A stretch of 64,000 nucleotides of DNA, taken from contig NZ_CP007452.1 in NCBI RefSeq assembly GCF_000597865.1, positions 689,183 through 753,182 of the forward strand, given 5' to 3'. Each line of letters starts with the position of its first letter. The first letter of the stretch is position 1. Below, piece by piece: positions 1-64,000 of this stretch. The notes beneath the pieces are model-generated. The model was not told where the DNA came from, ran no database searches, and saw nothing but the letters and a program-made list of their open reading frames with translations. This DNA comes from Peptoclostridium acidaminophilum DSM 3953 (GTDB taxonomy: Bacteria; Bacillota; Clostridia; Peptostreptococcales; Peptostreptococcaceae). The position numbers were made by a program, and so were the translations under genes.

Positions 1-114
1 AGCAGGCTTGCCGACAGGATGATATCGGCATCGCGCCATATGGGAGGCGGAGGCACATCCAAGGACGAGGGCAGTTTGCTGGGAGGCCTTGGAAGGCTTC
101 TGGATGGAGACTAA
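1..114 (+). CDS. C-terminal end of an unidentified protein (partial)
   Basis: The window opens inside an open frame that runs in frame 1 to a TAA at 112-114. The 37 visible residues begin SRLADRMISAS and contain a short glycine run (GGGG) and a second glycine-rich stretch before the end GLGRLLDGD. I do not recognise the family. A good intrinsic terminator follows directly, which supports this being the real 3' end of a transcribed gene. No function is proposed. Confidence 0.6.
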   Translation, partial: SRLADRMISASRHMGGGGTSKDEGSLLGGLGRLLDGD

Positions 115-121
115 AATATGC

Positions 122-172
122 GGCGGTGTTATTGCAGAAAAAAACTCGAACTGCATATGACACCGCTTTTTC
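122..172 (+). terminator. Intrinsic terminator behind the partial first gene
   Basis: GCGGTGT and GCAG on the left pair with CTGC and ACACCGC on the right around an A-rich loop, followed by TTTTT. It lies 8 nt after the stop of the partial gene. Confidence 0.75.
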
Positions 173-284
173 ATGCATATCAAAGATTAGAATATAATGA
201 TAAGAGCTCTGTAGATGTTGACATGCAGGTTCTGATGTAATATATTAGGGCTAAAGAAAATAGCAAAAATTTCAAATTGCTGAT

Positions 285-1445
285 ATGTTAAAACATACAC
301 GGGGGTTTAAGATAAATAATATGATGGATAAAATAAGAAGCAGTTTTAATGATATTTTTAGCGAGAGTTTCATGAAGAGCGCGCGGAGATTCGGAATATT
401 TGCCATATTCTACACGATAGCATTTGTAGCTTTTTTTTGGACCGCAGCATATACATTTCCGTTTATAATAGCATTCATAATAGCCCTCTCCATTCAGCCG
501 CTTGTCAAATTGCTAAAGGAAAGGATCGGAATTTCCAACGGAATTACATCGCTTATTGCCTCTGTGCTTGTATATATACTTTTTTTCACCCTTATATTTC
601 TGCTTTCCTACAAGATGGTTTCGGAGGCAAAGCAGATGCTTTCGACATTGACAACGATAGACATAAACTATGTCACACAGCTTGTTAAGGAGTGGATTAG
701 CAGGTTTGACATATACTTGAAATATATAGATCCTGACTTTATAAATAAAAACAGTAGCCAGATCACGGATATAGTAAAGAACGCCCTTGGAATGCTCGGA
801 AGGGTCCTTAACAAATTCCTTTCAGCCGCAGGTTCAATACCCCTTTGGATAGCAGTGATTTTTATAACTATCATATCGACATACTTTTTCACTAGGGATA
901 TGGACAAAATAAAGAATAGCACATTTGGAATATTCTCGGAAAAAGGCCAGCAAAGAGTGCTGAATGTCTTGGAAGAAGGTGTAAGTCTGTTTGTCAAGAT
1001 TGTAAAATCTTATGCCATTATATATATGATAACATTCGTTGAGACACTAGTAGGATTTTCGCTCATACTAAGAATTAAGTACGCTGTAATACTCAGCATC
1101 GTGGCGGCAGTGTTCGATATAATACCCGTCCTTGGAGTAGGAGCTGTATACTGGCCGCTCGTGGTTATATACGCAATACTGGGAGACTACAGGACCTCTA
1201 TAGGCATAATGATACTTTACGTATTTGTGGTTATTGTTAGATACATAGTCGAACCAAAGCTCGTTTCCACGTCGCTTGGAATACATCCTGTGCTGCTGCT
1301 GGCTGCTATATTTGCAGGCCTAATGACTTTTGGAGTTTCCGGAGCAATATACCTAATAGTTATGATAATTGCATACAAGATATTCAACAAGACCAAGCCA
1401 GATGCACAGTTGCATGAAGATATAAACACAAGAACAACACAGTAA
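285..1445 (+). CDS. AI-2E family transporter, YtvI-like sporulation membrane protein
   Basis: Polytopic membrane protein of up to 386 residues with about eight hydrophobic segments. The C-terminal half has the family signature seen in AI-2E/PerM proteins: a DIIPVLGVG loop, then a RYIVEPKLVSTSLGIHP segment, the part most like the sporulation protein YtvI. Known members include autoinducer-2 exporters and Na+/H+ antiporters, but YtvI itself has no settled substrate. The start is uncertain. The first ATG (285) has no Shine-Dalgarno sequence; ATG 321 follows a G-run at 301-305 at an overlong distance, giving a protein starting MMDKIRSSF. It stands alone between two terminators. YtvI assignment is inferred from similarity to the remembered family pattern. 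Confidence 0.8.
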   Translation: MLKHTRGFKINNMMDKIRSSFNDIFSESFMKSARRFGIFAIFYTIAFVAFFWTAAYTFPFIIAFIIALSIQPLVKLLKERIGISNGITSLIASVLVYILFFTLIFLLSYKMVSEAKQMLSTLTTIDINYVTQLVKEWISRFDIYLKYIDPDFINKNSSQITDIVKNALGMLGRVLNKFLSAAGSIPLWIAVIFITIISTYFFTRDMDKIKNSTFGIFSEKGQQRVLNVLEEGVSLFVKIVKSYAIIYMITFVETLVGFSLILRIKYAVILSIVAAVFDIIPVLGVGAVYWPLVVIYAILGDYRTSIGIMILYVFVVIVRYIVEPKLVSTSLGIHPVLLLAAIFAGLMTFGVSGAIYLIVMIIAYKIFNKTKPDAQLHEDINTRTTQ

Positions 1446-1488
1446 AAACAGGCAGAACTCACAAAACAATGTGGGGGCTGCCTGTTTT
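1446..1488 (+). terminator. Terminator, AI-2E family gene
   Basis: AAACAGGCAG pairs with CTGCCTGTTT, followed by a T-run. It sits between two converging genes and could also serve the minus-strand ABC permease. Confidence 0.8.
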
Positions 1489-1508
1489 TGAATTAGATCG
1501 AGTGTTTT

Positions 1509-2636
1509 TTAATCGAGTCTTTTTTTGAAGCTTATAGATGCAACAGCTAGTAAAGCTATCCCGAAGGCAAGGAGTATATAGACTTCGTTTGCAAGTATTG
1601 TAAAGTCTGAGCCTTTTAAAATAATTCCCCTCAATATTTTCAAAAAATAGGTCAGGGGTATAAAATATCCTGCAACCATTATGGGAAAAGGCATCGATTC
1701 TCTTGGAAATATGAAGCCCGAGAGAAGTATGCTCGGCAGCAAAAATAGGAAAGCCATCTGCATGGCCTGGGCTTGTGTCTGGGCTATTGTGGATATGAGT
1801 ATGCCTATGGAAAGCGAGCATATAACGAAAATCACCCCAAGGATTATAAGGAGCATGGTGTTGCCGGCTATGGGCACGTCAAACCAGTATGTGCCGAAAA
1901 ATAGGGCTATGAGAAAATCGAGCGTGCCAATTAGAATATATGGCACCATCTTTCCGACAATTAGCTCAGCAGGCTTTATCGGCGTGACCATTAGGAGCTC
2001 TATGGTGCCTCGCTCCTTTTCCCTTACAAGTGAAAAGGCCGTAAGTATAACGGTGATATTTTGCATAATAAGCCCTATCAGGCCGGGGATTGTGAATTTC
2101 GTGCTTTCGAGATTGGGATTGTACCAGACTTTAGTGCGTACATCAAGGCCCGGTTCGCCAGTGTTGAGCTGGCTGGATTGCAATTGAGGCAGCCGCTCTA
2201 ACGAATAATTTTTAGACAGCAAAAAACCGCTTTGAAGCGCTGTTCTTGCTATCGTTGGGTCGACACCGTCTATTATTAGCTGCACACTGGAATCCCCAAA
2301 ACCGTTAACGGTCTTTGAAAATCCGGAAGGTATGATTATGGCACATTTTACTTTGCCGGTGTCAATGAGCCGTTCAATCTCTCCTGTATTCTTTACATAT
2401 ACAGATGGAACGAAGTAGTTGGAGGCCTCAAACTTTTTGACAAGTTCACGGCTTTCCATGCTCTTGTCCATATCCAGGACTGCCATGTCTATATTTTCAA
2501 CATCGGTGTTTACTGCATAGCCAAACAGAAAAATGAATATAAGCGGCATCATGACAGCCATGATGAGGCTTGCCCTGTCGCGCCGTATATGTAGAAGCTC
2601 TTTTTTTATTACGGCCATCAGCCTTTTTATATTCAA
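1509..2636 (-). CDS. ABC-2 type export permease (YbhR/YbhS-like)
   Basis: 375 residues. One membrane segment lies near residues 22-42, then a large extracytoplasmic loop of about 130 residues, then five or so membrane segments in the C-terminal half. This is the layout of long ABC-2 permeases such as YbhR/YbhS. The sequence just before the last cluster (EKERGTIELLMVTPIKPAEL) is the typical cytoplasmic coupling region. It is the third gene of a minus-strand operon behind a membrane-fusion lipoprotein and an ATPase; its ATG overlaps the ATPase stop by 4 nt. Only one permease is present, so it probably works as a homodimer. The substrate is unknown; drug or lipid export is usual for the family. 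Confidence 0.87.
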   Translation of the reverse strand: MNIKRLMAVIKKELLHIRRDRASLIMAVMMPLIFIFLFGYAVNTDVENIDMAVLDMDKSMESRELVKKFEASNYFVPSVYVKNTGEIERLIDTGKVKCAIIIPSGFSKTVNGFGDSSVQLIIDGVDPTIARTALQSGFLLSKNYSLERLPQLQSSQLNTGEPGLDVRTKVWYNPNLESTKFTIPGLIGLIMQNITVILTAFSLVREKERGTIELLMVTPIKPAELIVGKMVPYILIGTLDFLIALFFGTYWFDVPIAGNTMLLIILGVIFVICSLSIGILISTIAQTQAQAMQMAFLFLLPSILLSGFIFPRESMPFPIMVAGYFIPLTYFLKILRGIILKGSDFTILANEVYILLAFGIALLAVASISFKKRLD

Positions 2637-3439
2637 TGCCCGTCACCTTCTTTATCCTTGAGTATGAATTTCATATCTTCAAATGAAGCTTCCACCTTTT
2701 TGCCGGTGTCCTCCTCGACATATTTAATGAACACATCCTCAAGATTCCTGGCGTTCTTCTCAGCGATGAGCTCCTTGGGGCTGCCTTTGCCTATTATGTG
2801 ACCGCTGAAGACGAATATGAGCTCGTCGCATCCTTCGGCTTCGTCCATGTAGTGCGTGGTTACAAGTATTGTTATACCTTCCTTTGCAAGCTTGTGTATT
2901 ATCTGCCAGAATACCCTTCGTGAAACGGGATCGACTCCTGAGGTTGGCTCGTCGAGTATTAGCATATTGGGTTTGTGAAGTAGTGTGCATCCAAGGGCCA
3001 GACGCTGTTTCCAGCCCCCGGAAAGATTGCCGGCCAGCTGCTTTTCTCTGCCTTCGAGACCTGCCATTTTAACAATTTGGCTTATTCTTTCGTTTCTTAT
3101 GTTATCCGGAACTGAATAGACCTGTGCATAAAACCTTATATTCTCAAGAACCGTAAGGTCCTCATAGAGGCTGAATTTTTGAGACATATAGCCGATGCTC
3201 TGCTTTATCCTCTCGGACTCCTTTACAATGTCATATCCGAATATCTCACCCTCTCCGGAAGTCGGCGTCAGCACGCCGCAGAGCATGCGTATCAAAGTCG
3301 ACTTACCCGCTCCGTTAGGCCCGAGTATGCCGTATATGCTGCCTTTTGGTATTTCAAGGCTTACGCCGTTGACCGCCACTAGCTCGCCAAAGCGCTTGGT
3401 GAGGCCTTTTGTCCAGACTGCCATATTTTCATTCGTCAT
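2633..3439 (-). CDS. ABC transporter ATP-binding protein (export type)
   Basis: 268 residues with a full nucleotide-binding domain: Walker A GPNGAGKST, signature LSGGW-KQRLAL, Walker B LILDEPTSGVD and the switch histidine in TTHYMDEAE. The signature has tryptophan where glutamine is usual (LSGGQ). It is closest in layout to single ATPases of ABC-2 exporters; E. coli YbhF instead fuses two such domains. Start and stop each overlap the neighbouring gene by 4 nt, so the three genes are translationally coupled. It powers the permease encoded downstream. Confidence 0.92.
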   Translation of the reverse strand: MTNENMAVWTKGLTKRFGELVAVNGVSLEIPKGSIYGILGPNGAGKSTLIRMLCGVLTPTSGEGEIFGYDIVKESERIKQSIGYMSQKFSLYEDLTVLENIRFYAQVYSVPDNIRNERISQIVKMAGLEGREKQLAGNLSGGWKQRLALGCTLLHKPNMLILDEPTSGVDPVSRRVFWQIIHKLAKEGITILVTTHYMDEAEGCDELIFVFSGHIIGKGSPKELIAEKNARNLEDVFIKYVEEDTGKKVEASFEDMKFILKDKEGDGH

Positions 3440-4443
3440 TTGGAATCCCCCAGATACACATCCACAAGCACGCCGGGTTTGACAGCATCAATGTGGTCAA
3501 GCACCTTTATTTTGACCTCGTAGACTATCTCCTGCTTGTTCTCCTTGGATTCGATGTTCTTGGGAGTGAACTCGCCTTCGGAGGCTATGTAGACCACCTT
3601 GCCCTTTATGCTGTCTGCACCGTCAAGGCCGGCATCCATTGTTACCTCTTTTCCTAGCTTGACATTGCCAAGGTTCTTTTCTTCGACATATATCTTGACC
3701 CACAGATTTGACAGATTGTTTATGTTGGCAATTCTTGTGAATATCGGTGCATATTCTCCGCCGAGGTAATTGAGCGACTCTATCACGCCGTCTGAATTTG
3801 CATAGACGAATTCTTTGGCTATATTATCCTCGAGCGATTTAATGCTCCACTGGGCAGCATCAAGATTGCTCTTAGAAATATCTATGTCCTCTTTTGTGGA
3901 GCCATTTTGCACAAGCTGCAATTGCTCTCTTAGGTATGCAAGCTGCTGCCTTGAGCTTTCAAGTTTAGAGGAGGCTGCATCAAGCACCGCTTTGGAGTCC
4001 TTAAGAGACTGCTCGGACGCAGCGTCAGATTCGTAAAGCTGGGCTATGGTATTGTGGTTTTCAAGCCTGTAGTTGTAGTCCTGCTGATTGCTGCTTACCA
4101 CGGTCTCCTGTTGGTTAACTTGTATCCTGGCTTTTTCAATCTCCTCGCTTCTAGAGCCTTTAAAGGTCTTGTCGAGCGCAGCCTTTGAGGCTCCTGACTG
4201 AGCCTGTAAACGTCCGAGTTCCAGTCGCAGTGAATCGACATTTATACGTGCCAGTTTGTCGCCTTTTTTGACGGTATCGCCCTCCTTGACATATATCTCC
4301 TCGATTATTCCGCCGACTTCGGTGGAGACGCTGTAGGAGTCACTTTCGACAGAGCCTGTATAGTAGTCCAGATCGGAGCTTTGACAGGCGCTGAAAATAA
4401 AAAGGATTGATACAATGCAGAGTGATGCGAGTGATTTTTTCAT
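3436..4443 (-). CDS. HlyD-type membrane-fusion (periplasmic adaptor-like) lipoprotein
   Basis: 335 residues. The N-terminus is a lipoprotein signal peptide with lipobox FSAC and the acylated cysteine at position 20. Behind it is a split biotinyl-lipoyl domain (EVGGIIEEIYVKEGDTVKKGDKL near residues 42-65), a long alpha-helical coiled coil of about 110 residues rich in Q, A, S and K, the returning lipoyl half (YANSDGVIESLNYLGGEYA) and a beta-barrel domain. This is the HlyD/YbhG adaptor architecture. In a Gram-positive it would be anchored on the outer face of the membrane and work with the ATPase and permease of the same operon. It is the first gene of the operon; ATG at 4443 is preceded by GAGAGG. 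Confidence 0.88.
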   Translation of the reverse strand: MKKSLASLCIVSILFIFSACQSSDLDYYTGSVESDSYSVSTEVGGIIEEIYVKEGDTVKKGDKLARINVDSLRLELGRLQAQSGASKAALDKTFKGSRSEEIEKARIQVNQQETVVSSNQQDYNYRLENHNTIAQLYESDAASEQSLKDSKAVLDAASSKLESSRQQLAYLREQLQLVQNGSTKEDIDISKSNLDAAQWSIKSLEDNIAKEFVYANSDGVIESLNYLGGEYAPIFTRIANINNLSNLWVKIYVEEKNLGNVKLGKEVTMDAGLDGADSIKGKVVYIASEGEFTPKNIESKENKQEIVYEVKIKVLDHIDAVKPGVLVDVYLGDSK

Positions 4444-4620
4444 AGTGGATTACCTCTCTGGAGAATTATATAGTACTTGAGTTGGTGTATTTTCATATGA
4501 ATATTATAGCACTATTATTTACTTACCCACACCGATGGCAAAACAACTTGTTGCTTTCAAAATTACATTTTTCATGTAAAATAAATAGAAGAGCATATAA
4601 AACATTAGGAGGAAAAGAGA

Positions 4621-4844
4621 TGAGTGACAATATAACACTAACACCAACCCCAATACAAAGGAACGAGTTTGACGTAGCTATAGAGCTTGCCATGTATGTT
4701 GCAAGGGCGCAAAGACTTGGGAAGGAAGAAGACGTTTCAGACGTTTTCGTGAGATTTTTTTCACTTGCAAAAGTTCTGGGCGCTACCGAGCCGGCAAAAC
4801 TGATTAAATACCTACCGGAAGAGCTCCAGAACGGAATAAAATAA
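4621..4844 (+). CDS. Small conserved-looking hypothetical protein (74 aa)
   Basis: Starts at ATG 4621 behind a strong AGGAGG (4607-4612); the longer open frame upstream has no ribosome site and is not used. The protein has a threonine/proline-rich N-terminus, then amphipathic helix-like sequence (AIELAMYVARAQRLGKEEDV) and no signal peptide or cysteines. I do not recognise the family. It lies 19 nt upstream of a 2-hydroxyacid dehydrogenase and is probably cotranscribed with it. Confidence 0.75.
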
Positions 4845-4863
4845 AAATCGGGGGATTGGAAAT

Positions 4864-5805
4864 ATGAAAGCCCTGATAACCTACAACTACGGCGATGAAA
4901 AGATGAATGCCTTAAGAAAGCTCGGTTACGAGCTCGTATACAGGCATGAAGACAACATGGTCAACGATGAAGAGACTGATGACGCTGAAATCCTGATATG
5001 CTATGATCCATTCCGCACATTCGACATAACCAGGATGAAAAGGCTAAGGTGGGTCCAGCTCTCAAGCATAGGAGTGGACCAGGTATCGCACGATTTCATA
5101 ACCCAAAATGGTATCCTGCTTACAAACAACAGGGGCGGCTACAGCATACCGATGGGTGAGTGGATAGTCCTTAAGATCCTCGAAATATACAAAAACAGCC
5201 GTTTTTTCTACGAAAATCAGAAAAACAAAACATGGAAGCTCAGCAAGAATGTATATGAAATCTACGGCACCACAATAGGATTTCTCGGAACAGGCACAAT
5301 TGCCCAGGAGGCTGCGAAGAGGCTTTCTGGTTTTGGAACCAGGCTTATCGGTCTGAATACAAAAGGCAGGGATGTAGAGGGCTTTGAAAATTGCTATTCG
5401 CTCGAAGAACTTGAAGAGTTCCTTCGAGCGTGCGACACTCTCGTGCTCTCGATTCCCTATACTGATTCCACGCATCATATTATGGACAAGCAAAAGCTGG
5501 GAATGATGAAGGATGGCTCCGTGATAATAAACATATCCAGAGGAAGTATAATGGACGAAGATGCTCTCATTGAAAAGCTGGAGGAGGGCAAGTTCCTCGG
5601 GGCGGCACTCGACGTATTTGAGCAGGAGCCTCTAGACAAGTCATCCAAGCTCTGGGAGATGCAAAACGTGCTTGTGACTCCGCACAATTCATGGGTATCA
5701 CAGATGAGGGATGAAAGGCGTTTTGAGATGATTTTCGAAAACCTCAAAAGATACAGGGACAATAGAACTCTTGTCAACATGGTTGATCTGAAAAGGGGCT
5801 ATTAG
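4864..5805 (+). CDS. D-isomer-specific 2-hydroxyacid dehydrogenase family protein
   Basis: 313 residues, the usual family size. The NAD(P)-binding motif GFLGTGTIAQ lies near residues 139-148. The catalytic triad residues are visible: Arg in NISRGSIMDEDAL, Glu in ALDVFEQEPL and His in VTPHNSW. The enzyme should reduce a 2-keto acid to the D-2-hydroxy acid, or the reverse, in the cytosol. The substrate cannot be read from the sequence. ATG 4864 follows GGGGGA at good spacing. It ends 42 nt before a terminator shared with the converging EamA gene. Confidence 0.88.
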   Translation: MKALITYNYGDEKMNALRKLGYELVYRHEDNMVNDEETDDAEILICYDPFRTFDITRMKRLRWVQLSSIGVDQVSHDFITQNGILLTNNRGGYSIPMGEWIVLKILEIYKNSRFFYENQKNKTWKLSKNVYEIYGTTIGFLGTGTIAQEAAKRLSGFGTRLIGLNTKGRDVEGFENCYSLEELEEFLRACDTLVLSIPYTDSTHHIMDKQKLGMMKDGSVIINISRGSIMDEDALIEKLEEGKFLGAALDVFEQEPLDKSSKLWEMQNVLVTPHNSWVSQMRDERRFEMIFENLKRYRDNRTLVNMVDLKRGY

Positions 5806-5846
5806 CTGCAGCACAATATGTAAATTGACTGGAATGTTGGAATATT

Positions 5847-5875
5847 AAAGGCCTCGTTTGCTACGAGGCCTTTTT
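5847..5875. terminator. Bidirectional terminator between dehydrogenase and EamA gene
   Basis: AAAGGCCTCG and CGAGGCCTTT form a 10-bp stem with a 7-nt loop and T/A runs on both sides. The TAG stop of the minus-strand EamA gene (5861-5863) lies in the loop. Confidence 0.85.
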
Positions 5876-6766
5876 GTATTCCAATGGATTTATTTTCTGC
5901 TTGAAGTATGACATGAATTCGAGCTCCGACACCAGCATGCCTGCAAATATCAGAATGCAGCCAATGATACCTTGGCCGGAGAGCACTTCGCCTAGTATTA
6001 TGAATGCAAAGAATGCTGAAAACACAGGCTCCCCAAGATAAATAAGCGCTGCCCTTGTCGGAGTAGTATGCTTTTGCATAGTGTTTTGCACAAGGAAGCA
6101 CAGGGCCGTTGCAAAAACAGCCATTATTATAATGAATGACCAGACGGTCGCTCCCTGGGGTATTGCAGGAACCTCGAACACAATACTGAAAACTGCCGAC
6201 AGCACAGACACTACGCCGATTTGTATTATGGATAAAATAATCGGATCAGAAATCTTCGAGTAGTGGCTCACTGAAAGAATCTGGAGAGCATATCCGAAAG
6301 TCGAAATGAAAACGATTATATCACCGACATTTACTGAAAAATTTCCTGACGTACCTGAAGTCAGGAACGCCAAACCGGCTATTGCCATGACAATCCCTAT
6401 TATGTTTTCGGCTTTGGGTGAATCCTTGAAAATCAGTGCGCTTATAACTGGAACGAGCACAATTGAAAAGCCGTTTATAAAGCCGGCCTTCGAAGCGGTG
6501 GTATAGAAAATCCCGAGAGTCTGGGTGGCGTATGCAAAAAAGAGCACGATGCCTATAATCAAGCCGTGCTTTAATGTCGACTTGTCTGCAGACACAAGTT
6601 TCTTCCAGAAAATCGCAGCAAGAATAACAAAAGCTATGAAAAACCTTATCGCAAGAAAATTGAAAGTTCCTGTTGTTTCGAGCACAATTTTGCAGAGCAC
6701 GAACGTGGAACCCCAAAGAATAGTAATCAAAAAAAGAGACATGTCTGCCAACATGTTTTTCTTCAT
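5861..6766 (-). CDS. EamA/DMT family transporter (10 TM)
   Basis: Two tandem EamA domains with ten hydrophobic segments; the first starts with the common pattern LITILWGSTFVLCKIV, the second with GDIIVFISTFGYALQIL. The family exports amino acids or other metabolites; the substrate here is unknown. I chose ATG 6766 (MKKNMLADMS, 301 residues) because GAGGTG lies 6 nt upstream. An alternative GTG at 6775 overlaps that ribosome site. The gene stands alone. Two other EamA genes occur in this window, at 33106 and 61718, and are only distantly similar. Confidence 0.85.
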   Translation of the reverse strand: MKKNMLADMSLFLITILWGSTFVLCKIVLETTGTFNFLAIRFFIAFVILAAIFWKKLVSADKSTLKHGLIIGIVLFFAYATQTLGIFYTTASKAGFINGFSIVLVPVISALIFKDSPKAENIIGIVMAIAGLAFLTSGTSGNFSVNVGDIIVFISTFGYALQILSVSHYSKISDPIILSIIQIGVVSVLSAVFSIVFEVPAIPQGATVWSFIIIMAVFATALCFLVQNTMQKHTTPTRAALIYLGEPVFSAFFAFIILGEVLSGQGIIGCILIFAGMLVSELEFMSYFKQKINPLEYKKAS

Positions 6767-6897
6767 AAATATCACCTCAATTTAATTGAAACCCGAAAAC
6801 AAATAGCTAGGATAAGTTATTATGTAAACAGTATACACTAAAATACAAATAATTACAATCCGAGCGTAAAAAACATTTTATATAGTCTGTATGCGGC

Positions 6898-6925
6898 AAA
6901 AAAAAAGGCCGTTAAAGGGCCTAAA
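6898..6925 (-). terminator. Terminator behind the SDR gene (minus strand)
   Basis: On the minus strand AGGCC pairs with GGCCT around a short loop, followed by nine T residues. It lies about 70 nt after the SDR stop. The remaining bases up to the EamA start (6926-6994 and 6767-6897) show nothing else recognisable. Confidence 0.65.
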
Positions 6926-6994
6926 AATTTAGTAAAGCTCAGTGGTTTAAAAAACGCACTTGTAAGCTCGATTTTTAATGCAAAAGCTCTGTAT

Positions 6995-7717
6995 TTAAAC
7001 CTGTATTACCGATCGGCCGCCGTCAACTCCTATTATCTGGCCGGTTATCCAGCCTGCCCTGTCGGAAATCAGGAATGAGGTGAGGCTCGCTATATCCTTG
7101 GATTTCCCCAGCCTCTTCAGGGCATGGTTTTTTGCCATCGAATCTATGGCATTCTGGTCCTTAAGTATTCCTAAAGACAAGTCACTGTCTTGAAGCAGCG
7201 AAGGAGCAATTCCGTTTACACGTATCTGAGGAGCCAGCTCTGCAGCCAGGGCCCTGACAAGCCCTTCCACCGCGCCTTTTGCCATGCTGAGAGATGAGTG
7301 CATCGACAGTCCCTGCTGAACAGCAACGCTTGAGTAGAACACCACAGACGAGCCCTGATGCTTTTTAAGCGCGGGAATTGCCGCCTGAACCGCAAGAACT
7401 GCACCCAAGGCATTCATCTTGAAGTCGTTCATGAATTCCTCCGCTTCGAGTCTTCTCACAGACTTGAGGTTTATAGTCCCTACTGCGTATATAAGTCCGG
7501 CCAGATCCTTTCCCGCTTCCTCAGACACCCTTTTGAATGACTCTGGATCCCTTATATCCGCTACGCTCATGCCGGCTCCAAGCTCATTGGCAATTTTTTC
7601 AAGCTTCTCTTCGTTTGATCCTGCAAGGTGAAGGTCATATCCCATTTCTTTTAGAAGCCTGGCGCTTGCCGATCCTACAGCGCCGCTTCCACCATAGATC
7701 AGTACTTTTCCGCTCAT
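6995..7717 (-). CDS. Short-chain dehydrogenase/reductase with altered active site
   Basis: 240 residues with an N-terminal Rossmann motif GGSGAVGSA (residues 9-17) and the C-terminal SDR sequence AAELAPQIRVNGIAPSL. The conserved serine region is FYSSVAV. The lysine of the active site is present (SMAKGAVEG), but the tyrosine four residues before it is leucine, and the FabI-type position seven residues before it is histidine. Chemistry may therefore differ from classical SDRs, or the protein may belong to a His-containing subfamily. ATG 7717 follows GAGGAGG. It is monocistronic with its own terminator. The substrate is unknown. Confidence 0.82.
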   Translation of the reverse strand: MSGKVLIYGGSGAVGSASARLLKEMGYDLHLAGSNEEKLEKIANELGAGMSVADIRDPESFKRVSEEAGKDLAGLIYAVGTINLKSVRRLEAEEFMNDFKMNALGAVLAVQAAIPALKKHQGSSVVFYSSVAVQQGLSMHSSLSMAKGAVEGLVRALAAELAPQIRVNGIAPSLLQDSDLSLGILKDQNAIDSMAKNHALKRLGKSKDIASLTSFLISDRAGWITGQIIGVDGGRSVIQV

Positions 7718-7904
7718 ATATATTCCTCCTCGAGCATATTCTCAATATGTTTGATGCGCAGCTTTTCTATTTATACCCTGGACACTTATTTTTGAAAATG
7801 CTAATTCCAATTACTATCGCTTTTCCAATGTTTTAAATATTAATTGTTGTTCCTTAAAAGAAAGTTGAAGGCCATTTATTCCGTGGGATTCGATTTTGAA
7901 ATAA

Positions 7905-7942
7905 AAAAAGAAGTCTTTTTATTGAAATTAAAAGACTTCACA
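7905..7942 (-). terminator. Terminator behind the formate/nitrite transporter gene
   Basis: Read on the minus strand, GAAGTCTTTT pairs with AAAAGACTTC, followed by seven T residues. It lies about 30 nt after the transporter stop. Confidence 0.75.
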
Positions 7943-7973
7943 TTGAATTTAAAAGAGTTCTATTTGTTGAGTA

Positions 7974-8831
7974 TTATTTCTCTTCACAAACCTTCTGGTC
8001 CTTAAGGTATGCAAACCAGTATACTCCGCCAACAAGCAACCCGCCGCCAACTATGTTGCCCAAAGTAACGGGAAGCAGGTTGTTTACGAAAAAGCTCTGC
8101 CAGTTTAGAGCTTCAAGCTTTTCTGGAGTTAGATGAGAAGCTGCAACCCAGTCAGGATTTGATTTTGCAAGTATTCCGGCCGGTATGTAGTACATGTTTG
8201 CTACACTGTGTTCAAAGCCTGAAGTTATGAACAGCCATATAGGGAAGAAAATAGAAAATATTTTTCCGATCATGTCCTTGGCGCCGTATGACATCCAGAC
8301 AGCAAGGCACACAAGCCAGTTACACATTATGCCAAGATAGAAGGCTGACATGAATGGAAGAGAAACCTTGTACGATGCTATCTTTAGGGTGACGCCTCCG
8401 AGCACGTTGGCTCCGCTGTTGAAAAGTCCAGACTCTACCATCATGTAAGCTATGAACACAGAGCCTATGAAGTTTCCTATGTATACAAAAGTCCAGTTTC
8501 TAAGCATGTCTCGCAGCTTTATACGTCCCTGCAACAAGCCTATCATAATAAGAGTGTTACCGGTGAAAAGCTCTCCGCCGCAAAGCACGACAAGCATAAG
8601 TCCTGTGCCGAATATAGAGCCGGCAAGAACTTTTCCAAGCCCATACGTCTCAGGATTTGCGAAAAGGTTGAATGCTGCCATGTTGGATCCTTCTGAAGCA
8701 AACGCGATGAATGCTCCTGCGAGAAATCCCAAAAGAATTTGTTTCAAAGATGTGAGACTAACCTTGCCCAGACCTACGTGCGAAGTGTAGTCACATATCT
8801 CTGCGGGTGCTAAAAAATTTTTTTCACTCAA
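7974..8831 (-). CDS. Formate/nitrite transporter family channel (FocA/NirC/FdhC type)
   Basis: 285 residues from a TTG start at 8831, chosen because GGAGGG lies 7 nt upstream; this is the usual length of FocA. Six membrane segments are visible. The family motif around the pore histidine is intact: ITSGFEHSVANMYYIP, matching the FocA histidine 209 region. The N-terminal part (AFIAFASEGSN) is the first helix with the broken-helix serine. Members form pentamers in the inner membrane and pass formate or nitrite. In an anaerobe formate is the more likely substrate, but the sequence does not decide this. It has its own promoter and terminator. Confidence 0.9.
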   Translation of the reverse strand: MSEKNFLAPAEICDYTSHVGLGKVSLTSLKQILLGFLAGAFIAFASEGSNMAAFNLFANPETYGLGKVLAGSIFGTGLMLVVLCGGELFTGNTLIMIGLLQGRIKLRDMLRNWTFVYIGNFIGSVFIAYMMVESGLFNSGANVLGGVTLKIASYKVSLPFMSAFYLGIMCNWLVCLAVWMSYGAKDMIGKIFSIFFPIWLFITSGFEHSVANMYYIPAGILAKSNPDWVAASHLTPEKLEALNWQSFFVNNLLPVTLGNIVGGGLLVGGVYWFAYLKDQKVCEEK

Positions 8832-8901
8832 TTTAATGCCCTCCTTTGTTTGTTGTTTGAAAAAGATTCGAAAATATAGAATAATGAAAGATGCTTGGAA
8901 A

Positions 8902-8930
8902 ATTATATCATTTTTAATGAGTTGAATCAA
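8902..8930 (-). promoter_or_regulatory. Sigma-A type promoter of the formate/nitrite channel gene
   Basis: On the minus strand TTGATT (8930-8925) and TATAAT (8907-8902) are separated by exactly 17 bp. The predicted start lies about 65 nt upstream of the TTG start codon. Confidence 0.7.
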
Positions 8931-8942
8931 TTGTAATGTCAT

Positions 8943-13386
<4,444 letters not shown>

Positions 13387-13474
13387 AAAGATGTCCCGAG
13401 CAACTGGATTATTAGGCTTAAAAAAGGTATAATTTTTAATGTTAGGTTATTTAACAAAAGGGAGGAGTGAAATA

Positions 13475-13759
13475 ATGATAGATAAGGATGTCATTGCCCA
13501 CATAGCCCATCTCTCGAGACTAGAGATAAAGGATGAGGAAGTCCAGGGGTACATGGAAAAGATAAACAGCATACTTTCATACGTGGAAAATCTTCAAAGC
13601 GTCAATACTGAAAATGTAGACATAACTTACAATACAAACAACAGCTTCAACGCATTCAGAGATGATGCTATAACCTTGTCAATGCCAAGAGAAGACGTGC
13701 TTATGAATGCTCCTGACAGTGAAATGGGATGCTTCAAAGTGCCAAAAGTACTAGAATAA
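13475..13759 (+). CDS. gatC: Asp-tRNA(Asn)/Glu-tRNA(Gln) amidotransferase subunit C
   Basis: 94 residues beginning MIDKDVIAHIAHLSRLEI, the standard GatC N-terminus, and ending in the usual segment near FKVPKVLE. ATG 13475 follows GGGAGGAG. GatC stabilises the GatA-GatB pair that converts misacylated Glu-tRNA(Gln) or Asp-tRNA(Asn) to the amidated form. It is the first gene of gatCAB; the gatA start is 17 nt downstream. A TATAAT at 13426-13431 upstream could be the operon's -10 box, but the -35 is poor. Confidence 0.95.
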   Translation: MIDKDVIAHIAHLSRLEIKDEEVQGYMEKINSILSYVENLQSVNTENVDITYNTNNSFNAFRDDAITLSMPREDVLMNAPDSEMGCFKVPKVLE

Positions 13760-13776
13760 TAAGGCGGGTGAAAACT

Positions 13777-15237
13777 TTGAATATATACGATTTGAGCCTT
13801 GCTCAGGTTTCGAGCATGTTAAAAAATGGAGAAATAAGCGCATATGAGCTCACAAAAGCCAGCATAGAAAGAACAAAGGACATAGAGCCGAAACTTGATT
13901 CATTCCTTAGCATAACAGATGAGCTTGCGCTAGCCCAGGCTAAGGCAGTCGATGAAAAGAGAGCTTCTGGAGAAGCGCTATCCGACATAGCCGGAATACC
14001 AATGGCTATAAAGGACAACATATGCACAAAGGGCATAAAAACTACATGTGCGTCAAAAATGTTGGAAAACTTCGTTCCGCCGTACAATGCGACCGTAGTT
14101 GACAAGCTCTTTGAGAAAGGCGCCGTGCTTGTTGGAAAAACGAATCTTGATGAGTTTGCAATGGGAGGCTCGACAGAAAACTCGGCATTCAAGCCTACAA
14201 GGAATCCATGGGATACTTCAAGAGTTCCAGGCGGTTCTTCGGGCGGTTCGGCTGCTTCTGTCGCAGGACGTCAGGTGTTCTACGCTCTGGGTTCTGACAC
14301 TGGCGGCTCGGTAAGGGAGCCGGCATCATTTACGGGAATAGTGGGCCTCAAGCCTACATACGGCAGGATATCAAGATATGGACTTGTGGCGTTCGGTTCG
14401 TCGCTCGATCAGATAGGTATTTTTTCAAGGGATGTTGAAGATTGCGCCATGGTGCTTTCACATATGGCAGGCAAGGACAGAATGGACGGAACGAGTGTTG
14501 ATGTTCCAGTGCCTGACTATGCAGGCGAGCTTTCAGGTAACGTAAAGGGAATGAAAGTCGGAGTGCCAAAGGAGCTTCTGGGCGAGGGCGTCAATCAGGA
14601 TGTGAAAAATGCAATAGTGGCCGCTCTTGAAAAGCTCAAGGAGCAAGGCGTTGAGTGGGAAGAAATATCAATGCCCAACCTCAAGTACAGCATAGAGACA
14701 TATTATATAATAGCTCCGTGTGAGGCCAGCTCTAACCTTGCAAGATATGACGGCATAAGATACGGCTTCAGGACAGGCGATTTCGAGACCCTCGAGGAGC
14801 TTTACAAGAGGACAAGAAGCGAAGGCTTCGGTGAAGAGGTAAAAAGAAGGATAATGATTGGAACATACGCACTCAGCGCCGGATACTACGATGCTTACTA
14901 CAAAAAGGCGCTCAAGGTGAGAACTCTTATAAAGAACGACTTCATGAACGCATATGAAAAGTATGATGCAATAATAACCCCTACCGCGCCTAACACGGCA
15001 TACAAGCTGGGAGAGAAGATAGGAGATCCGCTGTCTATGTATATGGAGGACCTGTGCACGATACCGGTAAACATGGCTGGCCTTCCAGGCCTTTCGATTC
15101 CATGCGGGCTTGACTCGAACGGCATGCCAATAGGAATGCAGATAATAGGCAAGCATTTCGACGAAGCAGGCATACTGAGGCTTGCGAAAGCGTATGAAAA
15201 TGTAAGCGGATTCAAAAATTTAAAGGCTGACATATAG
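13777..15237 (+). CDS. gatA: Asp-tRNA(Asn)/Glu-tRNA(Gln) amidotransferase subunit A
   Basis: 486 residues from a TTG start at 13777, chosen for the AAGGCGGGTG at good spacing and because the protein then begins MNIYDLSLAQ. The amidase signature is intact: catalytic lysine in AIKDNICTKG, and the Ser-cisSer pair in the glycine/serine-rich stretch RVPGGSSGGSAAS followed by GSDTGGSVREPAS. GatA releases ammonia from glutamine and passes it to GatB through a tunnel. It sits between gatC and gatB. Confidence 0.96.
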   Translation: MNIYDLSLAQVSSMLKNGEISAYELTKASIERTKDIEPKLDSFLSITDELALAQAKAVDEKRASGEALSDIAGIPMAIKDNICTKGIKTTCASKMLENFVPPYNATVVDKLFEKGAVLVGKTNLDEFAMGGSTENSAFKPTRNPWDTSRVPGGSSGGSAASVAGRQVFYALGSDTGGSVREPASFTGIVGLKPTYGRISRYGLVAFGSSLDQIGIFSRDVEDCAMVLSHMAGKDRMDGTSVDVPVPDYAGELSGNVKGMKVGVPKELLGEGVNQDVKNAIVAALEKLKEQGVEWEEISMPNLKYSIETYYIIAPCEASSNLARYDGIRYGFRTGDFETLEELYKRTRSEGFGEEVKRRIMIGTYALSAGYYDAYYKKALKVRTLIKNDFMNAYEKYDAIITPTAPNTAYKLGEKIGDPLSMYMEDLCTIPVNMAGLPGLSIPCGLDSNGMPIGMQIIGKHFDEAGILRLAKAYENVSGFKNLKADI

Positions 15238-15249
15238 GAGGTGAATGCT

Positions 15250-16680
15250 TTGAAATATACTACTCTAATAGGGCTTGAGATACACTGCGAGCTTTCAACA
15301 AAGAGCAAGATATTCTGCGGCTGCAAGAATGAATTCGGCGCAGATGTTAATACATGCTGCTGCCCGGTATGTCTTGGACTGCCAGGAGCTCTGCCTGTTC
15401 TAAACGAAAAGGTGCTCGAATATGCATCAATGGCTGGAATGGCTCTGAACTGCGAAATTACAAGGCGTTCAAAAATGGACAGGAAAAACTATTTCTATCC
15501 CGACCTTGTGAAGGCATACCAGATATCCCAATACGATATACCGCTATGCACAGACGGCTATATAGACATAACAGACGAGGAAGGCGACAAGAAAAAGATA
15601 AGAATACAGAGGATACACATAGAAGAGGATACGGGAAAATCAATGCACGATACTCATGGCGACACACTGCTTGACTACAACAGATCAGGCGTGCCCCTCA
15701 TCGAGATAGTTACATATCCCGACATGAACTCGCCTGCCCAGGCTTTGAGCTTCCTTGAAAAGCTAAAGGAGACGCTCCTGTTTACTGAGATTTCGGACGT
15801 CAAGATGGAGCAAGGCTCTCTAAGGTGCGACATAAACGTCAACGTGGTAAGGGATGACGGAGTCAGAACCAAGATAGTCGAGATAAAAAACCTAAACTCG
15901 TTCAAGGCTGCGTTCAAGGCCGCAGAGTACGAGCAGCAAAGGCACATTGAACTGCTTGAAAAGGGTGAGGACAGCAAGAAGGAAACGAGAAGATGGGACG
16001 ATGTACAAAACATCACAATATCGATGAGGAGCAAGGAGACCGCGGACGACTACAGGTATTTCCCTGAGCCGGACGTAGTCGACATAGTTCTCGACGATGA
16101 GTTCATAAACAAGGTAAGGAGCCAGCTGCCCGAGCTTCCTGACGCAAAGAGGGCAAGGCTTATGGCGGAGTATGAAATACCAGAATACGATGCCAAGGTG
16201 CTTACTGCATCAAAGGAAGTGTCAAACTACTTCGAGGACATGCTAAAGCTTATAGACAATCCAAAGCTTGTGAGCAACTGGATTATGACAGAGCTTCTAA
16301 GAAGGGTCAATGAGGAAGAGGTTGCCCTTTCGGCGCTCAAGTTTGAAAAACAGGATTTTGCAAAGCTTCTGGAGCTTATAGCATCTGGAACAATAAACAA
16401 CAACGCGGGCAAGAAGGTGTTCAGAGAAATGTTCGAGCTGGGCAAAAAGCCGGAGGACATCATAAAGGAACAAGGCCTTGTCCAGATACAGGATGAGGAT
16501 GCAATCAAGAACATAGTAGAGGATGTGCTTGGCAGGAATCCTCAGTCTATAGAGGATTTCAAAAATGGCAAGGATAAGGCGCTCGGATTCCTTGTGGGAC
16601 AGGTTATGAAGGAAAGCAAGGGAAAAGCCAATCCGCAGCTTGCAAACAAGCTGATAATGGAGATTATTCAAAGCAAATAG
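15250..16680 (+). CDS. gatB: Asp-tRNA(Asn)/Glu-tRNA(Gln) amidotransferase subunit B
   Basis: 476 residues from TTG 15250; AGGAGG ends 7 nt before it, while the alternative GTG 15241 lies inside that ribosome site. The N-terminal catalytic cradle domain has LIGLEIHCELST, a zinc-type cysteine cluster (CGCKNEF...CCCPVCLG) and the kinase motif around DYNRSGVPLIEIVT. The helical and YqeY-like tail domains end at LANKLIMEIIQSK. GatB phosphorylates the misacylated tRNA and transfers the ammonia. It is the last gene of the operon. Confidence 0.96.
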   Translation: MKYTTLIGLEIHCELSTKSKIFCGCKNEFGADVNTCCCPVCLGLPGALPVLNEKVLEYASMAGMALNCEITRRSKMDRKNYFYPDLVKAYQISQYDIPLCTDGYIDITDEEGDKKKIRIQRIHIEEDTGKSMHDTHGDTLLDYNRSGVPLIEIVTYPDMNSPAQALSFLEKLKETLLFTEISDVKMEQGSLRCDINVNVVRDDGVRTKIVEIKNLNSFKAAFKAAEYEQQRHIELLEKGEDSKKETRRWDDVQNITISMRSKETADDYRYFPEPDVVDIVLDDEFINKVRSQLPELPDAKRARLMAEYEIPEYDAKVLTASKEVSNYFEDMLKLIDNPKLVSNWIMTELLRRVNEEEVALSALKFEKQDFAKLLELIASGTINNNAGKKVFREMFELGKKPEDIIKEQGLVQIQDEDAIKNIVEDVLGRNPQSIEDFKNGKDKALGFLVGQVMKESKGKANPQLANKLIMEIIQSK

Positions 16681-16714
16681 CAGCCAGGCAGTTTTAATTT
16701 AACAGAAAACAGAC

Positions 16715-16750
16715 AAAAAAGACAGGAGTATTATTTGCCTGTCTTTTTTG
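16715..16750 (+). terminator. Terminator of gatCAB
   Basis: AAAAAAGACAGG pairs with CCTGTCTTTTTT around an 11-nt loop, 35 nt after the gatB stop. Confidence 0.88.
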
Positions 16751-16850
16751 TAATGAAATAAAGTGGATTTTTATGTATCGTGATATGTAAAAATTAAAGG
16801 AAGGCGCCTTTATTATTTTTTGCTCAGAAAAAGAAGAGGGGGTGTTGCTA

Positions 16851-17768
16851 GTGGCAAGGTTTATATTAAGCAGAATCGTATCGATGGTCGTGACTATTTT
16901 CCTGATCATCACCGTGACATTTTTCCTTATGCATGCCATACCGGGAGGGCCTTTTGCAAGCGAAAAGAAGCTTCCCGAGGCCATAGAAAAGGCTCTTGAA
17001 GAGAAATACCATCTGAACGATCCACTGCACAAGCAGTACATAGACTATCTGCTTGGCGTTACAAAGGGAGATTTCGGTCCTTCATTCAAGCTCAAGGGGC
17101 AGAATGTAAGTGATATCATAGCCGACAGATTCCCTGTTTCGGCGCAGCTTGGAGGAATAGCCCTGGGGCTTATACTGCTTGCGGGAATACCGATGGGGAT
17201 AGCCGCAGCCTTAAAGCAGGGAACATGGGTGGACAGCGCAGTAATGTTCCTGGCCATAGTGGGGGTAACGATACCTAGCTTTATAATTTCTGCCGTTATG
17301 ATATACGTATTTAGCGTCCAGCTGGGCTGGCTGCCGCCAGCAAGATGGGGGAGACCAGACCAGATGATAATGCCTGGCATTGCACTGGCTGCCTATTCCA
17401 TGGCCTTTGTTGCAAGGCTTACGCGTTCAAGCATGCTGGAGGTAATATCGCAGGATTATATAAGAACGGCAAGAGCTAAAGGTCTCAGCGAAAAGGTCGT
17501 TGTTTTCAAACACGCGCTCAGGAATGCGCTCATACCGGTAGTGTCATATATAGGTCCGATTGCTGCGGGAATAATGACAGGTTCATTCGTAATAGAAAAG
17601 ATTTTTGCGGTGCCGGGCCTTGGAAGATTCTTTGTCGAGAGCATAAGCAACAGAGACTATACGCTGATAATGGGAGTCACAATATTCTATGCGGCTTTCC
17701 TTGTTGTGATGATACTGGCAGTCGACATAATATATGCTCTGATTGACCCGAGAATAAAGCTTGACTGA
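16851..17768 (+). CDS. oppB: Oligopeptide ABC transporter permease OppB/DppB
   Basis: 305 residues with six membrane segments. The BPD-transport coupling motif EAA-like sequence DYIRTARAKGLSEKVVVFKHALRNALIPV is present at the usual place (about residue 200), and the N-terminal part has the typical first helix and LPEAIEKALEEKYHLNDPL loop. GTG 16851 is favoured because GAGGGGG lies 8 nt upstream; GTG 16842 would add three residues. It pairs with OppC in the membrane. First gene of a five-gene oppBCDFA operon. Confidence 0.92.
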   Translation: MARFILSRIVSMVVTIFLIITVTFFLMHAIPGGPFASEKKLPEAIEKALEEKYHLNDPLHKQYIDYLLGVTKGDFGPSFKLKGQNVSDIIADRFPVSAQLGGIALGLILLAGIPMGIAAALKQGTWVDSAVMFLAIVGVTIPSFIISAVMIYVFSVQLGWLPPARWGRPDQMIMPGIALAAYSMAFVARLTRSSMLEVISQDYIRTARAKGLSEKVVVFKHALRNALIPVVSYIGPIAAGIMTGSFVIEKIFAVPGLGRFFVESISNRDYTLIMGVTIFYAAFLVVMILAVDIIYALIDPRIKLD

Positions 17769-17806
17769 GAATAATATAAACAAGAATAGTGCGAAGAGGT
17801 GTTATT

Positions 17807-18742
17807 ATGTCGGTTGAAAACAAGGATTTGAAAAGCGATTCCATGTGGGCGCTTGTCAGCAAAGAGGAGAAGGATTCTGAGAGAATAGCCAGACCTTCCA
17901 TGACCTATTGGCAGGATGTCTGGAGAATATTCAAGGCAAACAAAGTTGCAATGGGATCTGCATATTTTCTTGTGTTGCTGCTTATAACTGCGGTGTTGGG
18001 GCCGTATTTATCTAAATATTCGTATTCTGACCAGAACCTTATGATGGCGAATCAGCTGCCAAGCGCGCAGCACTGGTTCGGAACAGATGCCCACGGCAGG
18101 GACCTTTTTGTGAGGGTACTGTATGGAGCTAGGATTTCGCTCACGGTAGGGCTTGTGGCTTCTGTAATCAATCTTGTAATAGGTGTGCTCTACGGAGGAA
18201 TATCAGGCTACTTCGGGGGTAAAATAGATAACATAATGATGAGAGCAATAGATATACTCTATACAATACCGCTCATGCTGTACGTCATACTACTTATGGT
18301 TGTATTCGGAAAGGGGGGGCTTGGCAGCATACTCATAGCTCTTGGCCTTGTATACTGGATAGGCATGGCCCGCATAGTAAGAGGGCAGATACTCTCGCTC
18401 AAGGAGCAGGAATATGTGATGGCGGCCAAGACACTTGGGGCAAGCGATTTGAGGATACTCATCAGGCATCTGATACCAAACACGATGGGGCCAATAATAG
18501 TGACGCTGACCATGTCGATACCGACAGCAATATTTACGGAGGCATTCCTATCGTTCATAGGGCTTGGGGTTTCAGCGCCTATGGCTTCATGGGGTGTGCT
18601 TGCAAATGACTCACTCGCAAGCCTTGGCATTTTTCCGCACCTTATGTTTTTCCCTGCGCTTGCCATATCTGTTACTATGCTGGCGTTCAACTTTTTGGGA
18701 GACGGACTCAGGGACGCACTGGATCCGCGTATGCGTAAATAG
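17807..18742 (+). CDS. oppC: Oligopeptide ABC transporter permease OppC/DppC
   Basis: 311 residues from ATG 17807 (GAAGAGGTG upstream). The OppC N-terminal TM domain is visible around residues 45-65, followed by the characteristic HWFGTDAHGRDLFVRVLYGARISL. The coupling motif is EYVMAAKTLGASDLRILIRHLIPN. It forms the transmembrane pore with OppB. Spacing to its neighbours is short (38 and 18 nt). Confidence 0.93.
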   Translation: MSVENKDLKSDSMWALVSKEEKDSERIARPSMTYWQDVWRIFKANKVAMGSAYFLVLLLITAVLGPYLSKYSYSDQNLMMANQLPSAQHWFGTDAHGRDLFVRVLYGARISLTVGLVASVINLVIGVLYGGISGYFGGKIDNIMMRAIDILYTIPLMLYVILLMVVFGKGGLGSILIALGLVYWIGMARIVRGQILSLKEQEYVMAAKTLGASDLRILIRHLIPNTMGPIIVTLTMSIPTAIFTEAFLSFIGLGVSAPMASWGVLANDSLASLGIFPHLMFFPALAISVTMLAFNFLGDGLRDALDPRMRK

Positions 18743-18760
18743 AATTTGGGAGGAACCAGC

Positions 18761-19783
18761 ATGTCAGATAGATTGTTAGACGTTAAAGGTCTCAAGACAT
18801 CGTTTTTCACGCATGTCGGAGAGGTGAAGGCAATAAGAGGAGTAGATTTTCACATAGACAAAGGCGAAGCCCTGGGCATAGTAGGCGAGTCAGGAAGCGG
18901 CAAAACAGTAACCTCAATGTCGATTGTGAGGCTGCTTCAAAAGCCCGGCAAGGTGATCGGCGGGGAGATATTCTTTAGAGGCGAGGACATCATGCAAAAG
19001 GCCGAAAAGGATATGCAGAGCATAAGGGGCAACGAAATAAGCATGATATTTCAGGATCCAATGACCTCGCTCAATCCGGTGTATACGGTTGGAAATCAGA
19101 TTGTAGAAGCCATAGTAAAGCACCAGAAGCTTTCAAAGAGCGATGCCAGGAAAAAAGCTGTAGAGATGCTAAGGCTTGTCGGCATACCATCCCCGGAGAA
19201 AAGGATAGACAACTATCCGCACGAGTTTTCAGGCGGTATGAGGCAAAGAGCCATGATAGCCATGGCGCTCTCGTGCGAGCCCAAGCTGCTCATAGCCGAC
19301 GAGCCGACAACGGCGCTTGATGTGACAATACAGGCCCAGATACTCGAGCTTATGAAGGACTTAAAGGACAGGCTCAATACGTCGATAATACTCATAACAC
19401 ACGACCTTGGAGTAGTGGCCGACCTTTGCAGCCGGATAATAGTAATGTACGGCGGGCTTATCATGGAGGAAGGCTCGGCAGATGACATATTCTACAGGGC
19501 GAAGCATCCATATACGCACGGACTTATTAAATCCATACCAAAGATAACTCAAAAGGGCGATAAGGAAAGGCTTTGTCCTATACCAGGCTCGCCGCCGGAT
19601 CTTTTGAATCCTCCAAAAGGCTGTCCGTTCGCATCAAGATGTGACAGCGCCATGAGAATATGCATGCAGAATATGCCTGAATATAACTTTGTGGCACAGG
19701 GACACAGGGCTGCATGCTGGCTGCTGCACCCAGATGCCCCAAAGAGCGGCTTGGCGTGTTCAGCAGAAGGGGAGGTTAGGTAG
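18761..19783 (+). CDS. oppD: Oligopeptide ABC transporter ATPase OppD/DppD
   Basis: 340 residues from ATG 18761 (GGGAGGA upstream). Walker A GESGSGKT, signature [12 protein letters not shown] and Walker [15 protein letters not shown] are intact. The C-terminal oligopeptide-transporter extension contains the cysteine-rich stretch [18 protein letters not shown], which in this family binds a 4Fe-4S cluster. It ends one base before the oppF start. Confidence 0.95.
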
Positions 19784-19784
19784 C

Positions 19785-20771
19785 ATGGCAAATGGATCAA
19801 AAAACCTTTTAGAGATTAGTGGCTTAAAAAAATACTTCCCTGTAAAGCAGGGCTTTCTGGGTTCGAAGACAGGCAATGTTCAGGCAGTAGACGATGTGAC
19901 ATTCACCATGAAAAAGGGCGAGACTCTCGGGCTTGTCGGAGAGTCCGGCTGCGGAAAATCAACAACGGGAAGAACTATAATAAGGCTCTACGAGCCCACA
20001 GCGGGCCAGATAATTTTTGACGGCCAGGACATAGGCAAGCTCAGCCAAAAGCAGCTCCTGCCATACAGAAAAAGGATGCAGATGATATTCCAGGACCCAT
20101 ATGCGTCGCTCAACTCCAGGATGACAGTAGGAGACATTATAGGCGAGCCGCTCGACATTCACGGAATAGCAAAGGGCAATGAAAGAATGGATAGAATTCA
20201 CAATCTGCTTGAAACTGTAGGCCTCAGCGGAGACCATGCCAACAGGTATCCGCACGAGTTTTCAGGCGGCCAAAGGCAGCGTGTGGGAATAGCCAGGGCG
20301 CTTGCAGTGGAGCCGGACTTCATAATAGCAGACGAACCCATATCGGCGCTTGACGTTTCAATACAGGCTCAGGTTGTAAACATGCTCGAGGACCTTAAGG
20401 ACAAGAGGGGGCTTACATACCTGTTCATAGCGCACGATCTTTCGATGGTAAAGCACATATCAGACAGGATAGGGGTAATGTATCTTGGAAAGCTTGTGGA
20501 GATTGCAGGGAGCGATGAGCTCTATTACAAGCCACAGCACCCTTATACTCAGGCGTTGCTTTCGGCGATTCCAGTAGCCGACCCGGACTCTGCAAAGAAA
20601 AGCAGCAGGATAATACTTGAAGGCGACGTGCCATCTCCGCTGAATCCGCCGTTAGGCTGCAGATTCAGGAGCAGGTGCAGATATGCTATGGACATATGTA
20701 AGGAAGCGGAGCCTGTGCTAAGGGATGTCGGAGCGGGACACTGCGTGGCGTGCCACCTTATTGACAGATAG
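19785..20771 (+). CDS. oppF: Oligopeptide ABC transporter ATPase OppF/DppF
   Basis: 328 residues from ATG 19785; GGGGAGG precedes it and the oppD stop is one base upstream. Walker [10 protein letters not shown], signature [12 protein letters not shown] and Walker [15 protein letters not shown] are present, as is the C-terminal cysteine cluster ([17 protein letters not shown]). It forms the ATPase heterodimer with OppD. The gap of 135 nt to oppA is longer than the other spacings, and oppA may have extra transcripts, but no convincing promoter is visible. Confidence 0.95.
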
Positions 20772-20906
20772 AAACAATCAATAGAATTGTCGAAATAATA
20801 GATAAACCTATTGAAAAGTGCTATAAATATACTATGGAACAGAATCGACAAACAGGTTTCTGGATTTTACCGGAACATGTTATATAAAAAACTGGAGGTA
20901 ATGGCA

Positions 20907-22523
20907 ATGAAAAAAATCATTTCGCTCATTCTTGCAGCCATGCTTATAATGATGTCGTTTGTAGGATGCGGCATCAAGGAGAAAGCAGGCGGTGACGAGA
21001 AAATAATGCGTTATAACCTTTCAAGCCCTACAAAAACTATTGATCCAACTCTCAATATCTCGATAGATGGGGGGATAATAATAGTGAATGCCTTCGAAGG
21101 TCTTATGAGACTAGATGAAAATGATAAGGCAATTCCTGGGATGGCTGAAAAATACGAGGTTTCTGAAGATGGACTTACATACACATTCCATATTAGAGAC
21201 GCACAATGGTCTGATGGAGAGCCTGTAACAGCCAAGGACTTCGAATATTCTTGGAAGAGAGTTCTTGATTCGGCTACAGCTTCCGATTATGCATACCAGA
21301 TGTTCTACTTGAAAAACGGGGAAAAATTCAATGGCAAGCAAGTTGGAGCGGATGAAGTCGGTGTAAAGGCTGTCGATGATAAGACTCTTGAGGTCAAGCT
21401 GGAAGGTCCTGTTCCCTATTTTATTGAACTTACTGCATACCCGACTTATTTTCCTGTAAGACAGGATGTGATTGAAAAGTATGGAGACAAATGGGCTCTG
21501 GAGCCTGAAACATATATATCAAATGGACCTTACAAGGCTGTAAAACTGGAACAGGCGGACGTATTTTCTTTTGAGAAGAACGAGAAATACTATGATGCAA
21601 AACGTGTAAAACTCGATGGGATAGACTATTATTTCATGGAAGAAAAAGCCACTGCAATGGCTTCATTTGAGTCCGGATATGTAGATGGGCTTTACGGAGT
21701 GCCCAGAGAACAGATAGCAAAACTGCAGAAGGAAAATAAAACTGAATTCAAGATATTTCCCAACCTCGGAATATACTTCTATTCTTTTAATGTAAATGTA
21801 GAGCCCATGAACAATCGTAAGGTCAGGCAGGCTCTTTCACTTGCAATAGATAGAAAATCCATAACTCGGGTTATTACTCAAGGCGGAGAAACTGCTGCAA
21901 CAGGTTTTGTGCCGTCTGGAATAAAGGATAGCAGTGGAAACGACTTCAGAGAGATCGGCGGAAATTACGGAATTACTGAGACTGCACAGATAGACAGGGC
22001 AAAACAGCTGCTTGCAGAGGCAGGTTATCCCAACGGCGAAGGCCTCAATACGCTAGAGATTATATACAATACCGATGAAAACCACAAGAAGGTTGCTGAA
22101 GCGATTCAGGAGATGTGGAAGCAAAATCTGGGCATAAATGTAGAACTTTCAAACCAGGAGTGGCAGGTGTTTCAAGACACAATAACCAAAGGTGAATATA
22201 TGATAGCAAGGGACGGATGGTCGGCTGACTATGCGGACCCAATGACGTTCCTGGATCTGTTCATATCTAATAGCGGAAACAACCATCCGCAATGGGAAAA
22301 CGCCGAATTTGACGCGCTGATAAGCAGTGCAAAGAAGGAAAGTGATCAGGGAAAGAGATTCCAGATGATGCATCAAGCTGAAGAAATGATGATGGCAGAT
22401 CAGATAGTAATGCCGGTTTACTATTACACAAATCCAATGATGTTTAAATCATACGTAAAGGATGTAAGAGTATCGCCGCTTGGATTTATATACTTTGACA
22501 ATGCTGATATTGTAAAAGAATAA
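20907..22523 (+). CDS. oppA: Oligopeptide-binding lipoprotein OppA (SBP_bac_5)
   Basis: 538 residues from ATG 20907, 8 nt after GGAGG. The N-terminus is a lipoprotein signal with lipobox FVGC and cysteine 21. The mature protein has the family pattern AEKYEVSEDGLTYTFHIRDAQWSDGEPVTAKDFEYSWKRV near residues 75-115 and RKVRQALSLAIDRKSI near residue 310. It captures peptides outside the membrane and delivers them to OppBC. It is the last gene of the operon, an arrangement that helps give the binding protein its own expression level. Confidence 0.95.
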   Translation: MKKIISLILAAMLIMMSFVGCGIKEKAGGDEKIMRYNLSSPTKTIDPTLNISIDGGIIIVNAFEGLMRLDENDKAIPGMAEKYEVSEDGLTYTFHIRDAQWSDGEPVTAKDFEYSWKRVLDSATASDYAYQMFYLKNGEKFNGKQVGADEVGVKAVDDKTLEVKLEGPVPYFIELTAYPTYFPVRQDVIEKYGDKWALEPETYISNGPYKAVKLEQADVFSFEKNEKYYDAKRVKLDGIDYYFMEEKATAMASFESGYVDGLYGVPREQIAKLQKENKTEFKIFPNLGIYFYSFNVNVEPMNNRKVRQALSLAIDRKSITRVITQGGETAATGFVPSGIKDSSGNDFREIGGNYGITETAQIDRAKQLLAEAGYPNGEGLNTLEIIYNTDENHKKVAEAIQEMWKQNLGINVELSNQEWQVFQDTITKGEYMIARDGWSADYADPMTFLDLFISNSGNNHPQWENAEFDALISSAKKESDQGKRFQMMHQAEEMMMADQIVMPVYYYTNPMMFKSYVKDVRVSPLGFIYFDNADIVKE

Positions 22524-22556
22524 CGAATAATCAAATAGAATTTCAATGAGTCAAAT

Positions 22557-22586
22557 TAAAATGCCCGGCGCTGCCGGGCATTTTGC
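22557..22586. terminator. Bidirectional terminator between oppA and arsR-type gene
   Basis: AATGCCCGGC and GCCGGGCATT form a 10-bp stem with a 3-nt loop, flanked by A/T runs. It separates converging transcripts. Confidence 0.85.
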
Positions 22587-22588
22587 TG

Positions 22589-22948
22589 CTATTTTTCAGA
22601 TATGTGCGAAAGGCCGCAATCGAATATGCTCTTTATGTGCTCATCGTCAAGTGAATAGTATACAACCTTGCCATCTTTCCTGAACTTGACAAGTCTGGCC
22701 TGCTTGAGTATGCGAAGCTGATGCGATACTGCGGAGTGGGTTGCTCCAAGCAGGGCTGCTATGTCGCATACGCACATTTCAGAGCACGAGAGCGCGTGGA
22801 GAATCTTTATCCTGGTCATATCGGCAAACACCTTGAAAAATTCAGAAAGCTCATAAAAAGTGTGCTCCTGGGGCATTTTATCTTTTACTGCAGCCACAAT
22901 CTCCTCGTGAATAAGGGTGGTGCTGCAAAGCTCAATGTTTTTATCCAA
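22589..22948 (-). CDS. ArsR/SmtB family metal-sensing repressor, CadC-like
   Basis: 119 residues from TTG 22948, chosen because GGAGGG lies 6 nt upstream. The winged-helix region has the metal-site motif EMCVCDIAALLG in helix 3 and HSAVSHQLRILKQARLV as the recognition helix. An N-terminal cysteine (IELCSTTL) and the Cys-X-Cys pair resemble the alpha3N cadmium/lead site of CadC. The C-terminal helix keeps the zinc-type alpha5 ligands: Asp and His in LDDEH, then His and Glu in SHISE with CadC spacing. It should leave DNA when Zn, Cd or Pb binds. No efflux pump gene is adjacent. Its own promoter and operator lie directly upstream, so it is probably autoregulated. Confidence 0.88.
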   Translation of the reverse strand: MDKNIELCSTTLIHEEIVAAVKDKMPQEHTFYELSEFFKVFADMTRIKILHALSCSEMCVCDIAALLGATHSAVSHQLRILKQARLVKFRKDGKVVYYSLDDEHIKSIFDCGLSHISEK

Positions 22949-22973
22949 AGTAATCCCTCCGATAAGAAATGTC

Positions 22974-22993
22974 ACGTGAATGAATGTTCATAT
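22974..22993 (-). promoter_or_regulatory. Candidate ArsR/SmtB operator
   Basis: TGAA-N6-TTCA (22977-22990, readable on both strands) is the core of SmtB/CadC operators. It lies just downstream of the -10 box, over the expected transcription start, as a repressor site would. Confidence 0.6.
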
Positions 22994-22999
22994 GTACTC

Positions 23000-23028
23000 A
23001 GTATACTCTTTCTATATAAGCAAGTCAA
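23000..23028 (-). promoter_or_regulatory. Sigma-A type promoter of the ArsR-family gene
   Basis: On the minus strand TTGACT (23028-23023) and TATACT (23005-23000) are separated by 17 bp. This is one of the best promoters in the window. Confidence 0.8.
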
Positions 23029-23076
23029 CCAAAGCAAAAATCAGAACAAGTGGAAGGTTAGTCCCTTAAACGCAAA

Positions 23077-23106
23077 ATGAGCAGGATATTCTTTCCTGCT
23101 CATTAG
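23077..23106 (-). terminator. Terminator of sigI-rsgI
   Basis: AATGAGCAGG and CCTGCTCATT form a 10-bp stem with a 9-nt loop, followed on the minus strand by TTTT. It begins 3 nt after the rsgI stop. Confidence 0.75.
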
Positions 23107-23108
23107 TT

Positions 23109-24035
23109 TTATTTTTTATTACCGTTGTTTGTATTATTAGTTTTGCCGTTAGAATTCTTTTGATTGCTGTCTACTGAGCCGCTGCCTGTATCTTGGGTAT
23201 TTGATTTTGAGTTGCCTGACTTGCTCCCCGGCTGAGCATTTTTTGCTGCAGGGACGTTCTCGGACGATCTTCCGGCATTTTCAGAAGCAGCTGGATTTGC
23301 TGTCCTGGACGATTCTCCAGTATCTTGGCCATTTTCTTTGCTTATGACTTCAAAGCCAAGGGATTTGTATTCCGGAGCAGTTGAAGCATCTTCGGCTTTG
23401 CTTGCTTTAAGCTCGTATTCGAGCACGCTAATTCCGCTGTGCTTGGCATTCTTGTAATTTTTACTGCTTGATTTTACATATACAATATTTAGATTTTCGA
23501 TTTCAGTGTCATTGAGAAGCTGTTCGTAAATAGCGCTCTTTATTGAGGTTTCATTACTGGCGTGTTTGTTTTTAAGAGGAATTACAGACACGATTATGGT
23601 GTTCGCCTCTGAATCTTGAATAGAATATTCAGCAAGCGATTCCACGGCATGCTCTATGGCAAGACCTAGGTACTTATCTTTTGTAATATCCTCAGTTGCC
23701 TGAGAATTTGATTTGATATCCTTTACTTTCATATCTTTATCGAGCAGAAACTCCACGCTGGCGCCGTCATCAAGTGTCAATATGGCTGCATAGGAGTAGG
23801 GGGATCCAAATCCTCCAGAGAGTCCAAATAGGGATGCAATGATAAGCACTGCAGCTACAGATGAGGCAATAAATCGGCGCATGCCGCCAGAAAGCCTTAT
23901 AATGTCATCGTCTGTAAAAAATATATTGCTGCCCTTTGAGCATTTCAAAGGCTTTATTTTAAAATATTCGAAATCCTCACTCATCACCATTACATGACTC
24001 TTTTGTACATCCATTACAATACCTTTGTGTATCAA
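23109..24035 (-). CDS. rsgI: RsgI-like membrane anti-sigma factor of SigI
   Basis: 308 residues from TTG 24035 (AAAGGAGG 7 nt upstream). The start gives the standard RsgI N-terminus MIHKGIVMDVQ with the beta-strand domain that binds SigI. One membrane segment lies at about residues 54-71. The outside part has a folded region (about 80-215) and then roughly 85 residues of Ser/Asn/Gly/Lys-rich low-complexity tail. No carbohydrate-binding module is visible, unlike the cellulosome RsgIs of C. thermocellum. It should hold SigI at the membrane until a signal reaches the outer domain. Its start lies 59 nt inside the sigI gene. Confidence 0.85.
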   Translation of the reverse strand: MIHKGIVMDVQKSHVMVMSEDFEYFKIKPLKCSKGSNIFFTDDDIIRLSGGMRRFIASSVAAVLIIASLFGLSGGFGSPYSYAAILTLDDGASVEFLLDKDMKVKDIKSNSQATEDITKDKYLGLAIEHAVESLAEYSIQDSEANTIIVSVIPLKNKHASNETSIKSAIYEQLLNDTEIENLNIVYVKSSSKNYKNAKHSGISVLEYELKASKAEDASTAPEYKSLGFEVISKENGQDTGESSRTANPAASENAGRSSENVPAAKNAQPGSKSGNSKSNTQDTGSGSVDSNQKNSNGKTNNTNNGNKK

Positions 24036-24753
24036 GTGAAAGCCTCCTTTCAGCCAAAAGCACATATTCCCTTATATCCTCAAGGTCGTTGTCTAGTGCT
24101 ATTACGGCTGCGATAATCAGTTTCTTGTTTCTTTGCACGGTCTTGCTCGATATGTTCAACATGCCGGCTATCTTGGCTGCGGGTACGGCTTTTTTTCTGT
24201 AAAACTCAGCTTTAAGCGATTCATTGTCGAGTATTAACCTTGCTATTTTTATAGAATTGTGCCGCGCATCGCTTCGTCTTGGCGCTTCATCTACAAGCTG
24301 GCTCAAGGTTATGCCAAATTCCAGCAGGCGATTTTTGAAAATATCGATTTCATTGCTTAATTCCAAGCCGCCAACAAAGTCTTCATTGCTTGCAATACGG
24401 CCGGGATCAATGCAATTTTTGTCTTCCGCATCTATTGGTATTGTCTGATGAGTCGGCTTTCGCAGATGATCTATTATACGGCTTCTTATTATGAGTTGAG
24501 CAAACGCTATGAAGTTTCCGCGGCTGGCATCATACTTGTCTATAGCCTCGTTGAAGGCTTCCAGCGCTATGCTGTATTCCTCGTCGTTTTCGGTTTCCAC
24601 ATATTTGTGGGTGATCTTGGTTATTGTCTTTATTATAAAGGGCAGGTATTCGCTTATTATATTTTCGCGCTCCAGGCTATCCCCATCTTGTGCTTTTTTT
24701 ATCCTATATTCAATTGGTTCGTCTTTTTTTCTGAAAAAATTCAAAATAGCCAA
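23977..24753 (-). CDS. sigI: RNA polymerase sigma factor SigI
   Basis: 258 residues from TTG 24753, with GAGGCGGTG at the right distance. The sigma-70 region 2 is visible (REDIISEYLPFI-like start, EYSIALEAFNEAIDKYDASRGNFIAFAQLIIRSRIIDHLRK near residues 60-100). The C-terminal helix-turn-helix KIAGMLNISSKTVQRNKKLI replaces the usual region 4, as in the SigI family. SigI controls heat-shock and cell-wall genes in Bacillus and surface polysaccharide genes in some clostridia. It shares 59 nt with rsgI. Neighbouring SLH surface genes are possible targets, but that is inference. Confidence 0.9.
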   Translation of the reverse strand: MAILNFFRKKDEPIEYRIKKAQDGDSLERENIISEYLPFIIKTITKITHKYVETENDEEYSIALEAFNEAIDKYDASRGNFIAFAQLIIRSRIIDHLRKPTHQTIPIDAEDKNCIDPGRIASNEDFVGGLELSNEIDIFKNRLLEFGITLSQLVDEAPRRSDARHNSIKIARLILDNESLKAEFYRKKAVPAAKIAGMLNISSKTVQRNKKLIIAAVIALDNDLEDIREYVLLAERRLSLDTQRYCNGCTKESCNGDE

Positions 24754-24797
24754 GGTTTCACCGCCTCTTAAAATATAATACGAAAAACCAGAAGTTA

Positions 24798-24826
24798 ATT
24801 GTACCTTTTTGAGCTTATATTTTCAA
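24798..24826 (-). promoter_or_regulatory. Promoter of sigI-rsgI
   Basis: On the minus strand TTGAAA (24826-24821) and TACAAT (24803-24798) are 17 bp apart. This is a sigma-A type sequence; I did not see a clear SigI-type promoter. Confidence 0.6.
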
Positions 24827-24862
24827 ATATATACTATATATATACTTCCCGGGATGATTTTA

Positions 24863-24892
24863 ACAAAAAACTCCCGGACCAGAGTCCGGGAG
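24863..24892 (-). terminator. Terminator of the first SLH protein gene
   Basis: CTCCCGGAC and GTCCGGGAG form a 9-bp GC-rich stem with a 4-nt loop, followed on the minus strand by TTTTTT. Confidence 0.9.
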
Positions 24893-24926
24893 CCTGAAGT
24901 ACTTAGCAGAAAAATTGTGATTTTTC

Positions 24927-26321
24927 TTATAGATCCTTGTCGACAATTATAGTTACAACTTCATCGTCTTCATCAACTATCAGTTCAACGTCGTCGCCAG
25001 TATCGATATCTTCAACGTCGCCCATTTCATCGTCATTGAAGAATACCTGAACGTTATTGTCAACATCGAAAGTTCTTTCAGTAGAGCCGTCGATTATTGT
25101 TATTTCGTCCTCGTCTACTGCATCAACTTCGCCGTCATAGTAGTCGAAATCCTCAAGTTCTCTTGAAAGCTCGATTTTCACTACCATATCATCTTCATCG
25201 ACATATATCTTGACTCTGTCGCCCTTTATTACATCGTCAACTGTTCCATCTTCGTCATCTTCAAATATGATTTCAACATCTTCGTCTATATCATATGTCT
25301 TTTCATTGCTGCCAACTAGAAGAGTAACTTCATCCTCATCTATTGCAAGAACTCTGCCGTTGTAAGCGTCAAGCTCTTCAAGCTCGTCATCAACCTCGAT
25401 TTTTATAACATCTTCATCTTCGTTGACTGTTATTTCAACTTCGTCACCTTCTTCGATGTCATCGATGTCACCTTCCGCATCATCTTCAAATATTACTTCA
25501 ACATCCTCGTCAATATCGAAAGTTTCATCTTCATCGTCAATAGAGAGTGTTATTTTATCGCTGTCTATAGATACGACTTCGCCTTCATATTTTTCAGTGT
25601 CATCAATATCACTGTCATCGTCTATTATATTGCCGTCCTCGTCTATCCTCTCGAGCAATACTGACATCTCAGCTCTTGTAACCGGCTTGTTAGGAAGGAA
25701 CATTCCGTTTGGATAGCCCTTCATAATCCCGCGGTCAACAGCTATATAAACATAACCTTCATATCCCTCTGGTATGCTGTCGGCATCCTCAAAGTCGATG
25801 TCCTCATCCATGCTCTCAATTGCCTCATCTTCAAGATCAAGAGCTCTTACCATGTATTTGGCAACTTCGTATCTCTTGGCTGCAGAATTGAGGTTTTTCA
25901 CATCTTCCTCGTCGATTATTTCTTCATCAAGAGCAAGCTCAACATAACCTTGAGCCCATGAGCTGACCAGATCTTTAAACTTGAAATTTTTGGAGCCGTT
26001 TTCAATCATTTCCTTGTATGAAATGGCCTCTACTTCTTCTCCGGTTACCCTCAGAGACATGATTATGGCTTCAAGTTGAGTTACAGGCTTGTTAGGCTGG
26101 AAAATGCCATTGCCATAGCCTTTCAGTATGCCTTTTTGAGCCATGTTCGCAATTGAGTTTTTTGCCCAAGGCACATCATCAACATCGTTGAAAGAAATAT
26201 TTGAAATTGCAAAAGTCTTGTTAACATTGACGTTTTTGGGAGCCGCAAATGCCGAAGGAGCAAATGCTGTTGTGGCCATGAGCGCTGATACGGTCAGGGC
26301 TATAAGTTTTTTTGTTTTCAT
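24927..26321 (-). CDS. S-layer-homology surface protein with acidic tandem repeats (copy 1)
   Basis: 464 residues. A Sec signal peptide ends near residue 26 (AFAA). Three SLH domains follow: one starting at FNDVDDVPWAKNSI, a weaker one at FKDLVSSWAQGYV, and one at FEDADSIPEGYEGYV ending near residue 232. The C-terminal half is three tandem repeats of about 72-76 residues with the pattern Y-G-x-V-x-x-I/V-D-x-D-E-I-T, then a stretch of Asp and Glu, then GD-x-V-x-I. More than a third of the repeat residues are acidic. SLH domains bind pyruvylated cell-wall polymer, so the protein should sit on the cell surface; the repeats may bind cations. ATG follows AAGGAGGG. Copy 2 lies upstream at 26499. 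Confidence 0.9.
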   Translation of the reverse strand: MKTKKLIALTVSALMATTAFAPSAFAAPKNVNVNKTFAISNISFNDVDDVPWAKNSIANMAQKGILKGYGNGIFQPNKPVTQLEAIIMSLRVTGEEVEAISYKEMIENGSKNFKFKDLVSSWAQGYVELALDEEIIDEEDVKNLNSAAKRYEVAKYMVRALDLEDEAIESMDEDIDFEDADSIPEGYEGYVYIAVDRGIMKGYPNGMFLPNKPVTRAEMSVLLERIDEDGNIIDDDSDIDDTEKYEGEVVSIDSDKITLSIDDEDETFDIDEDVEVIFEDDAEGDIDDIEEGDEVEITVNEDEDVIKIEVDDELEELDAYNGRVLAIDEDEVTLLVGSNEKTYDIDEDVEIIFEDDEDGTVDDVIKGDRVKIYVDEDDMVVKIELSRELEDFDYYDGEVDAVDEDEITIIDGSTERTFDVDNNVQVFFNDDEMGDVEDIDTGDDVELIVDEDDEVVTIIVDKDL

Positions 26322-26452
26322 ACAAATCCCTCCTTAAAATAACATGCGTTTAATTGTTTACGCCAAAGAATACGGTGATCCAGGCATTTATCTGTCTCTT
26401 TTTTCATTAAATAAATATTTGTTTTTTAAAATGAAGCCCTAGTGAGAATTTA

Positions 26453-26485
26453 CAGCTCCCAGACCAGTAATGGCTCCGGGAGCTG
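26453..26485 (-). terminator. GC-rich hairpin between the two SLH genes
   Basis: CAGCTCCC and GGGAGCTG pair around a 17-nt loop. The minus-strand sequence behind it (TAAATTCTC) is only weakly T-rich, so this may be a weak terminator or a processing hairpin that allows partial readthrough into copy 1. Confidence 0.45.
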
Positions 26486-26498
26486 CATAAAAATCAAG

Positions 26499-27884
26499 CT
26501 ATAGTTCCTTGTCTACTATTACAGTAACTACATCGTCATCTTCATTGACTATAAGCTCAACGTCGTCGCCATCGTCTATGTCGTCAACGTCACCCATCTC
26601 ATCGTCATCAAAGAACACCTGAACATCGCCGTCAAAGTCAAAGTTTCTTTCAGTAGAGCCGTCCTGTATGGTTATCTCGTCGGAGTCGACATAAGTGACT
26701 TCACCGTCATAAGTGTCAAAATCCTCAATATCCCTTGTGAGCTCCACTTTTATTACGTCATCATCAGAGTCAACGTATATTTTAACCCAGTCGCCTTTTA
26801 TGATGTCGTCAACATCTCCGTCTCTGTCGTCGAATACGACATCGACATCGGCGTCTACGTCAAATGTTCTCTCGCTGCCTCCTATCAGAAGTCTAACATC
26901 ATCCTCATCTATAGCCAGAACTCTGCCGTTATAGGTGTCGACGTCTTCAAGATCTCTGTCTACATCTATCCTTATAACCTTGTCATCGTCGTTCACAGTG
27001 ATTTTAACGTCGTCGCCCACCTCTATGTCGCTGAGGCTCCCTCTCGTGTCGTCAAACATGACATACACAGTGCTTGCAAGATCAAATGTCCTGTCATTCC
27101 CTCTGATTTCAAGCGTGATTTCGCGGTCCTGTCTGTCTATCGAGACGACTTCGCCTGTGAATTTTTCATAATCGGTGTCATAATCTCCATGCCCGTCTAT
27201 CCTATCCATTATTATAGACATTTCTGCCCTTGTGACAGGCTTGTTTGGAAGGAACATGCCGTTAGGATATACGGTCATGATTCCTCTGTCTATGGCCACG
27301 TATACATATCCCTCGTAGCCATCAGGAACATTTTCATCGTCTTCAAAGTCTAAATCTGCATCCATGTTGTCCTGTGCATCATCTTCAAGCCCGATTGCTC
27401 TGACCATGTATTTTGCAACTTCGTATCTTTTGGCCGAAGAGTTGAGATTTCGAACATCGTCTTCATCCAGTATGTCTTCCTCAAGTGCAAGGTCTACATA
27501 GCCTTCTGCCCAGAGACTTATTAGATTTTTGAATTTGAAGTTCTTTTTGCCGAGGCTGATAAGATCGGCATAAGAAATGGCCTTAGGCTCTTCGCCGGCA
27601 ACTCTCAGTGCCATTATTATTGCCTCGAGCTGTGTGACGGGTTTGTTAGGCTGGAAAAATCCATTTCCATAACCCTTAAGGAATCCCTTGTCGGTCATCC
27701 TTATTATGGAGTTCTTTGCCCACTTGACATCGTCATCGTCAATGTCCTTGAATCTGGAGTTTGAAAAAATGGACTTGTTCTTATTGTTTGAATTGTTGCC
27801 CGGATCGGCATATGCCGCCGGAGCAAGTGATGTAGCAATCAGCATACCCGCGACCATAAGCGACAAAAGCTTGTTTATTTTCAT
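26499..27884 (-). CDS. S-layer-homology surface protein with acidic tandem repeats (copy 2)
   Basis: 461 residues, collinear with copy 1 over its whole length: signal peptide (cut near YADP, residue 26), three SLH domains and three acidic repeats of about 72-75 residues. Most residues of the SLH part and the last repeat are shared with copy 1; the first repeat and the linker after SLH3 (GHGDYDTDYEKFTG) differ most. This copy contains more Arg and Asp and fewer Glu in the repeats (for example DRQDREITLEIRGNDRTFD). ATG 27884 follows a GGGGGGAT ribosome site. The pair is a tandem duplication. Confidence 0.9.
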   Translation of the reverse strand: MKINKLLSLMVAGMLIATSLAPAAYADPGNNSNNKNKSIFSNSRFKDIDDDDVKWAKNSIIRMTDKGFLKGYGNGFFQPNKPVTQLEAIIMALRVAGEEPKAISYADLISLGKKNFKFKNLISLWAEGYVDLALEEDILDEDDVRNLNSSAKRYEVAKYMVRAIGLEDDAQDNMDADLDFEDDENVPDGYEGYVYVAIDRGIMTVYPNGMFLPNKPVTRAEMSIIMDRIDGHGDYDTDYEKFTGEVVSIDRQDREITLEIRGNDRTFDLASTVYVMFDDTRGSLSDIEVGDDVKITVNDDDKVIRIDVDRDLEDVDTYNGRVLAIDEDDVRLLIGGSERTFDVDADVDVVFDDRDGDVDDIIKGDWVKIYVDSDDDVIKVELTRDIEDFDTYDGEVTYVDSDEITIQDGSTERNFDFDGDVQVFFDDDEMGDVDDIDDGDDVELIVNEDDDVVTVIVDKEL

Positions 27885-28083
27885 GATAACATCCCCCCTG
27901 CATATTAGGTCCCTGTCCGATGTGCCGCAGTCATGTTAAAACGGCTGCGATAATTATATTTTATCCTGTAGTTATATTAACCATTTTTGTGTGGTTTCAA
28001 TCAAAAAAATCCAGGTGGCCATATTTGGCTCAACTAGTTTATAATGGATATATGAGAATTTGAACATCTGGGAGGAATTTGAA

Positions 28084-29073
28084 TTGCAAATAGGCAAACT
28101 TAGATCAGAGCAGCTTGAAGATATGATTTTTCAAAAGCTTAAGAATAAAAGGGAGGAAGTGCTTGTAAGACCAGGCATTGGAAGAGACTGCGCCGTTGTC
28201 GACTACGGAGAGCAGCTGTGTGTACTTAGCACCGACCCCATAACGGGTACGGCAACAAACATAGGAAAGCTCGTGGTACATATAACATGCAACGACATAG
28301 CAGCAGACGGAGTGGCGCCTCTTGGCATAATGCTCACAATAATGCTTCCTCCTGGAACCACTGAAGCAGACGTTGAGAATATAATGAATGATATAATCTG
28401 TGAGGCGGACAAGATAAATGTAGACATACTAGGGGGCCATACCGAGGTTACAGATGCTGTAAATAGAGTAGTAATATCTGCAACGGGCATAGGCAAGAAG
28501 TTGAAATCCAAGCTGGAAAACGCCAAAAAACCAGCTCCCGGAGATTTTTTAATACTAACAAAGGGATCAGGCATAGAAGGCACAGGGATAATATGCTATG
28601 ACAAGGAGGATGAGCTAAAGCAGGCTCTGGGAAGCGACATTGTGGAGCAGGGCAAGTTGTTCCTTGAGAAGCTGAGTGTTGTAAGGGAAGGAGTGATAGG
28701 CGGAGAAAACGGCGCCAAGCTTATGCACGATGTTACAGAGGGTGGCGTGCTCGGGGGAGTCTGGGAGATAAGCGTGCTGAGCAAGCTTGGGGTCAGGCTC
28801 TTGAAGGATAAAGTGCCAGTAAGTCCTGTTACGGATCTTGTTTGCAGCCACTTTGGCATAGATCCGCTTAAGCTCATGTCGAGCGGTTCAATGCTAATAC
28901 TAGCAGACGAAGAAGACAGTGAAAAAATATGCGGCGAGCTGACAAACGCAGGCATAGAATCTTGTATAATAGGCTGGCTCGAGGAAGGTGACAGGCGGGT
29001 AATTGTCGAGGGCGGCATGGAATTGGAAATAGAATCGCCCGAAAGTGACGAATTGTACAAGGTATTGAAATAA
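28084..29073 (+). CDS. AIR synthase-related protein (HypE/ThiL/PurM fold)
   Basis: 329 residues from TTG 28084; GGAGG ends 8 nt upstream, while the longer frame from 28060 covers that site. The N-terminal half has the family pattern RPGIGRDCAVVDYG and STDPITGTATNIGKLVVHITCNDIAADGVAPLGI, where Asp residues bind Mg-ATP. The second half has HDVTEGGVLGGVWE. This superfamily makes ATP-dependent dehydration or phosphorylation steps in purine, thiamine and hydrogenase-cofactor synthesis. No hyp, thi or sel genes are nearby, so the substrate is unknown. The HypE C-terminal PRIC-type cysteine tail is absent. Confidence 0.85.
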   Translation: MQIGKLRSEQLEDMIFQKLKNKREEVLVRPGIGRDCAVVDYGEQLCVLSTDPITGTATNIGKLVVHITCNDIAADGVAPLGIMLTIMLPPGTTEADVENIMNDIICEADKINVDILGGHTEVTDAVNRVVISATGIGKKLKSKLENAKKPAPGDFLILTKGSGIEGTGIICYDKEDELKQALGSDIVEQGKLFLEKLSVVREGVIGGENGAKLMHDVTEGGVLGGVWEISVLSKLGVRLLKDKVPVSPVTDLVCSHFGIDPLKLMSSGSMLILADEEDSEKICGELTNAGIESCIIGWLEEGDRRVIVEGGMELEIESPESDELYKVLK

Positions 29074-29185
29074 CTGTTAATTATGTTACAATGGCTTTAC
29101 AATAGGTGCAGTTTTGTTGACACCATGTTTTTACGGGGTATATTCTTGAGGTAAGAAGGAAAAAACATGGGATGGAGGTGCTGTT

Positions 29186-31309
29186 GTGAGAAAGAACCTT
29201 TTATGGTTTATATCCACAATTGTTATATATACACTGTGCTTAACCGGAATGGCTTTTGCCGTAGGCGAGAGGACGGAAAAATTCATAATAGATGAAAAGC
29301 TTCAGAGTGCATACGTGGTGGATCTGAGCATTGACGGGAAGGCTGTAAATGCCGACGTTCCGCCTATAATACTAAACGACAGGACGTTGCTGCCTGTAAG
29401 GGCCGTATCAGAGGGAATAGGCTGCAATGTGACATGGAACCAGAAGACATCCGAGGTCGTCATAGAAAGGGAATATAAGACAATAAAGCTCAAGATAGAC
29501 AGTTCGGACGTATATGTAAACGGAGTCAAAAAGAAGCTTCCGGACAATGTGCCGGCGAAGATAGTTACATACAAGGATAAGGGAAGGACAATGGTTCCGG
29601 CAAGGTTCGTACTTGAGGAATTAGGAGCCAGCGTGGATTGGAATTCGGCTACAAGGACAGTAGCCGTAAAGAGCCCGGGGAGCCTGATTGACTTTGGCTC
29701 AGCCGATAGAAGTATAAGCCTTAGCAGTATAAAATGGAGCGGCAACGAAGCTAAGATTGTCACATCGGCAAAGCCTGAATTTAAGGATTATGTTCTGGCT
29801 GGACCTGAAAGACTTGTTGTAGATCTTCAGAACACAAAGTTTGGCATGAAGGACTATTCAACAAGCATAAGCAGCGGGGCGGTTTCGCAAATAAGGGCAT
29901 CGCAGTTTGCCACGGATCCTATGGTTTCAAGAGTGGTATTTGATTTGAACGAAGGCTCAAGCTATAAAATAAATACTGCAAGCGACGGCATTGTGATAAG
30001 CTTTGAACAAAAGGCAGCCGTGCAGACGCCGCAAGCGCCTGCAGAAACTCCGGTGACAACAAAGACGCTGAAAATTGGAGCTGCAAAGGCAAGTACAGGC
30101 GATGTCTATACGTTGTCTGTAGATGGTGGTATCAGCTTTAACAAGCTTGTGCTCAGCTCGCCCGAGAGAGTGGTATTCGACGTGTTTGGAGCAAAGCCTG
30201 AAAACGATGTTCAAAAACCGCTGGATGGCAGCTATGTCAGCGATATAAAGACTTACTACTACGAGGCTGAAAACAAGACAAGGGTGGTCTATACGCTTGC
30301 AAGTGGAATAAAAACAGGAGACATCAAGGTGGCGCAGACCTCCGGAGGTATTCAACTCACATCAACCAAGCTGCCGGGCGTATTTGCGCTTACATACAGC
30401 GCGGGCGCAGCCTCGACAAAGCTGAAGGTAGCACTAGACAGCACAGTCAAGCTGCTTGGGAGCGAATATTCGAAAAGCGACGGGAAACTGGCCCTGAAGT
30501 TCGACTCAAAGTATTTCAAAAACGAAGATATGCAGGCTGCGATAAACGACACATATCTCAAGAAGGTAACAGTTTCAAAGACTTCTTCAGGGTATACATA
30601 TGTTAACGCGTATTTGAGTGATGGAGCAAAGTATGACATAAGAAGCTCAAGCACTGCTATAGAAGTGGTATTAACCAAGGAAAGAAGCACCAAGCCTCTT
30701 ATAGTTATAGATGCGGGGCATGGAGGCAAGGATCCGGGCGCAGTAGGAATAGACACAAAGGTCACCGAAAAGGAGATAGTGCTGGACATTGCAGGCAAGC
30801 TCCAGAAGCTTCTAGAGGCTGAAGGCTACAATACGATAATGACAAGGGAAGACGACACTTTTGTGGAGCTCTACAGAAGAGCCGCAATTGCGAATGAAGC
30901 GGGAGCCGATGTATTCCTGAGCATACATATAAACGCAAGTACAACAAGAAGCGTTTCGGGAATAGAGACGCTCTACTATCCTCCGACAACCAGCTCTTCG
31001 GGGGAGGTCAACCTGTATGATGTTTCATCGGGCGCAGCAAGCATTTCAAATATTAAGCCTTCGACAGACGGCAAGGGACTTGCCAGAACGCTGCAGGATA
31101 TGCTAATAGCTGAGATGAAAACGGCAAACAGGGGAATTGTAGAAAGACCAAAGCTTGTAGTGCTCAACCAGACGAAGATGACGGCATCGCTTGTGGAGCT
31201 GGGTTTCATATCAAACTCTAATGAGGAAGCACTGCTTAGGACTGACGAATACAGGCAAAGGCTTGCAAATGCCCTTTTGAAAGGAATAAAAGAATATTTT
31301 TCGAATTAA
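29186..31309 (+). CDS. N-acetylmuramoyl-L-alanine amidase with copper-amine-oxidase-like and AMIN domains
   Basis: 707 residues from GTG 29186 (GGAGGTG upstream). A signal peptide (about residues 1-26) precedes a CuAO-N1 stalk domain (LNDRTLLPVRAVSEGIG and MVPARFVLEELGASVDW, residues 60-160). Two AMIN domains follow (about 170-270 and 295-390). The C-terminal Amidase_3 domain starts near residue 505: VIDAGHGGKDPG, EKEIVLDIA, FLSIHINAS and ASLVELGFISN carry the zinc ligands His, Glu, His and the catalytic Glu. The enzyme cuts between MurNAc and the stem peptide during cell separation or sporulation. It has its own terminator. Confidence 0.93.
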   Translation: MRKNLLWFISTIVIYTLCLTGMAFAVGERTEKFIIDEKLQSAYVVDLSIDGKAVNADVPPIILNDRTLLPVRAVSEGIGCNVTWNQKTSEVVIEREYKTIKLKIDSSDVYVNGVKKKLPDNVPAKIVTYKDKGRTMVPARFVLEELGASVDWNSATRTVAVKSPGSLIDFGSADRSISLSSIKWSGNEAKIVTSAKPEFKDYVLAGPERLVVDLQNTKFGMKDYSTSISSGAVSQIRASQFATDPMVSRVVFDLNEGSSYKINTASDGIVISFEQKAAVQTPQAPAETPVTTKTLKIGAAKASTGDVYTLSVDGGISFNKLVLSSPERVVFDVFGAKPENDVQKPLDGSYVSDIKTYYYEAENKTRVVYTLASGIKTGDIKVAQTSGGIQLTSTKLPGVFALTYSAGAASTKLKVALDSTVKLLGSEYSKSDGKLALKFDSKYFKNEDMQAAINDTYLKKVTVSKTSSGYTYVNAYLSDGAKYDIRSSSTAIEVVLTKERSTKPLIVIDAGHGGKDPGAVGIDTKVTEKEIVLDIAGKLQKLLEAEGYNTIMTREDDTFVELYRRAAIANEAGADVFLSIHINASTTRSVSGIETLYYPPTTSSSGEVNLYDVSSGAASISNIKPSTDGKGLARTLQDMLIAEMKTANRGIVERPKLVVLNQTKMTASLVELGFISNSNEEALLRTDEYRQRLANALLKGIKEYFSN

Positions 31310-31312
31310 ATA

Positions 31313-31342
31313 CAAAAATCCCCGTACATATGGGGATTTTTG
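31313..31342 (+). terminator. Terminator of the amidase gene
   Basis: AAAATCCCC and GGGGATTTTT pair around a short loop directly behind the stop codon. Confidence 0.85.
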
Positions 31343-31368
31343 GCATTTGAAGGATTGGAGAAGATAAT

Positions 31369-31992
31369 GTGAGCATGTTCATGACGAAGTTTTACAGGTA
31401 CCTGGGATTCGTTTATATCCCGCAATATCTGAAAGAACTGGATGAAGACATAATACTCCATATTTCGGATACAACCACAAATTTCTTCCAGGACGTAAAA
31501 AAACTGGTGACGGTGCTTAAACCCAAGTATATTGTTCACACGGGCGACCTTGTGGACAATATCAAGCTTCAGTTTCTTTCGGCGTCAGAAGGCAGATACG
31601 CCTTGAGGGTTAAGACATTGCTTGAAATAATGGAAGGCTCAAGCGCAGAGAAGATATTCATTTCCATGGGGAATCATGACAGCATTAATGCGGTCAAGGG
31701 TCTATGTACAAAGTGTGTAATAACAGAGGACATGGACACAATAGAAATTGAGGGGATAAAGATAGCAATAAGTCACTATCCAAAGAGAATAATGGAGTAT
31801 GAAGGGGATGCAAAACACTTCATGTTCGGCCACAGTCTTGAACTTAAAACTCAAATGATAGATGACAAGGTTTATCTCAACGGCATATCGAGCATAAATA
31901 TTATGACAATAAAGAGCAGACAGATATACAAGCTGCCATATCCATACGTAGTTGACGATTGGAGAATGAAGAAGGGCAAGCTTGGATTATAG
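31369..31992 (+). CDS. Degenerate metallophosphoesterase-like protein
   Basis: 207 residues from GTG 31369 (GGATTGGAG upstream). It has the calcineurin-like order of motifs: HISDTT, HTGDLVDN, SMGNHDS, ISHYP and MFGHSLE. In the classical fold motif I is D-x-H and motif V is G-H-x-H; here the histidines are replaced by threonine and leucine. Two metal ligands are therefore missing, so metal binding may be single-site or lost. It is followed after 14 nt by a larger unrecognised gene and is probably cotranscribed with it. Confidence 0.7.
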   Translation: MSMFMTKFYRYLGFVYIPQYLKELDEDIILHISDTTTNFFQDVKKLVTVLKPKYIVHTGDLVDNIKLQFLSASEGRYALRVKTLLEIMEGSSAEKIFISMGNHDSINAVKGLCTKCVITEDMDTIEIEGIKIAISHYPKRIMEYEGDAKHFMFGHSLELKTQMIDDKVYLNGISSINIMTIKSRQIYKLPYPYVVDDWRMKKGKLGL

Positions 31993-32006
31993 ACGGGAGG
32001 GAATAT

Positions 32007-33017
32007 ATGCTTTCGATAGTTAGGGAAGGACCAAGGATACTCGTATTCGAAACGGAATATATAGAAGAGCTGAAAAAATTCCTGGAAGACGGCTTTGCGG
32101 CAAAACAACACGAGCTAAATGAGGCTTTTGAAAGCACGGAAGAAGGGTTCTCACTAATATTGCTTACGAACAAGGCATCGCAAAATGACTCTTGCGACAT
32201 AGAGGATCTAATACTTGTAACGGCCTGCGATACAGGCACTATACTGAGAGCTATCATCAATGAAAAAAAGAGCGAGATGATAAAAAACGTATTTTCCGGC
32301 CCCAGAATAATGATAATGAGGGTATTTGGAAACGTTGAGAAGGTAGTTGAAAAAATAAGCGAGGAGTTTGAAGCGAAGCGCCTTAAGGTTCTCGACTTGC
32401 TGCTTGAATTCAAGAACAAGGGAAATGTAGTAATGTTTACCACAAAACCGTTAAACCAGAAGATGTGCCTGAGCGACCTGTATGGGGATGGACTATTGAT
32501 TGACAGGGACTATCTTGCGCTCAGCAAAAAATTCCGCATAGAGGCTCTGAAATATCTGAACGAAGGCCTTGAAAAGATGGATTGGTATGAAATGGAGATA
32601 AGAATATATGACAGATACAGCGCATACGACTATCATTACGAGAAGCTCATAAAAGTCCTTGAAAATCTCGAGCTTGGACTTGTGCTCGGGGAGGCGTGGA
32701 CAAAGGATTATCCAAGGATGTTCATGGCAGTCGGAGTGTACAGGCTGCGCTTTTTCTCTTTCCATGATCCGGAGTATATAAAGAAGGTGCTCATGGGGCT
32801 TGAATATTCAAAGGACGGCATAAGGATAGTCGACTACGACCTGTACTTCAAGAGAAAGCATATTCACTGGTCGGAAGTCATCGAAGACAACATCAGGACA
32901 AGAAATGATCTGGGAATGAGATTCAGAGACCAGATTTATTCAAGGCTCAACGGCAGGATTTCAAGGGAGATTGCCGAGCTTGATGCAAATATTATGAAAA
33001 CCCGCGTGGAAGATTAA
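32007..33017 (+). CDS. Hypothetical cytosolic protein (336 aa), partner of the phosphoesterase-like gene
   Basis: Starts at ATG 32007, 6 nt after GGGAGGG, just behind the stop of the phosphoesterase-like gene. The protein is highly charged, without signal peptide or membrane segments, and looks alpha/beta. Visible features are a central helical part (VEKVVEKISEEFEAKRLKVLDLLLEFKNKG) and an aromatic-rich segment (DWYEMEIRIYDRYSAYDYHYEKL). I do not recognise the family. Tight spacing suggests it works with its upstream neighbour. Confidence 0.75.
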   Translation: MLSIVREGPRILVFETEYIEELKKFLEDGFAAKQHELNEAFESTEEGFSLILLTNKASQNDSCDIEDLILVTACDTGTILRAIINEKKSEMIKNVFSGPRIMIMRVFGNVEKVVEKISEEFEAKRLKVLDLLLEFKNKGNVVMFTTKPLNQKMCLSDLYGDGLLIDRDYLALSKKFRIEALKYLNEGLEKMDWYEMEIRIYDRYSAYDYHYEKLIKVLENLELGLVLGEAWTKDYPRMFMAVGVYRLRFFSFHDPEYIKKVLMGLEYSKDGIRIVDYDLYFKRKHIHWSEVIEDNIRTRNDLGMRFRDQIYSRLNGRISREIAELDANIMKTRVED

Positions 33018-33026
33018 TTAACAAAG

Positions 33027-33059
33027 GGGCGCCGCAAAATATTCACTGCGGCGTTTTTT
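33027..33059 (+). terminator. Terminator behind the 336-aa hypothetical gene
   Basis: CGCCGCA and TGCGGCG pair around a 10-nt loop, followed by six T residues. Confidence 0.88.
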
Positions 33060-33105
33060 GCGTTGGTGTATAATGGTTATGTCAATAAGAAAAAAGGAGG
33101 CGCAC

Positions 33106-34020
33106 ATGGAAAAAACAAACGCTGAAAACGAAGTTCTAAATCCAGAAAATGGGGCAATAAAAATACTCATGGTCATGGCGGCGCTTTTCTGGGCCGGTGC
33201 ATTCATAGCAGGCAAGCTTTCTGTAAGGGAGTTCCCCCCTGTATCGCTTACTTTCTTTAGATTCATGATTGCAAGCGCTATAATATTTGTGATACTGGCC
33301 ATAAAGGAAAGGGACATTCGCATAAAGAGGGAGGACCTGCCCACATTCATAGCGCTCGGAGTAATAGGTATGATCGGCTACCACATACTGTTTTTCATGG
33401 CACTAAAATACACATCGCCTGTAAATGCTGCGCTCATAGGTGCTATCAACCCTCTGGTCACGACAATACTTTCGGTGATTTTTCTGAAGGAGAAAATAAG
33501 AATTGTTAATATCATAGCCATAATGGTTTCTCTGTCGGGCGTGGTGCTTATAGTTACAAACGGCAGCATTGGATTTTTTTCTGACATGAGGCTTAACATA
33601 GGCGACTTGCTTATGCTTGTGGCAGTTGTGTGCTGGGCTGCATATGCTATAATTTCAAAAAAGGCTCTTGCCAAGTACAGCCCCATCAAGGTGACTTCAT
33701 ATGCATTTCTGGTGTGCACAATCCTGCTCCTGCCCTTCCTGCCATTTGAGAGCCCGATGAAGTTTCTTCCAGACACTACAATTGGCGGTTGGACGTCTGT
33801 ATTTTACATGGCCATTTTCCCGTCTGTGGGAGGATACCTGATACAGCAAATGTCCATAAAGAAAATGGGCCCAAGCAGGACATCGCTATATGTCAACCTG
33901 GTGCCGGCGTTTTCTATGGTACTTGCATTTTTTATATTGGGCGAGGCCATAAGCGTTATTAAGGTCGCGGCTGCAGCTCTTATAATAGGCGGAGTTTACA
34001 TGAACACAAAATTCAAATAA
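33106..34020 (+). CDS. EamA/DMT family transporter
   Basis: 304 residues from ATG 33106 (AAAAGGAGG 6 nt upstream). Ten membrane segments in two EamA repeats: ALFWAGAFIAGKLSVREFPP in the first and LVAVVCWAAYAIISKKALAKYSP in the second. Likely an inner-membrane exporter of amino acids or related metabolites; substrate unknown. A TATAAT at 33069-33074 upstream may be part of its promoter. It ends 24 nt before a radical SAM gene. Confidence 0.87.
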   Translation: MEKTNAENEVLNPENGAIKILMVMAALFWAGAFIAGKLSVREFPPVSLTFFRFMIASAIIFVILAIKERDIRIKREDLPTFIALGVIGMIGYHILFFMALKYTSPVNAALIGAINPLVTTILSVIFLKEKIRIVNIIAIMVSLSGVVLIVTNGSIGFFSDMRLNIGDLLMLVAVVCWAAYAIISKKALAKYSPIKVTSYAFLVCTILLLPFLPFESPMKFLPDTTIGGWTSVFYMAIFPSVGGYLIQQMSIKKMGPSRTSLYVNLVPAFSMVLAFFILGEAISVIKVAAAALIIGGVYMNTKFK

Positions 34021-34044
34021 AGCTCACGGGGTGAATTTCAGAAA

Positions 34045-34989
34045 ATGAACAGAAGATATAATGCATATTCCGACTACCTTGTTGGAAAATACGGCGAAAA
34101 GGTATACAGACTCCCTGTCAACCTGCCGCTTACATGTCCCAACAGGGACGGCCAGGTGGGCGAGGGCGGCTGCACATTCTGCGCGGAGGTTGGAGCCGGA
34201 TTCGAAGCTTTCGAAAGCAGCGTCAGCATAAAGGACCAGCTGCTGAGCAACATGGAATATATAGGCGGCAAATACAAGGCAAGAAAGTTTATAGCATATT
34301 TTCAAAACTACACCAACACATATGCGGACAAAGAGACTTTCAGGAGCTATCTGGAGGAGGCCTTGCTTGAGAATGTAGTTGAAATAGCCATATCAACAAG
34401 GCCGGATGCCATAAGCGATGAGTATCTTCAGATAATGAAGGAGATAGAGCAAAAAGGCGTAGCAATATCAATAGAGCTCGGGCTCCAGACAGTCAACTAC
34501 CATACACTTAAATCCATAAACCGAGGGCATACACTCGCTGAATTTATTGACGCCGCAATCAGGATAAAAAAATTCGGATTCGAGTCTTGCGCCCACGTGA
34601 TACTCAATCTTCCCGGGGATGACATGCTCGATGTCATAGAGACGGCAAAGATAATATCGGCGCTCGGCGTTGACGGAGTAAAGCTCCACTCGCTCTACAT
34701 TACAAAGTGCAGCCAGATGGCGCTCGAGTACGAACGTGGAGAGCTTCAGATTTCAAGTCTTGATGAATATGTGAAAAGGGCGGCCATTTTTATGGGGTAC
34801 CTCTCGAGGGACGTAGTCATAGAGAGGCTTGTCGGAAGGGCTCCGGAGGAGGACACACTCTTTTGCAACTGGAATACGTCCTGGTGGAAGATAAAGGACA
34901 TGATAGAGAGGTACATGGACTCAAACGACATATACCAGGGCAAATTCTGCGACTACCTAAACGGCAAGGCGCTTCGAAGGTGGGAGTAG
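34045..34989 (+). CDS. Radical SAM protein, YhcC/YtqA family
   Basis: 314 residues. The N-terminal cluster motif has the TIGR01212-type spacing (LTCPNRDGQVGEGGCTFC) rather than the simple CxxxCxxC. The radical SAM barrel continues through NYTNTYADKETFRSYLEEAL and the conserved EIAISTRPDAISDE, and the C-terminal part carries SYITKCSQMALEYE-like sequence. The family's reaction is not established; the fold implies SAM-derived radical chemistry. ATG 34045 follows CGGGGTG. It is probably cotranscribed with the EamA gene. Confidence 0.88.
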   Translation: MNRRYNAYSDYLVGKYGEKVYRLPVNLPLTCPNRDGQVGEGGCTFCAEVGAGFEAFESSVSIKDQLLSNMEYIGGKYKARKFIAYFQNYTNTYADKETFRSYLEEALLENVVEIAISTRPDAISDEYLQIMKEIEQKGVAISIELGLQTVNYHTLKSINRGHTLAEFIDAAIRIKKFGFESCAHVILNLPGDDMLDVIETAKIISALGVDGVKLHSLYITKCSQMALEYERGELQISSLDEYVKRAAIFMGYLSRDVVIERLVGRAPEEDTLFCNWNTSWWKIKDMIERYMDSNDIYQGKFCDYLNGKALRRWE

Positions 34990-35007
34990 ATTGCGGCAGA
35001 AACACAA

Positions 35008-35046
35008 AGGCCTCGAGCTGAGCTTAAAAAAGCTGCAGCGCGAGGC
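35008..35046. terminator. Convergent terminator hairpin
   Basis: AGGCCTCGAGCTGAGCTT pairs, with one mismatch region, to AAGCTGCAGCGCGAGGCCT around an A-rich loop. It lies between the radical SAM gene and a converging small gene. Confidence 0.65.
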
Positions 35047-35063
35047 CTGTTTAAATTCCAGCA

Positions 35064-35303
35064 TTATAAAAAGTCTTCCCCAAGATACTGCTTTATGAGC
35101 TCGGGACTGCTGTCTGGAGTTACAAGAACTTCCTTTTCTGTTTCCTCAAAGTATATGAGCACATCACACTTGCCTTCGAGGAAGAATTTCCTTACGGTGA
35201 AATCAGCAACCTTCCTTATCTGGAGTTTGTTCTTCTTGCTCTTGTCGAATTCCTTTAAGAAATAATGGCCTCTTAGGCCTATGACTTTAGTATATCTGTT
35301 CAA
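35064..35303 (-). CDS. Small hypothetical protein (79 aa)
   Basis: I favour TTG 35303 because GGAAGGTG lies just upstream; the longer frame from 35384 would cover that ribosome site and the likely promoter (extended -10 TGGTATAAT near 35370-35380 on the minus strand). The protein is basic in the first half (KEFDKSKKNKLQIRKV) and acidic in the second (YFEETEKEVLVTPDSSPELI), without signal peptide or cysteine motifs beyond one Cys. Family not recognised. Confidence 0.6.
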   Translation of the reverse strand: MNRYTKVIGLRGHYFLKEFDKSKKNKLQIRKVADFTVRKFFLEGKCDVLIYFEETEKEVLVTPDSSPELIKQYLGEDFL

Positions 35304-35433
35304 TATATACACCTTCCCGAATAATTCTATTTTTGTTGCGACCCTTTTAATACCCGCTGACAATCGTATTATACCATAAATCAACGCTTTGGTTTATAAT
35401 TAAAGCATTAGAAAACATCGGGAGGTAACTGTT

Positions 35434-36336
35434 TTGAACATGGAGAAAATAAGCGGACACAGCTACGTCATACGCGGGGGGACAAACACAGGAGTATACC
35501 TTTTCAAGGACAAGTCTGCGCTTTTAATAGATCCCGGACTTACAAATTCAAGGGGAAACAGGATAATAAGGTACTGCGAAGACGAGGGTATAAGGCCAAG
35601 GCACATAGTGTTCACACATGAGCACTATGACCATCATGGAGCCGCAAAGGTTATAATGAACCATTTCACAGGGGCGGTTTCGTATTCATCGGCAAAGGCG
35701 AAGCTTATAATAGAAAATCCGGAGATTTTTTCGGGTTATATATACGGCGGAAAATCCAATAGCTTCCTCGAGGAGAGCTTCAGCCAAAAGGGAGCGGATA
35801 TAAGGGTGGACAACGTGCTTGAGAGCGGCACGGTAAAGCTTGGCGACAAGAAATTTTTCATGCATGAAATAAGCGGGCACAGTCCCGGTCAGATGGGAAT
35901 AATGACGGAGGACAAGGTGCTCTATATAGGAGATGCCGTATTCAACATCAGCATACTCGAAAAGTACAGTATACCGTTCCTGCATGACATAGGCGCACAA
36001 CTTGATTCCCTGCAAAGGCTTCGTGAACTGGATTTCGAATACATGGTCATGGGACATGAAAAGCCCGTACTTGAGCGGGACGAGGCCGAAGAGACGCTAA
36101 AGCGCAACACACAGGCCATAAATGAGTATATAGACCAGGCGAGGGAGTTCTTGACCGGTCCAAGAACCAGGGAGCAGCTGATCGCCGACATAATTGAGTA
36201 CAACGGCATTGAGGCAGGCTACAAGCAGTACTACTTCACAAGCTCGACAGTGGCCTCCATAGTGTCATACCTTGCGGATCATGGCGAAATAGATTACGAG
36301 CTCGAAGCCGGGATGCTCTATTACTATAAAAAATAA
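35434..36336 (+). CDS. Metallo-beta-lactamase fold hydrolase
   Basis: 300 residues from TTG 35434 (GGGAGGT 8 nt upstream); ATG 35440 is the alternative. The zinc motifs of the fold are present: HEHYDHHGA (HxHxDH), the third-ligand histidine in SGHSPGQMG, the bridging Asp in YIGDAVF and the last His in MVMGHEKPV. The C-terminal 80 residues look like a winged helix (TREQLIADIIEYNG and SSTVASIVSYLADHGEIDYE), as in the glyoxalase II-related LACTB2-like proteins. The substrate is unknown. Confidence 0.87.
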   Translation: MNMEKISGHSYVIRGGTNTGVYLFKDKSALLIDPGLTNSRGNRIIRYCEDEGIRPRHIVFTHEHYDHHGAAKVIMNHFTGAVSYSSAKAKLIIENPEIFSGYIYGGKSNSFLEESFSQKGADIRVDNVLESGTVKLGDKKFFMHEISGHSPGQMGIMTEDKVLYIGDAVFNISILEKYSIPFLHDIGAQLDSLQRLRELDFEYMVMGHEKPVLERDEAEETLKRNTQAINEYIDQAREFLTGPRTREQLIADIIEYNGIEAGYKQYYFTSSTVASIVSYLADHGEIDYELEAGMLYYYKK

Positions 36337-36395
36337 TACAAAATATCGGGGTTTAGTGATAAAATGTTCCTGTGTGTTTTTTTAAAGGAGGCGTA

Positions 36396-37199
36396 ATGGA
36401 AATGGAACTTAGGGAATGGAAGATTATTCTTACCCCTTACGAATTCGCGGTTGAGGAGCTCAAGGGCAAATTCAAGAACATAAGAAAAGAGCTGAAGGCC
36501 AACGGAGAATATTCGCCGATTGAATTTGTGACCGGACGGGTCAAGAAAATTTCATCCATAATAACAAAGGCAGAAAAACTAGACATAAGCATTGATGAAG
36601 TCGAGGAGAAAATAGAGGACATAGCAGGCATAAGGATAATGTGCCAGTTTGTCGAAGACATATATACTGTAGTCAGTCTGATAAAAAGCAGGCAGGATAT
36701 GGAGGTTCTCTACGAAAAGGACTACATAACAAACTACAAGGCAAGCGGCTACAGAAGCTACCATGTGATAATAAAGTATCCCTTCCAGACTGCAAAGGGC
36801 CTCAAAAACATAATGGCGGAGATACAAATAAGAACTCTTGCAATGAATTTTTGGGCCACAATAGAGCATTCGCTAAAATACAAATACGACCACGACATAC
36901 CATCTGACCTTGCGGCAAGGCTAAGCAGGGCAGGCGACGCCGCATTCCTGCTGGACCAGGAAATGAGCGAGATAAGGGATGTGGTGGTGAGGGCTCAGGT
37001 TATGTTTGAGATGAAATCAATTGCCATAAAGGATATACTAGACAACATACAAGAGCTAAACAGCATGGGATTCATACAGGAGGCAGTGTCTTTTCAGGAA
37101 AGATTCGACAATATAAGCAGTTTTGAAGATATAGACAGGATGTTCCTCTTCAAGAGAGAGCTAGAAACGGCAATAGAAAAATTAAGAAAGACAATATAG
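36396..37199 (+). CDS. Small alarmone synthetase (RelQ/YjbM-type GTP pyrophosphokinase family)
   Basis: 267 residues from ATG 36396 (AAAGGAGG upstream). The RelA/SpoT synthetase domain is visible: GRVKKISSIITKAEK, the Mg-site region EDIAGIRIMCQFVEDIY, the substrate loop NYKASGYRSYHVIIKYP and AEIQIRTLAMNFWATIEHSLKYKYD. There is no HD hydrolase, TGS or ACT domain, so it is a stand-alone synthetase that should make (p)ppGpp in the cytosol. The C-terminal helices match the tetramer-forming tail of RelQ. A terminator follows directly. Confidence 0.9.
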   Translation: MEMELREWKIILTPYEFAVEELKGKFKNIRKELKANGEYSPIEFVTGRVKKISSIITKAEKLDISIDEVEEKIEDIAGIRIMCQFVEDIYTVVSLIKSRQDMEVLYEKDYITNYKASGYRSYHVIIKYPFQTAKGLKNIMAEIQIRTLAMNFWATIEHSLKYKYDHDIPSDLAARLSRAGDAAFLLDQEMSEIRDVVVRAQVMFEMKSIAIKDILDNIQELNSMGFIQEAVSFQERFDNISSFEDIDRMFLFKRELETAIEKLRKTI

Positions 37200-37202
37200 A
37201 AG

Positions 37203-37228
37203 ATGCTCCTTTTATAGGAGCATTTTAG
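37203..37228 (+). terminator. Terminator of the alarmone synthetase gene
   Basis: ATGCTCCT and AGGAGCAT pair around a 5-nt loop, followed by TTTTA. Confidence 0.75.
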
Positions 37229-37269
37229 ATTTAACGAGCATATGGAAATTTTATAAGGCGGGTGATTTT

Positions 37270-37959
37270 ATGGCACTTTATGCTATAGGAGACCTTCATT
37301 TTGGAATGGCTGTAGACAAGCCCATGGACATATTTGGAGATGAATGGATAGAGCACAGAGAGAATATTATTGAAAGCTGGAGAGCATCTGTAGGCGATGA
37401 AGACACAGTCATAATCGCAGGCGACACCTCCTGGGCCATAAATATGGAAGAGGCCATCCATGACCTGGAAGACATAAGCATGCTTCCGGGGAGAAAAATA
37501 ATAATAAAAGGAAATCACGATTACTGGTGGACAACGCTAAGCAAGCTCAACAGGCTTTTTGAGGGCATGATATTCATACAAAACAGCTTTGCTGCATATG
37601 AGGACTATGCCGTGTGCGGCAGCAGAGGCTGGCTTTGCCCGAATGATTACTATTTCACAGCGAGCGATGAAAAGATATATAATCGTGAAATCAACAGGCT
37701 AAGGATTGCACTCGAGAGCGCCAGGGCGGCGGGTTACAAGAAGCTCATTGTTGCAACTCACTACCCTCCAACTAATGACAGACAGGATGAGTCTGGATTT
37801 ACAAGGCTCTACGAGGAATTTAAAGTCGAAAAGGTGGTCTACGGTCACCTGCATGGCAGGGAGGCCTTCAAGGGAGCCCTCCAGGGAGAGCGAAAGGGAG
37901 TCGAATACATATTTACAGCGTGTGACTATACAGGCTTTAAGCTGGTAAAGATTTTGTAA
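37270..37959 (+). CDS. Metallophosphoesterase, intact active site
   Basis: 229 residues. All five calcineurin-type metal motifs are present: AIGDLHFG, IIAGDTSWA, IKGNHDYWW, VATHYPP and VYGHLHG. The sequence matches the predicted phosphohydrolase group COG1768 in layout. The substrate is unknown. ATG 37270 follows GGCGGGTG. It precedes a methyltransferase gene by 12 nt and is likely cotranscribed with it. Confidence 0.88.
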   Translation: MALYAIGDLHFGMAVDKPMDIFGDEWIEHRENIIESWRASVGDEDTVIIAGDTSWAINMEEAIHDLEDISMLPGRKIIIKGNHDYWWTTLSKLNRLFEGMIFIQNSFAAYEDYAVCGSRGWLCPNDYYFTASDEKIYNREINRLRIALESARAAGYKKLIVATHYPPTNDRQDESGFTRLYEEFKVEKVVYGHLHGREAFKGALQGERKGVEYIFTACDYTGFKLVKIL

Positions 37960-37971
37960 TCTGGGAGGATT

Positions 37972-39135
37972 ATGATGAAGAAGCAAAACATAGACAAGCT
38001 TGCCCTTTTGCTCATGGGACTGAGGCAAAGGAGCCAGGACAACAGGGATTTTTTCATAGGCATGAACATAATGTTCAAATCCGGCAGGAAGGAGTTCCCA
38101 GCCACAGCGGTTCAAAAGGGGGACGTATTCCAGCTTTCATACAAGGGCAGGAAGGACAGCCTTGACTTTGAAGGCATTTGCAGGCTCATACTCAGGGAGG
38201 CCGCCGATTACGACGCGCTGGGCATTGAGTATGTGGAGCGGGGCACAATAATCCTGATAGAGGGCGACAGCAAGGCTGTCAACATAAGGTATGCCGACAA
38301 CATAGAGGACGAGGATGCCGTAGCAAAAAAGCAGGCGCAGTCGATGCTTGGAAACAGGGAATACAGAGTGAAGGTAGGCCCGGCCTCAAAGCTTCTAAAG
38401 GAGATAGGCATACTTACCCAGGAAGGTAAGATTAAAAACGACAAAATAAGAAAATACAACCAGATAGACCATTTCGTGGAACTCGTAGACGACATAATAA
38501 AGAGTTTCGAGCACAAGGAAACAATAAACATAATAGACTGCGCATGCGGCAAGTCGTACCTGAGTTTTGTGCTCAACTTCTACATCAAGGACGTGCTCAA
38601 GAAGAACTGTCATTTCATAGGCATAGACAACTCGGAGAGCGTAATAGAAGCATCGAGGAAGATGGCCGAAAATCTCGGTTATAAAAACATGGAGTTCGTA
38701 ACGGAGGATCTTGTGTCATACAGCGCAGACCGCACCGTAGACATGGTAATAAGTTTGCATGCATGCGACATTGCAACCGACATGGCGATAGCTCTTGGCG
38801 TGAGGGCCGGGGCCGGCGCTATAATAGCAGTGCCGTGCTGTCACAAGGAGCTTCTGGAGCAGTATTCCTTTGAAGCGTTTGCGCCAATACTAAAGCATGG
38901 CGTGTTTAAGGCAAGGATGGCTGACCTCATAACAGACGGCCTAAGGGCTCTGCTGCTTGAAGGTCACGGCTACGAGGTGTCGGCGATTGAGTATATCTCG
39001 CCGCTTGATACGCCAAAGAACCTCATGATAAGGGCTGTGAAGAAAGAGGATACAAACCATCAGGCCATGGAGAGCTACACGGCGCTCAAAGAAATGCTCA
39101 GAGTAGAACCGACACTAGAAAAGCTCATATACTAG
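37972..39135 (+). CDS. Class I SAM-dependent methyltransferase (Methyltransf_32-like)
   Basis: 387 residues from ATG 37972 (GGGAGGA upstream). The SAM-binding core starts near residue 185: INIIDCACGKSYLSFVLNFYI, then FIGIDNSESVIEASRK as the acidic loop, and MVISLHACDIATDMAI followed by AVPCCHKEL. These HACD and PCCH motifs are typical of the GSTCD/Methyltransf_32 group, thought to act on RNA. The first 180 residues form an extra domain I do not recognise. Its TAG stop overlaps the stop of the converging gene in the palindrome CTAG. Confidence 0.83.
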   Translation: MMKKQNIDKLALLLMGLRQRSQDNRDFFIGMNIMFKSGRKEFPATAVQKGDVFQLSYKGRKDSLDFEGICRLILREAADYDALGIEYVERGTIILIEGDSKAVNIRYADNIEDEDAVAKKQAQSMLGNREYRVKVGPASKLLKEIGILTQEGKIKNDKIRKYNQIDHFVELVDDIIKSFEHKETINIIDCACGKSYLSFVLNFYIKDVLKKNCHFIGIDNSESVIEASRKMAENLGYKNMEFVTEDLVSYSADRTVDMVISLHACDIATDMAIALGVRAGAGAIIAVPCCHKELLEQYSFEAFAPILKHGVFKARMADLITDGLRALLLEGHGYEVSAIEYISPLDTPKNLMIRAVKKEDTNHQAMESYTALKEMLRVEPTLEKLIY

Positions 39136-39407
39136 TTTTTTCGAATGATTACAGTCTTTTGCGGTGAAGTCTCGCCCGTTAGGATTGTGATGCAGCTTTC
39201 AGACACGCTAAAGAGGGCGGCAAGGTATCCCATGATTTCCTTGTTGCCCTTTCCCTTTTCGGGTGCCGACTTTATATTGAGCTTGAGCGTTCCGTCGGAG
39301 AGCTCCTTTTTAAACTCTGTTTTGGACATCTTTGGTGTTACTTTTATCTTGAGACTAACTCGGCCGCTTGATTCGAGCTCGGCTATGTATTTTTCCATAA
39401 AATCCAA
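39132..39407 (-). CDS. DUF167 (YggU) family protein
   Basis: 91 residues from TTG 39407, with AGGAG 9 nt upstream. The family pattern is clear: VSLKIKVTPKMSKTEFK, then LKLNIKSAPEKGKGNKEIMGYLA, and ITILTGETSPQKTVII. The family is small, conserved in bacteria and eukaryotes and of unknown function. It converges with the methyltransferase gene and no terminator lies between them. Confidence 0.88.
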   Translation of the reverse strand: MDFMEKYIAELESSGRVSLKIKVTPKMSKTEFKKELSDGTLKLNIKSAPEKGKGNKEIMGYLAALFSVSESCITILTGETSPQKTVIIRKN

Positions 39408-39503
39408 AAATATCAGCTCCTTTTAAATTTGATTTAATAGTTGTTGCATTTTAGGAAAAAGTATACAATAATAATATAGAGAAAAAGGGGTGAGGGGTAA
39501 AGT

Positions 39504-40070
39504 ATGAAAAGGCTCAATATCTGCGTTGACATAGACGGAACCATCACAGACCCGTACTGCTATCTGGAGTATTTCAACAATTATTTCGACAAGAAAATAA
39601 AGCCGACGGATTTTTCGCATCACAGGCTTGATATAGTATACGAAGTTACACGCGATGAAATGACAAAGTTCTACATGGAAGAGGGCAGAAGGATGCACCT
39701 TGAAGCCACAGTCCAGCCCGACGCAAGGGACATACTTTGGGAGATGTATAAAACTCACAATATGTATTTTGTGACAGCCAGGTACAAGGAGATGGAAAGT
39801 ACCACTCTCGAATGGATACAGCTCAACCAGCTTCCACCGGCGAGACTGTATTCCCTTGGAAGCCACTACAAGGTGGATGCGGCCAAAGAGCTGTGCTGCG
39901 ACGTGTTCCTAGAGGACAATCCCGAGAACGCGCAGCAGCTTGCTGAAAACGGCATAAACGTACTGCTTGTAGACACCAACTACAATAAGGAACTTAGTAT
40001 GAACAAGGTTACAAGAGTGCACAGCTGGAATGAAATTAAGGGACTTGTGGATATGATGGCGGGGCAGTAG
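39504..40070 (+). CDS. 5' nucleotidase, NT5C/deoxyribonucleotidase-like HAD hydrolase
   Basis: 188 residues with the HAD motifs CVDIDGTITDP (nucleophile and acid Asp, residues 8-10), FVTARY (motif II) and FLEDNPENA (motif IV). The size and cap match bacterial NT5C (YqfW-like) proteins, which remove phosphate from nucleotides or related small phosphates. ATG 39504 follows GAGGGG. The next gene begins 15 nt downstream. Confidence 0.85.
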   Translation: MKRLNICVDIDGTITDPYCYLEYFNNYFDKKIKPTDFSHHRLDIVYEVTRDEMTKFYMEEGRRMHLEATVQPDARDILWEMYKTHNMYFVTARYKEMESTTLEWIQLNQLPPARLYSLGSHYKVDAAKELCCDVFLEDNPENAQQLAENGINVLLVDTNYNKELSMNKVTRVHSWNEIKGLVDMMAGQ

Positions 40071-40085
40071 AACAGGAGGGTATAA

Positions 40086-40571
40086 ATGATAAAGGTATCT
40101 TTTATGAACAAGAACAACGGCAAAACGGTTTTAAAAAGCATGGACATAGAGCAGGATCTAAGGGAAAGTGCGGATTTTGAATATGTAAACGACATATCCA
40201 ATTCTATAAGCCAGAAGAACATAATGGTGTTCGACTGCAAGCTTGATGAGACCATATTCAATATCGAGGATCCGGACGAGGAATTCTACGAGGAGTTCGG
40301 CATGGATGCCGAATACTTCCAGGTGGTATTCAACGACATAAAGATATATATAGCTGACATGTGCCTGGATATAGAGCACGACCTGAGGGAAGAATACAGA
40401 TTCGAAAAAATAAGAGTGAGCGCAGAAATATACGACGTGGACGAGACCATAACTGATGTGAAGTTTGTCCTTGTCATATCGTTCATGGACTCACCGAGAA
40501 AGCAGCAGGCGGATCTTACAAGGGTGGTTGCAAAAAGGCAGCTCCAGGGCTCTTCAAAATACTTCAACTAA
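40086..40571 (+). CDS. Hypothetical acidic protein (161 aa)
   Basis: 161 residues, rich in Asp and Glu (for example FNIEDPDEEFYEEFGMDAEYF), without signal peptide or membrane segment. The N-terminus MIKVSFMNKNNGKTVLKSMD and C-terminal VSFMDSPRKQQADLTRVVAKRQ give no family I know. ATG 40086 follows AGGAGGG. It lies 15 nt behind the nucleotidase gene, so the two are probably one transcript ending at the next terminator. Confidence 0.75.
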   Translation: MIKVSFMNKNNGKTVLKSMDIEQDLRESADFEYVNDISNSISQKNIMVFDCKLDETIFNIEDPDEEFYEEFGMDAEYFQVVFNDIKIYIADMCLDIEHDLREEYRFEKIRVSAEIYDVDETITDVKFVLVISFMDSPRKQQADLTRVVAKRQLQGSSKYFN

Positions 40572-40586
40572 ATAAAGCAAAAAGCA

Positions 40587-40615
40587 AAGAGTGCCCGAAT
40601 GGGCACTCTTTTTTT
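40587..40615. terminator. Bidirectional terminator before fba
   Basis: AAGAGTGCCC and GGGCACTCTT form a 10-bp stem with a GAAT loop, then seven T residues on the plus strand; usable in the other direction for fba. Confidence 0.88.
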
Positions 40616-40632
40616 ATGGCAGCACTGCGCGC

Positions 40633-41598
<966 letters not shown>

Positions 41599-41724
41599 TT
41601 ATTCAATAAGAATAGCTCAGAATGTGACACTTAATAGCCACATATATTATATACCATTTTAGAGCCTTTTGCATTCAGCAAATAACAGATTATTAGCAGG
41701 CATTGCAGGGAAAAACTGTAATGG

Positions 41725-41754
41725 TTGTAAACTGGGTTTGATTTAAAGTATAAT
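41725..41754 (+). promoter_or_regulatory. Promoter of the DUF1904-pseudouridine synthase operon
   Basis: TTGTAA (41725-41730) and TATAAT (41749-41754) with an 18-bp spacer, about 95 nt before the DUF1904 start. The 290-bp gap around it holds no gene. Confidence 0.55.
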
Positions 41755-41854
41755 AGTATTTGCAAACAGCATGCAGGCTTATAAATATCGATATAGAGTA
41801 TAACGCATAGGCTAATATAAAAAAACATAGATGACAAGAACGGGAGGCGACATC

Positions 41855-42184
41855 ATGCCGCAAATAATTATAAGAGGAATACAGCCGGAAGAGGTATGCA
41901 AGGTGAGCCAGAAGCTGATAGACAGGCTGACTCAGACAGTGGGCTGCCCCAGGGACTATTTTGAAATAGAATGCATAAGCTCGGTCAAGGTCACAAACGG
42001 CATCATAGAGCAGCCGTATCCCTTCGTGGAGGTTGCATGGTTCGACAGGGGCCAGCAGATCCAGGACGAGGTGGCCAGGACGATTACTGACGTGCTTATG
42101 AAAGGACTCGGCATAGAAAGTCTGGACCTGGCTTTCAAAGTGTTTGAGAAGGAAAAGTATTACGAGAACGGAGAACATTTTTAA
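41855..42184 (+). CDS. DUF1904 family protein
   Basis: 109 residues from ATG 41855 (GGGAGG upstream), beginning MPQIIIRGIQPEEV and containing PRDYFEIECISSV and YPFVEVAWFDRG. This matches the small tautomerase-like DUF1904 family in size and pattern; function unknown. Its last base is the first base of the next gene's ATG (TAATG), so the two are coupled. Confidence 0.82.
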   Translation: MPQIIIRGIQPEEVCKVSQKLIDRLTQTVGCPRDYFEIECISSVKVTNGIIEQPYPFVEVAWFDRGQQIQDEVARTITDVLMKGLGIESLDLAFKVFEKEKYYENGEHF

Positions 42185-42909
42185 TGGCAAAGGGAATGAG
42201 ACTCGACAAGCTGCTTTCGAACCTCGGATACGGAAGCAGGAAGGATATAAAGGTGGCGCTCAAGGCCAGACTCGTCAAGGTCAACGGTGAGCTTGAAAAG
42301 GATCCGGCAAGGCACGTGGATCCAGAAAAGGACATCGTGGAGTATAACGGAGAGCGGATAGAGTACAGGGAATTCATATACCTCATGCTCAATAAGCCGG
42401 ACGGATATGTCAGCGCCACATTCGACAACAGGGACAAGACGGTGCTTGATTTGATAGCTGTGGAATACCTTGTGTTCGAGCCTTTTCCTGTAGGCAGGCT
42501 TGACAAGGACACGGAAGGGCTGCTAGTGCTCACAAACGATGGAGCTCTGGCGCACAGAGTGCTCTCGCCAAAAAAACACGTAAAGAAGAGGTATTTTGCA
42601 CTAGTAGACGGCGAGGTCACAGGCGAAGACATAGAGGTCTTCTCAGAGGGAGTAGAGTTAGAAGACGGTTACAAGACTCTGCCCTCGCAGCTTGAAATAC
42701 TTGAAAGCGGAGAGACTTCGAGAATAGAGCTTACTATATACGAGGGCAAGTTTCACCAGGTGAAGAGGATGTTTGAAGCCGTAGGCAAGAAAGTGACATA
42801 CCTCAAGAGGCTTTCCATGGGAAACCTCAGGCTGGACGAATCGCTCGAGCTTGGGGAGTACAGGGAGCTGACAGGAGAAGAACTGCTTATGCTTGAAGAG
42901 GAGATGTGA
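42184..42909 (+). CDS. Pseudouridine synthase, RsuA/RluB/E/F family
   Basis: 241 residues. An N-terminal S4 RNA-binding domain (MRLDKLLSNLGYGSRKDIKVALKARLVKVNG) is followed by the synthase domain with the catalytic aspartate in VGRLDKDTEGLLVLTNDG, and later KFHQVKRMFEAVGKKVTYLKR. The length and domain order fit 16S rRNA pseudouridine-516 synthase RsuA, but RluB-type specificity cannot be excluded. It is coupled to DUF1904 upstream and overlaps or abuts the PHP gene downstream. Confidence 0.9.
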   Translation: MAKGMRLDKLLSNLGYGSRKDIKVALKARLVKVNGELEKDPARHVDPEKDIVEYNGERIEYREFIYLMLNKPDGYVSATFDNRDKTVLDLIAVEYLVFEPFPVGRLDKDTEGLLVLTNDGALAHRVLSPKKHVKKRYFALVDGEVTGEDIEVFSEGVELEDGYKTLPSQLEILESGETSRIELTIYEGKFHQVKRMFEAVGKKVTYLKRLSMGNLRLDESLELGEYRELTGEELLMLEEEM

Positions 42910-42914
42910 TTATT

Positions 42915-43676
42915 ATGAAGGACTTTATATTCGATGTTCACTGCCACACCATAGCTAGCGGCCATGCCTACAGCACAGTTCACGACATAGCCAGGGAAGC
43001 AGCTAAGAAGGGCATAAAGCTGTTTGCCCTTACAGACCACGCCCCGGAGATGCCGGGAGCGCCGCATCTTTACCACATAAAAAACCAAAGGGTAATACCA
43101 AGAATAATAGACGGCGTGATAGTTCTTAGAGGTGTTGAGGCCAACATAATGGACTACGAGGGCGAGCTTGATATGAGGGATGCCGACCTTAAGGAACTTG
43201 ATATCGTAATAGCAAGCCTTCACCATATATGCATAGATCCTGGAACCAGGGATGAAAACACAAATGCAGTTATTAAGGCCATGGAGAACAGGAATGTTGA
43301 CATAGTGGGACACATAGGAAACCCAATGTTTCCAATAGACGAGGAGAAGATTGTAAAGGCCGCCAAGACGAACAACGTTCTCATCGAGATAAATAATAGC
43401 TCATTTGGTCCATCAAGGAAGGGCAGCAAAGAGAACTGCGGTCTTATAGCAAGGCTTGCCAAGGAAAACGGAAACATGGTAGTGCTGGGCTCTGACTGCC
43501 ACATAGCATTCGACGTGGGCAATTTCGAGTACGCAGGCAAACTCCTGATGGATATAGGAATGCCAAAGGAGCAGATAATAAATACAAGCGTAGACAAGCT
43601 CATAGATTTCCTTGAGAGCAAGGGGAAGTCCTCGATAGAAGACATCAAGGAGTTAAGGAAGAAAAGATTCATATAG
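42915..43676 (+). CDS. PHP-domain phosphatase, YcdX-like
   Basis: 253 residues. The PHP metal motifs are visible: FDVHCHTIASGHAYS, ALTDHAPEMPG, GVEANIMD, IASLHH, VGHIGNP and LGSDCHIAFD. The order matches the trinuclear zinc phosphatase YcdX. The start is uncertain: ATG 42915 has GAGGAG 11-12 nt upstream; GTG 42906 would put it very close and would overlap the pseudouridine synthase stop by 4 nt. A hairpin follows the gene. Confidence 0.87.
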   Translation: MKDFIFDVHCHTIASGHAYSTVHDIAREAAKKGIKLFALTDHAPEMPGAPHLYHIKNQRVIPRIIDGVIVLRGVEANIMDYEGELDMRDADLKELDIVIASLHHICIDPGTRDENTNAVIKAMENRNVDIVGHIGNPMFPIDEEKIVKAAKTNNVLIEINNSSFGPSRKGSKENCGLIARLAKENGNMVVLGSDCHIAFDVGNFEYAGKLLMDIGMPKEQIINTSVDKLIDFLESKGKSSIEDIKELRKKRFI

Positions 43677-43707
43677 AGTTTAGCATAACAATTCAGATTA
43701 CAGAAAC

Positions 43708-43733
43708 TGCCGCCCGTTCGGGCGGCATATTTG
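43708..43733 (+). terminator. Terminator behind the PHP gene
   Basis: TGCCGCCC and GGGCGGCA form a perfect 8-bp stem with a 4-nt loop; the following TATTTG is a modest T-run. Confidence 0.6.
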
Positions 43734-43758
43734 CTATTAACAGCCGGGAGGAAAATAA

Positions 43759-45114
43759 GTGAAGAGAAAAGACATAGTAGAGCTTAAAATAGAGGGCATG
43801 GAGTTTGGGGGAAGGTCCTACGCCATATCAGAAGACAGAAAAGTGGAGCTTAAGGGCGGAATAACAGGCCAAAGAGTCAGCGCAAGAGTCAAGAAAGCGA
43901 GAAAGAACAAGGCCGAGGCCAGCATATTAGGTGTTATAGAAAAATCACCGCTTGAGACAGCGCCTACATGCCCTCATTTTGGGGACTGCGGCGGCTGCAT
44001 GTATCTTTCGTTGCCGTACTCCAAGCAGGCCAGGCTAAAGGAAGAGATGGTTTACAGCCTCTTTGAGGAAGCCGGCATCTCCGGTTTTGAGGCGCTTCCT
44101 ATAGAGTCAAGCCCGTCTGAATACGCCTACAGGAACAAGATGGAATACACCTTCGGAGACAATGAAAAAGATGGCCCCACAATGCTTGGAATGCATAAAA
44201 AGGGAAGGTCGTTTGACATAGTAACAGTAGACAAGTGCATGATAGTCAGCGAGGACTTTAACAAGATACTCTCAGCCACGCTTGAGTACTTCAAGAGCCT
44301 TGGAATACCACACTACAACAAGAAGTCCCACGAAGGCTATCTCAGGCACTTCATAATAAGAAAGGGTGAAAACACGGGCGAGCTCATGATAAACCTGGTT
44401 ACATCCTCGCAAATGGAACTGGACCTTTCGGGATATGTAGAATTGCTACTTTCGCTTGAACTAGAGTCCAGCATAGTGAGCATACTAAACACAGTAAACG
44501 ACAACCTTGCGGACGCAGTTAAGTGCGAGGAGCTCAAGGTGCTCCACGGCAGAGACCACATATTTGAAGAGATTCTGGGCCTCAGGTTCAAGATATCGCC
44601 TTTTTCATTCTTCCAGACAAACACAAAGGGCGCGGAAAAGCTTTATTCCATAGCCAGAGAATTCGCAGGAGAATCAAAGGGCAGGACAATATTTGACCTC
44701 TACAGCGGAACAGGCACAATTGGCCAGATACTCTCCAAGGAAGCCGCTAAGGTAATAGGCATAGAGCTTGTTGAAGAGGCTGTAGACGCCGCAAACGAGA
44801 ACGCCAGGCTAAACGAGATAACCAACTGCAACTTCATAGCAGGAGACGTAGGCGAGAAGGTAAGAGAGCTGGAGGAAAAGCCCGATATCATAGTAATAGA
44901 CCCTCCTAGAATGGGAGCCACACAAAAGGCAATAGCTGATATAATAACCTTCGGAGCAAGGGATATAGTATACATCTCCTGCAATCCGAAGACACTGGCG
45001 GAAAATATACAACAGCTGCAATCAGCAGGCTACAAACTAGAAAAGGTAATGCCTGTAGACATGTTCCCGCATACCCCGCATTGTGAAGTCGTAACACTGC
45101 TTGTGAAGGAGTAA
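43759..45114 (+). CDS. 23S rRNA (uracil-C5)-methyltransferase, RlmD/RlmCD (RumA) family
   Basis: 451 residues from GTG 43759 (GGGAGG upstream). An N-terminal TRAM domain is followed by the Fe-S cysteines of the family: CPHFGDCGGCMYL. The methyltransferase core has FDLYSGTGTIGQ (SAM), IDPPRMGAT, and the catalytic cysteine in YISCNPKTLAEN; the end HCEVVTLLV is standard. The enzyme methylates a uridine in 23S rRNA. The gene is followed by a tandem-repeat region instead of a simple spacer. Confidence 0.93.
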   Translation: MKRKDIVELKIEGMEFGGRSYAISEDRKVELKGGITGQRVSARVKKARKNKAEASILGVIEKSPLETAPTCPHFGDCGGCMYLSLPYSKQARLKEEMVYSLFEEAGISGFEALPIESSPSEYAYRNKMEYTFGDNEKDGPTMLGMHKKGRSFDIVTVDKCMIVSEDFNKILSATLEYFKSLGIPHYNKKSHEGYLRHFIIRKGENTGELMINLVTSSQMELDLSGYVELLLSLELESSIVSILNTVNDNLADAVKCEELKVLHGRDHIFEEILGLRFKISPFSFFQTNTKGAEKLYSIAREFAGESKGRTIFDLYSGTGTIGQILSKEAAKVIGIELVEEAVDAANENARLNEITNCNFIAGDVGEKVRELEEKPDIIVIDPPRMGATQKAIADIITFGARDIVYISCNPKTLAENIQQLQSAGYKLEKVMPVDMFPHTPHCEVVTLLVKE

Positions 45115-45172
45115 AGCGACTGAAGAAGCAGATGTACGACTCATGTCAGGAATGCCCAAGAGCACGAGCGAA

Positions 45173-45328
45173 GCGAAGTGAGATTGGCAGCATTCTACGG
45201 CGGAAGTCGTAACGGAATATAGCGAAGTGAGATTGGCAGCATTCTACGGCGGAAGTCGTAACGGAATATAGCGAAGTGAGATTGGCAGCATTCTACGGCG
45301 GAAGTCGTTGTGGTATTTAGCGAAGTGA
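45173..45328. repeat. 49-bp tandem repeat, three units plus a partial fourth
   Basis: Units start at 45173, 45222 and 45271 with GCGAAGTGAG; a partial copy starts at 45320. Units 1 and 2 are identical; unit 3 differs only in its last dozen bases. Each unit contains GAAGTCGTAAC, which also occurs at the 3' end of the preceding rRNA methyltransferase gene near 45084. The period is not a multiple of three, so the array is not coding. Confidence 0.92.
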
Positions 45329-45346
45329 TCATACGTAAAATTATCG

Positions 45347-45379
45347 AAAGCATCTATCTAAAAGGGTAGGTGCTTTTTT
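45347..45379 (+). terminator. Terminator hairpin, family copy 1
   Basis: AAAGCATCTATCT and GGGTAGGTGCTTT pair (with G-U pairs), followed by a T-run. Near-identical hairpins lie at 49893-49924 and 57964-57996. Confidence 0.85.
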
Positions 45380-45413
45380 AGCATTCAACCACTATGGGTA
45401 AAGGGAGTAAATA

Positions 45414-45442
45414 TTGTAGAATATTTGATTTGAGGATATGAT
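45414..45442 (+). promoter_or_regulatory. Promoter of the two-component system genes
   Basis: TTGTAG (45414-45419) and TATGAT (45437-45442) with a 17-bp spacer. The sequence from here to about 45452 is repeated at 49965-50013 downstream of the esterase gene. Confidence 0.55.
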
Positions 45443-45500
45443 TAATATAGAAGTAATAAGGAAAGTTGACAGGCACTGTGAAAGGTGAGGAGTGTTGTTT

Positions 45501-46199
45501 ATGGAGAATAAGTTAAAGATTCTTATATGCGATGACAATATTGCTGTACATGAAAGCCTTTCTGCTTACTTTAAGGATGAAAATATGGAATGTGTTTCGG
45601 TTTTTGACGGTGCAGAAGCCTTGGACAAAATCACGAACGGGCATTTTGACGTTATTATCCTTGATATCATGATGCCTAAAATGTTTGGAACTGATGTATG
45701 TAGGGAAATTCGCAAAACGAGTGATATCCCGATCATCATGCTCAGCGCAAGAGGTGAAGAATTTGATCGCATACTCGGGCTTGAGCTTGGTGCGGATGAC
45801 TACATTACAAAGCCATTTTCACCTCGTGAGGTTGTTGTACGCGTACGAACTATATTAAAGAGACTTAAGCCTCAAAATGCATCGCAGATTTCGCAGCGGT
45901 GTATTGTTATTGGTGAAATGACTATTGATGTTGAAGGATATGAAGTTAAAGTGAGTGACAAAAAACTAAAATTAACTCCAAAAGAAACAGAAACTCTTAT
46001 ATATTTAGCCCAAAACAGAAATAAGGTGCTTACGCGGGAACAGATATTAAACAGAGTCTGGGGCTACGATTATTTTGGAGATACAAGAGCGGTGGATACA
46101 CTTGTAAAAAGATTGCGTCAAAAGTTCCCAGCTTCAGATAAAGGCTTTGAAATCAAAGCGATATACGGTGTTGGATATAAACTGGAGGTCCATCCATGA
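45501..46199 (+). CDS. OmpR/PhoB-type response regulator
   Basis: 232 residues from ATG 45501 (GAGGAG 8 nt upstream). The receiver domain has the acidic pair CDDN (11-12), the phosphorylation site D55 in VIILDIMMPK and the lysine in YITKPFS. The C-terminal winged helix is complete (KLTPKETETLIYLAQNRNKVLTREQILNRVWGYDYFGDTRAVDTLVKRLRQK region). It overlaps its kinase gene by 4 nt. Arginine codons CGT and CGC are frequent here, unlike in the core genes of the window. The likely target is the esterase gene downstream. Confidence 0.95.
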   Translation: MENKLKILICDDNIAVHESLSAYFKDENMECVSVFDGAEALDKITNGHFDVIILDIMMPKMFGTDVCREIRKTSDIPIIMLSARGEEFDRILGLELGADDYITKPFSPREVVVRVRTILKRLKPQNASQISQRCIVIGEMTIDVEGYEVKVSDKKLKLTPKETETLIYLAQNRNKVLTREQILNRVWGYDYFGDTRAVDTLVKRLRQKFPASDKGFEIKAIYGVGYKLEVHP

Positions 46200-47440
46200 G
46201 AAGGCTGTTTTCTAATAAAAAGATTATATTCATGGCTATTATCTTTTTATATATTCTAGGTCAATTAATGGGGACGTTTGTTATTAAGGAATTCTTTATA
46301 AACTACAAAATCAAGGAGATGTTGCCGCGACTCATGTATATCGCAGGAGAGATAGGTAGCGGCAATTCAACAATCCCCAAAAATACGGATTTTATTTTAA
46401 AGGCATATGATGTCTATGGCGCAGAGATGAATATATTCAACGATAAGGTGCGCAAAGGCCTTGAAATCCCGGAAGATGTGATTTATAAAAGCTTGGTTAA
46501 CCATATTCCAGAGGTTATTGCAGGGAACAAAGTCGCAATTTTGGAGAGAATCGGAAATGATTCGGTGGAATCTATTGTGATAGGTGCACCGATTGTTAAG
46601 AATAGGGAAGTCGCTGGCGCTGTTTTCCTATTAAAACCAGCAAGTGATTTCAATGCCATACTGAATGGATTTTACCTCATATTTTCTGTGACCCTTATAC
46701 TAGGAGTATCACTGATTGGAATGTTTTTAAACCTTCACCTGAAAGAAATAAAGCAACTTGAACAAACCCGTAGAGATTACATTGCCAATGTCAGCCATGA
46801 GCTTAAATCACCCATTGCCTCCATTAGAGCACTGACTGAAACACTGGCAGACAATGTAATACAAGACGAGGAAACAAAAGCTAAATATTATGGAATTATT
46901 TTAAAGGAAAGCCGGAATTTGCAGAGGCTGATTTCGGATATGCTGGAACTGTCCAGGCTTCAAAGCGGAAGGACAGCCTACGAGAAGAAAAACATTAATG
47001 GCGGCGCATTTATGCGGGATTTATATGAAAAGTATTCTGTGATTATTGGAGATATTGACATTGCTTTTAAAGTAACTGAAACGGCGATGAATTTGCCGGA
47101 TATCTATACAAGTAGAGAGAGACTCTTGCAGATATTTAACATTTTAATAGATAATGCAATAAAGTTCATACATGAGGATGGCATTATTGTAGTAGATGCA
47201 GAGATTCATCGTAAGCATATTAAGTTCTCAGTTTCGGACAATGGTATTGGTATTGAAAAGTCAGGATTACCCTATATTTTTGATAGATTTTATAAAGAAG
47301 ATAATGCTGGCAATAATGGTGGAAGCGGACTCGGGTTGTCAATCGCAAAAGAGATAATCAGTGGACTGGGTGAAGAGATTTGGGTTTCTAGTGAATACGG
47401 AAAAGGTGCCACTTTCAGCTTTACTGTACAAAGGGCATAA
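46196..47440 (+). CDS. Membrane sensor histidine kinase
   Basis: 414 residues. Two membrane segments (about 10-30 and 158-180) enclose a 125-residue extracytoplasmic sensor region that I do not recognise. There is no clear HAMP domain: a short linker leads straight to the H-box VSHELKSPIAS (H201). The ATPase boxes follow: NILIDNAIKF, DNGIGIEKSG and GSGLGLSIAKEI. It pairs with the response regulator overlapping its start. The signal is unknown. Confidence 0.93.
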   Translation: MRRLFSNKKIIFMAIIFLYILGQLMGTFVIKEFFINYKIKEMLPRLMYIAGEIGSGNSTIPKNTDFILKAYDVYGAEMNIFNDKVRKGLEIPEDVIYKSLVNHIPEVIAGNKVAILERIGNDSVESIVIGAPIVKNREVAGAVFLLKPASDFNAILNGFYLIFSVTLILGVSLIGMFLNLHLKEIKQLEQTRRDYIANVSHELKSPIASIRALTETLADNVIQDEETKAKYYGIILKESRNLQRLISDMLELSRLQSGRTAYEKKNINGGAFMRDLYEKYSVIIGDIDIAFKVTETAMNLPDIYTSRERLLQIFNILIDNAIKFIHEDGIIVVDAEIHRKHIKFSVSDNGIGIEKSGLPYIFDRFYKEDNAGNNGGSGLGLSIAKEIISGLGEEIWVSSEYGKGATFSFTVQRA

Positions 47441-47665
47441 GTATTATTATTGGAGAAAGATACACACAAGATTGTACGTAAAATTACATTTCCATGCCAT
47501 TTTTATGCCACAATGTTCCTTTATTATTAAAGTATGTAAACAGAATATTAAAAACAATAAAATGAGCAGGAGTGTAAAATTATGAAAATGGATAGGTTAC
47601 ACTAAACTAGACATAAAACTTAAGGTGCGGTAATCTAAAAATATAAACCAATAGGAGAGATTACT

Positions 47666-47950
47666 ATGCCAAAGAAAGAACGTCGAAAATTCACTGATGA
47701 TTTCAAGAATCAAATGGTACAACTATATTTAAATGGAAAACCCAGGAAAGACATACTGGCTGAGTATGACCTTACTGGATCAACATTTGATTACTGGGTC
47801 CACCAAAGTCAAAATTCTGGTTCTTTCAAAGCAAAGGATAATCGCACTCCTGAAGAAGAAGAACTTATCAAACTACGCAAAGAAAACCAGCAGCTTAAGA
47901 TGGAGAATGATATTTTAAAGCAAGCAGCGCTGATAATGGGACGAAAGTAA
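47666..47950 (+). CDS. IS3-family transposase OrfA (helix-turn-helix)
   Basis: 94 residues: an N-terminal HTH_Tnp_1 domain (RRKFTDDFKNQMVQLYLNGKPRKDILAEYDLTGSTFDYWV region) and a C-terminal leucine-zipper-like stretch (EEELIKLRKENQQLKMENDILKQAALI). It binds the IS ends. A heptamer T TTA AAG at 47914-47920 is in the correct phase for a -1 shift into orfB, so an OrfAB fusion is likely the active transposase. ATG 47666 follows AGGAG. Confidence 0.9.
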   Translation: MPKKERRKFTDDFKNQMVQLYLNGKPRKDILAEYDLTGSTFDYWVHQSQNSGSFKAKDNRTPEEEELIKLRKENQQLKMENDILKQAALIMGRK

Positions 47951-47952
47951 AT

Positions 47953-48777
47953 GTGATCAAACAGAATGCTCACAAATACAGTGTATCAGCAATGTGTAGA
48001 GTCCTTCAAATACCACGGAGCACCTATTACTATGAATCTACTAAAATACCTGCAGAAGATGAAATAACAGATTCAGTAGTTGAAATTTTCAATGCAAGCC
48101 ATCAGAATTACGGAACACGTAAAATAAAAGTGGAGCTTCAAAAGCTCAATATAACTGCCTCTAGACGAAGGATTGGCAGAATAATGAAAGAAAACGGCCT
48201 TGTCAGCACATATACACTAGCTCAATTCAAACCCCATAAAAGCGCTTGTAATGAGTCCGATGTGAACAACGAACTGGATAGAGATTTCGATTCCAAAGCT
48301 CCCCTAGCAGCTGTTGTGAGTGATTTGACATATGTTAGAGTCGGCCAGAAATGGAATTATATTTGTATCCTAATCGATTTATTCAATCGCGAAATCATCG
48401 GCTATAGTGCTGGTGAGAAAAAGGATGCACATCTGGTAAGTCGTGCTTTTGCAAGCTTCAAAGGCAATTTGAGTCATATCGAGCTGTTCCATACAGATCG
48501 GGGCAATGAGTTTAAAAATCAATTGATTGACGATGTCCTTAAAACCTTTAAAATCAAACGATCGTTGAGCATGAAAGGCTGTCCGTATGATAATGCAGTT
48601 GCGGAAGCCACTTTTAAAATATTCAAAACTGAATTTGTCAGGAAAAAACGATTTCTAAGCTTAGAAGATCTAAATATAGAGCTATCGAAATATGTAAATT
48701 GGTTCAATAACAAAAGAATTCATGGAACACTTGGATATTTAAGTCCGATTGAATATAAATTACAACACCTTAATTAA
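47953..48777 (+). CDS. IS3-family transposase OrfB (DDE integrase domain)
   Basis: 274 residues from GTG 47953, or fused to OrfA by frameshift; the orfB frame is open upstream past 47917. An HTH_21-like region (ASRRRIGRIMKENGLVS) precedes the rve core with the DDE triad: Asp in VVSDLTYVRV, Asp in FHTDRGNEFK and Glu in NAVAEATFKIFKTE. No truncation or internal stop is visible, so the element may still be active. Confidence 0.9.
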   Translation: MIKQNAHKYSVSAMCRVLQIPRSTYYYESTKIPAEDEITDSVVEIFNASHQNYGTRKIKVELQKLNITASRRRIGRIMKENGLVSTYTLAQFKPHKSACNESDVNNELDRDFDSKAPLAAVVSDLTYVRVGQKWNYICILIDLFNREIIGYSAGEKKDAHLVSRAFASFKGNLSHIELFHTDRGNEFKNQLIDDVLKTFKIKRSLSMKGCPYDNAVAEATFKIFKTEFVRKKRFLSLEDLNIELSKYVNWFNNKRIHGTLGYLSPIEYKLQHLN

Positions 48778-49892
48778 GTTGTCCAATTAAGTGTTGACAA
48801 TCCAAAAAAGATATGTGTATTGATTTTGGCGTGCGCTGTGATTTTATCATTATCAGCTTGCTCGTCAAATGACGAGAAAGAAAATGCAGCAGCTCCGACG
48901 ACACAAGCAAAGCCTCCATTGGGAGAAGGCAAAGGAATGGGTGGAGGTTTCGGAGGAGAAAGTCTAGATACTTCTTCAATCAAAATCCAGTATACTGATG
49001 TTGCATATGGTACTGTATCAGCTACTCAAACAATGAATATATATTTACCAAACGAAGGAGAGGGGCCGTTTCCGGTTATTGTAGCTATTCACGGCGGCGC
49101 ATTTAAAATGGGAAATGCGAGTGGTGGAGATGTTGCGGCAATGTTTGAAGGTGTGAATCACGGGTATGCAGTTGTAAGTATAAACTATAGACTTTCCGAT
49201 GAAGCAATTTTTCCTGCGGCAGTCAACGATTGTAAGGCAGCTATCAGATTCATAAAGGCAAACGCTACAAAATATAAAATCAATCCCGATAAAATTGCAG
49301 TATGGGGTGATAGTGCTGGTGGTAACCTTGCAGCAATGGTAGGAACAACAGCAAATGTAGATGCTCTGAACGGTGATAATAAGGAAAATCTTGAATACTC
49401 CTCATCGGTTCAGGCGGTTGTTGACTGGTTTGGTCCTCTGGACTTCCTCAAAATGGACGAACAGTTTGCAACGGCAGGAATCACGCCTAAATTTGGAAAA
49501 ACCAGCAGTGAATCTTCACCAGAGAGTCAATATATAGGGCAGTTGATAACGAATAATCCAGAACTAACGGAAAAAGCAAACCCTGGAACCTATATTTCCA
49601 CAATAAATGTTAATACTGCTCCAAACTTTCTTATTCAGCATGGGACAGCAGACGCCAATGTTCCTTCACAACAATCTGTTGAATTTGCAACACAACTTAA
49701 GGCGGCGATAGGCGATAGCAAAGTAAAACTTGAATTGTTGGAAGGCGCTGGACACGGCACTCAGGAATTTACTACATCAGAAAATCTTGATAAAGTGTTT
49801 AAGTTCCTTGATGGCATACTGAAATAAAATCAAAATACTCAAGAACACAAATGAAGCGAAGCAAAGCATAAATCGAACAATGGATACTACAG

Positions 49893-49924
49893 AAAGCATC
49901 TATCTGAAAAGGTAGGTGCTTTTG
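49893..49924 (+). terminator. Terminator hairpin, family copy 2
   Basis: AAAGCATCTATCTG and AGGTAGGTGCTTT pair, followed by TTTT. It terminates the esterase gene and is nearly identical to the hairpin at 45347. Confidence 0.8.
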
Positions 49925-49929
49925 TCTTG

Positions 49930-50211
49930 TAGATATAAAAAAATAGGGAAAAAAGGAGTAAGTTGTGTAGAACATTTCGTTTGAGGATATGATTAATATA
50001 GAGGTTATAATAACTTTCTATTTTTTGGATTTTGAAAAGTTTCTGGAAATATGGTGATAGGTACTGGGAAATTAAAGAAAGACCAGCTAATAAAAGTCAA
50101 TAAATCTGATTGATTTTCTTTAGAAATTTTCAATCTTAAAAAAGAGTATGAGAAACCAAGCCATTGAAAAATCCGAACAATGACCTTGGAGAAGCTACAT
50201 TTTAGCAATTT
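49930..50211. other. Spacer with a second copy of the two-component promoter region
   Basis: GTGTAG (49965-49970), 17 bp, TATGAT (49988-49993) and flanking bases up to about 50013 match the region at 45410-45452. No gene follows: after about 200 bp of AT-rich sequence without supported coding, the IS110-family transposase gene begins in the opposite direction. The gene once driven from here may have been lost or displaced. Confidence 0.6.
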
Positions 50212-51519
50212 TTAAGCAACATGTTTTGGTGCAGTTTGAAGCTTGTTGTTTCTCCATGCTTGGTGCTCCTGCGGGCTTCTAAATTCAAACGGTTTTAAGT
50301 CACGAAGAACCGCAAAAATGTAGTGGAGCAACTTATGCATAACGGCTATAAGGGCCACCTTTTTCTTCTTGCTGACACATTTTTTCAAATAGTAGTCGCG
50401 AAGAATCGGATTTATGGAATCGCCGTTTCTGGTGGTTCTTATTGAGGACAGAGCCATTGTGAAGAGAACTCTTCTGCCAATGCGGGTGCCTCGTTTAGAA
50501 ATCCTGTTGCGGTCGCCAGTGAACTTGCCCGACTGATTGACTGATGGATCTATGCCAAAGAAAGCTGTAAAGGCCTTTGGAGACTTGAATAGGCTGAAAT
50601 CGTTGATTTCCGCGATCAGAGTGACCGCACTGATAAAGCCTACGCCAGGCATTTGATCCAAAAGCTCGATGTGCTTTCGAGCGGTGTCAGGAAAGTCGCT
50701 TGAGTCGATGATAGTGTGCAACTGTGATTCTATAGCATTAAGACACTTTTTAAAGCTGTCGATTCCATCAAGATGGAATCTTATTTTGGAGTCAAGCAGA
50801 GCGAATTCATTTGGCATACTCAAAGAAAGCTGTGCTGTTTCAAGAAGTTGCAGAGCTTTTTTGGCTGACCACTTCTCGCCTTTTCTGCCGCTTTTGGAAA
50901 TGAGCTCAAGCAACTGCTGAGGGTCTGCATTTAGAACATCCTTAGGCGAAGGATAAGCGCTTAAAACAGCCAACGCGGTCTTTCCAAAAGGATTGGAAAA
51001 CACATCAAGAAAGCCCGGGAACAGCAAGTAAAGATCCGTGCAGAGCCTGTTTTTCATCTCAGTGAGCATGTCACAGCGGGAGTAATATTCCCTCACCATC
51101 ATGCGAAGTGCGAGAATTTGAGGCTCGGGCATCATGGAAAACTTTACATCCTGGTATTTTGCAAGCCTTGCGATAGCCTCGGCATCTTTATTATCATTTT
51201 TCACTTTTCTAATGTCGAAATTCTTGGTAGAATGGACACATAAAGGGTTTAGGACAAAACCTTTGAGGTCATTCGATCTCAGAAAGAAGAAGAGTGGTAA
51301 ATGAAAGATACCCGTAGATTCTACGAAGTAGATGGGCTTTCGTTTTAACCGCTCTTCTTCTTTTTTGAGAATCTCGAGCAGCTTGTTAAATCCAGCAGGA
51401 TTATGGTCAATCCTGAAAGGCTTGCGGATGAGCTCTCCGGAAGGTGCTATCATTGCAACTACAGAAAACTCTGATGAAACATCAATTCCGACAACAAAAT
51501 CGTTTAAAAATTGGGACAA
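50212..51519 (-). CDS. IS110-family recombinase/transposase
   Basis: 435 residues from TTG 51519 (AAAGG 10 nt upstream); the open frame continues upstream without a ribosome site. The N-terminal RuvC-like DEDD domain shows Asp in VVGIDVSS (residue 13), Glu in FVESTGIF and the Asp pair in KNDNKDAEAIARL. The C-terminal Transposase_20 domain has MPGVGFISAVTLIAEI and GIDPSVNQSGKF, containing the serine nucleophile region. IS110 enzymes insert DNA under guidance of an RNA made from the non-coding end of the element. The gene seems intact. Confidence 0.92.
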   Translation of the reverse strand: MSQFLNDFVVGIDVSSEFSVVAMIAPSGELIRKPFRIDHNPAGFNKLLEILKKEEERLKRKPIYFVESTGIFHLPLFFFLRSNDLKGFVLNPLCVHSTKNFDIRKVKNDNKDAEAIARLAKYQDVKFSMMPEPQILALRMMVREYYSRCDMLTEMKNRLCTDLYLLFPGFLDVFSNPFGKTALAVLSAYPSPKDVLNADPQQLLELISKSGRKGEKWSAKKALQLLETAQLSLSMPNEFALLDSKIRFHLDGIDSFKKCLNAIESQLHTIIDSSDFPDTARKHIELLDQMPGVGFISAVTLIAEINDFSLFKSPKAFTAFFGIDPSVNQSGKFTGDRNRISKRGTRIGRRVLFTMALSSIRTTRNGDSINPILRDYYLKKCVSKKKKVALIAVMHKLLHYIFAVLRDLKPFEFRSPQEHQAWRNNKLQTAPKHVA

Positions 51520-51529
51520 AGTAACACAA

Positions 51530-51731
51530 CCTTTCTGCTTAGAATGAATCAGAGTATCCACTTTGTTTGAGGACGCCAAACAACCTTGCATTTGAAACGG
51601 GTAACACCAGAAGGTGGCCCAACCAGCTAAACATCGAATCGTCCTTGTGGAGTGACACGCTAATTTACGGATAAGACCTCATGATGTGAGGGATCCAGGA
51701 GGAACGCACATCTATCTCTCTGACAAGTGAG
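51530..51731 (-). ncRNA. Candidate IS110 bridge RNA
   Basis: Upstream of the recombinase start, read on the minus strand, an extended -10 box TGCTATAAT (51740-51732) is followed by about 200 nt with nested pairing. Stems seen: GGAT/ATCC enclosing CCTCA/TGAGG (51669-51696), CACC-TTCT-GGTG with an outer GGG/CCC (51599-51620), and a long-range GGACG/CGTCC (51640-51644 with 51571-51575). This is the place where IS110-group elements encode the bridge RNA with target- and donor-binding loops. No -35 box is present, which fits a promoter completed by element circularisation. The boundaries and the loops are inference. Confidence 0.45.
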
Positions 51732-51871
51732 ATTATAGCACGAAGTTTAGTGATTTTCATTCAAGAGTGTCGCTGGTTCATCTGAACAATAAATGTTAAG
51801 TTATCAAGGAACATTCGGACGGGTTTTTGAACCCTAACCCTATATTTATCTTACAAGGGAGGAACCGCTTA

Positions 51872-52358
51872 ATGTTTAGAGAAATGAGAAGAAAAAAGCA
51901 ATTATTATCACCTGAAGATACAATAGCAGTAATGGATAGATGCACAAACGGTGTCCTGGCGTGCTTAGGCGATGAAGAGTACCCATATTCTGTTCCTTTG
52001 AGTTATGTATATTTCAATGACAAAATCTATTTTCATTCAGCAAAGGCCGGCCATAAAATTGAGGCCATCACTAAATATCCAAAGGTGTCTTTTACGGTAA
52101 TAGATAAAGATACAGTTGTAGGCAATGAATATACGACTTATTTCCGTAGCGTTATAGCCTTTGGAAAAAGCTAGAATAGTGGAAGGCGATGAAATGCTGG
52201 AGGCTTTCAAGGCTTTAGTAAAAAAGTATTCAGGCGATCAACCCGAAGACGCCCAGCACAAGGAAATAGCCGGATGCACTCAGGCATATATTGTTGCAAT
52301 CGACGTTGAATATATAACGGGCAAGGAAGCTATAGAGCTTGTCAGAGCAAAACAATGA
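51872..52358 (+). pseudogene. Pyridoxamine 5'-phosphate oxidase/NimA-like flavin protein, frameshifted
   Basis: The gene starts at ATG 51872 (GGGAGGA upstream) and reads MFREMRRKKQLLSPEDTI, then CVSVPLSYVYFNDKIYFHSAKAGHK-like PPOX sequence, until TAG at 52172-52174. The missing C-terminal third (ARIVEGDEMLEAFKALVKKYSG to the end AIELVRAKQ) continues in the next frame to 52358. The break is at a run of five A in GGAAAAAGCT (52163-52172); four A would give a continuous frame of about 161 residues. So it is a recent pseudogene or a sequencing error. A related intact gene lies at 60257. Confidence 0.82.
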
Positions 52359-52444
52359 ATAATAAGCATGGACACAGACACAACTTGTGCAGTTTGCGAA
52401 ATTACACAAATGATGAATTATGTTATATCTAAGGAGGAGTTTAT

Positions 52445-52825
52445 ATGTCAAGAAAAGCCTTTAGGGCAGCTGGAGCTGCAACTGTTGGACCATACTCACA
52501 TGCAATTGAATCAGGAGATTTGATTTTTTTATCTGGGCAGACCCCAATAGACTCACAAACTGGAAAGCTTGTGGAAGGCGATATTGTTGAACAGACAAAG
52601 CAATGTTTTAAGAATCTTTTCAATGTATTGGAAGCAGCAGGCCTAACCTCTGACAATGTTGAAAAAGTAAATGTATTTTTAACAGATATGAATAATTTTA
52701 CAAAAATGAATGAAGTTTATTCGAAACAATTTTCCGAACCATATCCTGCTCGTACAACTATAGGAGTGGCGTCGCTGCCTCTAGGTGCTCAGATTGAGAT
52801 AGAAATGATAGCAAGGAGAAAATAA
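52445..52825 (+). CDS. ridA: RidA family reactive enamine/imine deaminase
   Basis: 126 residues, the usual length, from ATG 52445 (AGGAGGAG upstream). The signature PARTTIGVASLPLGAQIEIEMIA carries the substrate-binding Arg and the conserved Glu, and the N-terminal GPYSHAIESGDLIFLSGQ is typical. RidA hydrolyses 2-aminoacrylate and other enamines released by PLP enzymes such as threonine or serine dehydratase. It forms a trimer in the cytosol. A terminator follows. Confidence 0.93.
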   Translation: MSRKAFRAAGAATVGPYSHAIESGDLIFLSGQTPIDSQTGKLVEGDIVEQTKQCFKNLFNVLEAAGLTSDNVEKVNVFLTDMNNFTKMNEVYSKQFSEPYPARTTIGVASLPLGAQIEIEMIARRK

Positions 52826-52864
52826 TTGAGACAATAATTCATGTAAACACGAGTACGTACGGAT

Positions 52865-52909
52865 AAAAGCCTGGGAGATATTTTATATATTAACCACGGG
52901 CTTTTTTTA
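52865..52909 (+). terminator. Terminator of ridA
   Basis: AAAAGCC-TGG pairs with CCA-c-GGGCTTTT around an AT-rich loop, followed by T-runs. Confidence 0.7.
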
Positions 52910-53012
52910 TTTTTTTAAATTACCTATCAGAGTCATGCAAAATCCGGATATCGTTTTCCTGAATAATATATTCTGTTTTGAGCCATATAAAAAATTAAAT
53001 ACGGATTAAAGG

Positions 53013-53041
53013 TTTACGCTCAAAATGTTTTGTGCTATATT
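53013..53041 (+). promoter_or_regulatory. Candidate promoter of azlCD
   Basis: TTTACG (53013-53018) and TATATT (53036-53041) with 17 bp between them, about 105 nt before the azlC start. Nothing else was recognised in the 320-bp gap. Confidence 0.4.
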
Positions 53042-53145
53042 AACCTACATGCAAAATATAATTAATCGCCGGGGAATATGGTTATAACATTGTGTTTTTA
53101 TCCATGATAATGTGCCGGTGGATTAAGCACAGCGAGGTGAAAAAT

Positions 53146-53868
53146 TTGAACGAAAAAACTAAAGCGTTAAAGGCGGCATTTCCCCATACGATCCCTGTAT
53201 TTACCGGATTTATTTTTCTAGGCTTTGCCTACGGCATCCTAATGAACAGCAAGGGATACGGTATTGGCTGGAGTGTGTTGTTCAGCTTGGTAACATTTGC
53301 GGGCTCGGCCCAATACGTAGCCATAAGCTTTCTTACATCAGTTTTCAATCCTGTTTACGCACTTCTTATGACATTAATGGTGAATGCCCGCCATTTATTT
53401 TACGGGATTTCAATGCTGGACAGGTATAGGGATACCGGCAGGCTAAAGCCATACCTTATTTTTGGCATGTGCGACGAAACATTTTCAATCACCTGTTCAA
53501 CTGAGCCGCCTGAAGGTGTCGACCGAAGCTGGTTTATGTTCTTCATAACTTTTCTAAACCACAGCTACTGGGTTATGGGCTCGGCTCTTGGAGGACTGCT
53601 GGGTTCTATGATTTCTTTCAATACTAAGGGTCTTGATTTTGTGCTTACAGCCCTTTTCGTAGTAATTTTTGTGGGCCAGTGGAAAGCTCAGAAGGACCAT
53701 AAGCCGGCAATAATAGGAGTCGTGTGTTCATTGGCTTGCCTTTTGGTTTTCGGGCAGGGTAATTTCATTATCCCTTCTATGCTTGCAATACTTGCTGTGC
53801 TTATGATGTTTAGGAAAAGAGAAGAAGAATATGATTACGATAGTGAATTGGTAGAGGAGGGAGCCTAA
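53146..53868 (+). CDS. azlC: AzlC family branched-chain amino acid exporter, large subunit
   Basis: 240 residues from TTG 53146 (GCGAGGTG upstream). The family pattern is clear: AFPHTIPVFTGFIFLGFAYGILMN, TFAGSAQYVAISF and NARHLFYGISM with DETFSITC. It forms the membrane exporter for branched-chain amino acids or analogues such as azaleucine together with AzlD. The stop overlaps the azlD start (TAATG). Confidence 0.92.
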   Translation: MNEKTKALKAAFPHTIPVFTGFIFLGFAYGILMNSKGYGIGWSVLFSLVTFAGSAQYVAISFLTSVFNPVYALLMTLMVNARHLFYGISMLDRYRDTGRLKPYLIFGMCDETFSITCSTEPPEGVDRSWFMFFITFLNHSYWVMGSALGGLLGSMISFNTKGLDFVLTALFVVIFVGQWKAQKDHKPAIIGVVCSLACLLVFGQGNFIIPSMLAILAVLMMFRKREEEYDYDSELVEEGA

Positions 53869-54203
53869 TGACTTTAACGCCTGTTCAGACCCTAATTACT
53901 ATAGGTATGGTGACTGTAGGGACAATGATAACAAGGTTTTTGCCTTTTGCAGTATTCAAGAATGCAAATTCAAGCAGTTCATATATAAGCTATCTTGGGC
54001 AAGTCTTGCCGTATTCCGCAATAGGCCTGCTGGTTGTATATTGCCTCAAGGGAGTTGATCTTAGCGGCCCGACCCACGGGCTTCCGGAGGCGATAGCCGT
54101 TATTTTCATAGCGGCGCTTCATTATTTCAAGGAGAATGCGCTCTTGAGCATAGGCGCGGGCACTGTTTTCTACATGGTGCTTGTTCAAGCTGTTTTTATT
54201 TAA
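53868..54203 (+). CDS. azlD: AzlD family branched-chain amino acid exporter, small subunit
   Basis: 111 residues with four membrane segments. It has the AzlD features TMITRFLPFAVFKN and YLGQVLPYSAIGLLVVYCLKG. It overlaps azlC by 1 nt (coupled translation) and has no function alone in known systems. A terminator lies 40 nt downstream. Confidence 0.9.
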   Translation: MTLTPVQTLITIGMVTVGTMITRFLPFAVFKNANSSSSYISYLGQVLPYSAIGLLVVYCLKGVDLSGPTHGLPEAIAVIFIAALHYFKENALLSIGAGTVFYMVLVQAVFI

Positions 54204-54244
54204 AAAGAGAATTTTTGCAGTAGTGATAAAGCTTATAACCGCAG

Positions 54245-54282
54245 AAAAAAGGGGCTCGCCATAAAGGCGAAAACCCTTTTTT
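54245..54282 (+). terminator. Terminator of azlCD
   Basis: AAAAGGG-CTCGCC pairs with GGCGA-CCCTTTT around a small loop, then a T-run. It may also work for the converging photolyase gene. Confidence 0.82.
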
Positions 54283-54359
54283 CGATTTTTGGACTTGTAA
54301 GCACTAAAGAATATTATTGTTTAAATTGAGGCGATTGTGGAGCTGTTAAGAATGGTTAC

Positions 54360-55715
54360 TTATTGTAATTTGGCGATTTTATCCAAATATTTATTCATAT
54401 CGAATTTTCTATCCAAGCCTTTTGAATTCATATATCTTACAGTTCCAAATATTTCTCGCTCCTTCCAGGGCCTGTCATGCTTTCCGAAGCACCATGCTAC
54501 TCCAGCAAAACTGTTTGGATCCCGGCCATCAAGACAGTATTTGTTGTTGAGATATATAGCTTTTTTAAATGCATCCTCAGGAGTTGCGCTCCATTCCAGT
54601 ATTTTCTTGCCCCAGTACATTCTCATATACCCATGCATTTTTCCTGTCAGCACCATCTCCTTTTGTGCGGCATTCCAATACAAGTCGTGGGTCTTGGATT
54701 CTTCCAATTCTGCAAGGGCATATAGATACTCCCTATCATCCGCCGCATGGTTTTCAAGAGTTGACCTGGCCCAGGATGGTATTGCTTCGTAGGAATCGTA
54801 TTTTTCATTATAAATAATGAAATTCATACTTAATTCCCTTCTGACAATAAGCTCTTCAAGAAAGTCTTTTTTATCTTCCTGGTTTATATCCACTAATCGT
54901 CTGAAAATGTATAGTGGGGATATCTGGCCAAAATGAAGATAAGGGCTTATTTCCGATGAATAATCCAGTCCCGGTTCATTTCTATATTTGCTATAGAGTG
55001 GCAACTTTTTTGAGATGAAATCTTCCAGCAATTTCTTTGCCTGGCTGGTGCCGCCCTTGAAAAAGCTTACAGGCCTAACTGCTTTGTCAATTTCCAACTG
55101 CGCTGCATCACTTTCAATATCGTCCACATCAAATTCAACAAAGGGAATTTCCAAATCAGTGGAGGGCAGATTGACGGTCGTCTCATTTAATGGTGATATG
55201 AAGCTGTCCAGTACTTTGTTTATTTTAGCCCTGAACGTGGCGGCTGAATATTCTTCCTTTGTGGAAGCCGACTCAACTGGTACAATGACGTTGGTTTCAA
55301 CCTGTATTACGGGGCAAACGGCATTTTGGGCTAAAAAATCCCTCCATTGCCGCTCTATTCTTAAATAGCCCCTGTCTACGATCATTAACGCAGCCAGAGA
55401 AGAGATTTCGAGAGCTCCTATTTCAGGCGAAACTCTTCTTATAAGCATTCTTATATTTCTATTTGCCAGTTCAGTTTTCACTTCCTTTAGGCCTTCCAGC
55501 ATAAAGTAATAATGTCTTTCATTGGCCTCGGGAAAAAAATCTGTGATTCCAAAATAGACTATCAAAGGTTTTTTCAGACTGTTTGCATGGTGAATTGCAT
55601 ACTCTAGGGCATGATTGTACTCAGCTCTTTGAGAGCTTTGCATCCAATATACTACATAAGGATTATCGACCACATTTTTGTCATTAAGAATTTTAACTCT
55701 TTCCTGTGAAATCAC
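54360..55715 (-). CDS. Class II CPD DNA photolyase
   Basis: 451 residues from GTG 55715 (GGGAGC upstream). The class II pattern is unmistakable near the C-terminus: NKYCLDGRDPNSFAGVAWCFGKHDRPWKEREIFGTVRYMN. The antenna domain starts VYWMQSSQRAEYNHAL and the FAD domain contains SEISPYLHFGQISPLYIF and ELIVRRELSMNF. The enzyme repairs cyclobutane pyrimidine dimers with light, FADH- being the cofactor. Its presence suggests the organism meets sunlight, unusual for a strict gut anaerobe. Confidence 0.95.
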   Translation of the reverse strand: MISQERVKILNDKNVVDNPYVVYWMQSSQRAEYNHALEYAIHHANSLKKPLIVYFGITDFFPEANERHYYFMLEGLKEVKTELANRNIRMLIRRVSPEIGALEISSLAALMIVDRGYLRIERQWRDFLAQNAVCPVIQVETNVIVPVESASTKEEYSAATFRAKINKVLDSFISPLNETTVNLPSTDLEIPFVEFDVDDIESDAAQLEIDKAVRPVSFFKGGTSQAKKLLEDFISKKLPLYSKYRNEPGLDYSSEISPYLHFGQISPLYIFRRLVDINQEDKKDFLEELIVRRELSMNFIIYNEKYDSYEAIPSWARSTLENHAADDREYLYALAELEESKTHDLYWNAAQKEMVLTGKMHGYMRMYWGKKILEWSATPEDAFKKAIYLNNKYCLDGRDPNSFAGVAWCFGKHDRPWKEREIFGTVRYMNSKGLDRKFDMNKYLDKIAKLQ

Positions 55716-56119
55716 AAAATCAGCTCCCAGAAATAAAGTTGGTTATATGTGTATTTTTAATACTTGATTACATCATTGCAGGAGATTGCCAAAAAACCCA
55801 ATGCTCTGAAGCTGTTTTTCATGTAAGAAAGGCTTTTTGCTTTGAAAATTCAACATTGTCTTCCATTGAAATCATCTCCTAATCTCTTGGAAATATTCCG
55901 GACAAATAAATCTAGAGCTGATATATGTTATACCCACAATATCAGGGATTGAGTCAAATTCTGAAACTGTCAAAGGCACCTATCAGAAAACATAGTTTTT
56001 TTTATGGTTTCATAGGACTCATGTAGTAGCCAATATTGTAAATAATCATATTTAGGGTAAGAGTAATTTATATGACTAGAGCAGCGGTGCGTAAGTGCCT
56101 GCTCTAAAGGAGGATGCCT
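55716..56119. other. Intergenic region between divergent photolyase and flavoprotein genes
   Basis: About 400 bp with no supported gene. A 15-codon minus-strand frame (55819-55866, MEDNVEFSKQ...) follows GGAG and could be a leader peptide or a gene remnant. No convincing promoter or hairpin was found. Confidence 0.4.
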
Positions 56120-57436
56120 ATGGAGTCCCATAAAGAAAAGGTAAGGAAGATAGCAGAGCAACTGAAGGAGCGCAAAAGCTCTGCGCCCTTGACTCTTAAG
56201 AAGAAGTCTGTTTCCCATGAAGTCCCAAAGCCTAAGGACAAGAAGCATTCGGACGAAAAGCTGGACGTCAGCGACCTTGACGAGATAATTCATATCGATG
56301 CGGAAAAACGCATCTGCATCGCAGAGCCCGGCGCTACCTTCGAGAAGGTTGTAGCTGCTACAATAAGGCACGGGCTTGCACCGGTTGTAGTGCCTGAGCT
56401 AAAGACTATAACAATCGGAGGTGCGGTTTCAGGAGGATCCATTGAATCCATGTCGTACAGGTTCGGTGGATTCCATGACAGCTGTTTCGAATATGAGGTG
56501 GTGACAGCAAAAGGGGATGTGCTGATTTGCACACCTGATAACGACAATAAGCTGTTGTTCCAGATGGTGCATTGGGCTTTCGGCACATTAGGAATAATCA
56601 CACTTCTTAAATTCAGGCTAATACCAGTAAAGCCGTTTGTTAAGGTGACATACGAGAAATACGAGACTCTTGAAGAATACAAGAACGCCATATGGGAGCA
56701 TTACACGAAAAAAGACATAGATTTTATGGATGGAATTATACATTCGCCCAAGGAATATGTCCTCAGTGCCGGCGATTTTGTCGACAAGGCTCCCTACACC
56801 CACAGCTATGACTGGGTGAGGATATATTTTCTCAGCACGGCAAGGCAGAAAGAGGATTACCTTAGGACGTCTGATTATTTCTTCAGGTACAACAAGGGCG
56901 TGACTAATGTGCATCCGAAATCCTTAGTCGGAAGGCTACTGCTGGGGAGGTTCATAAATTCCAACAGCACATTGAAGCTGGCCAATACCTTCAGAAAGGT
57001 CATACCATCAACGGCTATACCTATAACGGTCGATACTTTCATACCCTTTTCAATGATGGAAGAGTTCATGGAATGGTATGAGAGGGAAATAGGTCATTTC
57101 CCATTGTGGTGCGTACCTTACAGGGTGATGCGCAAATATGAATGGCTGTCTGATGAATTCATAAGCAATGTCAGGGACGAGCTGTTCCTTGATATCGCAC
57201 TATACGGAATGCGAAAAAAAGATGCGGACTATTACCACAGGATAATAGAGAAAAAGCTCATAGAGCTAGGCGCTATAAAGACTCTCATATCTACCAATTT
57301 GTATTCAGAAGAGGAATTCTGGAGGATATGGAACAAAAAGAACTACGACTTGGTAAAGAGCAAAACAGATCCTGATAACATATTCAGAGGGCTTTACGAA
57401 AAGACCTGCAGGGCATCAAGGGGGTTGGGCAGGTAG
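56120..57436 (+). CDS. FAD-linked oxidase, DHCR24/DIMINUTO-like
   Basis: 438 residues from ATG 56120 (GGAGG 6 nt upstream). The first 50 residues are highly charged and unrelated to the family. The FAD-binding_4 (PCMH) domain runs from about residue 60: IAEPGATFEKVVAATIRHGLAPVVVPELKTITIGGAVSGGSIESMSYRFGGFHDS region, split here for clarity as PGATFEKVV, TIGGAVSGG and SYRFGGFHD. This pattern is that of delta-24 sterol reductase (DHCR24) relatives. Bacteria of this type do not make sterols, so the bacterial substrate is unknown. No histidine or cysteine for covalent FAD attachment is evident. The gene is monocistronic. Confidence 0.85.
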   Translation: MESHKEKVRKIAEQLKERKSSAPLTLKKKSVSHEVPKPKDKKHSDEKLDVSDLDEIIHIDAEKRICIAEPGATFEKVVAATIRHGLAPVVVPELKTITIGGAVSGGSIESMSYRFGGFHDSCFEYEVVTAKGDVLICTPDNDNKLLFQMVHWAFGTLGIITLLKFRLIPVKPFVKVTYEKYETLEEYKNAIWEHYTKKDIDFMDGIIHSPKEYVLSAGDFVDKAPYTHSYDWVRIYFLSTARQKEDYLRTSDYFFRYNKGVTNVHPKSLVGRLLLGRFINSNSTLKLANTFRKVIPSTAIPITVDTFIPFSMMEEFMEWYEREIGHFPLWCVPYRVMRKYEWLSDEFISNVRDELFLDIALYGMRKKDADYYHRIIEKKLIELGAIKTLISTNLYSEEEFWRIWNKKNYDLVKSKTDPDNIFRGLYEKTCRASRGLGR

Positions 57437-57469
57437 AGAGTTGATGGGGGTTTGATTTTTTTTTGCTGG

Positions 57470-57494
57470 ATACATCCAAAACTTGATGTATAAT
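57470..57494 (+). promoter_or_regulatory. Palindromic operator overlapping a -10 box
   Basis: ATACATC (57470-57476) and GATGTAT (57485-57491) form a perfect 7-bp inverted repeat with an 8-bp spacer. TATAAT (57489-57494) overlaps the right arm. A bound protein would block RNA polymerase. The -35 box is weak, which suggests activator or redox control. Confidence 0.55.
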
Positions 57495-57500
57495 ATACTA

Positions 57501-57556
57501 TGAACGGTTGCGGCAAAATATATAAATCATTTTAAATGATTAGGCCGTTTTTTATT
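57501..57556 (+). promoter_or_regulatory. Leader hairpin (possible attenuator)
   Basis: AACGG/CCGTT arms enclose an inner palindrome AATCATTTTAAATGATT; the outer arm is followed by TTTTTTATT. It lies between the -10 box and the ribosome site of the BFD gene, so it may be a premature terminator. Confidence 0.45.
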
Positions 57557-57582
57557 AATAAGCATAAAGGAGAATGGGGATA

Positions 57583-57909
57583 ATGGCTGGAAACAAAACT
57601 ATTTGCACTGTAAATAATGTGGACTATTCTACAATAAGAAAGGCAATGTGTTCGGGAGCGAGAACACAGCAAGAGCTAGTTGATATGGTTGGAGTATGCA
57701 CTACCTGTGAGGGATGCAAAAGCGAGCTGGATAAAATACTTTTATCTGTATGCGGCTGCAAGGACGTTTCGCTAAAGGCTGTGGTAGACGCTGTCAAGAA
57801 TGGAGCCGATACTGTAGATAAGGTTGGCGAAGTTACAGGAGCAGGCACTGGCGAAGGCTGTGGGAGATGTAAGGCTCTGATTGCCAATGTACTTGAGCTT
57901 GGCAGATAA
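57583..57909 (+). CDS. Double BFD-like [2Fe-2S]-binding protein
   Basis: 108 residues from ATG 57583 (AAAGGAGAA upstream). Two BFD-like domains stand in tandem. The first reads CTVNNVDYSTIRKAMCSGARTQQEL and ends CTTCEGC; the second reads CGCKDVSLKAVVDAVKNGADTVDKV and ends GEGCGRC. In single-domain relatives (bacterioferritin-associated ferredoxin, NirB and CopZ modules) the four cysteines bind one 2Fe-2S cluster. The first domain lacks the second Cys of the CxC start pair (CTVN), so its cluster may be labile or differ. No catalytic domain is fused. Role could be electron transfer or iron-sulfur sensing. Confidence 0.85.
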   Translation: MAGNKTICTVNNVDYSTIRKAMCSGARTQQELVDMVGVCTTCEGCKSELDKILLSVCGCKDVSLKAVVDAVKNGADTVDKVGEVTGAGTGEGCGRCKALIANVLELGR

Positions 57910-57963
57910 TATAGTTCTATCAAACTCTAACAAAAACGAATGGAAAAGAGTCGTTTGAAATCG

Positions 57964-57996
57964 AAGGCATCTATCTGAAAAGATAGGTGCTTTTTT
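57964..57996 (+). terminator. Terminator hairpin, family copy 3
   Basis: GGCATCTATCT and AGATAGGTGC pair around GAAA, followed by TTTTTT. It is the third copy of the hairpin found at 45347 and 49893. Confidence 0.85.
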
Positions 57997-58020
57997 AGTG
58001 TCAGAAAATATTCTAAGCAG

Positions 58021-58057
58021 AAAAGGACCGGATTTCAAAGAATGAAAAATCCGGTCC
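58021..58057 (-). terminator. Terminator of the PatB-type gene
   Basis: GGACCGGATTT and AAATCCGGTCC form a perfect 11-bp stem; TTTT follows on the minus strand. Confidence 0.85.
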
Positions 58058-58068
58058 ACTTGCTAAAA

Positions 58069-59262
58069 TTACTTGTTCAAAAGCTCGCATATTCTCCTAA
58101 GCCCTTCTTCGAGTACTGAACTTGGGCAGGCCAGGTTGAGTCTGATGTAGCCGTCGGAGTCCGCAACAAACATGTTGCCTCCCTCAAGAAGAACTCCGGC
58201 GTTGTTTGCAAAGTAAAGAGGCAGGTCGACATCTTTTGAAACGTAGGCGTTTATATTGATCCAAGCCAGGTAGGTTGACTCTGGAATTTTGAAGACAGCC
58301 TTCGGCAGGTGTTCTTCAAGGTACTGTCTTGTGAATTCAAAGTTACCGTCCAAATATGCCTTAAGCTGGTTGAGCCACTCTTCACCATGCAGGTATGCCG
58401 CCTGAGCCGCTGCGATGCTCAGAGGGTTTTCAAAAGGATAGTGTCGCTGTTTCCAGGTGGCCCTAAGCTCGTCGTTAGGTATAATGACATTCGAGAACAT
58501 AAGCCCTGCCATATTGAATGTCTTGCTTGGAGCCATGCAAGTGATGATTCTGTCTGTTTCCGGGAAAAGCTTAGCTAGAGGCGTATGTGTTAGCCCTGTT
58601 CTAAGGAGATCGCAGTGTATCTCGTCGGATATTATCCAAAGACCGTTGTCCAGGCATATCTGTCCGACTTTTCTAAGCTCCTCCTCAGACCATACACGCC
58701 CTGAAGGATTGTGGGGATTGCAGTATACGCACAGAGTGACCTTCTCGTCCTTTGCCTTTCTCTCTATATCATCGAAATCCATAGTATAGTAGCCGTCATT
58801 TTCCAGCAGGGTAGAGCATACTGTTTCTATGCTGTTGAAGTCGGCCGCATATTTGAAATAGGCATACGAAGGAGTCAATATAAGTATCTTCTCGTCGGGC
58901 TTGCAGATGTGTCCTATAAGTTCGAATAGGGCAGGTATTATACCGTTTGATGTTACAAGATGCTCCTTGGGGAATGTCCAAGCGTAACGGTCCTGTGTCC
59001 ATGATGAAAACGCCTCATAGTATTCCGGGTCGAAAACCTTTGTATAGCCGAATATCCTCTTGTCGGCCCTGTCTTTAATTGCCTGAACTACTGCTGGCGG
59101 GGTTGCAAACTCCATGTCTGCCACCCACATGCGTATGAATTCATCATCCGCATAAGGAAACTTCATAGTTGGCGGGGCGTGGAAAATATACTCCCTGAAT
59201 CCGTCTGTGTTCATGGCGTTTGTGCCTCTTCTTTCAACTATTTCATCAAAATTGTAATTCAT
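58069..59262 (-). CDS. MalY/PatB-type PLP aminotransferase (cystathionine beta-lyase-like)
   Basis: 397 residues from ATG 59262 (GAGGAAGGTG upstream). The fold-type I motifs are present: NGIIPALFELIGHICKP, CNPHNPSGRVW, ISDEIHCDLL and the PLP lysine in APSKTFNMAGL. The N-terminal ADMEFATPPAV is typical of the PatB/MalY group, which splits C-S bonds of cystathionine or cysteine derivatives. Aminotransferase activity on other amino acids is possible. A divergent XRE-type regulator gene lies 245 bp away and may control it. Confidence 0.9.
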   Translation of the reverse strand: MNYNFDEIVERRGTNAMNTDGFREYIFHAPPTMKFPYADDEFIRMWVADMEFATPPAVVQAIKDRADKRIFGYTKVFDPEYYEAFSSWTQDRYAWTFPKEHLVTSNGIIPALFELIGHICKPDEKILILTPSYAYFKYAADFNSIETVCSTLLENDGYYTMDFDDIERKAKDEKVTLCVYCNPHNPSGRVWSEEELRKVGQICLDNGLWIISDEIHCDLLRTGLTHTPLAKLFPETDRIITCMAPSKTFNMAGLMFSNVIIPNDELRATWKQRHYPFENPLSIAAAQAAYLHGEEWLNQLKAYLDGNFEFTRQYLEEHLPKAVFKIPESTYLAWININAYVSKDVDLPLYFANNAGVLLEGGNMFVADSDGYIRLNLACPSSVLEEGLRRICELLNK

Positions 59263-59321
59263 AAAGCACCTTCCTCTTTAATTTTATCGTTTCAATTTGA
59301 AAAGTCTAATTCATTGAAGTC

Positions 59322-59350
59322 ATTATCGCACAAGTGATTTGGTTTTTCAA
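59322..59350 (-). promoter_or_regulatory. Promoter of the PatB-type gene
   Basis: On the minus strand TTGAAA (59350-59345) and GATAAT (59327-59322) are 17 bp apart, about 60 nt before the start codon. Confidence 0.65.
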
Positions 59351-59507
59351 AAAAGCTAAAATCTATTTAGGGGAAACAAAATCTTAAAATAGTTTCATTA
59401 AAGTGGATAAATTCTCTCTCCTATGCTAAGATTGAAGAAGTTTAATGGATTTTTTATTTATTCAGCAAATTGAATAATCTGGCGAAACCTAGGTTTGGAG
59501 GCTGAGC

Positions 59508-60215
59508 ATGGAAAAAATAAACCGAGAGATCGGCAGGAAAATCAAAAATTTCAGGAAGGGCAGGGGCATAACAGTACAGGTTCTGGCAAACATAATAAGC
59601 AAGAGCAAATCCACAGTTTCAAAATACGAGAACGGTGAAATATCAATAGATGTTGTTACGCTTTATAGCATTGCTGATGCCCTAAACATACACGTAGAAC
59701 AGCTTCTCTACATCGAGCCTAAGACTGAAAAGCATTTGTTAAAATCGGAACCATCCTCATTTTTCAGAAATTCCACAAGATTTTATTCCTATTTTTATGA
59801 CGGGAGGAGCAACGGACTCGTCAGGTGCGTCATAGACGTTTTTCCTCAGGAGGATCCTCCTTTTTTTAAGACGGTACTGTACATGAACGTAAAGAGCTAT
59901 GACAATTACGAGGACTGCGAAAATACTTACTGGGGCTACATGGAGCATTATGATGTGATTACAACTATTGTGCTGAGAAATCAGGCCACGCCTGTTGAGC
60001 GAGTAGTCATTAACATACTAGCCTCTTTCATGGACTCCCATAAAAAGTGGGGGCTAATGTCGGGAGTTTCGTTCAGGCCATTCATGCCCATAGCTCTTAA
60101 AATGCTATTTTCGAAGGAGCCACTGGCGGAGGGGAAAGAGCTAATACAAGAGCTTAAGATTTCTAAGGAAGACATAAGGATAATGAAGATATACAATATG
60201 CTGACTGTAACATAG
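59508..60215 (+). CDS. XRE-family transcriptional regulator with unrecognised C-terminal domain
   Basis: 235 residues from ATG 59508 (TTGGAGG upstream). Residues 7-65 form a Cro/C1-type helix-turn-helix (IGRKIKNFRKGRGITVQVLANIISKSKSTVSKYENGEISI region; recognition helix around SKSTVSKYENG). The remaining 165 residues are a presumed sensor domain with several aromatic residues (NSTRFYSYFYDGRSNGL) that I do not recognise. It is divergent from the PatB-type gene and 41 nt upstream of a PPOX gene; either could be its target. Confidence 0.87.
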   Translation: MEKINREIGRKIKNFRKGRGITVQVLANIISKSKSTVSKYENGEISIDVVTLYSIADALNIHVEQLLYIEPKTEKHLLKSEPSSFFRNSTRFYSYFYDGRSNGLVRCVIDVFPQEDPPFFKTVLYMNVKSYDNYEDCENTYWGYMEHYDVITTIVLRNQATPVERVVINILASFMDSHKKWGLMSGVSFRPFMPIALKMLFSKEPLAEGKELIQELKISKEDIRIMKIYNMLTVT

Positions 60216-60256
60216 CATGAGGATTGGCTGTGAAAAATGGAGAGGAGCTGATATTT

Positions 60257-60805
60257 TTGAAAGAGATGAGAAGAAAGGACCGTGAAATGGACGCGGATTT
60301 TGCTTATTCCATAATAGACAAATCACACTTTGGAACTATAGCCACAATAAATGAGGATGGAAGTCCCTACTGCGTTCCTGTTTCGCCCGCAAGGCAGGGC
60401 GACAGGATATATATTCACGGAGCCTGCCAGGGAGAAAAGATAGAAAATATAAAGCGTAGGCCGCAGGTATGCATTTCATTTGTGGGAGACGTCAAGGTGC
60501 CGCCGCCTTTTACTAGAGAGGAGTTTGAAAAAGCTCTTGAGGATCCAGCAACATTTGGAAGGAAGGTGAGCGGAAAATTCACCACAGAATACGAGTCTGC
60601 CGTGGCTTTCGGAATTGCCACTGTTGTCGAAGAAAGGGAAGAGAAAATTCTAGGTCTGAGACTTATTTCTGAAAAATACACGCCGGGGAACATGCCTTAT
60701 TTCGATGCCGCAATTGAAGTCAGTCTCGACAGGACGTGTGTAATTAGAATCGATATTACCGACATCAAGGGCAAGAGAAAGAAGCTTGCTGATAAGAAAG
60801 AATGA
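60257..60805 (+). CDS. Pyridoxamine 5'-phosphate oxidase/NimA family flavin-binding protein
   Basis: 182 residues from TTG 60257 (AGGAG 9 nt upstream), beginning MKEMRRKDREMDADFAYSII. The split-barrel pattern is present: HFGTIATINEDGSPYCVPVSPARQGDRIYIHGACQGEK region and AVAFGIATVVEE. It lies in the group of 5-nitroimidazole reductase NimA-like proteins that bind FMN. It is the intact relative of the frameshifted gene at 51872 and carries an extra segment (VPPPFTREEFEKALEDP) absent there. It is likely cotranscribed with the XRE gene. Confidence 0.87.
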   Translation: MKEMRRKDREMDADFAYSIIDKSHFGTIATINEDGSPYCVPVSPARQGDRIYIHGACQGEKIENIKRRPQVCISFVGDVKVPPPFTREEFEKALEDPATFGRKVSGKFTTEYESAVAFGIATVVEEREEKILGLRLISEKYTPGNMPYFDAAIEVSLDRTCVIRIDITDIKGKRKKLADKKE

Positions 60806-60973
60806 CGGATCTGTGCTTGATATAGAGCTGCCATCTAATATTTAGATTAATGCGACGATTTTTTTTGTATCTATAGTGCTTTTGACAATTTTTGTGCTAT
60901 TATAATAGAACGAGGCCGTTGAAAATTAAGCTGCGGCTGAGAATGACGAATAAATATCAAAGGGAGTGATAGC

Positions 60974-61657
60974 ATGGATGTTATTTACAGAGGAAAAACA
61001 AAGGATGTATACGATAAAGGCGACGGCAACTATCTTTTAAAGTTTAAGGATGATGTAACGGGTACGGACGGCGTATTCGATCCGGGAGCCAATACGGTAG
61101 GCCTGTCAATCGAAGGCGCAGGCAAGGCTGGCCTTAAGCTTACAAAATTTTTCTTTGAGAAAATAAACGATGCAGGAATTCCGACTCACTTTGTGGATGC
61201 TGACATTGAAAACGCTACTATGACGGTAAAGCCGGCGGAGGTTTTTGGAAAGGGATTAGAAGTCATTTTGAGATACAGGGCTGTAGGAAGCTTTTTCAGA
61301 AGATACGGTAAATACTGCAATGAGGGAGACAAGCTGGATTCTTACGTTGAGGTTACGCTAAAAGACGACGAAAGAAACGATCCTCTTATTACGGATGAAG
61401 CTCTTGAAATGCTAGGAATAATGAGCAAGGAAGAATACAAGGTATTGGCGGATCTCACTAGAAAGATAGGAGAAATAGTAAAGGAAGAAATGGCAAAGAA
61501 GGACCTTGAGCTGTACGACATAAAGTTTGAGTTCGGCCGTGTGGGAGAAGACAGACACATAGCTCTTATAGATGAAATTTCCGGAGGAAACATGAGAGCC
61601 TATCGCGGAGATGAGTATATCGAGCCTTTAAAACTAGAGCAAATAATGCTCGCATAA
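60974..61657 (+). CDS. purC: Phosphoribosylaminoimidazole-succinocarboxamide synthase
   Basis: 227 residues from ATG 60974 (AAAGGGAGTG upstream). It begins MDVIYRGKTKDVYDKGDGNYLLKFKDD with the ATP-binding GKTKDVY and has VILRYRAVGSFFRRYG, EVTLKDDERNDPLIT and KFEFGRVGEDRHIALIDEISG-like SAICAR synthase motifs. The enzyme joins CAIR and aspartate with ATP in purine synthesis. It stands alone here, not in a pur operon. TTGACA (60882) and TATAAT (60901) lie upstream but only 13 bp apart, so the promoter is unclear. Confidence 0.93.
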   Translation: MDVIYRGKTKDVYDKGDGNYLLKFKDDVTGTDGVFDPGANTVGLSIEGAGKAGLKLTKFFFEKINDAGIPTHFVDADIENATMTVKPAEVFGKGLEVILRYRAVGSFFRRYGKYCNEGDKLDSYVEVTLKDDERNDPLITDEALEMLGIMSKEEYKVLADLTRKIGEIVKEEMAKKDLELYDIKFEFGRVGEDRHIALIDEISGGNMRAYRGDEYIEPLKLEQIMLA

Positions 61658-61672
61658 TTTAAAACAGTTAAA

Positions 61673-61707
61673 AAAAATCGCCTTCCATTTTATGGAAGGC
61701 GATTTTT
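61673..61707. terminator. Bidirectional terminator between purC and EamA gene
   Basis: AAAAATCGCCTTCCA and TGGAAGGCGATTTTT form a 15-bp stem with a 4-nt loop and runs on both sides. Confidence 0.9.
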
Positions 61708-61717
61708 AGGGTATTTG

Positions 61718-62575
61718 TTATTTGTTGTACATGAGCATGTAAAAAGAAGCCAAGAATATAACAATGTACCCTGCTACGCTTAAAAAATCGGGAAGTACGC
61801 CAAAAAGAACCAAACTTATTATGGCTGAAAAGATTATATTGGTATAATCAAATATTGATATTTCCTTGGCGGGTGCAAATCTATAAGCATAGGTAATTCC
61901 GAATTGTCCGATGCTTGCAAAAATTCCTGCCAAAATCAAATAACTCAATTGAACGATGCTCATAGGAGTGTATGTTACAAGCATTAGAGGCAATGTTACA
62001 ATGCTAGAGAAAAAGGAAAAATAAAACACGATTGTATTCGGATTTTCCTTATTGCCTAAAACTCTAACGCAGGTGTAAGCAGATGCTGCAAATACTGCTC
62101 CTAATACCGCAATCATTGATGGTATAACTTCAGAATTAAAGGCCGGCTTAATTATAAACAACGCTCCTATAAAAGCAATTGATATTGCTGATATTTGTTT
62201 CTTGTTTATTTTTTCCTTTAGAAATAGCCATGAAAATATTATTACGAAAAAAGGACTTAATTTATTCAGCATATTGGCGTCTGATAGCACTAATCTATCT
62301 ATGGCATAATAATTAGAAATTATTCCTAGCGTACCAAAAGAAGATCTAAGCAATAATAACTTTTGGTTTGCTCCTTTTCCGAAAAAATTACTCTTGGTAT
62401 TCAAAATAGATATTGAAGCGGCTAAAAGTGATACTGTATTTCTGAAAAATGTTTTTTGAAAAGACGGTAAATCCCCAGACAGCTTGATAAACGCTGACAT
62501 CATTGCAAATCCAAAGGCAGACAGTATTATGAAAATTATTCCTTTGGATCTGTTGCTTAGATTAGTAAAATTCAT
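61718..62575 (-). CDS. EamA/DMT family transporter
   Basis: 285 residues, ten membrane segments in two repeats (IFIILSAFGFAMMSAFIKLSG and AVLGAVFAASAYTCVRVLG). The pattern SDANMLNKLSPFFVIIFSWLFLKEKI is like that of S-adenosylmethionine or riboflavin-type DMT carriers, but the substrate is unknown. It differs from the other two EamA proteins in the window and is AT-richer in codon use. ATG 62575. Confidence 0.85.
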   Translation of the reverse strand: MNFTNLSNRSKGIIFIILSAFGFAMMSAFIKLSGDLPSFQKTFFRNTVSLLAASISILNTKSNFFGKGANQKLLLLRSSFGTLGIISNYYAIDRLVLSDANMLNKLSPFFVIIFSWLFLKEKINKKQISAISIAFIGALFIIKPAFNSEVIPSMIAVLGAVFAASAYTCVRVLGNKENPNTIVFYFSFFSSIVTLPLMLVTYTPMSIVQLSYLILAGIFASIGQFGITYAYRFAPAKEISIFDYTNIIFSAIISLVLFGVLPDFLSVAGYIVIFLASFYMLMYNK

Positions 62576-62756
62576 ATTTATTTGTATGATATTAAAGGGT
62601 TAATATTCATACTTTTCCTTTCTTTAGACTTGTGATTTATAATATATTATATATTACTTCTATATCTTCTTTTTTTCAATAATGTCATATAGAAAGTCAA
62701 TGATACAATGAATATGGATTTCAACTTTTTTGTTGGAGTAACAGGAGGAGCTGTCT

Positions 62757-62837
62757 ATGACGAAAGTCATAGCACTAATTGGCGAGTGTGGGGATGTACA
62801 ACTTTCAGAAAATTTTCCTTACATCCCAAAATTTTAA
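62757..62837 (+). CDS. Short open frame with strong ribosome site (26 aa)
   Basis: ATG 62757 follows AGGAGGAG at 8 nt and reads MTKVIALIGECGDVQLSENF to TAA at 62835-62837. The ribosome site is as good as any in the window, but the product is short and matches no family I know. It may be a leader peptide for the CarD gene, a small protein, or the 5' remnant of a lost gene. The surrounding 62576-62955 region contains nothing else supported except the hairpin at 62875. Confidence 0.4.
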   Translation: MTKVIALIGECGDVQLSENFPYIPKF

Positions 62838-62874
62838 ATGATAAAATATAATTAAAGAGGCAAAACATAGGAAA

Positions 62875-62922
62875 GCGCAGCCTTGACATTCCGTAGCGGC
62901 AGTCAAGGCGCGCGTTTTTTTA
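62875..62922 (+). terminator. Strong hairpin upstream of the CarD gene
   Basis: GCGC-a-GCCTTGAC and GTCAAGGC-GCGC pair around a 14-nt loop, followed by seven T residues. It may end the short upstream frame or act as an attenuator in the CarD leader. Confidence 0.75.
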
Positions 62923-62955
62923 ATTGCAGTCAAAGAATTTAGTGGAGGAAGAAAA

Positions 62956-63453
62956 ATGTTCCATATCAATGATTATATTATGTACGGAAAAACTGGTGTG
63001 TGCCAGGTGACTGGAATCGAAAAGGGCAAGCTAATAGGCAATGCGGAAATTGAATATTATGTGCTAAAGCCTTTAAGCTGCGACACGACAATAAAAATAC
63101 CCGTGAATACCACAAAAGTAAATATGAGGCCAGTGGTATCAAAGATGGAAGTTCTTGATTTTATAGACTCAATGGCAGAAGAAGACACCGTATGGATCAA
63201 GGATGACAGGTCAAGGTTTAAGGAATTCGAGTCTAAGCTTAATGAAGGATCCTGTCTGGAGTGGATGGAGATAATCAAGTCTATTTACATAAAAGAGAGA
63301 GATAAACAAAGCGGAAGAAAGAGTATTTCTCCCAGAGACCGGGATATTTCAAAGGAGGCAAAGCGGCTTCTTTTTGAAGAATTTTCTCTGTCTCTTGGAA
63401 TACCGAAGGATGATGTGGAGAGCTTTATAATCAACAGAGTATCTAATTTTTAA
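62956..63453 (+). CDS. CarD/CdnL-family transcriptional regulator
   Basis: 165 residues from ATG 62956 (GGAGGAAG upstream). The N-terminal RNA-polymerase-interacting domain is clear: MFHINDYIMYGKTGVCQVTGIEK and YYVLKPL, with IKIPVNTTKVNMRPVVS. The C-terminal helical domain (residues 85-165) ends EFSLSLGIPKDDVESFI. Members bind the RNA polymerase beta subunit and stabilise or modulate open complexes at rRNA and other promoters. The gene is monocistronic with terminators behind it. Confidence 0.9.
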   Translation: MFHINDYIMYGKTGVCQVTGIEKGKLIGNAEIEYYVLKPLSCDTTIKIPVNTTKVNMRPVVSKMEVLDFIDSMAEEDTVWIKDDRSRFKEFESKLNEGSCLEWMEIIKSIYIKERDKQSGRKSISPRDRDISKEAKRLLFEEFSLSLGIPKDDVESFIINRVSNF

Positions 63454-63478
63454 TTAGGTCTATTGAGGAGAACAACTA

Positions 63479-63507
63479 AGGGTCCGAGAATTAGGACTCT
63501 TTTTTTA
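63479..63507 (+). terminator. Terminator of the CarD gene
   Basis: AGGGTCC and GGACTCT pair (one G-U) around an 8-nt loop, then seven T residues. Confidence 0.8.
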
Positions 63508-63538
63508 GAGTATTTGTAATTGAAAAAAATGATAATAA

Positions 63539-63573
63539 ATCGTCCTTTGAAATTTTAAAGGATGGTTTTTTTT
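63539..63573 (+). terminator. Second terminator-like hairpin
   Basis: ATCGTCCTTT and AAAGGATGGT pair with a G-U pair around GAAATTTT, followed by TTTTTT. It is a backup terminator before the IS21 element. Confidence 0.7.
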
Positions 63574-63603
63574 ACATATTGATATTTCACAATCAGCTCT
63601 GAA

Positions 63604-64000
63604 TGTCAATGAATATTTGAGCCAGGCGCTAGTGAATTTCTGAGCCACCTGTGCTAATGAAAAAGTATACCATTTTCATATTTGTGCTAATGAATATTTG
63701 AGCCACTTATTGTAATAAAGAAGGGAAATTGGGTTTAGCCTTCATTTCCCTTAATTCATCTTTTATTTGCTGTTGCTGTCCTTTCGATAAGAATCGCCAT
63801 TCATGTTTAATACATAGGAGCGGAATGTTATTCTGTCAACTAGGGCTGCGACCATTATTGGATTATCGAAAAGCTCTGTCCATCTTGAGAATTCAAGATT
63901 TGTGGTTATTATGATGCTGCCTTTTTCGGATCGATCAGAGATTACCTTGAAAAGCAGATCTGACTGATGCCTGTTAAAGCTTAGGTATGAGAGTTCATCT
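63604..64000 (-). mobile_element. IS21-family element, terminal part (continues past the window)
   Basis: The end carries three related terminal repeats with the core AAT-GAATATTTGAGCCA: 63604-63625, 63629-63649 (GAATTTCTGAGCCACC) and 63683-63706. A GTGCTAATGA block occurs twice (63651 and 63684). Multiple terminal repeats are typical of IS21 elements. The istB gene lies just inside. The element's outer end is taken as TGTCAATG at 63604. Confidence 0.8.
63763..64000 (-). CDS. istB: IS21-family helper ATPase IstB, C-terminal part
   Basis: About 79 residues to the TAA at 63765-63763; the N-terminal part lies beyond the window. The visible sequence begins DELSYLSFNRHQSDLLFKVI, includes GSIIITTNLEFSRWTELF (sensor I Asn and the arginine region of the AAA+ fold) and ends DRITFRSYVLNMNGDSYR. 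This is the usual IstB C-terminus. IstB is the ATP-dependent targeting protein of IS21 transposition. Confidence 0.88.
   Translation of the reverse strand, partial: DELSYLSFNRHQSDLLFKVISDRSEKGSIIITTNLEFSRWTELFDNPIMVAALVDRITFRSYVLNMNGDSYRKDSNSK

What the first reader, a model, noticed from the sequence alone, without database searches (positions are those of the whole stretch)
51520..51745. Candidate bridge RNA in the leader of the IS110-family element
Upstream of the recombinase is about 200 nt of non-coding sequence behind an extended -10 box (TGCTATAAT, minus strand) with no -35. It can fold into nested stems (CCTCA/TGAGG inside GGAT/ATCC, CACC/GGTG inside GGG/CCC, and a long-range GGACG/CGTCC). 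IS110-group elements are known to encode their guide (bridge) RNA here and to complete the promoter only in the circular form. The two guide loops of this element have not been described by me or defined in the sequence.
Basis: partly seen in the sequence, partly recalled or inferred. Interest (0 to 1): 0.7.

Follow-up and report, generated by a model that had tools for sequence, protein, structure and literature searches.

The report
Bridge RNA aimed at Shine-Dalgarno sites
The non-coding leader of this bacterial jumping element reads as a guide RNA whose aiming stretch copies the ribosome's own anti-Shine-Dalgarno sequence, so copies of the element land in front of genes at the sites where ribosomes bind.

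Summary
The element is 1,778 bp (window 50080-51857, minus strand) with CT cores at both ends. The genome holds nine identical full copies and one truncated copy. All nine full copies sit in a Shine-Dalgarno (SD) sequence just before a start codon, and the SD is rebuilt at the junction. The bridge RNA lies at about 51548-51724. Its left target guide is UUCCUCCU, its right target guide ends UUAG, its left donor guide copies the right end, and its right donor guide pairs with the left end. Across about 60 related elements, both target guides match their own insertion sites far better than permuted ones. This still holds when sites are permuted only among recombinases linked at 65% identity, so the RNA sets the target. 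The right donor guide covaries with the left end, and stems show compensatory changes. 49 of 68 guides are anti-SD-like. The circle junction forms a promoter with 17-nt spacing in 53 of 53 clusters, and a second promoter motif precedes the RNA. SD targeting has a precedent in IS900; the RNA explanation for it appeared in no listing I saw.

The parts
50080..51857 (-). whole IS110-group element, 1,778 bp counting both CT cores
   Evidence: 9 identical full copies in the genome at different sites give the ends
50212..51519 (-). recombinase gene, likely TTG start, 435 aa
   Evidence: Pfam DEDD_Tnp_IS110 and Transposase_20; translation
51856..51857 (-). CT core at the left end (AG on the + strand, part of the rebuilt Shine-Dalgarno sequence)
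50080..50081 (-). CT core at the right end
51856..51864 (+). Shine-Dalgarno sequence AGGGAGGAA of the target gene, rebuilt at the junction; ATG at 51872
51848..51853 (-). -10 box TAAGAT of the circle-junction promoter
   Evidence: 17-nt spacer to the right-end -35 in 53 of 53 clusters with both ends found
50095..50100 (-). -35 box TTGACT of the circle-junction promoter, in the right end
51732..51740 (-). internal extended -10 TGCTATAAT in front of the bridge RNA (weak -35-like ATGAAA at 51755-51760, 17 nt away)
51548..51724 (-). bridge RNA, minimal extent by its closing stem P1 (177 nt)
   Evidence: minimum-energy fold and covariance model
51718..51724 (-). P1, 5' strand
51548..51554 (-). P1, 3' strand
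51697..51704 (-). left target guide UUCCUCCU, same letters as the target top strand and largely as the 16S rRNA anti-SD
51669..51696 (-). cap hairpin of the target-binding loop
   Evidence: hairpin z below 0 in 65 of 65 sequences, mean -2.27
51660..51668 (-). right target guide region GUAAAUUAG
   Evidence: covaries with the right flank across clusters; weak fit in this element itself
51621..51632 (-). left donor guide GUUUAGCUGGUU, copies the right end TTAGCTGGTCT with one U/C difference
51599..51620 (-). cap hairpin of the donor-binding loop
51584..51597 (-). right donor guide region, ending UGCAAGG, pairs with the left end CTTGTA
   Evidence: covaries with the left end
51571..51577 (-). long-range stem P3, 3' strand (GGCGUCC); 5' strand GGACGA at 51639-51644

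Best explanation
This is a mobile IS110-group element. Its 5' leader encodes a bridge RNA of about 177 nt, with a closing stem, a target-binding loop and a donor-binding loop. The RNA binds the element's DEDD recombinase (inferred from the family). [quoted passage not shown] a short right guide pairs with the top strand beyond the core. The donor loop reads the joined right and left ends of the excised circle. Recombination inserts the element antisense to a gene, just upstream of its start codon, and rebuilds the SD. Two promoter motifs could make the RNA: one formed only at the circle junction and one internal just before the RNA. Shown here by sequence: the ends, the target, the guide matches and covariation, the stems and the promoter motifs. 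Inferred: transcription, RNA-protein binding, the circle and the reaction.
For: Nine identical full copies, 9 of 9 at an SD with a start codon 11-16 nt after the core A. A second element in the same genome (42% identical recombinase, 8 identical copies, guide UUCACCUCCU) sits at AG|GAGGTGA-type sites; a third, in another family of the same order (guide UCUUCUCCU), reads AGGAGA at 4 of 7 sites resolved. Left guide against own target: mean 6.69 of 8 matches versus 5.54 permuted, 0 of 10,000 as high, 58 clusters. Right guide, first base after the core: 0.85 versus 0.475, 0 of 5,000, 60 clusters. Permuted only within groups of recombinases linked at 65% identity: left guide 6.82 versus 5.95, 0 of 5,000 (44 clusters); right guide first base 0.837 versus 0.625, 1 of 5,000, two bases 1.449 versus 1.069, 0 of 5,000 (49 clusters). 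Example: L092 and L093 have 92% identical recombinases, but guides UUUCCUCCU and UUUUUACCU and right guides AAG and GAG; their targets read ATCCTCCT/CTT and TTTTTACCT/CTC. Right donor guide against left end: 70 of 74 loci agree, all four base pairs seen. Stem evidence. Start codon plus at least 40 open codons: 68 of 91 insertions versus 14.7% of random positions. 49 of 68 guides share 6 or more bases in a row with the 16S tail; shuffled guides 1.6 on average, at most 6.
Against: No expression data; the RNA has not been observed. The own leader folds no better than its shuffles, and RNAalifold on the fitted alignment predicts only 4 pairs. For this element the right guide (UUAG) predicts CTA, seen at 4 of 10 right ends (5 CTT, 1 CTG). 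23 of 91 insertions failed the start-codon test: some have non-SD targets (L091, L093, L104), but all six of the closest relatives L079-L084 fail too although their flanks look SD-like. The left donor guide hardly varies and stays the same where the right end is AGCTGGACT instead of AGCTGGTCT, so it gives no covariation. The alignment behind one search was fitted to the structure.
Confidence: 0.93

Rival explanations
1. The recombinase protein, not the RNA, recognises SD-like DNA; the matching stretch in the leader is a coincidence or a remnant of an old target.
For: Many relatives share the SD target, so protein specificity could explain a shared preference.
Against: Targets follow the guide letters when permuted only within groups of recombinases linked at 65% identity (0 of 5,000 for the left guide and the two-base right guide, 1 of 5,000 for the right guide's first base; 63 of 68 clusters had a usable protein). 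Right flanks switch between CTA, CTT, CTC and CTG with the right guide.
Confidence: 0.03
2. The leader is mainly a regulatory 5' UTR of the recombinase gene, and its SD complementarity serves to silence SDs, its own or others.
For: The leader lies upstream of the gene, has promoter motifs and hairpins, and its guide is complementary to SDs. The best match of a guide to its own recombinase leader is slightly above shuffled (5.13 versus 4.53 of 8, 52 clusters).
Against: Only 2 of 52 own leaders match the guide at 7 or 8 of 8 bases. Guides that are not anti-SD (L093, L104) still match their insertion sites. Covariation of the donor guide with the left end has no role in a regulatory UTR.
Confidence: 0.03
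3. Guidance is by RNA, but the near-perfect SD context is partly survivorship: insertions occur at matching sites anywhere and those inside genes are lost.
For: Of 286 AGGAGGAA sites in the genome, 147 pattern matches have an ATG, GTG or TTG 3-8 nt on (52 for the reversed pattern), so only about half look like SDs, yet 9 of 9 full copies are at SDs.
Against: It adds to guidance and does not replace it; guide-target matching is needed in either case. Nine copies are few.
Confidence: 0.3

Closest known systems
IS621 and its bridge RNA (IS110 group; PMC11208160, passages and section 12 read)
   Same: Upstream non-coding end, target loop before donor loop, left guides pairing with bottom strands and right guides with top strands, core counted in the pairings, promoter across the circle junction, RNA of 177 nt there and about 177 nt here.
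   Different: Targets SDs instead of REP elements. The RNA starts about 130 nt inside the left end, is enclosed by a closing stem, and has its own internal promoter motif besides the junction one.
IS900 of Mycobacterium avium subsp. paratuberculosis (PMC8141618, passages read; Doran et al. 1997 seen only as a title in its reference list)
   Same: IS110-family element; reported motif CATGNNNNNNTCTCCTT is, read on the other strand, an SD plus start codon; rarely inside coding sequences.
   Different: Another host phylum. In the passages seen no guide RNA was offered as the cause; its guide was not examined here.
ISEc21 seekRNA (IS110 family; PMC11187229, passages read)
   Same: Upstream non-coding region; bottom-strand match precedes top-strand match; natural re-direction by changed guide bases.
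   Different: Targets a conserved codon region in certain IS3-family transposases; its seekRNA is shorter (74 nt).

Membership tests
IS110 group of the IS110 family | DEDD (RuvC-like) recombinase plus Transposase_20 domain | tested here: met
   Pfam PF01548 E 7.5e-28 and PF02371 E 1e-23. D14, E68, D110, D113 and S331 invariant in the 5 sequences of A1; naming them as the catalytic residues is recalled.
IS110 group of the IS110 family | longer non-coding end upstream of the recombinase | tested here: met
   338 nt upstream versus 132 nt downstream
IS110 group of the IS110 family | same core dinucleotide at both ends, no target duplication beyond it | tested here: met
   CT at both ends of 9 of 9 full copies
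IS110 bridge RNA | two internal loops with four guides matching target and donor on the stated strands and order | tested here: met
   strand rule from PMC11208160. The own right target guide fits only 4 of 10 right ends.
IS110 bridge RNA | covariation of guides with target and donor across relatives | tested here: met
   left and right target guides and right donor guide. Left donor guide: too conserved to tell.
IS110 bridge RNA | promoter across the circle junction | tested here: met
   motif with 17-nt spacing in 53 of 53 clusters where both ends were found; finding the ends used the TTGAC and -10 motifs, so their presence is partly built in, the spacing is not; activity not testable
IS110 bridge RNA | RNA transcribed, bound by the recombinase, needed for recombination | not testable with these tools
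   no RNA or biochemical data
IS1111 group | guide RNA downstream of the recombinase | tested here: not met
   guides and the model's match lie upstream of the gene; the model would find only this type of RNA
Rfam RNA families | match to a curated family | tested here: not met
   window 50000-52000: only two microRNA matches far below gathering score, on the strand opposite the gene

The most novel reading that the evidence does not exclude
A clade of bridge-RNA elements has settled on the most universal sequence signal of bacterial genes, by carrying a guide that mimics the 16S rRNA tail and is made continuously from an internal promoter in resident copies. The anti-SD RNA may then also act in trans on mRNAs, and the same principle would explain IS900's reported taste for translation start signals as RNA-guided.
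Probability: 0.25. Interest if true: 0.8.

Novelty: new variant of a known kind. Interest (0 to 1): 0.62.

Why it matters
It turns an unsolved leader into a bridge RNA with all guides assigned, and it offers a mechanism, a guide RNA copying the anti-Shine-Dalgarno sequence, for a target preference that was reported for IS900 (title of a 1997 paper). A guide aimed at SDs gives an element a landing site in front of very many genes without changing its guide, and it leaves the coding sequence intact. Naturally re-aimed pairs with recombinases over 90% identical are ready-made material for testing bridge-RNA rules, and an internal promoter would free the RNA from the circle.

Tried and rejected
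Fold energy of single leaders as evidence: no signal for the own element (z -0.01) or L133 (z -0.17), some for L093 (z -1.96); over 65 sequences the whole region has mean z -1.13. RNAalifold gave only 4 pairs on A4. An outward promoter at the left end that would drive the target gene: not supported, best score 8.50 versus 8.52 in shuffles, 56 clusters. Self-avoidance or self-regulation through the recombinase's own SD: inconclusive. Plasmid collection: no match, with the caveat that records near the window's genome may be left out. Rfam: no family. Distant IS110 loci in the model search: L064, L164, L165, L191 and L194 had no match at E 0.001; L190 was marginal. Paper searches for IS900 with related words found nothing; one search found the precedent through a reference-list phrase.

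Rows dropped or capped. One search kept the best 80 of 497 relatives. Of the 16 viral loci I used the five closest (L159-L163) in the guide tests. One search kept 89 loci with at least 250 nt of leader (L122 and L131 fell out), in 70 clusters. One search called a left end in 76 of the 89; three of those calls disagreed with the guide and were taken as wrong: for L151 and g098 another left end exists that agrees (which used the guide to choose), for L095 this is only my judgement. All three stayed in the test and were left out. The fourth discordant locus, L102, is a script misread: its aligned guide agrees. One search held 94 insertions, skipped 3 with short flanks, and did not include three g060 copies (L073, L074, L076): L074 is masked N there, and the other two do not match the left end exactly. 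Copies and possibly orthologous insertions were counted as separate loci. One own2 start codon (L055, GTG inside the SD) is doubtful. One search dropped L117 and L136; one search dropped L066, L120 and L141. One search used 63 of 68 clusters.

Full report
ENDS AND COPIES. The window lies in a 3.06-Mb genome of two contigs. The element occurs there as nine identical full copies and one truncated copy that keeps its right part. Comparing the copies gives the ends: 1,778 bp, window 50080-51857, minus strand, CT at both ends. The gene most likely starts at TTG 51519, and Pfam identifies an IS110-family recombinase.

TARGET. In gene sense, the nine sites read AG|GAGGTA (one), AG|GAGGAA (six), AG|GGGGAA (one) and AG|GGAGGAA (one), each followed by ATG (seven) or TTG (two) 11-16 nt after the A of the core. 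The element is antisense to the gene and its left end restores the AG, so the SD stays whole. A second IS110 element in the same genome (42% identical recombinase, eight identical copies) sits at AG|GAGGTGA-type sites. A third, in genome G060 of the same order (ten copies), reads AGGAGA at 4 of the 7 sites my script resolved. Genes behind the sites include an ArsR-type regulator, a Cas7, a DUF2721 protein and a pyridoxamine-phosphate-oxidase-like gene for the own element, and a resolvase, an IS605-type OrfB and an MFS transporter for the second. Over the 91 insertions tested, 68 have a start codon 6-19 nt on with at least 40 open codons, against 2,676 of 18,200 random positions (14.7%) in the same flanks: own element 9 of 9, second element 8 of 8 (one doubtful), G060 element 6 of 7. 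Among the 23 failures are all six of the closest relatives L079-L084, whose flanks still look SD-like, and elements with non-SD guides such as L093 and L104. The genome has 286 AGGAGGAA sites; 147 pattern matches have an ATG, GTG or TTG 3-8 nt on, against 52 for the reversed pattern. About half of the possible sites therefore look like true SDs, and 9 of 9 occupied ones do; selection may contribute.

GUIDES. By the published rule (PMC11208160), left guides pair with bottom strands and right guides with top strands. The left target guide UUCCUCCU (51697-51704) has the letters of the target top strand. The left donor guide UUUAGCUGGUU copies the right end TTAGCTGGTCT with one U/C difference. The right donor guide UGCAAG is the complement of the left end CTTGTA with one G-T pair. 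The right target guide ends UUAG. The 16S rRNA tail GGATCACCTCCTTTCT occurs seven times in the genome. 49 of 68 guides share a run of six or more bases with it, against a mean of 1.6 and a maximum of 6 of 68 for shuffled guides, and 3% of other 12-mers of the same leaders.

COVARIATION WITH TARGET AND DONOR. The genome scan returned the best 80 of 497 relatives and the viral scan 16. 89 loci with enough leader, the own genome's elements included, fall into 70 clusters. Left ends were called without using the guides in 76 of 89 loci. The variable third base of the left end agrees with the right donor guide in 70 of 74 loci, with all four base pairs represented (T:A 30, A:T 29, G:C 8, C:G 3). 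Of the four disagreements, L151 and g098 have another left end that agrees, L102 is a script misread, and L095 I judge to be a wrong call. The left target guide matches its own target at 6.69 of 8 bases versus 5.54 for permuted targets, 0 of 10,000 (58 clusters, doubtful calls included). The first base after the core follows the right target guide in 85% of 60 clusters versus 47.5% permuted, 0 of 5,000. The own element is a poor case: 4 of 10 right ends fit CTA; the second element fits at 6 of 8 and the G060 element at 10 of 10 (flanks). Permuting only within groups of recombinases linked at 65% identity keeps the signal: left guide 0 of 5,000 (44 clusters), right guide 1 of 5,000 for one base and 0 of 5,000 for two (49 clusters). 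In pairs over 90% identical the target changed with the guide: L092/L093 on both sides, L138/L150 and L147/L153 on the right side.

STRUCTURE. The own leader and L093 fold into the same plan, and L133 into most of it: closing stem P1, target loop with cap hairpin, long-range stem P3, donor loop with cap hairpin; the energies of the own leader and L133 are not unusual. The target-loop cap folds better than its shuffles in 65 of 65 sequences (mean z -2.27), the donor-loop cap in 55 of 65 (mean z -1.26), the whole region in 55 of 65 (mean z -1.13). A covariance model built on 65 leaders gave 82 matches over 86 sources, 81 of which had at least one. On the fitted alignment 32 of 50 pairs have changes on both sides, and 414 cells do, against 181.5 +/- 15.4 in shuffles and 111-200 for slid partners. 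That alignment leans to the structure, and RNAalifold predicts only four pairs on it.

PROMOTERS. At the circle junction the right end brings TTGACT or TTGACA and the left end a -10 box, with a spacer of 17 in 53 of 53 clusters. Finding the ends required the TTGAC and -10 motifs, so their presence is partly built in; the constant spacer is not. A second -10 lies just before P1. Scored with a -35 at 16-18 nt, it reaches 9 or more of 12 in 52 of 68 clusters, mean 9.1 versus 3.7 in shuffles; part of that gap comes from requiring TA...T in the -10. In 17 of 68 the -35 is TAGACA. In the own element it is the extended -10 TGCTATAAT with a weak -35. The two promoters make different predictions for integrated and excised forms; neither activity was tested.

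COMPARISON AND NOVELTY. The family and the RNA mechanism are known (PMC11208160, passages and one section read; PMC11187229, passages read). Neither main text holds a word starting 'Shine'; supplements were not read. SD targeting by an IS110-family element is known for IS900: motif CATGNNNNNNTCTCCTT in PMC8141618, and the title of Doran et al. 1997 in its references (passages). My searches for the two ideas together listed, by title and abstract start, no paper on an anti-SD bridge RNA. The library lacks most subscription journals and holds no preprints, and one search listed 25 of 1,312 papers. Host name: not given by any tool. The two-replicon size makes me think of Peptoclostridium acidaminophilum, which is recall only.

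After the returned first version I corrected wording on the second and third elements' targets, the related-recombinase test, the failures of L079-L084 and the reach of the paper searches, and added.

Noticed in passing
window 51872-52358: The gene behind the window's own copy (pyridoxamine-phosphate-oxidase-like) changes reading frame at about 52150-52174, so the target gene looks broken; consistent with silencing after insertion but not proof.
   Followed up: partly
L016, about 2670-3260: Behind another copy, the first ~290 bp of the target gene (copper amine oxidase N-terminal-like) seem to be repeated in tandem from its TTG start (by eye).
   Followed up: no
L066 (G029): A relative with a stop inside its recombinase frame and a guide reading AATCCCCCT sits in what looks like a CRISPR repeat, CAATCACCCT, apparently an off-target landing (by eye).
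   Followed up: no
L011, target gene at 2672: One copy of the element sits in the SD of a cas7 gene.
   Followed up: no
window 51821-51834 and relatives' left ends: Several left ends carry a hairpin about 15-45 nt in, with different sequences that still pair (e.g. GTAGTC/GACTAC, CATAGC/GCTATG), just after where the junction promoter would start (by eye, output).
   Followed up: no
L073 and L076 (G060): Two copies of the G060 element have an extra T or a TT core at the left end, as if the junction slipped by one base (by eye).
   Followed up: no
window 47953-48777: An integrase-type transposase ORF, by eye IS3-like, lies near the element (not searched).
   Followed up: no
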